From: Chromatiales bacterium
GTDB lineage: Bacteria; Pseudomonadota; Gammaproteobacteria; SZUA-152
NCBI GenBank assembly: GCA_026999335.1
Contig: JALTPW010000176.1
Span: 1 to 34,686, forward strand
DNA length: 34,686 nt
Direction: 5' to 3'
A program made the position numbers and the translations under genes. The stretch's first letter is position 1; each line of letters begins with the position of its first letter. This document shows positions 1 through 34,686 of the stretch, in pieces. Under the pieces are notes generated by a model that was given only the letters and a program-made list of their open reading frames with translations, did not search any database and was not told the origin of the DNA.

Positions 1-23
1 TCAATAACTTGCAAGACAAAAAT

Positions 24-163
24 CTGCTACAGATTGCCCCAGAAATGTGTAGCAGAGCCAAAAATGTGTAGCGGAGCCTCCCAATTAGAAAGCAGATTTT
101 GTATAAAAATCAAGAACTTATTTGAACTTTTACTAATTGTAAACAGGCAAAAATGTGTAGCGG
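24..163. repeat. Iteron-like repeats, left end: CTGCTACA (24-31), aaaTGTAGCAG-type units AAATGTGTAGCAG (43-55), AAATGTGTAGCGG (62-74, 151-163)
   Basis: Read directly; units 43-59 and 62-78 differ at one base over 17 nt (aaatgtgtagc[a/g]gagcc), period 19; same core recurs at the right end of the window. Confidence 0.85.
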
Positions 164-193
164 CATAAAATTGTGTACATAGGTTGCTCAACG

Positions 194-202
194 TGCTACA
201 AT
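194..202 (+). promoter_or_regulatory. Candidate extended -10 promoter element (TGC TACAAT) upstream of the structural operon
   Basis: tgcTACAAT at 194-202; no good -35 at 17 bp; lies upstream of terS. Confidence 0.35.
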
Positions 203-282
203 ACCCGTGTATTGGTGTATTTTTCACAATTGTGTGGGTCGGCCTGGCCATAACGCACAACGGCATTGAATGGAGGATAATC

Positions 283-672
283 ATGCCCGCTCCAGTAGGT
301 CGCGGAACAGGTGCTGGTCGCCGCAAAGGTTCAAAGTCGAAGACGCTTGATGAGAAAGTGCGCGAGGCGGCGAAGGCAACTGGCAAACTCCCTCACGAGA
401 TCCTGCTCGACGCTGCTCGTGGTGAGTGCTTCAAGGTCCGCCGCCTTGTCATTACGTACCATCGTTCTGGGCCAAAACGAGGCTATGAAAAGAGTCGCGA
501 GTGGGTGCTTGAGGACCATTATCCGAGCTACAGTGAGCGTATTGAGGCAGCCAAAGCAGCCGCGCCATATTATGCCCCGCGCCTCGCTGCGCAGACCATC
601 GACACCGGCGATAAGACGGTAGAGTCGTTGTCTGCAGTGCTGAAAGAGTTGGGCAGGCAGCTCCCTGGGTGA
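283..672 (+). CDS. Terminase small subunit
   Basis: ATG at 283 preceded by GGAGG; protein MPAPVGRGTGAGRRKG...KLPHEILLDAARGE...YPSYSERIEAAKAAAPYYAPRLAAQTI resembles phage small terminases; 4-bp overlap with large terminase. Confidence 0.75.
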   Translation: MPAPVGRGTGAGRRKGSKSKTLDEKVREAAKATGKLPHEILLDAARGECFKVRRLVITYHRSGPKRGYEKSREWVLEDHYPSYSERIEAAKAAAPYYAPRLAAQTIDTGDKTVESLSAVLKELGRQLPG

Positions 673-2042
673 ATACTGTGGCTGCGCAACTTGATCAACC
701 TCAACTAAGTCCGGCGCAACTGCGCTGCGCCCGTCGGTGGTACCCACTCAAGGACCACCCGGAGCAGTTGCGGTTGATCACTAGCCAAACGAGGTTTAAG
801 GTCGTGCCGGCTGGGCGTCGATCTGGTAAGACTGAGCGGTTTAAGCGCTACATTGTTAAGCGCGCGTTGGTTGAGCCTGGCCGGCCATTTTTCATCGCGG
901 CGCCTACCAGGAACCAGGTGAAGAAGATCTATTGGGAGGACATTAAGCTCTTGACGTTTGCGCCGTTGTTGCCTCGTGACTGCGTGTCTGAATCTGAGCT
1001 GTCCATTCGCCTGCCGAATCAATCGTCAATTACGTTGATCGGCCTAGATCAGCCGCAGCGCATCGAGGGTACATTTTGGGCTGGCGGCGGCGTCGATGAG
1101 ATCGCCGACATTAAGCCATCAGCATGGGCCGAGCACATCTCACCGGCCCTCGATACGTACAACCCACTTGATCCAGATTACCGCCCGTGGTGTTGGCTGC
1201 TCGGCGTACCTGACGGATTGAATCACTACTACGAGCTGGCTGAATACGCAAGGACGCAGAATGATCCAGAGTGGGGCGTCTTTACATGGCACTCAGCTGA
1301 CATTTTGCCGCCCGATGTTATCGAGGCAGCACGTCGTCGCATGTCACCACGCCAGTTCCGTCAGGAATATGAGGCGTCGTTCGAGACGGCCTCCGGAAAA
1401 GTCTACGAGGACTACGGACAAGATAACTACACTGACGCGGTGATTGCACCGCATGAACAGCTACTCTGGATGCATGACTTCAACTATACGCCGATGTCCT
1501 CAGCCATTGGTGTTGTGCGCAATAATGATCAGCTATTTCTGCTCGATGAGATTGTACTGAGCTCCGCTGTAGCGCGCCAAACTGCCATTGAGTTTTGCGA
1601 CCGGTACAAGAATCATCAAAACAAGCACGTGATCCTATTCGGCGACCCGGCTGGCCGCGCCGGTGAGAAGCATGGACACGCGTCTGATTACACAGAGATT
1701 GAAACTGTGTTGCGTGCTAACGGTTGGCAAGTGACCAGGAAGGTAAAGCCGGCAGCTCCCGCCATCCGAGATCGGCAAAATGCCGTACGCGGTAAGATTA
1801 AGAACGCGGCCGGTGAGGTGTCGTTATTTGTCAATCCAACAACTGCGCCATATTGCCATAAGGGGTTGGCAACCGTACAAACAAAGCAAGGCAGCACGTT
1901 CCTTGAGGAGGATAGCGAGTACCAACACATCACGACGGCCATTGGGTATTGTTGTGATGTGCTGTGGCCCGCCATTCGACGTAATGATGTTGTTGAGCAG
2001 GTTGACGTAACTCCGTCAGTCAACTTTTGGAGATCTGTCTGA
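669..2042 (+). CDS. Terminase large subunit
   Basis: GTG start; Walker A-like AGRRSGKTERFKRY; ATPase/nuclease organisation (LLWMHDFNYTPMSSAIGV, GDPAGRAGEKHG). Confidence 0.9.
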   Translation: MNTVAAQLDQPQLSPAQLRCARRWYPLKDHPEQLRLITSQTRFKVVPAGRRSGKTERFKRYIVKRALVEPGRPFFIAAPTRNQVKKIYWEDIKLLTFAPLLPRDCVSESELSIRLPNQSSITLIGLDQPQRIEGTFWAGGGVDEIADIKPSAWAEHISPALDTYNPLDPDYRPWCWLLGVPDGLNHYYELAEYARTQNDPEWGVFTWHSADILPPDVIEAARRRMSPRQFRQEYEASFETASGKVYEDYGQDNYTDAVIAPHEQLLWMHDFNYTPMSSAIGVVRNNDQLFLLDEIVLSSAVARQTAIEFCDRYKNHQNKHVILFGDPAGRAGEKHGHASDYTEIETVLRANGWQVTRKVKPAAPAIRDRQNAVRGKIKNAAGEVSLFVNPTTAPYCHKGLATVQTKQGSTFLEEDSEYQHITTAIGYCCDVLWPAIRRNDVVEQVDVTPSVNFWRSV

Positions 2043-4097
2043 ATGGCCCGCAAAACGAAAGAAAAAATTCTGGCTGACGTGCATAGTCGCGCGATCAAAG
2101 AATTCGATCAAATTCACCAAACGCTTCAAACAGAACGGCTCCAATGCTTGCAGGATCGCCGGTTTTATTCTATCCCTGGCGCTCAGTGGGAAGGTAAACT
2201 CAGTGAGCAGTTTGAAAATAAGCCGCAATTTGAAGTTAATAAGGTTCATCTCGCAGTTATTCGCATCATCAACGAGTACCGCAACAATCGCATTACAGTT
2301 GACTTCGTGAGCAAAGAGGGGCTTGAAGACGATAAGTTAGCGGATTTGTGCGACGGTCTTTACCGTGCTGATGAAAATTCGTCAGTCGCAGAAGAGGCTT
2401 ATGACAACGCCTTTGAAGAAGCGGTTGCCGGCGGGGTTGGCGCGTGGCGGCTGCGCGCTGAGTACGAGGATGAAGAAGACCCTGAGAATGATCGTCAACG
2501 CATCCGCATTGAGCCGATATTCGACGCTGACAGCTCGGTATTCTTCGATCTCGCTGCGAAGCGACAGGATAAAGCCGACGCGAAATATTGTTTCGTAATT
2601 ACTAGTATGCCCCGTGCGGATTACGAGGAAGAATGGGGTGATAGCCCGTCGTCTTGGCCGAAGTCGATCGACCAGACATTGTTTGACTGGCACACGCCGG
2701 ACGTGGTTTACGTTGCTGAGTACTATCGTGTTGAGGAAGTTAAACAACGTATTCATGTTTGGCAACGACTAGATGGCGAGGAAGTACGGCTGACTGACGA
2801 AGAGCTTGAGGAGCAGTTGGAGGAGCTCGTTGCTACTGGCGCGACGGAGCTGCGCATTAAGCGCACTACGCGGAAACGTGTGCGGAAATATATCCTGTCT
2901 GGCGGCCGTGTATTGGAGGATTGTGGGTACATCGCTGGTGACTGTATCCCAATTGTACCAGTATACGGTAAGCGGTGGGTTGTTGACAACATTGAGCGCT
3001 GCATGGGCCATGTCCGTCTAGTCAAAGATGCGCAGCGGTTGAAAAACATGCAGCTTAGTAAGTTGGGTGAGCTCAGCGCGCTCAGCCAGGTCGAAAAGCC
3101 GATCTTTACGCCTGACCAGATTGCCGGCCATCAACAGCTCTGGGCTGACGACAACGTGAAGAATTATCCGTACCTGCTCATTAACAAAACCACCGATCTA
3201 AACGGTAATGAGGTTGCTGCTGGCCCGGTCGGGTACACAAAACCACCGCAGATCCCACCTGCCATGGCTGCATTGCTCCAGGTGACTGAGAGCGACATGC
3301 AAGATTTGTTGGGCAATCAGCAAGCCGGGGAGCAGCTTGTCAACAATGTCGCGCAGGGAACCGTTGAGCTGATCCAGCAACGGCTCGATATGCAAACATA
3401 CATCTACATGAGCAACATGGCTAAGGCGATGCGGCGCAGTGGCGAGATTTGGTTGAGTATGGCTAGGGACGTCTACGTCGAGGAAGGCCGGAAGGTTAAG
3501 TTGCTTGGCCTAAACGGTGAGCAGGATCAAGCTGTGTTGCGCCGGCCCATTATTGGCGATGATGGCGAAGTTGAGTTTGAAAATGATTTATCCGAAGCCA
3601 AGTTTGATGTGGTCGTTGAGGTCGGGCCGGCCAGCTCAACGAAGAGAGCGGCAACTGTCCGTGCACTAACTAACATGGCGGCCGTGACCGACGACCCTGA
3701 GACCAAGCAGGTAATCAGTGCAATGATTCTGATGAACATGGAAGGTGAGGGCATCAGTGATGTCCGCGATTACTTCCGCCGCAAGCTGATTAAAATGGGC
3801 GTTGTTAAGCCAACTGACCAAGAGGCAATGCAACTGATGCAGGAGTTGGCCAATGCGCCGCCGTCGCCGCAGGATGAGTATCTCAGGGCCGCTGCCGCCG
3901 CTGAGCAAGCGCGTGGTGCGAAGGCGCAGGCCGATACGATATTGGCGCAGGCGAAAGCAGACAAGACCCGTGCTGAAACTGCGGAAACACTGGCCGACAT
4001 CGATGCTAAGGCACAAGACCAGGCGCTTGAGGTCATTGAGAAGTTCGGGCCGCGTGTTGTTCCACCAGATGTTCCTGGTTCACCAATTATTGAGTAA
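2043..4097 (+). CDS. Portal protein, P22 gp1-like
   Basis: 684 aa, directly after terminase; FYSIPGAQWEGK, INEYRNNRITVDFV..., AEYYRVEE, LLGNQQAGEQL, long Ala/Gln-rich C-terminal helix typical of P22-type portals. Confidence 0.88.
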   Translation: MARKTKEKILADVHSRAIKEFDQIHQTLQTERLQCLQDRRFYSIPGAQWEGKLSEQFENKPQFEVNKVHLAVIRIINEYRNNRITVDFVSKEGLEDDKLADLCDGLYRADENSSVAEEAYDNAFEEAVAGGVGAWRLRAEYEDEEDPENDRQRIRIEPIFDADSSVFFDLAAKRQDKADAKYCFVITSMPRADYEEEWGDSPSSWPKSIDQTLFDWHTPDVVYVAEYYRVEEVKQRIHVWQRLDGEEVRLTDEELEEQLEELVATGATELRIKRTTRKRVRKYILSGGRVLEDCGYIAGDCIPIVPVYGKRWVVDNIERCMGHVRLVKDAQRLKNMQLSKLGELSALSQVEKPIFTPDQIAGHQQLWADDNVKNYPYLLINKTTDLNGNEVAAGPVGYTKPPQIPPAMAALLQVTESDMQDLLGNQQAGEQLVNNVAQGTVELIQQRLDMQTYIYMSNMAKAMRRSGEIWLSMARDVYVEEGRKVKLLGLNGEQDQAVLRRPIIGDDGEVEFENDLSEAKFDVVVEVGPASSTKRAATVRALTNMAAVTDDPETKQVISAMILMNMEGEGISDVRDYFRRKLIKMGVVKPTDQEAMQLMQELANAPPSPQDEYLRAAAAAEQARGAKAQADTILAQAKADKTRAETAETLADIDAKAQDQALEVIEKFGPRVVPPDVPGSPIIE

Positions 4098-4100
4098 GTT

Positions 4101-5969
4101 ATGGCTGGGCAAAGATCGATTTCACCAGTTGAGCGCGCTGTCTATGAGCAGTTCGGGCTAGAGCCTGGGCTCGACCGCGCCGCCATTTTACCTTTTGCTG
4201 GACGTCGCAATGAGGGTAACTTAGAGTGGGCCGCCCCGCAATTTGTCTACGACTTGGCTAAGGCGTTTGTCGCCCCCGGTGTTGCGTTGCGTGGAGAGCA
4301 GGTTTCGCCCGAGGATGCGTTGAACGTTGGACTGAACGTTGTAGGTGGTGGGCTTGGTGCCTCTGCCGTTGCAGGGCCGAGCGGCAGGTCAGTTATCGGC
4401 ATGGCTGTTAAAGCAAAAGGAGGAAACTGGATCGAGAGCAGCATCGACCGATTTTTAGAGGGCGCGAAAAAGCCTGCTGAGTCTATTGGGACACTCGCTA
4501 ATGTTGATGCACTTCCAGAAAACACTTGGGTAACACTTGGAGACCAAGGTGTAACTAAGTATGTTAAACGCGTTGGCGACAAAGCATATACGTACAACGA
4601 ACCTGCGTATGCTGTAAATAATTGGGTCGACACCAAGCTAAGGAAATACGTTAAAAATGAGATGGCCGCACCTGACGACCCGGTGAGAAAGTTGGCTGAT
4701 GAGGAAGGCGTTTTACACTTTGAGCCTAACGTAGTCGGGTACGTGCCTGTTGATTGGGACGCGCCAACAAAACTAATTGGCACACTTCCAAGTGGACGCC
4801 GCGAACAATTTGCTGAAACTGATCTTGGACGCGTTTGGGAAGAGATTACTGATGCTAGTGTTTCTGGGCGGCGCGCTAGAGATTACACTATCGATGATCC
4901 AGCAGTCGACGCGGTCACTAAACGCGATCCGGAAACGCCAATTTTTGAAATTCCTGCATCTTCTGCCGCTGCAATGACACGGCGGTTGGGTCTTAGCCAC
5001 CTTACAGATGAGCTGTATAACGCAGTCGACCCGAACAGCGATTTGCCTGAGAGGTTAAAATTAACTCCCAAAAAGTTGCAAAAGATGTCAGTGCCACAGG
5101 CTGTCAAACATGTCGCAAAAATTAACAAGTGGCGAGAAGAGAGCAAATCAGCCGCGAACCTTGCCATTGCGAATAATGAAGCCACGTTCCCATTGATCGA
5201 ATATGATAATGGTACTAAGTGGGTAGAACTAAGAATGCCGACTGAGGAGGATGGTCCAGTAAAGTACACGGTTAATGATCTTGAGTACGATGGTGTTTCC
5301 AGCTCTCAAATTCATGCCATCGAAGACTACAAAGCGTGGACTGGTGGCGAAACACCTGAGGAGAACGGCTACACTGTTATTCCAGTCGGGGAGCGAGCCC
5401 TTGAAGAAGCACTTCGATATGAAGGTGATCAGATGGGCCACTGCGTCGGTGGATATTGTGATGAGGTTTTATCAGGCAGTTCTCGGATTTTTTCGTTGCG
5501 CGATAAAAAAGGTGAGCCGCACGTTACGATTGAAGTTGTCAATGAAAGTAGCCCATTTTCTGGAATTGGTCGCGTAAGTGATCTAGTCGAAACTATATTT
5601 GATACCGCAGACCCTGACGATGTTATGGTATTTGCTAAAGAGTTCGCCTCTGAATTAGGGGTGCCTCCCAGTGAAGTGACACTAGATTTTCTTGTTGATG
5701 CCATTTACGAAAGTCTTCGTAGTGAGCATGGCAAATATATTAACCCTGCAATGTCCACTGAAATTGGGCTAGATATTCTGAAGCAAATTAGCCCAAAAGC
5801 ATATAATGAAATTGCAAATCGTGGGCCAACATTTACTATTGAGCAAATCAAAGGACGCGCAAACAAAACACCGGCTAAAAAATACGTCCCAGCAATCAAA
5901 GACTTCATTAAAAAGATGGGTATTCCGCCCGAACGGATTTATGAGCCCGGCCCTTGGTCGGAGGATTAA
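4101..5969 (+). CDS. Large protein with C-terminal PcfJ-like domain, probable virion-associated accessory protein
   Basis: LEEALRYEGDQMGHCVGGYCDEVLSGSSRIFSLRDKKGEPHVTIEV plus FTIEQIKGRANKTPAKKYVPAIKDFIKKM match the PcfJ pattern; N-terminus WAAPQFVYDLAKAFVAPGVALRGEQVSPEDALNVGLNVVGGGLG resembles N-termini of large phage virion proteins. Confidence 0.75.
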   Translation: MAGQRSISPVERAVYEQFGLEPGLDRAAILPFAGRRNEGNLEWAAPQFVYDLAKAFVAPGVALRGEQVSPEDALNVGLNVVGGGLGASAVAGPSGRSVIGMAVKAKGGNWIESSIDRFLEGAKKPAESIGTLANVDALPENTWVTLGDQGVTKYVKRVGDKAYTYNEPAYAVNNWVDTKLRKYVKNEMAAPDDPVRKLADEEGVLHFEPNVVGYVPVDWDAPTKLIGTLPSGRREQFAETDLGRVWEEITDASVSGRRARDYTIDDPAVDAVTKRDPETPIFEIPASSAAAMTRRLGLSHLTDELYNAVDPNSDLPERLKLTPKKLQKMSVPQAVKHVAKINKWREESKSAANLAIANNEATFPLIEYDNGTKWVELRMPTEEDGPVKYTVNDLEYDGVSSSQIHAIEDYKAWTGGETPEENGYTVIPVGERALEEALRYEGDQMGHCVGGYCDEVLSGSSRIFSLRDKKGEPHVTIEVVNESSPFSGIGRVSDLVETIFDTADPDDVMVFAKEFASELGVPPSEVTLDFLVDAIYESLRSEHGKYINPAMSTEIGLDILKQISPKAYNEIANRGPTFTIEQIKGRANKTPAKKYVPAIKDFIKKMGIPPERIYEPGPWSED

Positions 5970-6023
5970 TTGGCAACCCGCCCAGCCAATGAATGGGTGA
6001 GTATCAATCAATAGGAGGTAATA

Positions 6024-6971
6024 ATGGCAGACAATGAGGAGTTGGAAAACCAACACGGTGGCTCAGCTGAATTGGCGGATGAAAATGTTGAAGACGCGCA
6101 ACAGCCTGGAGATAGTGTTGACGCGACCCAGGACGGCGCGCAAGACGACGACGACGACGACGACGACGACGACAACGAATCTGCTAACAGCGATGAGCAT
6201 GATGAGCCCAACGCAGACGATGATGACGACTCTGGTGAATTGGTTGTGTCGATCGGTGATGACGACGAAGAGGCCGGAAGCCGTGAGCAGGCCCCGGCAT
6301 GGGTGCGCGAGTTGCGTAAGTCGTACCGTGAGGCACAGCGTCAGAATCGTGAGTTGCGTAAGAAGTTGGAGGAGCTCGAGAAGCCGACGTCGCAAGTAAT
6401 CGATCCGGGCCCGAAGCCGAAGCTGGACGACTTTGACTTTGATACGGATCGTTACGAGGAGGCGCTTGCTACGTGGCATGAGCGTAAACTGCAGGCCGAG
6501 GCCATCCGAGCTCAGCACGAGGCTGAGCAGCGGAAAATCGCCGAAGCTTGGCAGCAACGGCTCAATGCTTACGCCGAGGCCCGCGAAAATCTCAAGGTTA
6601 AGGATTTTGAGGACGCGGAAGCCGTTGCCACCGAGTTCCTCGATGAGACGCAGCAAGGCATCATCGTTCAAGGGGCTGACAACGCTGCGTTGGTGATCTA
6701 CGCTCTTGGGAAAAACCCTGCGAAGGCGCAGGAGCTGTCCGCCATTAAGGACCCCGTGAAGTTCGCATTTACGGTGGCAAAACTCGAAAAGGAGCTGCGC
6801 GTGAAAAATCGCAAGTCCCCGCCACCGCCTGAAAAGCGGGTGGACGGCACCGGTCCAAAGTCTGGTTCCGTCGACTCAACACTTGATCGACTGCGTGCTG
6901 AAGCCGCGAAGACCGGTGATTATAGCAAAGTGATTGCGTATCGCCGGCAACTGCGTCAGAAGCGCGCTTGA
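6024..6971 (+). CDS. Scaffolding protein
   Basis: Highly acidic, coiled-coil-rich 315 aa immediately upstream of coat gene; AGGAGG RBS. Confidence 0.8.
   Translation: MADNEELENQHGGSAELADENVEDAQQPGDSVDATQDGAQDDDDDDDDDDNESANSDEHDEPNADDDDDSGELVVSIGDDDEEAGSREQAPAWVRELRKSYREAQRQNRELRKKLEELEKPTSQVIDPGPKPKLDDFDFDTDRYEEALATWHERKLQAEAIRAQHEAEQRKIAEAWQQRLNAYAEARENLKVKDFEDAEAVATEFLDETQQGIIVQGADNAALVIYALGKNPAKAQELSAIKDPVKFAFTVAKLEKELRVKNRKSPPPPEKRVDGTGPKSGSVDSTLDRLRAEAAKTGDYSKVIAYRRQLRQKRA
6144..6173 (+). repeat. (GAC)10 perfect trinucleotide tract encoding Asp10 in the scaffold protein
   Basis: Read directly at 6144-6173. Confidence 0.95.
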
Positions 6972-6989
6972 TAGATAGGAGCATTTAAC

Positions 6990-8240
6990 ATGGCAAATAG
7001 CTTTGCAAAGAAGATCGACATTTTTTTTGAGGAAGTCGTCGCCGGGTTCGAGGCGACCAACGTGTCAGCCAAGAACGTGTCGCAGTACAAGCCCAACGTC
7101 GGCGCGCTGGCCGAAGGTGGCCAGACATTTTACCGCCCCATGCCGCTGCTCACCGAGGTTGTTGATGGTCGTGACGTCAGCGCTGCGTACAACGACCTGA
7201 CTGAGTTGACGGTGCCGTCGACGCTGGCCGAGTCGCACATTCGCAACGTGCCGGTGCAGCTGACCGGTGTCGATCTCAACAACCCGCACATTATGGCCAA
7301 CATCGTTAAGGCCACCAACATCATGCTGAGTAACAAGCTGGATACGTTGGTCGCTGACGCCGTGGCCACGTACGGCACTCTGGCCGTCATCAACAGTGGC
7401 AACATCGACACGTATGATGAGGCCGCTGAGGCCGACGCCTTGATGTTGGAGCAGCAAGCCACCAAGGGTCAACGGATCATGTACCTCAACCCGCGGATGG
7501 CTAAGAACCTCGCCGGTAATCTGGCCGGCCGCCAAACGATGGACGGCGCCCCGATGGACGCGTACACCCGATCCATGCTGCCGCCCATTGCTGGGTTCGA
7601 CACGTTCCGGGTCGATTACGGCAAGAGCATCGCGGGGTCCGCGGGCGCCGGTTACCTTGTCAACGGGGCCAACCAGAACACCACCCCGGTTTCCAATGAC
7701 GCGAACGGCCTACCGGTCGATAACCGGACGCAAACTCTGACCGTCGACACTGGTACCGGCGCACAGGTTGGCGATGTATTTACCATCGCCGGTGTTAACG
7801 CGGTCGGCCATATCAACAAGCAGGACACCGGCCAGCTCAAGACGTTTCGCATTCTGGCCATCAACGGAGCCAACTGGACGATCGCCCCGGCCATTATCCC
7901 AGCTGACGGCGCTGCACAATCGCAAAAGGACTACGCGAACGTGACTACCACGCCGGCCGACAACGCCGCCATCACAATTCTGAACACCACGACCAAACCG
8001 GCCAGTGTGTTCTTCGAGAAGGATGCGGTGGAGATCATCCACGCGGATTTTAACACTGAGCCGTTCGAGGCCACCGGGAAGCGTGTTCGCAAGGCCACGA
8101 CCGATAGCGGCATCCAGATTGTTATGTTGTCTGACAGCAACGTTGACACTCTGAACGCCAAGTACCGGATGTTTATCTGGGCCAACGTCGAGGTGTTGAA
8201 CTACGAGCTGGCTGGGATCATGCTCGAAGGTCAGGTGTAA
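6990..8240 (+). CDS. Major capsid (coat) protein, P22 gp5-like
   Basis: 416 aa after scaffold; MANSFAKKIDIFFEEVVAGFEATNVSAKNVSQYKPN..., inserted beta-rich segment TLTVDTGTGAQVGDVFTIAGVNAV. Confidence 0.9.
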   Translation: MANSFAKKIDIFFEEVVAGFEATNVSAKNVSQYKPNVGALAEGGQTFYRPMPLLTEVVDGRDVSAAYNDLTELTVPSTLAESHIRNVPVQLTGVDLNNPHIMANIVKATNIMLSNKLDTLVADAVATYGTLAVINSGNIDTYDEAAEADALMLEQQATKGQRIMYLNPRMAKNLAGNLAGRQTMDGAPMDAYTRSMLPPIAGFDTFRVDYGKSIAGSAGAGYLVNGANQNTTPVSNDANGLPVDNRTQTLTVDTGTGAQVGDVFTIAGVNAVGHINKQDTGQLKTFRILAINGANWTIAPAIIPADGAAQSQKDYANVTTTPADNAAITILNTTTKPASVFFEKDAVEIIHADFNTEPFEATGKRVRKATTDSGIQIVMLSDSNVDTLNAKYRMFIWANVEVLNYELAGIMLEGQV

Positions 8241-8260
8241 CCGCCTAGGTAGCAAATGGG

Positions 8261-8284
8261 TTGGGAGGGCTCAGGTCCTCCCAA
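8261..8284 (+). other. Intercistronic hairpin TTGGGAGG-N8-CCTCCCAA downstream of the coat gene
   Basis: Perfect 8-bp stem, 8-nt loop, no U-tract. Confidence 0.75.
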
Positions 8285-8306
8285 TCACGACAATTGGAGA
8301 GTTGCG

Positions 8307-8444
8307 ATGCCGCTGAAGAAAGGCCGTGGAAAGAAGGTAATCAGTGAGAACATTAAGCGCGAGATGCGTGCTGGTAAGTCACGGAAGCAGGCCGTCGCGA
8401 TCGCAATGAGAATGGCTGAAAAACGGAAGAGGAGGAAAACCTGA
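8307..8444 (+). CDS. Small basic conserved phage protein (DUF6496-like)
   Basis: MPLKKGRGKKVISENIKREMRAGKSRKQAVAIAMRMAEKRKRRKT; RBS GGAGAG upstream of ATG 8307. Confidence 0.7.
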   Translation: MPLKKGRGKKVISENIKREMRAGKSRKQAVAIAMRMAEKRKRRKT

Positions 8445-8725
8445 TGAAGAATCCTACGATGGTTTATAAGTATCCGGGCAACGAAAAGATTCACGGGGTT
8501 TCGGTTAAGACGAAGATCGTTGAGGCTGACGATTTGAATGATTACCTCAAAGCTGGCTGGGCAGAGTCGCCATCTGAGGCGCTGGACGCCATCGATGAAG
8601 TCACTGCACCCACGCGCGAAGAGCTTGAGGCTAAGGCTGCTGAGCTCGGCATCGACTTTACCAAGCGCACCAAGGATGAAACTCTTTTGGCAAAGATCGA
8701 GGCGGCGTTGGCTGAACAGTCATGA
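8444..8725 (+). CDS. Hypothetical protein with C-terminal HeH/SAP-like helical motif
   Basis: TREELEAKAAELGIDFTKRTKDETLLAKIEAALAEQ; start overlaps stop of the preceding gene. Confidence 0.65.
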   Translation: MKNPTMVYKYPGNEKIHGVSVKTKIVEADDLNDYLKAGWAESPSEALDAIDEVTAPTREELEAKAAELGIDFTKRTKDETLLAKIEAALAEQS

Positions 8726-9201
8726 GCTGGACAAAGCGGCAATTTGTCACGCAAGCATTTGACGCGTTGGGCTATGCTTCTCATTTGTACGACCTCGACC
8801 CAGCGCAGCTGCAAAGTGCCCTGCGTCAGCTCGATGCGATGATTGCTACGTGGAATGGGCGTGGGATTAGGCTCGGGTATCCGCTCCCGTCGTCGCCGGA
8901 AAAATCAAGTCTTGACGATACAACCGATGTGCCCGACGCCGCCAATGAAGCAATTTATGCGAACTTGGCGGTTAGGATTGCCCCAACCGTTGGTAAGCAG
9001 GTACATCCTGATCTGCGCGCTACTGCTGGCCGCGCGTACTCGCAGCTGATCGCACGTTTTGCCGAACCGGTTGAGGTGCAATTGCCGAGTACAATGCCAC
9101 TTGGTGCTGGCGGTAAAAACTACCGTCACAATCATCCGTTCGTGCATCGGCCCACTGAGCATGTTAAAGCTGGTAGCGACGGTCCGATTGAACTGGACTA
9201 G
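8722..9201 (+). CDS. Head completion / packaged DNA stabilization protein, P22 gp4-like
   Basis: QFVTQAFDALGYASHLYDLDPAQLQSALRQLDAMIATWNGRGIRLGYPLPSSPEKSSLDDTTDVPDAANEAIYANLAVRIAPTVGK, typical gp4-like adaptor. Confidence 0.8.
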   Translation: MSWTKRQFVTQAFDALGYASHLYDLDPAQLQSALRQLDAMIATWNGRGIRLGYPLPSSPEKSSLDDTTDVPDAANEAIYANLAVRIAPTVGKQVHPDLRATAGRAYSQLIARFAEPVEVQLPSTMPLGAGGKNYRHNHPFVHRPTEHVKAGSDGPIELD

Positions 9202-9211
9202 GAGATAAACC

Positions 9212-9691
9212 ATGCCGAGGATAAATGAACTTTCAGCGCTGGATGAAGTTGTGAGTGGCGACTTGATCCCTGTATTCAGCAACGGAAATGGTGATGCGCG
9301 CAAAGCTGCTATGAGCGTATTGCTTAGTTATATGCAGCAGAATCTTACGTTCACAACTCAAGGGTTCGGCGCTTATGTAACGCAATACGCTGCGCCATCC
9401 GCAACTGGGTTTACCGTGACAATTACTGATGGTGGTAATGACGACCAGAATGTGCACTTGATTCTGACGCCAACAGCTGCCTTTGCTGACGGGACGATCA
9501 GGTTGCCGTCGGTAACATCGCTGGTCGACAAGCAGGAGGTTTTGGTTAACTGCACGCAGGCGGTGACAACTTTAGTTGTTGATGGTAATGGCGCCACGGC
9601 AGTTACTGGTGCGCCAACTACGCTGGTTGCAAATGGGTTTTTTAGACTGAAATTTGACGCGGCGACAAAAACATGGTACCGCGTTGGTTAA
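9212..9691 (+). CDS. Hypothetical virion protein
   Basis: ORF with RBS in structural operon; beta-rich with distal-fibre-like C-terminus. Confidence 0.6.
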   Translation: MPRINELSALDEVVSGDLIPVFSNGNGDARKAAMSVLLSYMQQNLTFTTQGFGAYVTQYAAPSATGFTVTITDGGNDDQNVHLILTPTAAFADGTIRLPSVTSLVDKQEVLVNCTQAVTTLVVDGNGATAVTGAPTTLVANGFFRLKFDAATKTWYRVG

Positions 9692-9700
9692 GGGGGTCGT

Positions 9701-10126
9701 ATGATTAACAAGGTTATTGAGCGTACACCAATCCACCAAGTTTATGACGCGGTTGCAAATAAGCCGTCGAAAACTTGGGTTGTGCCTGTAAACGAGCAGT
9801 GGAAATTGAATTTTCTACATGTTATTTATACCTCTGATGCAACGACTGGCAACCGTCAAATTATGCTTGAAATTATTGACTCAGATGGAAACGTACTTGC
9901 GAACCATGTTGCGGGCGCTGTGCAAGCTGCAAGTTTGGTGCGCCACTATAGTTTTATCCAGGGGATTTATCGTGAAACATCATTTATTGGCGACGAGATT
10001 CAAGTGCCGATTCCTCAAGATTTGTATCTTGGCCCTGGCTATTCGCTACGGGTATCTGACAAGAATTCAATCTCGGCCCTCGACGACACCATTGTGTCGT
10101 TCCAGGTGAAGCGATTTACTGTTTAA
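9701..10126 (+). CDS. Hypothetical structural protein
   Basis: Collinear ORF, beta-rich, between head-completion genes. Confidence 0.6.
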   Translation: MINKVIERTPIHQVYDAVANKPSKTWVVPVNEQWKLNFLHVIYTSDATTGNRQIMLEIIDSDGNVLANHVAGAVQAASLVRHYSFIQGIYRETSFIGDEIQVPIPQDLYLGPGYSLRVSDKNSISALDDTIVSFQVKRFTV

Positions 10127-10127
10127 G

Positions 10128-11525
10128 ATGCAAATTCCGATTCTCAACGGTATTTACACGGACGAGGCTTCTGAGTTTCGCACGTCGTACCCTGTGAATA
10201 TGGTTCCAGTGCCAAAGCAGCAGGGCATAAGCAACGGCTACTTACGCCCGGCTGAGGGAGTTCAGTTGCTGACCACTGGTCCTGGAATTGACCGCGGAGG
10301 AGTAAACTGGCGAGGCCTGCACTATCGTGTTATGGGGAGTAAACTTGTCCGCATTGACGTCGCTGGTACCATTGTTGAGTTGGGTGATGTCGATACTGGT
10401 GGCTTGGTATCGCTTGACTATTCATTTGACCGGTTGGCCATCGCGTCGAACGGTAAATTATTTTATTGGGACGGCGCCACGCTAAAACAAGTCGTAGATC
10501 CTGACTTAGGCATCGTAAAGGACGTTATTTGGGTCGACGGCTACTTTATGACAACTGACGGTTCATATCTAGTGGTGACTGAGCTTAATGACCCGTTCTC
10601 AGTGTTAGCAACGAAGTATGGTTCATCTGAGGTTGATCCAGACCCAATTATGGCTATTAAGAAAGTGCGCAACGAACCGCACGCGATCAACCGCTACACG
10701 ATTGAGGCCTTTGACAACGTCGGTGGAACCGGCTTTCCATTTAGACGCATCGACGGTGCACAAATTAACCGTGGGTCAGTTGGCACCAAAGCCTGTTGTA
10801 ACTATCTTGGCGGGCTCGCCATTCTTGGCGGTGGCCGCAATGAGCCAATTTCTGTGTGGCTTGCGTCAAATGGCCAAACGACAAAAATCGCGACTAGGGA
10901 AATCGATCGGCTGCTTAGTAACTACAGTGAATCAACGTTATCAACAGTACTCGTTGAACCCAGAACGGTTGATGGGCATGAGTGGCTTTATGTCCATCTC
11001 CCTGACCAAACTTTGTGCTACGATGCCGAAGCGTCAAAAGTACTTGGGCAGCATGTTTGGTTTGTCTTATCATCTGGAAGCGGCGGTGTTGACCAATATC
11101 GAGCGCGGAATTTTGTTTTTGTCCACGATGCGTGGCATGTCAGCGACCCACAACAACCGTCTATTGGCACGACGACATTGAAAGATGCCAAGCATTGGGG
11201 CCGCGATGTGGCGTGGGAAGTGTCAACACCAATTATCTACGCCCCGCCAGGAGGCGCGATCTTCCACGAACTTGAGCTGGTGTGCCTTTCTGGTAGAACT
11301 GAGTTTGGTAAAGATTCAATGATTTCTACGTCGTACTCACTTGACGGTGTAACATGGAGCATGGAACGTAGCATTAACGCTGGAAAAACTGGGCAGCGTA
11401 CTAAGCGGCTCATTTGGTTGAACCAGGGCGCGACGCGCAACTGGCGTATCCAACGATTTCGTGGTGACAGTCGCGCGCGGCTGTCAATTGCGCGCCTTGA
11501 AGCACGTGTAGAGGCGTTAGCGTAA
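10128..11525 (+). CDS. Packaged DNA stabilization protein, P22 gp10-like
   Basis: QIPILNGIYTDEASEFRTSYPVNMVPVPKQQGISNGYLRPAEG and YFMTTDGSYLVVTELNDPFSV resemble the gp10 tail-hub family. Confidence 0.85.
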   Translation: MQIPILNGIYTDEASEFRTSYPVNMVPVPKQQGISNGYLRPAEGVQLLTTGPGIDRGGVNWRGLHYRVMGSKLVRIDVAGTIVELGDVDTGGLVSLDYSFDRLAIASNGKLFYWDGATLKQVVDPDLGIVKDVIWVDGYFMTTDGSYLVVTELNDPFSVLATKYGSSEVDPDPIMAIKKVRNEPHAINRYTIEAFDNVGGTGFPFRRIDGAQINRGSVGTKACCNYLGGLAILGGGRNEPISVWLASNGQTTKIATREIDRLLSNYSESTLSTVLVEPRTVDGHEWLYVHLPDQTLCYDAEASKVLGQHVWFVLSSGSGGVDQYRARNFVFVHDAWHVSDPQQPSIGTTTLKDAKHWGRDVAWEVSTPIIYAPPGGAIFHELELVCLSGRTEFGKDSMISTSYSLDGVTWSMERSINAGKTGQRTKRLIWLNQGATRNWRIQRFRGDSRARLSIARLEARVEALA

Positions 11526-12049
11526 TGTCAACTGACACTGATCCCAGGCCTCTAACTAGACGCGAGCTGTCGGAGTTTTTACCGAGTCAAAGGGCAGTGC
11601 GCGCGTTTGAGCAGCTTTTTGACGTTATTCCTAATGATGTTAATTCGTTGCAAAGTCAGCTAAACGACGTTGAGGTAGTGGCTGGTACCGCCACCGCCAT
11701 CGCACAACAAGCGATATCACTTTTGCAGCAGATTACTGAGGCGTTAGAACAGCTTGTAGTGAGAGGTGATGTAGAAGACTACTATGGCGAAGAGGATACT
11801 GTTCTTAACCAGAGGCTTGAGATTGGCTCGATTGCTGCGCAAAGTAGTGATGATGTCGAAATTAGTGGTGGCACTATTACGGCAAAGTTGTCTGATGACA
11901 CAGCGATTTTACTAAGGTCGTCGACATCACTTAGTGATGCTAGTGGAGCTAACTCAGCATCACTTACCAATTCTCCGGTTGCTGGAAATCCTACTAAGTG
12001 GGTAGCGATCGATGATAACGGCGTAACAAGATACATTCCAACGTGGTGA
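11525..12049 (+). CDS. Hypothetical virion protein (coiled coil)
   Basis: Collinear ORF; LTRRELSEFLPSQRAVRAFEQLFDVIPNDVNSLQ...; ends KWVAIDDNGVTRYIPTW. Confidence 0.65.
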   Translation: MSTDTDPRPLTRRELSEFLPSQRAVRAFEQLFDVIPNDVNSLQSQLNDVEVVAGTATAIAQQAISLLQQITEALEQLVVRGDVEDYYGEEDTVLNQRLEIGSIAAQSSDDVEISGGTITAKLSDDTAILLRSSTSLSDASGANSASLTNSPVAGNPTKWVAIDDNGVTRYIPTW

Positions 12050-12053
12050 GATT

Positions 12054-12386
12054 ATGGCAATAGTAATTGAAAACATCGTCCCCGCTAAACAAGTTGAAAA
12101 CACGCAAACAACACAGTATACGTCTAGTGGCGTCAAAACGATCATCGATAAGTTTACCGTCACAAATACGTCTGCGTCAGATGTGGCATTTACATGTCAC
12201 CTGGTTGCGTTAGGAGATGCTGCTGGCGACAGCAATAAAGTCGTAAGTCGTACTATTCTCGCAGGAAAAACAGACCGGTTTCCAGAGCTGGTTGGACAAG
12301 TTTTAGAAGACGGTGATTTCATTTCAACTTTAGCTGGGGCGGCGTCGTCACTTACGTTACGCGTGTCAGGCCGCAAAATATCATAA
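12054..12386 (+). CDS. Hypothetical beta-rich structural protein
   Basis: Collinear ORF in structural operon. Confidence 0.6.
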   Translation: MAIVIENIVPAKQVENTQTTQYTSSGVKTIIDKFTVTNTSASDVAFTCHLVALGDAAGDSNKVVSRTILAGKTDRFPELVGQVLEDGDFISTLAGAASSLTLRVSGRKIS

Positions 12387-12398
12387 AGGGGATTTAGC

Positions 12399-13037
12399 AT
12401 GGCTGGAATTGACGAGGCTTTTTGGATTAGTAGCGCGCTGCTTGGCGGCAACCTGCTTAGCTCACGCGCGCAGAGCCGAGCGGCTAGGCAAGCTTCTGCT
12501 GAGCAGACACGTGCGTCGCTGCTAGGATTGGCCGAACAAAAAAGGCAGTTTGACGCCGTCCAAGAACTGTTACGCCCATACGTCGCCGCTGGCACAACTG
12601 CTTTTGAGCGGCAACAGGCTATTTCAGGAGTCTTAGGACCGGAGGCGCAACAACAAGCGCTACAACAAGTAGAGCAATTGCCGTATTTTCAAGGGTTGGT
12701 GCAGCAAGGTGAAGAAGCGATTTTGCAGAACGCAGCGGCCACCGGTGGCCTACGCGGTGGCAATGTACAAGAAGCACTGGCTCGATTTCGCCCACAACTA
12801 TTGGCGCAAACGATTCAGCAGCAGTACCAGCAGTTAGGTGGCATTTCACGGCTTGGTCAAGCAAGTGCTACAGGTCAAGCCGCTGCCGGTGAACAGTTTG
12901 GCGGCAATGTCGCTAATCTATTCGGGCAGATTGGGCAGGCACAAGCTGGAGCACGGCTCGCGCAGGGTCAAGCCAATGCTAACGTAGGCAATGCTATCAG
13001 TCAATTAGCATTGTTAAAAGCACTGGGAGCGTTCTAA
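12399..13037 (+). CDS. Ejection / DNA transfer protein, P22 gp7-like
   Basis: Gln/Ala/Gly-rich; LLRPYVAAGTTAFERQQAISGVLGPEAQQQAL...ILQNAAATGGLRGGNVQEALARFRPQLL. Confidence 0.75.
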   Translation: MAGIDEAFWISSALLGGNLLSSRAQSRAARQASAEQTRASLLGLAEQKRQFDAVQELLRPYVAAGTTAFERQQAISGVLGPEAQQQALQQVEQLPYFQGLVQQGEEAILQNAAATGGLRGGNVQEALARFRPQLLAQTIQQQYQQLGGISRLGQASATGQAAAGEQFGGNVANLFGQIGQAQAGARLAQGQANANVGNAISQLALLKALGAF

Positions 13038-14353
13038 TGGCACAACCGATGAATTACATGTTGAACTTGCCGGGCCCAATGCAACAGCTCGGCCAGGCAA
13101 TTAACTTGACTGCTGGACTCGAAAAGTTGCGCGAGGCAAGGATGTCGCGCAAGTTGACATCGGCGTTGGATGAAATGTTGAATACCGATTTGCAGACTGT
13201 GTCCAATAATCCGACGCCGCGTGCTATCGCATCGCTTATGGTTAAATACCCTCAGCTTGCCCAGCAGTTCAAACCGGCGTACGAAGCCCTTAGTGCTGAG
13301 GAGCAAAAGGTTCAGCTTGGCCAGGCGAGTAATGTCTACGCAGCGCTTGAGTCAGGCAATTTAGACGTTGCCACAAGGTTGCTCAGCCAGCAGGCCGAAG
13401 CGTACCGCAATTCAGGGTTGCACCAACGTGCGAAAATGGCGGAGGACATGTTGAAACTGATTGAGATTAGCCCGGCAACTGCTAAGGCCTCGATTGGATT
13501 GTACCTTTCATCTGTGATGGGGCCAGAAAAGTTTACAGATACGTTCGCAAAACTGAGCTCTGAACGTCGAGAAGCCGAGCTGTTCATTCCTAAATTACAA
13601 GAGCAGCAGGCCAAAGCGCGGAAGGCGTTGATTGAAGCAGATTACGCTGAATCCCAACAGGCTGCGGAGTTGGCGCGAAAGGGCTGGGACATTTATAAGC
13701 TCGCGTCGGACGCCGCTATTGACCGTGAAAACAGCCGTATTGCTGCCATAAATGCTAGGCTGCAACGTGAGCAAAACGAGCTAAAGCGGCGGGAGCTAGA
13801 GCTTAAGCTTGAAGCAGCAAAACGAAAGCGGGACGAGGAAATGCGCACAAAATCTTCGGCACTAGAAGCTGCGCGCGCTGGCATCGATAACTCGTTGAGT
13901 GTAATTGATCGGCTGCTGCGAAACCCTGAGCTTGACAATATCTTGGGCGCTGTAGAGGGCAGCAGATTCTACCCAAGCACATTGGTTGGACTTATCTCGC
14001 CATTTGCCGACGCAGATAAACGCGCTGATGCGTTGGCTGATATTGAGACAATTCAGTCGCAAGCATTCCTAAACAACTTGATGGACGCAAAGGCCAAAGG
14101 TGCGACGTTCGGCGCGCTCACTGAGAGGGAAGGCGAGCGTCTTGTCAACTACGTGCGCAGCCTAAAGACGAGGCAAAGTGAGCAGCAATTTAGGCGTAAC
14201 CTTGCCGAGATTCAGCGGTTGTTGCTTAAGTCGCGCCAACGACTGGCTGACAAGTACGGCGTCCCTGAGTCAGTGCCCGATACCCCTGAGGCGGTGCCAT
14301 CACCGGCTGAAATCCAACAATTGGTTGATAAGTACGCAACTGGAGTTAAGTAA
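13037..14353 (+). CDS. Ejection-type internal virion protein (gp20 position)
   Basis: 438 aa helical protein in ejection-gene position; gene order only. Confidence 0.55.
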   Translation: MAQPMNYMLNLPGPMQQLGQAINLTAGLEKLREARMSRKLTSALDEMLNTDLQTVSNNPTPRAIASLMVKYPQLAQQFKPAYEALSAEEQKVQLGQASNVYAALESGNLDVATRLLSQQAEAYRNSGLHQRAKMAEDMLKLIEISPATAKASIGLYLSSVMGPEKFTDTFAKLSSERREAELFIPKLQEQQAKARKALIEADYAESQQAAELARKGWDIYKLASDAAIDRENSRIAAINARLQREQNELKRRELELKLEAAKRKRDEEMRTKSSALEAARAGIDNSLSVIDRLLRNPELDNILGAVEGSRFYPSTLVGLISPFADADKRADALADIETIQSQAFLNNLMDAKAKGATFGALTEREGERLVNYVRSLKTRQSEQQFRRNLAEIQRLLLKSRQRLADKYGVPESVPDTPEAVPSPAEIQQLVDKYATGVK

Positions 14354-16233
14354 TGGCGACACTGCAACAATTACAACAGGCTTATGATGGCGCTGTTCGT
14401 GCCGGTGATATGGACGCGGCACGTAAACTTAAGGTCGTAATCGACCGCGAACTGACCCGCCGCGAAGACACTCCGGCCATCGCGGCGACCGAGCAGATTC
14501 CTGATATTGGCTCTGCACAAGTGCCTGGAACGCAGCCGCAAATCGATCCGTCAACTAGTGAAAAGTTAATTGGCGTAGGCGAAGCCGGTTTGACTGCTGC
14601 GACTGGGATGACGACCGGCACACTTGGCATGCTCGGCGCTACGCTTAAAGCTCTTGCCGAACAGATATTAGCAGGAAAGTTTGGTACGATTGAAAGCGCC
14701 GATGTTGTCGAGCAGCAAGCGCTGGAGGGACTTGAGAAATTCACTTACGTCCCACGTACTGACGTCGGCAAGCAATATGTGAAGAACGTTGGTGAGACGC
14801 TCGGCCCATTGCAAGCGTTACCCATCACAGCTGAACTGCAGGCCCCTGTTAAGGCAGTACAAGCGGTTGGGCAACAAGCACCGGCAAGAACATCTAACCT
14901 TGTCCAGCGTCTAAATGAGACAATCGTTCGCAGTAGACAGGACAAGCAGCAACCTTCCCCACTGGCTCGTGAGGCTGCTGGGGCTGCGCCTGTTGTTGAT
15001 GAGGCACTACGTCGTCAACAAGCCGAGAATTTGCCGGCACCCATTAAGCTAACAAAGGGGCAAGCAGCTCGTGATTACGCACAGCTACGCTTTGAACGTG
15101 AAATTGCTAAGGACCCTGAGCTAGGCGAACCTATTCGACGCCGTTTAGCTGAGCAGAATCTACAACTGCAACAAAACTTTGACGCGTTTATTGACATGGT
15201 CGGAGCTGAGCTCACTGATCTACGCGATATCGGCGAGACGATAAATAAATCGATTCGTGCTCGCGCGGCAAAGGACAAAGCCAAGATCCGACAGTTGTAC
15301 AAGAAAGCTGAAAAGGCTGGTGAGCTTGAGGTGCCAGTTGTGTTGTCCGACTTTGCTCAGCACCTGCAAGAGTCAGCGCCTGAGGCCGAGGTGGCTAACG
15401 TACTTAAGGCTGTTAAAAAGAAGGCTCTGCAGCTCGGCGCTATTGACGAAGGACCAAACGGGGAATTAACTCCGAAGCCAATCTCGCTGAAGAACGCTGA
15501 GCTCTTACGTCGTAGCATTAATGCCGTAACTGACCGTGAGCCGACGAACGTTAGGCAGGCGTCGATCATGAAAAAGCTAATTGATGAGGCGACCGAAGGC
15601 AAGGGTGGTGAGGCGTACCGTGCCGCTCGCGGGGCGCGTGCACGTTACGCTCGGGATTACGAAAATATCGGGTTGATCGCTAACTTACTCGGAACTAAGC
15701 GTGGATCAACCGATAGGCAAATTGCGTTGGAGGAAGTAGTTAGAAAGGCGGTACTTGCTCCGACTACGCCAGCTGAGTCCACTAGACAGCTGCGCCGCAT
15801 CCTTCAGACGGCCGGGGATGATGGAAAGCAGGCGTGGAAGGAACTGCAGGGCGCGGTCCTCCGCCATATCCAAGATCAAATTACGTCTAATGTCCAAGTT
15901 GACCAAGCCGGAAATCGCGTTGTATCGCCGGCTAGGCTAGACCGCCTGATTTCTCAGCTTGACCGCAGTGGTAAGCTAGAATTACTGTATGGCAAGAAAG
16001 GAGCTGAGCAGTTGCGAACAATTCGCGACGTAGCGATTGATGTGCTGACTACGCCGCCAGGAGTAGTCAACACAAGCAACACGGCCAGTGTGCTTGCCGG
16101 TTTGATGGATATTGCGATTAGTGGTACGGCCGGCGTACCGGCCCCGGTAATGACGAGTTTTAGGTTGTTGACTAAGTCGATACGTGACGCTAAACTGCGC
16201 GCGAAAGTTAAACAGGCACTGGGAGATCAATGA
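14353..16233 (+). CDS. Ejection-type internal virion protein (gp16 position)
   Basis: 626 aa helical protein with central small-residue-rich segment; gene order only. Confidence 0.55.
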   Translation: MATLQQLQQAYDGAVRAGDMDAARKLKVVIDRELTRREDTPAIAATEQIPDIGSAQVPGTQPQIDPSTSEKLIGVGEAGLTAATGMTTGTLGMLGATLKALAEQILAGKFGTIESADVVEQQALEGLEKFTYVPRTDVGKQYVKNVGETLGPLQALPITAELQAPVKAVQAVGQQAPARTSNLVQRLNETIVRSRQDKQQPSPLAREAAGAAPVVDEALRRQQAENLPAPIKLTKGQAARDYAQLRFEREIAKDPELGEPIRRRLAEQNLQLQQNFDAFIDMVGAELTDLRDIGETINKSIRARAAKDKAKIRQLYKKAEKAGELEVPVVLSDFAQHLQESAPEAEVANVLKAVKKKALQLGAIDEGPNGELTPKPISLKNAELLRRSINAVTDREPTNVRQASIMKKLIDEATEGKGGEAYRAARGARARYARDYENIGLIANLLGTKRGSTDRQIALEEVVRKAVLAPTTPAESTRQLRRILQTAGDDGKQAWKELQGAVLRHIQDQITSNVQVDQAGNRVVSPARLDRLISQLDRSGKLELLYGKKGAEQLRTIRDVAIDVLTTPPGVVNTSNTASVLAGLMDIAISGTAGVPAPVMTSFRLLTKSIRDAKLRAKVKQALGDQ

Positions 16234-16234
16234 T

Positions 16235-18550
16235 ATGCCGTCGCAAATACGCCAACCGTATAATTTTTTTACTGACGCTGCCGGCCATGCAATTGAATAT
16301 GGGCTGGTGTATATCGGAAAAGCCGGCTTAGAGCCATCATCGCATGATATTCCAATTTATTGGGATCCAAATTTGACTGTTCCTGCTAAACAACCGTTGG
16401 AGATTAAGGACGGATTATTGAGCAGGGATGGGTCGCCCGGTGTTGTATTTACTCCTGAGCCTGACTATTCTATTAAGGTAGTTGATAAGTCGGGCAACGT
16501 TATTTACAGTGAATTACATGCGTCACTTGTTAACGGACAAGTAATTGCTACTGGATACATAAAGATCGTTGATTCAATTGCTGCATTACGTAATGAGGAA
16601 CCTGTTTATGACGGGCAAGAAGTAGAATTATTGGGCCATTCAGTGCCTGGTAAGGGCGGGGGTACGTTTTTCTATGATGCGTCTGATACCTCATCATCGG
16701 ATGATAACGGGACTGTTATTGTTACGCCATCAGGAGCGCGTTGGAAACGCAAAGTAGCGTCATACATAACACCGTATGATTTTGGCGCATCTGGAATTGC
16801 TGGTGTCGACGATTATGCGGCGCTAAAGAGCGCGATGTTAGCGACTTACCCTTTGTTGATACCGCATGGAACGTTCGAGATGTCTGGGTGGCTTCCGGTG
16901 CCATCGAACAAAGTGGTTAAATTTGATGGGTGGTTGAAAGTCGTTAATCCAGTTCCACAGTACGAAGCTGCGCTGACGATGTCGACGCAATTGAACGGAT
17001 TTCAATCGAAAGACGTAGTAATTATTAATCCGCAGATAGATATGAACTATGCGCCGGCGGGCAACGGGATCATATTCAGAGATGGTACCGAAAACGTCCG
17101 CGTAATTGGTGGGAGAATTAAAAATTGTGCCCATGATAAAAATGGGTACGGCGGAGGACGAGCTTTCAACGTTGAGGCTGGCACTTCTGATGTGTCTATT
17201 CCCTCTAACATCCAAGTTACTGGCGCCACAATAGAGAATTGTTACCAAGCAATTAACGTGGCAGGAAATCAGGACAGCAAGGAAAAGAACATCATATTTT
17301 CCGGTATTTTGGCCTATAACTGCGAAATACTTATTGGCCTGTCTGGTAATAGCGTCGGGTTCCCACATAGTGGCGACATTGCGGGTTGTTTTATTTCTGG
17401 TGTAACAGCGTTCAATGTTGGAAATTCTACGACGTACGCAAGACCGCACGGCATAATTAATTCTAACAGAGGATGTAACGCCGTTATAACTGACATCAAG
17501 GTGTACAATGACGCAACTTATTCAACATCAGGGAACGGCGTCGGGTCAGTTTTTATGGGTGAAGCAGCTAATGTGACACTTGATAACATTGATGTCGACG
17601 GCGATCTGATCGATGTCGTAAATATCAACTCGTACGCGGAAGTTGATGCTTTGCCTGTTTATAAGTACGGGTCGAGAGGGTTAAGATTTCGAATTACACA
17701 CCGCGGTGTAACTCAAAATACCATTAATTACGCGTATACATACGATCCTACGCTTACGGAAACGGAAGGTGACTCAAATCCGTCAAATTGCGTATTTGAT
17801 ATCGATACTGAACAAGTAGCATCTGATTTGCCACTGCCTGCAACGGTGGCGAGCTACCCGTCACTCTATGTTAAATTGCGTGAAGTCACAAATAATGCGT
17901 ACTGGGAAGGTTTCGCGGAGCAATTACAATCAGAGAAATTCTCCAATTTCTCAAACGCGAAATACTTTGGCGCGCCTATCACGATAAGCGACGGCGCTAA
18001 TAATAGATCCGGCGGCCTCTCAATTAGGAGTTTTGCGCCAGTTCTGAGGTTTAAGGACCTGTCAACTTCTGCGCATTGGTGGGAGGCGTACGTTGACGGA
18101 AATTTATTCCACATGGGCATCAGTGTTGATAGCGGCGCAACCTGGAATGAGTACTTTACATTCGCCCCAAATTATTTCAAACCGTTCAATACCAACAGTG
18201 TTGATTTGGGGCAGAGCGGTGTAAGCTCATGGCGCAATTTGTTCGTGCAGAATCCGGTCACAGTTACGTCTGATGCACGTACGAAGAAAAATGTGATCAA
18301 TGAAAACCTGGGATTGGACTTTATAATGAAGCTAAGACCGGTTCAGTATAACCACGTTGACGATGACGGCCACGTCCACCATGGATTGATAGCGCAAGAA
18401 CTTAGGGATGTTTTACGTGGATTCGGCCTCAGTAATACGATATACGACGATCCGGAAGTTGGGTACATGTCTATCAGGTACGAGGAACTTATCCCGATAA
18501 TCATCAAAGCGATACAGGAGATGGTACGGCGTGGATCAAACGATAATTAA
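16235..18550 (+). CDS. Tailspike with P22-type head-binding domain and C-terminal S74-type chaperone
   Basis: N-term PYNFFTDAAGHAIEYGLVYIGKAGLEPSSHDIPIYWDPNLTVPAKQPLEIKDGLLSRDGSPGVVFT; C-term TSDARTKKNVINENLGLDFIMKLRPVQYNHVDDDGHVHHGLIAQELRDVL. ATG 16235 used instead of the track's 16184. Confidence 0.9.
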   Translation: MPSQIRQPYNFFTDAAGHAIEYGLVYIGKAGLEPSSHDIPIYWDPNLTVPAKQPLEIKDGLLSRDGSPGVVFTPEPDYSIKVVDKSGNVIYSELHASLVNGQVIATGYIKIVDSIAALRNEEPVYDGQEVELLGHSVPGKGGGTFFYDASDTSSSDDNGTVIVTPSGARWKRKVASYITPYDFGASGIAGVDDYAALKSAMLATYPLLIPHGTFEMSGWLPVPSNKVVKFDGWLKVVNPVPQYEAALTMSTQLNGFQSKDVVIINPQIDMNYAPAGNGIIFRDGTENVRVIGGRIKNCAHDKNGYGGGRAFNVEAGTSDVSIPSNIQVTGATIENCYQAINVAGNQDSKEKNIIFSGILAYNCEILIGLSGNSVGFPHSGDIAGCFISGVTAFNVGNSTTYARPHGIINSNRGCNAVITDIKVYNDATYSTSGNGVGSVFMGEAANVTLDNIDVDGDLIDVVNINSYAEVDALPVYKYGSRGLRFRITHRGVTQNTINYAYTYDPTLTETEGDSNPSNCVFDIDTEQVASDLPLPATVASYPSLYVKLREVTNNAYWEGFAEQLQSEKFSNFSNAKYFGAPITISDGANNRSGGLSIRSFAPVLRFKDLSTSAHWWEAYVDGNLFHMGISVDSGATWNEYFTFAPNYFKPFNTNSVDLGQSGVSSWRNLFVQNPVTVTSDARTKKNVINENLGLDFIMKLRPVQYNHVDDDGHVHHGLIAQELRDVLRGFGLSNTIYDDPEVGYMSIRYEELIPIIIKAIQEMVRRGSNDN

Positions 18551-18785
18551 TTGGCTTTTAGGCTTGTTCGGCATGGTAATTGGTATTCTCATGCGATCAC
18601 TGTGGCAAGCGGTTCGCGATCTGCAAACTGCTGATAATAGCCTGGCCGAGAAAGTCAGTGCTGTAGAGGTCTTGGTTGCGGGGCAGTACGTTAAACGCGA
18701 CGACTTCAACAGGTTCTCCGAGGCAATGTTCAGAAAGTTGGACCGCATAGAAGACAAACTCGATGGCAAGATGGACAAGGAGTGA
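18531..18785 (+). CDS. Small membrane protein with N-terminal TM and coiled coil (lysis-associated)
   Basis: IINWLLGLFGMVIGILM TM followed by charged coiled coil; adjacent to holin-like and endolysin genes. Confidence 0.6.
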   Translation: MDQTIINWLLGLFGMVIGILMRSLWQAVRDLQTADNSLAEKVSAVEVLVAGQYVKRDDFNRFSEAMFRKLDRIEDKLDGKMDKE

Positions 18786-18788
18786 CTT

Positions 18789-19247
18789 ATGCTAGACTTA
18801 TTGAGCAGAGTCTTCGGAAGTGAGCGCGCGCTACAAAAGACCGTCGACAACGTGGCGCGTGGACTCGATGCCTTGGTTTACACTGACGAGGAACGCGCTG
18901 CGGCCGCCGCCAAGGATCGGTCAGAAGCCCGCGCCATGGTCGTCCAGTGGATGGCGGCGACGCAGGGACAGAATCTGGCACGACGGCTTATCGCATTAGC
19001 GGTCACGGCCACCTGGTTAGGAACGTATTTGATCGGTTTCGCGTTGAGCGCAGCTGCGGTTTTTGCGGACGACTCTGGAACCATCACAGCTGCTAAGTTG
19101 CAAGCCGCGTCGGAAATCGCGTCGCGGGCGTCGAGTGAAATGAACTCAGCGGTCATGTTGATTTTAGCATTCTACTTTGCCGCGCCCCACATGGGCACTC
19201 TGGCAAAGGCTGTTACTAACCGGTTTGCGTCAAAGGGGGTAAAGTAA
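18789..19247 (+). CDS. Holin-like protein
   Basis: Two hydrophobic segments (LIALAVTATWLGTYLIGFALSAAAVF, SAVMLILAFYFAAPHM) directly upstream of the endolysin. Confidence 0.65.
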   Translation: MLDLLSRVFGSERALQKTVDNVARGLDALVYTDEERAAAAAKDRSEARAMVVQWMAATQGQNLARRLIALAVTATWLGTYLIGFALSAAAVFADDSGTITAAKLQAASEIASRASSEMNSAVMLILAFYFAAPHMGTLAKAVTNRFASKGVK

Positions 19248-19633
19248 TGTTTACATTCTCAAAACGTTCTCTCGAGAGAATGCGCGGCGTCGACCAGCGA
19301 CTTCAAGAGGTTGCCCACCGTGCTTTGCAAATCACCAAAATCGACTTCGGCATCCCTGAATTTGGTGGGCGCCGCTTAGCTGAAGAGCAATACAAGCTTT
19401 ACGTTGCCGGAAAAAGCAAGGCTGATGGGTACCTCAAGCGGAGTAATCACCAGGACGGGCGCGCGCTCGACGTCTATGCATACGTTGACAACCGCGCGTC
19501 ATGGGAGCGCGAACATCTAGCCATGGTGGCGGCCGCCATGCTGCAAGCGGCAGGTGAGTTAGGAGTTAGATTGCGCTGGGGTGGGTTGTGGCGAAGCTTT
19601 GAGGACTTACCGCATTTTGAGCTCGTTGATTAA
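19247..19633 (+). CDS. Endolysin, M15-family peptidase
   Basis: SNHQDGRALDVYAYV (HxxGxAxD zinc motif) and LPHFELVD (HxE-like). Confidence 0.87.
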   Translation: MFTFSKRSLERMRGVDQRLQEVAHRALQITKIDFGIPEFGGRRLAEEQYKLYVAGKSKADGYLKRSNHQDGRALDVYAYVDNRASWEREHLAMVAAAMLQAAGELGVRLRWGGLWRSFEDLPHFELVD

Positions 19634-19729
19634 AGGCCCGGCCCGCGCTTCGTCAGTGTTAATTCACCTGCCTCTCCCACCACCGGCATCTGTACGGCAT
19701 CGGTAATGGAAGGACTCACGCGGCTTTCG

Positions 19730-19886
19730 ACGCCATGCCTTTGGCGTACCGGGGATCTGGATAGAACTTATCCGCCAGACGCAGTCCAGTTCCACGCGGC
19801 GGTCGCTCTGTCCGATAGCCCGGCCACCTGGCATAATTGGTGGCCCAGTTGACCACCCAAGGAGTTCACGTGGCCAGCACGTGAAC
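19730..19886. other. Hairpin-rich noncoding region between convergent arms
   Basis: ACGCCA-N6-TGGCGT (19730-19747), GGCCACC-N10-GGTGGCC (19822-19845), GTTCACGTG-N5-CACGTGAAC (19864-19886). Confidence 0.6.
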
Positions 19887-19925
19887 ATTACAATATACTC
19901 GAGCCATATAAATTGCCACATTTGC

Positions 19926-20396
19926 CTACTTAACCGATTTAAAATCTGCCCATCTACCCCTCGCCGCCTCTTCCCAAAGCTTCCGCGCCTCACCATCGTG
20001 AGCGTAGCGTTCACTGAAGATAATTTTCTGGCACGTGGTGTTGAGTAACAGCTTTGCGCACGTCACGCACGGGGAAGTTGTAACGTAACACGCATAAATC
20101 TTGTCGACGTCTTTGCATTGCAACAAGGCATTCTGCTCAGCGTGGATCGCCCTGCAATTATCGAGGTCCTCCCCGCTTGCCGCATTCGCACCGCTACACG
20201 CATGTAGAAACCCATTTTGGGTTCGTTCATTGCAATGTGGTACTCCGCGCGCGACGCCGTTGTAGCCCGTTGATAGCACACGACCGCTGGAATCAACCAG
20301 GACACAACCGACTTGCCTGCGCGCACATGTGCTCCTAAGCGCTGTAACCTCTGCCAGCATTAACGCCCACTCATCGATAGATAGTCGCTTAACCAT
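19926..20396 (-). CDS. dCMP deaminase
   Basis: CRAIHAEQNALLQC (HAE) and TTSPCVTCAKLLLNT (PCxxC) zinc motifs. Confidence 0.92.
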   Translation of the reverse strand: MVKRLSIDEWALMLAEVTALRSTCARRQVGCVLVDSSGRVLSTGYNGVARGVPHCNERTQNGFLHACSGANAASGEDLDNCRAIHAEQNALLQCKDVDKIYACYVTTSPCVTCAKLLLNTTCQKIIFSERYAHDGEARKLWEEAARGRWADFKSVK

Positions 20397-21195
20397 TAGA
20401 CGCCTCCCACCAACGCAACCTGTCACCTTTTGACGTGTCACGCAACATTGCTAGACGATCGAGCAACTCAAATTCGTCGAGGTGCAAAATTTCAGGTGTT
20501 AATGGTTGATCGTCTTCGTCAGAGCATCTATGGTGCGCGCTAAGCCGGAGCACATCAATAGCACTCTTCTTGTCAGTATCATATAAATGGGACGATGCTG
20601 CGGTCAAGAAAAGTATCCCGGGTTTCGCGCATACCGCAGCAGTGTTTAACTTTGCGCAGACCATGTGCGCTAGCATGCTGAAATTGAATACGTCATAAGG
20701 CAGTCCGAGCCACAGATCTGACGACCGCATAAACACGTGGCAATTCAGTTTGCCACGGCGTAGCGAAAATGAAATCGCAACCGTGCACGGCACATCCTTG
20801 GTTTCTGGTGGGTTCTCACGCCAAATAGTTAGTGTGGCCTGGCGTGTGTAGGAATCGCGTTTTAGCGCTGATATAACGTAATGCAACTGTGATTGGATGC
20901 GCGGGCCATACGCGCCAAAGAATGTAACACCGTCGTCGCTGTAATCAGCGATACGCTCATTGTACGACGCGATTGATGCTACTCGGTGATCGCCGGTAAG
21001 AATCCAAAACGCCTCAGCGGCCATAAATCGATACGATAATTTACGCTCCTTGATCGTGAGGACTGGGCGGCGCATATCAACTGTAAATGTTTGGTGCAAC
21101 AGCTCCGTTGTTACAGTGCCGCGCGGAGTAGCGATATCACCAAACTCGAGCATTCGATCCAACGCGTCTAGCCACATCGAATTAAACGATCTCAT
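20389..21195 (-). CDS. Thymidylate synthase family protein, probable dCMP hydroxymethylase
   Basis: VPCTVAISFSLRRGKLNCHVFMRSSDLWLGLPYDVFNFSMLAHMV: catalytic Cys, RSSD, HLY; Asp in LPYDV where TS has LPFN. Start 21195 follows GAGGAGG. Confidence 0.85.
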   Translation of the reverse strand: MRSFNSMWLDALDRMLEFGDIATPRGTVTTELLHQTFTVDMRRPVLTIKERKLSYRFMAAEAFWILTGDHRVASIASYNERIADYSDDGVTFFGAYGPRIQSQLHYVISALKRDSYTRQATLTIWRENPPETKDVPCTVAISFSLRRGKLNCHVFMRSSDLWLGLPYDVFNFSMLAHMVCAKLNTAAVCAKPGILFLTAASSHLYDTDKKSAIDVLRLSAHHRCSDEDDQPLTPEILHLDEFELLDRLAMLRDTSKGDRLRWWEASNG

Positions 21196-22096
21196 TGTAA
21201 ACCTCCTCAATTACCTGGATTAATTGATACGGACCGGTGGCATCGAAGCGTTTAGCGTATTGCGGATGCGGCACCTGGATAACGCCCAATCCGTACCCAC
21301 GCGCAACTGCTGCAGCCTCACGACCAAGCGCAATGTACGGCGCACCACTAGGTAGTAGACTGAGGTCTTGGTCGGCGTTGACCCACAGCAAATCTGCCTC
21401 GCTAACATTCGCGTCTTCAAGCTGTCTTGTTAACCACTGGCTGCATCCGCTGCCGCTAAACGATGCGAAAGGCCATTGGTAATGCGGGTCGAGATTTTTT
21501 CGCTGCGCAAAGCGTTCGCCAATTAAAATTACCGGAGCGCACCAATTGCCAGCACTGGCCAACTTAAGCGGGTGCAGCATTGACCTACGAGCAGCAACAA
21601 GTACTTGCTTCAGCTCCGGCTCGACTGTGTAGTCGTAATCAACGACCGGCAAACTAGTTTGCTGCTCACGGTAGAGCCGATAGATTTCACGCAATTGGTG
21701 CTCATTGTCTAAGTATTCTCGGTGCGCGCGTTCCCTGAACGTCCGCAATATGTGGTGCAATGGTGGCGCGCACCTGACCACAACAGCGCCACACCGCCAC
21801 GCTAACCGTTCAAGCATACGTTTGGTGGCCGCCCCAAGACGGTCGGCTCCCTGACGGAAAACTTTGCCGTATGGGTACTCGCTCAACCACGACCGGTCGA
21901 ACACGACATCCTGGTACCCGAGCACCGCTGGTAGCATTGTCTCGACGTACATGCGCGCCAGTCCTGTGCTAACGTGCGGCAGCGCGTCAAAATGCACATA
22001 CCGCGCTCCGGTGGCTTCGGCGTAGGCCTTCGCTGCGGTGGTTTTACCGCTGCAATCCGGCCCCTCGAAGATCGTCAGTCGTCGGCTTGTGTCCAT
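21182..22096 (-). CDS. P-loop (deoxynucleotide) kinase fused to a uracil-DNA-glycosylase-superfamily-like domain
   Basis: N-term IFEGPDCSGKTTAAKAYAEATGARYVHFD (Walker A); C-term VILIGER...PFASFSGSGCSQWLTRQLEDANVSEADLLWVNAD...APYIALGREAAAVARGYGLGVIQVPHPQYAKRF follows the UDG-fold pattern. Confidence 0.7.
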   Translation of the reverse strand: MDTSRRLTIFEGPDCSGKTTAAKAYAEATGARYVHFDALPHVSTGLARMYVETMLPAVLGYQDVVFDRSWLSEYPYGKVFRQGADRLGAATKRMLERLAWRCGAVVVRCAPPLHHILRTFRERAHREYLDNEHQLREIYRLYREQQTSLPVVDYDYTVEPELKQVLVAARRSMLHPLKLASAGNWCAPVILIGERFAQRKNLDPHYQWPFASFSGSGCSQWLTRQLEDANVSEADLLWVNADQDLSLLPSGAPYIALGREAAAVARGYGLGVIQVPHPQYAKRFDATGPYQLIQVIEEVYNEIV

Positions 22097-22485
22097 GAAA
22101 GCACCTCCTCGAGCCCAGTTTCAGGCCCCTGCCACCCAGCCGGCTTGACAACATCCAACGTAGTGCCTCGCTTAGAGTCGTCGGATGACTGCGCGCGCTC
22201 CTTTGACATGTTCGCGCGGTGGACGTGTAGCATGCCCAAGTCCCACTGTATTGGGGATACGCCCATGAACAAAGCAGTTCCGTAGGTCACGTAAGCGAGA
22301 TCGAGCAACGCGTCGAAGGCCCGCACGCGATCGCCTTTGTCCAGCGCCTCGCGCAGCTCGTCAAGCTCCTCTTGCAAGAACCTCACACGGAACTCAATCG
22401 CCTCAGAATTCCTGGTGAGCTCGTCACGTTCACCGTTCGGCAGGCCAAACTTTTCGTTGAACTCTCGTACCTTGTAGATACTCAT
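22075..22485 (-). CDS. MazG-like/PRA-PH-like nucleotide pyrophosphohydrolase
   Basis: FRVRFLQEELDELREALDKGDRVRAFDALLDLAYVTYGTALFMG: EExxE...D metal-binding helices. Confidence 0.82.
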   Translation of the reverse strand: MSIYKVREFNEKFGLPNGERDELTRNSEAIEFRVRFLQEELDELREALDKGDRVRAFDALLDLAYVTYGTALFMGVSPIQWDLGMLHVHRANMSKERAQSSDDSKRGTTLDVVKPAGWQGPETGLEEVLSWTQADD

Positions 22486-23279
22486 TTTGCTGCCCTCCTT
22501 TTAGTGCGGCGTTTCCGCCGAGTTGAAATAGGTTTTCTACAAACCCACAAGTTATTCCGTGCGTGGTCCGGGTACAACGGGCCAAAAATATTGCTCAGCG
22601 CATCGTTGTCATAGTACTCGCGCAACGCCTCTGCCACCTCGGCCACGGCTTCGCGGGAGCACCCACGAGGTTTCCCCTTGCCGATGTGCTTGATGTCCAT
22701 AAACGTACCAAACCGCCGTTCAACTGTAAACCCCTCGGCCTCAACGAGAGTACGGAGCTCCTCGACGGTATACTCGTGGATGTGGTTAGCCGCGTGACGA
22801 CGGCCGTCATAAACAGGCGTGGACATCAGCATTGTGCCACCGGGGCGCAAACAATTGTATGCTGCGCGCAGTAGATTCTTGCCGTGCTTTACCGCCATGT
22901 GCTCAATTACTTCGAGGTGCACCACTACATCGAAGTGGCCGTGCGCGTCGAGCAGTTCCGTGTAACGTGAGGTGAAGTCGAACTCGCCGTAGAAAGTCAA
23001 CCGTTGACTTTTGGACGGTTTCAACTTGTTCAGGTCGACGCCGACGTATTCGCTGACATGTGCGGCGGCGCCGCCTGTCAAAATCTTGCTCAATGGCTTC
23101 TCCTCGCCGCACCCTATTTCAAGGACCTTATCCTTGGCTGTGATATACCGCCGCGCGAAGGACCAACGGAAAAAGTGGGCAGTATAATCGCGGTGTAACG
23201 TCCGCCCGTGCGAGGTTGACTTGAGCTGTGTTGTGTCGAAATCACCCTTGTCCCGTTTCAACTTACGCGTTTTCGGCAT
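22482..23279 (-). CDS. Class I SAM-dependent methyltransferase
   Basis: KVLEIGCGEEKPLSKIL motif I, YVGVDLNKL, FDVVVHLEVIEHM, LRPGGTMLMSTP; start moved to ATG 23279. Confidence 0.85.
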   Translation of the reverse strand: MPKTRKLKRDKGDFDTTQLKSTSHGRTLHRDYTAHFFRWSFARRYITAKDKVLEIGCGEEKPLSKILTGGAAAHVSEYVGVDLNKLKPSKSQRLTFYGEFDFTSRYTELLDAHGHFDVVVHLEVIEHMAVKHGKNLLRAAYNCLRPGGTMLMSTPVYDGRRHAANHIHEYTVEELRTLVEAEGFTVERRFGTFMDIKHIGKGKPRGCSREAVAEVAEALREYYDNDALSNIFGPLYPDHARNNLWVCRKPISTRRKRRTKRRAAK

Positions 23280-23823
23280 TTTGCTTCTCCAATTGTCTGC
23301 GGTAGTACGATACGTAACTGCGGCGGTTATTGGCGAGCCCGAACTCGGCCTGCACCTTCGCAAAAATTTCATCGTCGTCGAGCACGCCCTCAGCAATTAA
23401 CGCGCGGAACATTTGCGCCGCGGACTTGTATTTGCTACTATCAACCTGCTGTTTCTTTCGCCTCCGTTTCCGTGAAACGTTGTCTTTGCCGCCTGATGGG
23501 CCGTTACTCCGCGCGGCCTGCAGCTCTATGTCGGCGCGCCACTGATCTGAGATTTGGCAAAATTTCGTCAACGCGTCGACTGCCTCAGTTGAGGCGCCGG
23601 TCGCCCGGGCAAATTCAAGATAATTCGCCGCCGCTTTTTCGATCGGGTAGTCGTCGAGTTTTGTGAATAGCGACGCGACTCTTTCGACAGATATTTGTTC
23701 GATGGTCATTGGCCGGTCAACGACGAGTCTAACAACTTTGGCCATTGACCTGGTGTTTTTCAGCACCAACATCGTGCGCCGATTATGGTCATGGTAAACT
23801 CCGACCAATTTATTTCTTCTCAT
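23263..23823 (-). CDS. Hypothetical protein with C-terminal phage domain (KSAAQMFRALIAEGVLDDDEIFAKVQAEFG...YVSYYRRQLEK)
   Basis: ATG 23823 after GAGAGGTGG; C-terminal domain shared with the ORF at 24305-24697. Confidence 0.65.
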   Translation of the reverse strand: MRRNKLVGVYHDHNRRTMLVLKNTRSMAKVVRLVVDRPMTIEQISVERVASLFTKLDDYPIEKAAANYLEFARATGASTEAVDALTKFCQISDQWRADIELQAARSNGPSGGKDNVSRKRRRKKQQVDSSKYKSAAQMFRALIAEGVLDDDEIFAKVQAEFGLANNRRSYVSYYRRQLEKQNAENA

Positions 23824-24031
23824 TTTTCCACCTCTCTGCAATCACAAGTAATTCGACCAGGCCAGCCACCCAAACGCGAGATTCTTCGAGCGTAAACGGC
23901 CCGAAGGGCCACCAATGCAGACGGATGTCACCGTTAGCGCGTCGCTCAAGTAGTGCACGTTGTCGTCCACCAAACAAAAGTTTAGCATTATTTTCGCCCA
24001 CGACTATCTCCATATCTTCGACTTTATCCAT
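23810..24031 (-). CDS. Small hypothetical protein
   Basis: ATG 24031 preceded by GAGGAGAGG; first gene after promoter at 24068-24110. Confidence 0.6.
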   Translation of the reverse strand: MDKVEDMEIVVGENNAKLLFGGRQRALLERRANGDIRLHWWPFGPFTLEESRVWVAGLVELLVIAERWKNEKK

Positions 24032-24067
24032 TGGGTAACCTCTCCTCAGCAGCAAGATTATGGTTAT

Positions 24068-24110
24068 ATTATAAGCTGCTGGACGGTGGTTGTAAATACT
24101 TGTTTACAAC
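24068..24110 (-). promoter_or_regulatory. Sigma70-like promoter TTTACA-N17-TATAAT with overlapping dyad operator GTTGTAAA-N6-TTTACAAC
   Basis: -35 complement 24091-24096, -10 complement 24068-24073, dyad 24089-24110 with perfect 8-bp arms. Confidence 0.8.
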
Positions 24111-24301
24111 CTCTTGATCTGAGAACGGCACTCGCCCTTATACGGCGGCCACCCGAGGCGTTGATCTGGCGGCAAGTGGGACGTGCGATGCCACAAGTCA
24201 ACCATGTTGCAATAATGCTTATGCATTAATTTCTCATTGTCGTCGCCAATGGAACATGCGATCAATAAAGTAAAACACACTAAAAGTAAGATTTTTTTCA
24301 T
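24104..24301 (-). CDS. Small predicted lipoprotein
   Basis: MKKILLLVCFTLLIACSIGDD: signal peptide with lipobox; mature YCNMVDLWHRTSHL...GWPPYKGEC pattern. Confidence 0.7.
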   Translation of the reverse strand: MKKILLLVCFTLLIACSIGDDNEKLMHKHYCNMVDLWHRTSHLPPDQRLGWPPYKGECRSQIKRL

Positions 24302-24304
24302 CGA

Positions 24305-24697
24305 TCAATCCTCAAAAATCCGAATTGCTTGTGTACCAGTGCGTTGATGCGCTGGATAGTCAAACGCGGGCGGCAGAAGCCCTTTGCGCCGCAGCTCAGC
24401 CCGGTACCACGCCGGGTACTTATACCGGGTTGTGATGTAGTCCTCACCGTAAACTTCAACCATCTTGGCCAAAATTTCGTCGTTCGTGTAACCATCCAAA
24501 ATCATCGTTCGGCAGAAGTCACCAATACCACCAGGATTTTTACGGTGCACGTTGTAGACATAATCCTCAGCCTCTTCCAAATAACATTCAATCGTGCCAT
24601 CATCATTCTCGACTAGGAATTTTTCATAATCTCTACGCCGTACACCAATTCGTCGAAGCGCTTTGATGGCCGATCTTTTTGAATTGAAAATCTTCAT
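24305..24697 (-). CDS. Hypothetical protein sharing the DEI(L/F)AK...YR.(E/Q)L domain
   Basis: GDFCRTMILDGYTNDEILAKMVEVYGEDYITTRYKYPAWYRAELRRKGLLPP; 4-bp overlap with upstream helicase gene. Confidence 0.65.
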   Translation of the reverse strand: MKIFNSKRSAIKALRRIGVRRRDYEKFLVENDDGTIECYLEEAEDYVYNVHRKNPGGIGDFCRTMILDGYTNDEILAKMVEVYGEDYITTRYKYPAWYRAELRRKGLLPPAFDYPAHQRTGTQAIRIFED

Positions 24698-26181
24698 TTG
24701 GCCCCCGCGTAATTCTTAAGCGCGTTGAACAGTGCTCGTTGCCCTCTAGCCTTTGATTTCAATGCGTGAAAAATAGCCTCGTCGATCGTATCTTTTGCCA
24801 TTAAGTGGTGAACATACACGCGGGTTGCTTTTGACCCACTACGCCGCACACGTCGAATCAGCTGATCGTAGAGCTCATAATCCCACGTCATCGAAAACCA
24901 GACCACGTGATTACCGCGGTGCTGCAACCCATCCAGCCCATGGGCAGCTGCAGCTGGGTGGACCAACAATACCGGTATGTCGCCGTTGTTCCAACGAGCA
25001 ATCAACTTAGCAGTTTCGCGCGCTTTCACGCCGCTACGGCCGAGATGCGGGGTACTTTTCCCGAGTTTTGCCTTAATTCGCTCCAGGTCATGTTGAAACT
25101 CGTACGCAACCAGTACTGGGCTGCCCTGCAGCTCCTCAATCAATCCGGCCAATGCATCTACCTTGGCGTCGTGCATCTTGGCCCACTCGCGAGATTTCCC
25201 CGGCAGTTTCAGCAAGGCCTCAACTTCGTCGTCGAGGTACACCCCGCCATTAGCTATCTGGCGGCACTTTATCGATGCTGAGGCCGCGGTGCCAGCGGTA
25301 ACTTTCCCATTTTCCAGTTCGACGAGCAATTTATCCTCCAACGTCGTGTAAACGCTCATCGCTTTTTGCGGCAGCTCAATCAATATGTTGTTCTCGACCA
25401 GCTTTGGCATGTCAATGAGGTCGTCTCCCATTCGCAGAGCTAGAGGCTTGAGCCGTTCATAGATCCGCTCCTCAGCACCAGGCTTTAACAACCAATCGTA
25501 GTCAGAATATCCTCTATCGAAGTACTCGCGACGAAAATGCGTAATATACCGTCCAAACGTCCGCCCCTCGTCGAGTACGTAACACTGCCCAAATAGCCCC
25601 ATCAGGCCGTTGGCCGCAGGCGTCCCCGTGAGGCCCCAACGGCGTCGGAATGTCCCGATCACTTGTTTAATAGCCTTAAATCTAATTGAGTTGGTGTTCT
25701 TAAACGCAGTCAACTCATCGACAACGAGGGTATCAAACCCAAGTTTACGCCACCGCTCGATATCAACACGCACTTGAATTTTGCCGGATTTCGTGCGGCG
25801 CTTTTCGACATTAAGTAACCACTCGAGCCCCTCAAAGTTCACGAGAAAAATGTCCGCGTCAGAATGTAGTAACAAATCGTCCTTCGCCGGTCCGTGCAAT
25901 ACCGCGTATGAGAGCCCTGCGAAGTCAGTCCACTTATTGATCTCGCCTGGCCAGACACTGTGGCAAACACGGAGCGGTGCGACAATTAACACCCTGTCGA
26001 TAAGTCCGCATTCCTTAAGGATCTTCAGCGCGCCTAGTGTCACAGCCGTCTTTCCTAGTCCTGGATCTAAGAACAGCGCAGCGGCGGCGTGCTCTAGCAA
26101 GAACTTCACAGCCTTCTTTTGATAGCGTCGAGGTGTCCACGGCTTCGAGAACTGCTTGAAAAGCGTCGATGTCATTGTCAT
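24694..26181 (-). CDS. SNF2/SF2-type DNA helicase
   Basis: ALFLDPGLGKTAVTLGAL (motif I), DTLVVDELTAFKN (motif II), WGLTGTPAANGL (motif III), NHVVWFSMTWDYELYDQLIRRVRRSGS (motifs V/VI). Confidence 0.92.
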   Translation of the reverse strand: MTMTSTLFKQFSKPWTPRRYQKKAVKFLLEHAAAALFLDPGLGKTAVTLGALKILKECGLIDRVLIVAPLRVCHSVWPGEINKWTDFAGLSYAVLHGPAKDDLLLHSDADIFLVNFEGLEWLLNVEKRRTKSGKIQVRVDIERWRKLGFDTLVVDELTAFKNTNSIRFKAIKQVIGTFRRRWGLTGTPAANGLMGLFGQCYVLDEGRTFGRYITHFRREYFDRGYSDYDWLLKPGAEERIYERLKPLALRMGDDLIDMPKLVENNILIELPQKAMSVYTTLEDKLLVELENGKVTAGTAASASIKCRQIANGGVYLDDEVEALLKLPGKSREWAKMHDAKVDALAGLIEELQGSPVLVAYEFQHDLERIKAKLGKSTPHLGRSGVKARETAKLIARWNNGDIPVLLVHPAAAAHGLDGLQHRGNHVVWFSMTWDYELYDQLIRRVRRSGSKATRVYVHHLMAKDTIDEAIFHALKSKARGQRALFNALKNYAGAK

Positions 26182-26419
26182 GCACCTGTATGTTGTAACC
26201 TAATTTGCGCAATTTATCATGTACGTCAAGTTGCTTTGGCGTCGGGGTTTCACCAGGCCGCTTGAACTCGATTAATAATGGCTTGCCCCCTGGCAACCAA
26301 AAGATTCGGTCTGGGAATCCATTGTCGCCGACCACCTTGAGCTTTGAGCCTTCGATCCCGAGGTGCCGCCAAACAAGATCGCACGCACGCCGCTCGATAG
26401 AACTTTCACGGGAGCTCAT
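26015..26419 (-). CDS. VRR-NUC domain nuclease
   Basis: GDNGFPDRIFWLPGGKPLLIEFKRPGETPTPKQLDVHDKLRKLGYNIQVHD. Confidence 0.88.
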   Translation of the reverse strand: MSSRESSIERRACDLVWRHLGIEGSKLKVVGDNGFPDRIFWLPGGKPLLIEFKRPGETPTPKQLDVHDKLRKLGYNIQVHDNDIDAFQAVLEAVDTSTLSKEGCEVLARARRRCAVLRSRTRKDGCDTRRAEDP

Positions 26420-26597
26420 ACTTGTCGCGGCATGGAGCGCAAGCCCCGTTAACTAGGCGGCCAGACCAACTACCACAAAGTTCGCAGGTACCTGGAGAAC
26501 CAGCTGGAATCTCGCTGGCCTCTTTACGGATACGTTCTAATTCAGCCTCGCCGAGCTGTTCAACCAGTTCCTGCGCTTTGTCAACATGGTCTACCAT
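26406..26597 (-). CDS. Small zinc-finger protein, possibly TraR/DksA-like
   Basis: CELCGSWSGRLVNGACAPCRDKY (CxxC-N10-CxxC) after an N-terminal helix (DKAQELVEQLGEAELERIRKEA). Confidence 0.65.
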   Translation of the reverse strand: MVDHVDKAQELVEQLGEAELERIRKEASEIPAGSPGTCELCGSWSGRLVNGACAPCRDKYELP

Positions 26598-27163
26598 AAC
26601 TTGTTCTCCTTCAGTAAGACAATAGCGTGCAGTGCTTGACTACGTGCATCATCGAGTGCATTATGGTGGGTGCCGCGCCGCTCGATACGCGGTCCTGGCA
26701 AAATTGATTTGAGTGTTCGATAGCAACGACTGTCCCACGGACGCCAAGGGATGTCGAGCCCAGCCGCACGGTACGCAGCCGCTAATAGTGCGTTGTCGAA
26801 GTCGGCTCCGTTGCCCCAAATGCGACTGTTTTCAACGGCATTAAAGAATCCAGAAAACCTCTCCAACGCCTCACGCAATGTCAACCCGCCTTCTTCAGCA
26901 TGGGCTAGCACTTCACGCGCCTCGTCGGATTGGTTTCCCCACCACTGCATCGTTTGCGCATCAACTGTCAATCCGTGCTCCTGGCACGATGCCGTGTTGA
27001 TGATGGCATAGAACTCGTCGTAGATACCTCCAGGCCAAAACCTAACTGCTCCGATTGACAGAATGACGCTGCCGGGCGCAACACCTAATGTCTCAAGGTC
27101 AACCATCACATCCGACTCGACGCGCTCAAGCTCTTCTAATTTCTCGTCTAATAAAATTGACAT
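26591..27163 (-). CDS. 3'-5' exonuclease, DnaQ-like (Rv2179c-like)
   Basis: DVMVDLETLGVAPGSVILSIGAV (DxE), IWGNGADFDNALL, HNALDDARSQA. Confidence 0.87.
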   Translation of the reverse strand: MSILLDEKLEELERVESDVMVDLETLGVAPGSVILSIGAVRFWPGGIYDEFYAIINTASCQEHGLTVDAQTMQWWGNQSDEAREVLAHAEEGGLTLREALERFSGFFNAVENSRIWGNGADFDNALLAAAYRAAGLDIPWRPWDSRCYRTLKSILPGPRIERRGTHHNALDDARSQALHAIVLLKENKLW

Positions 27164-27864
27164 TGACCACCTCCGTTAGCTCTGTTAGACTGTCTAAAAA
27201 AACACCAATTACATAGATTGGACGGGCGCGGCGCAAAGCATGTGTCGGATAGCATCGGCTTTACTCGCCGTTCCCATGCACTGATCAAATCATCGAGCTG
27301 GTCGCGGGTGTAGAAGATAGCCGGTTCATCAGGCCCCGGGTGTGTCTGTCCAATATCGAGGTAGACCAATTCAGCGCGCACCCGCTCGACATCGACACAT
27401 GATAACAACCCGCCAAGAGCGTATAATTGCAGCTGTTCCAAATACTCCGCGTGCTTCTCAGGCCGATATTTGCCAGTTTTCCAATCGCGTACGATCAGCT
27501 CATTACCACTTCGCTCGGCACAGTCGACCTTAATACGCACCCGGCATCCAGACCAATCGTCCCAAGTCGTCGGTGTCCAAGATGCAGTAAAGGCCCAAGT
27601 ATCTTCGATAATCAGCGAACCATCCCGCTTTGAAAATTTTCGGCGAAGACGTCTAAACAGCTTACTGAATTGTCGTAGCTCATTGGGCAAACTATCTAGC
27701 TCACCCTTAATGAACGCTTCAGCTAAGTTGTGAATTTCAACGCCACGCTGCATGGCAGCATTAGGCGGCTCTTTAATACGATCAATAAATTTCAGTTTAG
27801 CCTTTAGCGGACACTGTTGGTAATCCGCATATCGGCTAAACGACCAACTTGTGATATTCTGCAC
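27148..27864 (-). CDS. PD-(D/E)XK nuclease, Cas4/RecB-like
   Basis: SWSFSRYADYQQCPLKAKLKFID, GVEIHNLAEAFIKGEL, LIVRDWKTGKYRPEKHAEYLEQLQLYAL, C-terminal Cys residues. GTG 27864 with AGGAG is a likely start; track start is 27885. Confidence 0.82.
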   Translation of the reverse strand: MQNITSWSFSRYADYQQCPLKAKLKFIDRIKEPPNAAMQRGVEIHNLAEAFIKGELDSLPNELRQFSKLFRRLRRKFSKRDGSLIIEDTWAFTASWTPTTWDDWSGCRVRIKVDCAERSGNELIVRDWKTGKYRPEKHAEYLEQLQLYALGGLLSCVDVERVRAELVYLDIGQTHPGPDEPAIFYTRDQLDDLISAWERRVKPMLSDTCFAPRPSNLCNWCFFRQSNRANGGGQCQFY

Positions 27865-29782
27865 AAAGTTCTCCTTTCTTGTCATAGGGAATTAACTCGG
27901 CCCAGTTAGTTGTGCTAACTGAACCCTCACTCAGCATGGGAACGTCAAATTCGACTGATTCCATAGCCTCACGCAAGGCTTCCATTGCAACCTGGGTATC
28001 TTCGCGCGGCACGGACACGGTAATTTGGTCATGCACGTTTAGCGCTAGCCGCCAACTTGGACGCTTAACGTCAAAAAATCTAATTAACGCCTCCTTCGTG
28101 CAGTCGGCAGCTGAGCCTTGGATCAATACGTTAACCAGCTTATAGTCAAACTTGCGCAACTTGCCGCCAACGAGTTTGGGTGGCTCGCAGTAGTATTCAC
28201 GACCACCCCAAGTTCGAATCGGTAAGTTCAACGCAGCACGCTGCTTCATGTCACTGTACATCTCTCTTAGCCCAGGGTAGAGCTGGAGGATGGCAGATTT
28301 TAACGCTTTCGATTCCTCGACAGACATGTTATTCTTCTCCGCCAGCTTGCCAACCCCCATGCCGTAAATCAAGCCTAAATTCGTGTTCTTGACTGGTTTG
28401 CGCGGGTAATACTTCCCTCGTTTAGCAAGCTCCTCTTGCGCTGAATCATGGAAGTCAATCCACGGATTTTCAATGTACTTTTGTTGTAGTGCGCCGCCGT
28501 CGAAGTGCGCAAGAATGCGTGGTTCTTGTTGACTGTAGTCGCGGTCGATAAATACGTGCCCGTCCCACGGCACAATGTAACTGCGCACTAATGGGAGCGG
28601 CGGCAGTCCGTTAAACGGGCAACGCGGCAGGGTCTTACGTTTAACGCGATCGGTTACTTCATGCTTAAACAGCGGCTCAAATTCATTGGGGATGTTCTGG
28701 AAGTTCGGTGTTGACGAAAGTCTACCTGTCCGCGTGCCGACGTTATCCTTACCTTTAGGGCTGCGCACCTGGTTCCACTGCGTGTAAATTAGTCCACCCG
28801 ACGCCTCAGCTACGCGCAGCCAAGGCTCCATAAACGTACCGAGACACGTGGACAACTGCGCGCGATACGCGAGCACTGCGAGCAACTGTCTGTCTGATAC
28901 AGCCCGCAGGAGTGCGTCTTTATTGGTCTGGAATTTACCTGTTTTTGTGCGAAGCGCTTTGCTCTCATCAATGACCCCAGCTCGCAACATGGCGTCGAAC
29001 AACTGCGCGCCGGAATTTAGATTCACGTCATCGCCGCAATTCAACCGCCGACGCAACCACGCATCAATTCGGCGGTGCCACTGCGCGTACATTTCGACGT
29101 CAGCACGCAGCCGTGGCAAGTCAACTGGCAACCCCTGCCGCTCCATCTCGAGCAGGACCGGCAACAAGCGACGCTCACGGTCGTACGCCTCAGACATGCC
29201 GCGGTCAATTGTCTTCTTATGCAACAATTCGAACAGCGCCTCAGTGCGCTCAACGTCACCTGCCGCGTACTTCCCGACCAAGTCGCCAGGGGCGTAAGCG
29301 AGATAGCGGCCAAAGTAATGCGGACTGTTCTTAGACTTACTAATGCGGACCCCTGGAACTGGTTGGTGTTCGAGTAGCCACTCACCGACAGCATCACGCT
29401 CTTCGGCCGGCCAATTGAGCAGCCGTGCCGCGGCTTCCTTCAGCCCAAGCTCACGTTGATGAGGATCATCCAAGAACAGCAAAAACATCGTGTCGTGCAC
29501 ACGCTGCCAATTAGGCACCGCGAGCCCAAACCAAACCTCGATAACATCAAGATCAAACTTAGCGTTTTGAAACAGAACCCCGCCGCGGTGACGATACGCC
29601 TTTCGCAGCGCCTTGGCGGCCGTACCCCAACCGCAATTATTGGCTGTTGCATGGCCAAATGCATAGTACTCCGCGCGCTTACCTGGATATTTAATCGCGA
29701 CACCTACCGGTTGCGGCGGGTAGTGCGGCCTGCCCTCGATGCCGAAGGTTTCAACGTCGACGGTAACTGGCAGACGCCGCAT
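27836..29782 (-). CDS. DNA polymerase I-like (family A) with 3'-5' exonuclease domain
   Basis: VTVDVETFG exo motif; HVFIDRDYSQQEPRILAHF (motif A), RKPVKNTNLGLIYGMG (motif B), ALNVHDQITVSVP (motif C). Confidence 0.95.
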   Translation of the reverse strand: MRRLPVTVDVETFGIEGRPHYPPQPVGVAIKYPGKRAEYYAFGHATANNCGWGTAAKALRKAYRHRGGVLFQNAKFDLDVIEVWFGLAVPNWQRVHDTMFLLFLDDPHQRELGLKEAAARLLNWPAEERDAVGEWLLEHQPVPGVRISKSKNSPHYFGRYLAYAPGDLVGKYAAGDVERTEALFELLHKKTIDRGMSEAYDRERRLLPVLLEMERQGLPVDLPRLRADVEMYAQWHRRIDAWLRRRLNCGDDVNLNSGAQLFDAMLRAGVIDESKALRTKTGKFQTNKDALLRAVSDRQLLAVLAYRAQLSTCLGTFMEPWLRVAEASGGLIYTQWNQVRSPKGKDNVGTRTGRLSSTPNFQNIPNEFEPLFKHEVTDRVKRKTLPRCPFNGLPPLPLVRSYIVPWDGHVFIDRDYSQQEPRILAHFDGGALQQKYIENPWIDFHDSAQEELAKRGKYYPRKPVKNTNLGLIYGMGVGKLAEKNNMSVEESKALKSAILQLYPGLREMYSDMKQRAALNLPIRTWGGREYYCEPPKLVGGKLRKFDYKLVNVLIQGSAADCTKEALIRFFDVKRPSWRLALNVHDQITVSVPREDTQVAMEALREAMESVEFDVPMLSEGSVSTTNWAELIPYDKKGELCAEYHKLVV

Positions 29783-29957
29783 CTAACTCACCCCTCTCAC
29801 GATCAGCGCGCAACTTGTTCAACCTGCTGTGAATGCGACGCAAAAATTGACGGCGTCGCTTAGTCGCCAATTCAAACTTTAGTAAAGCAATGCATTCTTC
29901 TTCATTTGCGTGACGCAGCTCGTCATTCAATCCGCGCCAGTTGCGTAGATTCTCCAT
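29751..29957 (-). CDS. Small basic hypothetical protein
   Basis: Collinear ORF overlapping polymerase start; charged helical. Confidence 0.5.
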   Translation of the reverse strand: MENLRNWRGLNDELRHANEEECIALLKFELATKRRRQFLRRIHSRLNKLRADRERGELDAASASYRRR

Positions 29958-29966
29958 CTAATCCGC

Positions 29967-29984
29967 TGGGCGGTTGCCCGCCCA
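29967..29984 (-). other. Intergenic hairpin TGGGCGG-TTGC-CCGCCCA
   Basis: Perfect 7-bp GC-rich stem, tetraloop, no U-tract on either strand. Confidence 0.7.
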
Positions 29985-30001
29985 ACGCCTCAGGTTGTTA
30001 A

Positions 30002-30820
30002 TTAGTACTTGCGGCGGCGGCGGCGGCTGCGACGACGCGCATTGGCGCGCAAAGGCTTTTGCCGCTGCTCCTGCTGCTCGTCCAAGGAGTACGGGAAATC
30101 GATCGTCGATCGCGCCTCCTCACGTCGGGCCATAATGGCAGGCATAAGCTCATCAGGCACTTTCTGGATGGCCTCAAAAACAATCTTGAACTGCGTCTTC
30201 TGATCAGGTACCAAAGACACATGCGAAATCACGCCAAACGGCGGGCGGCGCAACGCTCCGGCCAGCTGCTTGACATAGCGGGCGTAGCCACGCACCGACG
30301 TCACCGGCAGCTTCAGAAACCCGATGTCGATCGTTTCATAGTGCACCGGATCCTCGAACAGCTCGAACCCGTTGCGAGAAAGCTGACCGGCAGGCAACAA
30401 CGCAAGACGCCTGACATTACGGCACGCCCTCCCCTTTCCGCGATCCGCTGAGCCCCACTCATTGTGGGGGCACTCAGCGCACCTACCACTCTGCGCCTGA
30501 CCGGCGTCAACGACGGCATGGTGCGGCGCCAAGTTCTCCTCCTCTTCGGCGAGCGCAAAACACGTAGGGTTTTGCGGGACGTCCGGATCATAAGGCGTGT
30601 CGTAGTACAAGTTTTCGAATACCGACGCTAGCACAATGACCGCCATCTCGTTGTTCGGCAGCGGACTGTCCTGCCAGCTGAGTACACCGCCCTGCGTAGA
30701 AAAGAACTGGCCGGCAGACGCATTGGCCTCGAGCTCGGCGGCGAGTTGGGCCTCCTTAGCCAGCTCCTCGTCCCATTTCATAATTGCCTTTGATGAACCT
30801 GAACTTCTGGACTTGCGCAT
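30002..30820 (-). CDS. Conserved phage protein with CxxC...GKGxxC zinc-like motif, possible ssDNA-binding protein
   Basis: CAECPHNEWGSADRGKGRACRNVRRLALL; Arg-rich C-terminus RANARRRSRRRRRKY. Confidence 0.6.
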   Translation of the reverse strand: MRKSRSSGSSKAIMKWDEELAKEAQLAAELEANASAGQFFSTQGGVLSWQDSPLPNNEMAVIVLASVFENLYYDTPYDPDVPQNPTCFALAEEEENLAPHHAVVDAGQAQSGRCAECPHNEWGSADRGKGRACRNVRRLALLPAGQLSRNGFELFEDPVHYETIDIGFLKLPVTSVRGYARYVKQLAGALRRPPFGVISHVSLVPDQKTQFKIVFEAIQKVPDELMPAIMARREEARSTIDFPYSLDEQQEQRQKPLRANARRRSRRRRRKY

Positions 30821-30829
30821 TGTAACCTC

Positions 30830-31213
30830 CTAACGTTTTGCGACTGATAAATCTGTGATGTTGAATCGACGCACGCCCGGCACTTCTAAGCCGTGCTCCC
30901 ATTGCTCGCGCACAGCGTCGGTGGAAGGCCGCAACTTATTGGCGAGATGCGTATGGCCTTGGTTGATAACGTAGTCATAAAAGACATTGTAATCGACCAC
31001 CTCAGGCACAGCCTTAACTACCACCTCCACTTTGGCCTGGCGACCTACAACACCGCCACTGGCCTTGCTGAGGTTGTTGATAATGTGGTTTTTCAAGGCT
31101 GTTTCCTCAGCCTTCATCTTATTGACCTCACGCTGCATCTCACGACGACGCTGCCTCAATCGGTAGAGCCGGTCAGCGCATCGACTCAGATTACTCGGAA
31201 ACTTGTACTTCAT
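30830..31213 (-). CDS. Conserved podophage hypothetical protein (coiled coil)
   Basis: MKYKFPSNLSRCADRLYRLRQRRREMQREVNKMKAEETALKNHIINNL; ATG 31213 after AGGAGGG. Confidence 0.7.
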   Translation of the reverse strand: MKYKFPSNLSRCADRLYRLRQRRREMQREVNKMKAEETALKNHIINNLSKASGGVVGRQAKVEVVVKAVPEVVDYNVFYDYVINQGHTHLANKLRPSTDAVREQWEHGLEVPGVRRFNITDLSVAKR

Positions 31214-31227
31214 AACTCGCCCTCCTA

Positions 31228-31506
31228 TTACTTGTGGCATCTAGGACACCAGAGCCCGACCGTGTACAATCCACGTTGGCGAGATATGCGCCCAGTGCCG
31301 AGGCACTCAGGGCAATCAGCTGACGTTTGTGCAGCTGTTTCAGCCTCAGCCAATGCGTGCTCGTACAACGCTCGCCACTTGACGAACTCACCAGCATCCC
31401 CGCCACGATCTGGGTGGTGTTGACGCGCCAATCTGCGCCACCGCCGGCTTACCTCGTCCGGCGTGGCAGTGGGCGCTACACCAAACCGCTCACGTGCAGT
31501 CGTCAC
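31228..31506 (-). CDS. DnaJ (J-domain) protein with C-terminal CxxC pairs
   Basis: ERFGVAPTATPDEVSRRWRRLARQHHPDRGG (HPD); CPECLGTG...CPRCH; proposed GTG start 31506 after GAGG instead of 31557. Confidence 0.85.
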   Translation of the reverse strand: MTTARERFGVAPTATPDEVSRRWRRLARQHHPDRGGDAGEFVKWRALYEHALAEAETAAQTSADCPECLGTGRISRQRGLYTVGLWCPRCHK

Positions 31507-31717
31507 GACTGAGCACCTCGACCAATTTGTCGCAATACCATTGGGCCTTAGCCGCATCGATGGCCGGTGCGTCTTTTAGCCCGAGCCGCCAGATGTACTT
31601 AACAACTTGGCCGCGTAAGTACCCGACAAACTGCTCGCGTTCAAGACACGCCTCAAGCGCCTCAATGCACTCAACATTGCCTTGACAGTAGTGCACAGGA
31701 TTAATTTTATCATCCAT
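31490..31717 (-). CDS. DUF3310 family protein (family that includes T7 gp1.7)
   Basis: INPVHYCQGNVECIEALEACLEREQFVGYLRGQVVKYIWRLGLKDAPAIDAAKAQWYCDKL. Confidence 0.85.
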   Translation of the reverse strand: MDDKINPVHYCQGNVECIEALEACLEREQFVGYLRGQVVKYIWRLGLKDAPAIDAAKAQWYCDKLVEVLSRDDCT

Positions 31718-31753
31718 AAAAATAGCACCCGCTACTTATTAGGTAGCGGGCGC
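31718..31753 (-). terminator. Rho-independent terminator GCGCCCGCTAC-CTAATAA-GTAGCGGGTGC-TATTTTT
   Basis: About 11-bp stem (one G:U), 7-nt loop, U-rich tail on minus strand ending at the ATG at 31717. Confidence 0.88.
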
Positions 31754-31761
31754 GACGTAGT

Positions 31762-32211
31762 TTAGTCCTCATTCTCCTCATCGTCCAAGATCAACAGCTT
31801 GATCAGCTGCGGCTTCTTCCAGCCATTCGGAACGGGCAAACCGCGCTCCTTGCAGATTTCGCGGAGCTCGCCGACCTTCATGGACTTATACTCGGACTCG
31901 TCGACTTCTTCATCGTCGACTTCGGAGATGTCATAGGGCACCTTGTCATCGCCAGTCGCGATGGTATTAGGAGCGCCGTCGGCTTCCTCAACAATGTCCT
32001 CGACCGCGTCGTCAGCAGGTTCCTCAACCTCGGCCAGCCGGCCACGACGGGCTGCGCGCGGAGCAACCTCCGGGGTGCCATCGCCGTCCTTGACGGCAGC
32101 AAGCAACGATGCCACGGCCTCCTTGACCAGGCCGATGACGCGCTTCCGCTCGGAAGCGACCGCTTTGTCCAACTCAGCTTCGATGATGGATTGGATCTTG
32201 TCAACACTCAT
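31762..32211 (-). CDS. Acidic protein with C-terminal SAP/HeH-like motif
   Basis: Acidic middle; KVGELREICKERGLPVPNGWKKPQLIKLLI. Confidence 0.7.
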   Translation of the reverse strand: MSVDKIQSIIEAELDKAVASERKRVIGLVKEAVASLLAAVKDGDGTPEVAPRAARRGRLAEVEEPADDAVEDIVEEADGAPNTIATGDDKVPYDISEVDDEEVDESEYKSMKVGELREICKERGLPVPNGWKKPQLIKLLILDDEENED

Positions 32212-32281
32212 GTAAATTCTCCTATTTAACTTGCACAGGTCTTGCTCACCGCCCCTGTGCTTAGCGGTAAACCCGGTATCA

Positions 32282-32324
32282 ATAATAGTACATAGAATCG
32301 TGTTTGTAAACTATTATTTACAAC
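32282..32324 (-). promoter_or_regulatory. Sigma70-like promoter TTTACA-N17-TATTAT with overlapping dyad operator GTTGTAAA-N6-TTTACAAA
   Basis: -35 complement 32305-32310, -10 complement 32282-32287, dyad 32303-32324; same layout as 24068-24110. Confidence 0.8.
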
Positions 32325-34347
32325 TTTTTTCCAAGTGGTTGGCAATTTGCCGCGCTGAGGCCCGCAGCCACTTCTCTGGGTGGCGTATAATATAGTATCT
32401 TCCCTGAGCACCGTTGGCCAAGCGGACCGGCCGACCACCTAGGGCCTGACGCACCCCGGCCCGGCTCAATTCACGGCCGAGCCCATTGGCCGTGGTGCCC
32501 GTCCGCCCTTCTGGGTCATAGAGCTGCAACAGCTCCTTGCTGGTGAACAGATCCTGCTCGAGCGTCACGTCCCCGACCCTGAGCACTTGATCCGGCGCGG
32601 CAAGTAACTGACGCACCCAACTGCCAAGGTCGCTGCGGCCGGTGTCGATCATCCGCTCCTTGGCCAGCGTGCGGTACGCCGGGGCTGCCGGGTTAAACGT
32701 CGACAAGTCAAGATCGAGCAAATACTGAAAAACGGCGCTCGCTCCGCCGCCCCCTAGCCAATTGGCATAATCGGTATAGAACTGCTCCTCCAACGGGCCG
32801 ACCAAGATTTCGTGGACAAAAAACCGTCGGTCATCATCCTCAAGAAAGAATGAGTCTGGATGCTGGCTGGTGAAGAAGTAATTAATGCAATCCGGCACCA
32901 CGTAGCTGGGGGTGTATTTCGCGTTGATGCGTAACTCTTTTTGCGTGATCATCTTTTTTAGAAAATCCGCGTCATGGCGTTTGTTTGAACCAGTCACGTC
33001 GTCACCCATAACGAACTGCTTTGATTCAGCCCACTCGTTAAAGTTGTTGTGCAGGTCAAGCTGATTGATTTCGGTGAAATTTTGCCCGTAGATTTTACCA
33101 AGCGTGTAACCAATAAGCGACTTCCCGGTGCCATGGCGGATGCCATGAAATACAACTGAGCTGAACATCTTGGTGCCTGGGTGTTGAAGTGGGTACGCGC
33201 ACCACTGGAGGAACCACGTCAACGCGGCGGGCTCAGCATCAGTAAAGAGGTGATCGAGCAACTCAAGGAATGGACTAACATCGCCTGACTTGGGTGCGCA
33301 CCCCCAACCTGGCCAGACGTTGAACTCACCATCAACGAAACGCTCAGCCCCTGGAGCATACGTGAGGCGCGCGGCCTCCAGGCGGAGCGGCCAACGTAAC
33401 CAGGCGGCGGCGGCCGAAACTGGCTTGTAACTAATGGAGCCGTCTTTCTTTAGGCTACGCTCTTGGTACTGCGCGGCGGCCTCCAAATGATCCTTGAACG
33501 CGGCAGGTGATACCTTGTTGCTCAAGTCAGTTTGGTCAATAATCAACCCAGGTTTACGGATGTAGACATATTTCTCGTTTAAGGCCCAAAGCGGACGTGA
33601 CAACCCAAGCGGCTCGGCGTCACTGAGCAGCTCACGGAACATATCAGCGGCGCGCGAACCCGCATGCACAAGGAAATCGTCGAGCCCAACTTTGTCCACC
33701 TCAGGTAATTGCGGCAGAGCAACCAGGTGGCAAAAGGCGCCGCGTCGCTGCAACTGCTCGGCTAATTCACGGAGCGCGTGGCAGACCATTGGGTTAGTGC
33801 GGAAATCGCTGTCAAAACATAGGTAGACATTGCGGCGCAACCAGTTGATTGGCTCCAAGGACGGCAGCCACTCGAGGCCGAGGCGGTGGGAGCGCCAGTT
33901 GTACACGCCGCCGAGGCCGAGGGTGGGGAACCCCTCCTTACACGCCTTAGCGGCCTTGAGCTCGCCCTCTGTGATAATGAGAGGCTCGTCGGGAGTGTCG
34001 CACAGCCCAGCCCAATCGGTGTAGTTCTGTGGGTAGTAGGCTGTTGGGACAGTGTTGGGGAGTTGGACGTACCGCACGGGCTTTTTGTCCGTGAGGGCGA
34101 CAAAATCAGTTGGGGTCTGCAAGTACCGCAGACGGAAAAATGGCTCAGCACCTGGCCAGTCCGGCAACGGCCGACCGCGGTGGTCGTAATACGCGAGCCG
34201 GAGTGACGGAACCGCTTTGAACCCTGGATGGAGTGCCGCGGTCTTTTTTGCGCTGAGCCAGTCTATTTTAAGCGCCTCTGCGTCTGTTTCTGACAGACCG
34301 GAGCTGGCCAACTTGGCTAACGCCAAGGCCCTAGTATTTTTTCGCAC
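32314..34347 (-). CDS. Primase-helicase: TOPRIM/DUF3854-like N-terminus plus SF3/DUF5906-like helicase
   Basis: EPLIITEGELKAAKACKEGFPTLGLGGVYNW...VYLCFDSDF; HGIRHGTGKSLIGYTLGKIYG (Walker A), KQFVMGDDVTGSNKRHD, YFFTSQHPDSFFLEDDDRRFFVHEI. Confidence 0.88.
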   Translation of the reverse strand: MRKNTRALALAKLASSGLSETDAEALKIDWLSAKKTAALHPGFKAVPSLRLAYYDHRGRPLPDWPGAEPFFRLRYLQTPTDFVALTDKKPVRYVQLPNTVPTAYYPQNYTDWAGLCDTPDEPLIITEGELKAAKACKEGFPTLGLGGVYNWRSHRLGLEWLPSLEPINWLRRNVYLCFDSDFRTNPMVCHALRELAEQLQRRGAFCHLVALPQLPEVDKVGLDDFLVHAGSRAADMFRELLSDAEPLGLSRPLWALNEKYVYIRKPGLIIDQTDLSNKVSPAAFKDHLEAAAQYQERSLKKDGSISYKPVSAAAAWLRWPLRLEAARLTYAPGAERFVDGEFNVWPGWGCAPKSGDVSPFLELLDHLFTDAEPAALTWFLQWCAYPLQHPGTKMFSSVVFHGIRHGTGKSLIGYTLGKIYGQNFTEINQLDLHNNFNEWAESKQFVMGDDVTGSNKRHDADFLKKMITQKELRINAKYTPSYVVPDCINYFFTSQHPDSFFLEDDDRRFFVHEILVGPLEEQFYTDYANWLGGGGASAVFQYLLDLDLSTFNPAAPAYRTLAKERMIDTGRSDLGSWVRQLLAAPDQVLRVGDVTLEQDLFTSKELLQLYDPEGRTGTTANGLGRELSRAGVRQALGGRPVRLANGAQGRYYIIRHPEKWLRASARQIANHLEKSCK

Positions 34348-34419
34348 TACTTATGTCCTCACATATTGTTATAACCTGCCACTCAGCAACAGGTTTCTTG
34401 GTCCTCGGCCCATAAAAGA

Positions 34420-34512
34420 AGCAGCCCGACGGCATAGCGTGCTGAGGGAAGGGCGCCAAGTGGAGGGCGGTGAGGGCGCGAGGGGGACCACTTGGCGCGC
34501 CGCCGGGCTGCT
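34420..34512. repeat. Nested inverted repeat beside the primase leader: AGCAGCCCGACGGC/GCCGCCGGGCTGCT around GCGCCAAGTGG/CCACTTGGCGC
   Basis: Inner arms 34453-34463 and 34488-34498 perfect (11 bp); outer arms 34420-34433 and 34499-34512 with one mismatch. Confidence 0.85.
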
Positions 34513-34620
34513 ACAGAATACTCTACTACAGAAATGTGTAGCAGTAAATACCTATTTTTTTGTTTATGAATCAATAAGTTGCGTCAATTCTGCTACAGAT
34601 TGCTACACTGCTACACATTT
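34508..34620. repeat. Iteron-like repeats, right end: CTGCTACA at 34508, 34590, 34608; AAATGTGTAGCAG at 34532-34544 and inverted at 34608-34620
   Basis: Read directly; 14-mer CTGCTACAGATTGC at 34590-34603 also occurs at 24-37. Confidence 0.88.
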
Positions 34621-34686
34621 TCCTATTCCCCCTTATTTCTATTACTACTACTACTCTACTACTTTTTATAAAAATATATATAAAAT

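Follow-up and report, generated by a model that had tools for sequence, protein, structure and literature searches.

The thymidylate synthase (TS) family gene in the window (the whole stretch of DNA analysed, which is one entire contig, C176, of 34.7 kb in an assembly of 1068 contigs) very probably encodes a dCMP 5-hydroxymethylase of the T4 gp42 type, judging from the residues that determine substrate and reaction. The window encodes a podovirus with a P22-type portal and coat; no terminal repeat was found on the contig. As with phage T4, the DNA of this phage is probably disguised chemically from bacterial DNA-cutting defences. Phage enzymes with Asp177 follow an established pattern and the hydroxymethylase chemistry itself is not new; less familiar is the fusion of a kinase with a glycosylase fold. 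Our analysis contributes the full set of specificity residues, the strand and operon of the gene, a connection to the restriction resistance of phage AXL3, and the linkage of the gene with a kinase–UDG-like fusion and a methyltransferase (Table 1).

Table 1. Genes of the operon, domains and diagnostic codons, with positions in the window
Feature	Position	Strand	Basis
dCMP deaminase, start codon within the end of the hydroxymethylase gene	19926..20396	-	PF00383 E 2.6e-18, PF14437
Predicted dCMP hydroxymethylase (TS family), 268 aa	20389..21195	-	PF00303, residue signature, AF2 pLDDT 91, SD GAGGAGG
Codon of Asp168 (E. coli TS Asn177, T4 Asp179), cytosine selection	20692..20694	-	alignment
Codon of Ser158 (E. 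coli TS Ser167), deoxyribose type; Ala in MilA	20722..20724	-	PMC5175136
Codon of Thr138 (E. coli TS His147, T4 Thr)	20782..20784	-	alignment; PMC8670742
Codon of catalytic Cys137 (E. coli TS Cys146)	20785..20787	-	alignment
Codon of Asp134 (T4 Asp145), water activation leading to hydroxymethyl	20794..20796	-	alignment; PMC6400193
Codon of Arg118 (E. coli TS Arg126); Lys in MilA	20842..20844	-	alignment; PMC5175136
P-loop (d)NMP-kinase-like domain with UDG-like C-terminal domain, 304 aa	21182..22096	-	phrog_761; YorR/TMK fold; AF2 pLDDT 90
UDG-family-4-like domain, about residues 183-290	21227..21550	-	hhalign
MazG/PRA-PH-type nucleotide pyrophosphohydrolase, candidate dCTPase	22075..22485	-	PF01503 E 1.6e-11; phrog_671
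Predicted class I SAM methyltransferase, exact start uncertain	22482..23279	-	PF13489 E 8.3e-16; relatives adjoin hydroxymethylase

Gene, residue signature and substrate

The position given for the gene in the preliminary description (20389-21195) is correct. It reads 21195→20389 on the minus strand, and the plus strand of this interval is crowded with stop codons. Two starts are available: a TTG at 21210, which the list of open reading frames permits, and the ATG at 21195, which has a strong Shine-Dalgarno sequence (GAGGAGG) just 5' of it. The protein matches PF00303 (Pfam, E 8.9e-24) and phrog_5131 (E 5e-43), whereas the NCBIfam TS equivalogs, with cut-offs of 108 bits and more, give it 63 bits at most.

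Residues are numbered after E. coli TS below unless indicated otherwise. The motif around position 177 is MRSSDLWLGLPYDVFNFSM. Alignment with E. coli TS, T4 gp42, SPO1 gp29 and the ThyA of the MAG that contains the window agrees with the preliminary description that Asp occupies the Asn177 position and that the catalytic Cys (137 in the window enzyme) is kept, as are the equivalents of His207 and Tyr209. Equivalents of Glu58 and Arg166 are present too, and an Asp stands three positions before the catalytic Cys (DVPC). Over six positions the window enzyme reads R126/D143/C146/T147/S167/D177, identical to T4 gp42, against R/L/C/H/S/N in TS and R/D/C/N/S/N in the SPO1 dUMP hydroxymethylase.

Asp177 confers cytosine selection (PMC8670742; PMC6400193), and in MetaGPA residues 147 and 177 were the best separators between cytosine-modified and unmodified phage contigs (PMC8670742). 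The exchange of Asn for Asp had earlier been taken as the hallmark of dCMP specificity in T4 gp42-type hydroxymethylases. It does stand as a mark of dCMP preference, but alone it is no proof of hydroxymethylation, since a TS mutant with this exchange forms 5-methyl-dCMP (PMC8670742). As Asp177 is insufficient alone, the hydroxymethylation step would be supplied by the Asp at the T4 Asp145 position, together with Thr at 147. T4 Asp145 is a hydroxymethylase signature, and the D145N mutant forms no hm-dCMP (PMC6400193). Taken together, Asp143, Thr147, Asp177 and the Arg126/Ser167 pair argue for the original suggestion that the phage makes 5-hydroxymethyl-dCMP.

The methylating TS mutant also lends some weight to a dCMP methyltransferase as in phage Xp12, which would make 5-methyl-dCMP and lead to 5-methylcytosine in the virion. 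We consider this very unlikely. Asp143, the hydroxymethylation signature, replaces the Leu of TS (PMC6400193), Trp80 and Trp83 of TS are absent from the window enzyme in the alignment, and methylation would need a dihydrofolate reductase (DHFR) for folate recycling, whereas none was identified among the window proteins scanned.

Still less probable is dUMP as the substrate, with the enzyme being an ordinary thymidylate synthase or a SPO1-type dUMP hydroxymethylase. Membership of the TS family, the neighbouring dCMP deaminase (which produces dUMP) and the likeness of the kinase to thymidylate kinases would fit such a role. However, close relatives have Asp for Asn177 and Thr for His147, and the resistance of AXL3 DNA follows G/C-containing sites rather than A/T-only sites. 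Moreover, AXL3 encodes a ThyX that covers dTMP, so the hydroxymethylase-type gene is not needed for this purpose. ThyA identity was rejected on Asp, Thr and Asp at 177, 147 and 143 (against Asn177, His147 and Leu143), and the SPO1 type, which shares Asp143 and the TS fold but has Asn147 and Asn177, on Asp177. The MAG also has an ordinary ThyA; no ThyX was found in it.

The closest solved fold to the AlphaFold (AF2) model of the window enzyme (pLDDT 91) is the cytidylate hydroxymethylase MilA, at 1.4 Å over 228 columns and ahead of all TS entries. MilA is also among the top PDB sequence matches and has the equivalents of Asp143, Thr147 and Asp177, so it might be argued that the window enzyme hydroxymethylates the ribonucleotide CMP for an antibiotic-like nucleoside. 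This is extremely improbable, because Ala176 and Lys133 of MilA are Ser and Arg in the window enzyme, the pair (Ser167 and Arg126) that converts MilA from CMP to dCMP (PMC5175136). This deoxyribose-type pair argues against the ribonucleotide type, and MilA and BcmA were rejected as identities on the same two residues. The gene, furthermore, sits in a phage replication operon.

The preferred assignment as a dCMP hydroxymethylase agrees with the conservation of the signature. Asp177 is present in 39/39 viral-contig relatives retrieved with the window protein. It is likewise found in all 131 alignable TS-family proteins from loci retrieved via the neighbouring kinase (n=80) and methyltransferase (n=56), 129 of which have the complete T4-like residue set; the two locus sets overlap in contigs, both mutually and with the 39-contig set, so these counts are not independent. 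Its presence in all of these proteins indicates that the Asp is not due to chance or a sequencing slip. Among annotated phages, the single exception in the close set is Glutamicibacter phage Montesquieu, with Asn177 and thymine-hypermodification genes on its flanks. Against the assignment, the closest homologues are labelled variously as thymidylate synthase, pyrimidine hmase or deoxyuridylate hydroxymethyltransferase. The current database label thymidylate synthase conceals a probable cytosine modification.

In the tree, the enzymes of the window, AXL3, PW916 and the Manatee Spring phage ctUtU524 belong to one supported clade, which comprises 33 rows. T4 gp42 groups elsewhere on an end branch of 7.0, a placement that is unsure given the branch length, and its overall similarity to the window enzyme is very low. 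Given this very long separate branch, the common signature may be convergent rather than due to descent.

Signatures of this kind were also seen outside the close set. TS-family genes that encode Asp177 and Ser167, and mostly Asp143, occur on bacterial chromosomes or contigs (L056-L071; Comamonadaceae, Micromonosporaceae and others); they are dCMP-type rather than MilA-type. Bacillus phage G gp319 (L077:1465-2511) has D143/T147/D177 as well, and its dCMP deaminase gp317 adjoins.

Operon context and the resistance of AXL3 DNA

The hydroxymethylase gene is one of five overlapping minus-strand genes, in the order methyltransferase, MazG/PRA-PH pyrophosphohydrolase, kinase fusion, hydroxymethylase and dCMP deaminase. 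The MetaGPA study reports TS together with PRA-PH, dCMP deaminase and MafB19-like deaminase domains on cytosine-modified contigs, and the Asp177 TS-family proteins found there resemble the window enzyme in Asp177, an altered residue 147 and co-occurring PF01503 and PF00383 (PMC8670742). A difference from those contigs is that no carbamoyltransferase was seen among the window proteins scanned. Among the same proteins there was no glycosyltransferase next to the gene. A scan for defence systems yielded nothing beyond generic similarities to helicases, kinases, deaminases and methyltransferases.

Linkage with the methyltransferase is tight: the hydroxymethylase is near it in 52/56 methyltransferase loci, the remaining 4 being short (5.2-6.4 kb). 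Only 5 of 50,697 GenBank phage records contain this methyltransferase, each of them together with a hydroxymethylase of the window type.

Apart from T4 gp42 being very distant in sequence, the T4 system differs in gene content: the window operon has MazG, the kinase-UDG fusion and the methyltransferase, and no glucosyltransferase was found. T4 also encodes a dCMP deaminase and a dNMP kinase.

The same five-gene order occurs in Stenotrophomonas phage AXL3 (gp31-gp27) and Pseudoxanthomonas phage PW916, at 37-65% identity per protein to the window operon. AXL3 is a siphovirus with ThyX, whereas the window represents a P22-portal podovirus without it. The AXL3 enzyme, gp28 (L042), has the full T4-like residue set. 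AXL3 DNA blocked 35/37 restriction enzymes and was cut by TasI and Tru1I, which have A/T-only sites; the authors of that work took gp28 for a thymidylate synthase and gave no explanation of the modification (PMC7504290). Our analysis offers a gene-level explanation for this resistance. Both the operon context and the resistance of AXL3 DNA to restriction thereby lend support, by analogy, to the proposal in the preliminary description that the virion DNA may carry modified cytosine.

The blocked enzymes include KpnI and Eam1105I (AhdI specificity) (PMC7504290), for which AXL3 has 13 and 14 sites, respectively (40.8 kb examined). By contrast, Xp12 DNA, which contains 5-methylcytosine only, is cut completely by KpnI and AhdI (PMC7653180). 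Plain 5-methylcytosine is therefore disfavoured, which also speaks against the Xp12-type methyltransferase discussed above. Resistance amounts to 95% for AXL3 against 82% for mostly hmC DNA and 94% for glucosylated T4 DNA, the latter two obtained with a different, larger panel (PMC7653180), so that this level does not settle whether hydroxymethylcytosine is decorated further. The resistance of AXL3 could also stem partly from another modification.

Two further observations concern the surroundings of the operon. In one relative (L038:5223-5894) a weakly HhH-GPD DNA-glycosylase-like protein lies closely 5' of the methyltransferase-MazG-hydroxymethylase cluster. On the operon side of the window, the proteins at 23263-23841 and 24305-24697 apparently have one C-terminal motif in common (about MFxxLIxxGxxxDDEIF...FxLxxxxRxYxxWYRxxL), which is also seen in relatives.

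The kinase–UDG-like fusion

The N-terminal half of the fusion resembles YorR and thymidylate kinases, and the C-terminal half is collinear with family-4 uracil-DNA glycosylases (1vk2 at E 0.053). The fold search was dominated by the kinase domain, and the UDG assignment rests on profile comparison. With hhalign the C-terminal domain scored 34.9 against UDG family 4 (P 6.5e-5, probability 64%), while the best of 30 column-shuffled controls reached 18.4. The motif order expected of UDG family 4 is GExPG - PF..G - N - LG..A - HP; the Fe-S cysteines of this family were not seen in the domain. Literature searches for a link between kinase and glycosylase, or with MazG, returned no papers.

In all 76 fused loci retrieved, the fetched flanks include a TS-family gene, with Asp177 wherever the protein could be aligned. 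Other relatives have the kinase without the UDG-like domain (L024-L026, L033-L036, L047, L052), and still others lack the kinase and have a DUF1599-like protein instead of it; among the close relatives, L004, L007 and L012 are without any kinase. The most probable role of the fusion is that of an hm-dCMP kinase, as T4 gp1, with the UDG-like domain as an accessory and not as part of a DNA-level hypermodifying enzyme. The YorR/TMK fold of the kinase domain is in line with this, as is the fact that an unfused kinase directly precedes the hydroxymethylase in many relatives. On the other hand, the UDG-like domain is retained in divergent phages, always beside a TS-family gene of the window type, and some close relatives do without the kinase, which suggests that it is not essential for incorporation. 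Overall, a nucleotide-pool kinase with an accessory domain fits the pattern of fused, unfused and kinase-less relatives best.

It is rather unlikely, but conceivable, that the fusion is a bifunctional cytosine hypermodifier. Its kinase would then act on hmC in DNA, phosphorylating the 5-hydroxymethyl group, and its glycosylase-fold domain would have taken on a new role as a transferase or base reader that helps to replace the phosphate. If true, the thymine hypermodification pathways would have a cytosine counterpart contained in a single polypeptide, and the methyltransferase might carry out a finishing step. Those pathways (5hmdU DNA kinase) likewise combine a hydroxymethylase with a kinase, and they have a glycosylase-fold partner that is comparable to the window fusion by analogy only. 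They differ in that the window base is C, not U, and in that its glycosylase-like domain is of the UDG type and fused to the kinase.

Two relatives deserve mention here. Gp315 of Bacillus phage G is a distant structural match to the fusion. In L024:4746-7975 the hydroxymethylase and an unfused kinase lie beside a PLP-dependent-type enzyme (PALP, phrog_7093) and an uncharacterised 380-aa protein; this gene set resembles a hypermodification set, yet the hydroxymethylase is of the cytosine type.

Proposed pathway and further observations

If the chemistry follows that of T4, Cys137 of the window enzyme would attack C6 of dCMP, Asp168 would hold the cytosine edge and Glu61 would activate methylene-tetrahydrofolate. 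Asp134 would then activate a water that attacks the exocyclic methylene, giving 5-hydroxymethyl-dCMP with the folate not oxidised. In the nucleotide pool, dCMP probably arises through hydrolysis of dCTP by the MazG-type protein, the kinase would return hm-dCMP to the triphosphate pool and the deaminase would supply dUMP for thymidylate. The phage DNA polymerase would incorporate hydroxymethylcytosine instead of cytosine and, more speculatively, the co-inherited methyltransferase and glycosylase-like domain may decorate it further. The expected outcome is protection from restriction.

The implication is that modified cytosine probably occurs in the DNA of a phage lineage that is widespread and mostly uncultured and to which at least one phage put forward for therapeutic use (AXL3) belongs. 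The strict linkage with the kinase–glycosylase-fold fusion and one methyltransferase provides specific candidates for new cytosine modifications.

The PolA-type DNA polymerase of the window (27836-29782) partially matches the DpoZ model (164 bits against a cut-off of 500). We did not accept this as a sign of 2-aminoadenine; PurZ had no match among the window proteins scanned. In the virion module, a 622-aa protein (4101-5969) has a PcfJ-like stretch at residues 436-481. Finally, Microbacterium phage Eula (ON724018; L082:411-2409) encodes a TS-family protein that combines Asp177 with Ile143 and Trp80/Trp83 as in TS; a dihydrofolate reductase gene lies two genes before it. This protein looks like a dCMP methyltransferase, and these phages may carry 5-methylcytosine like Xp12.
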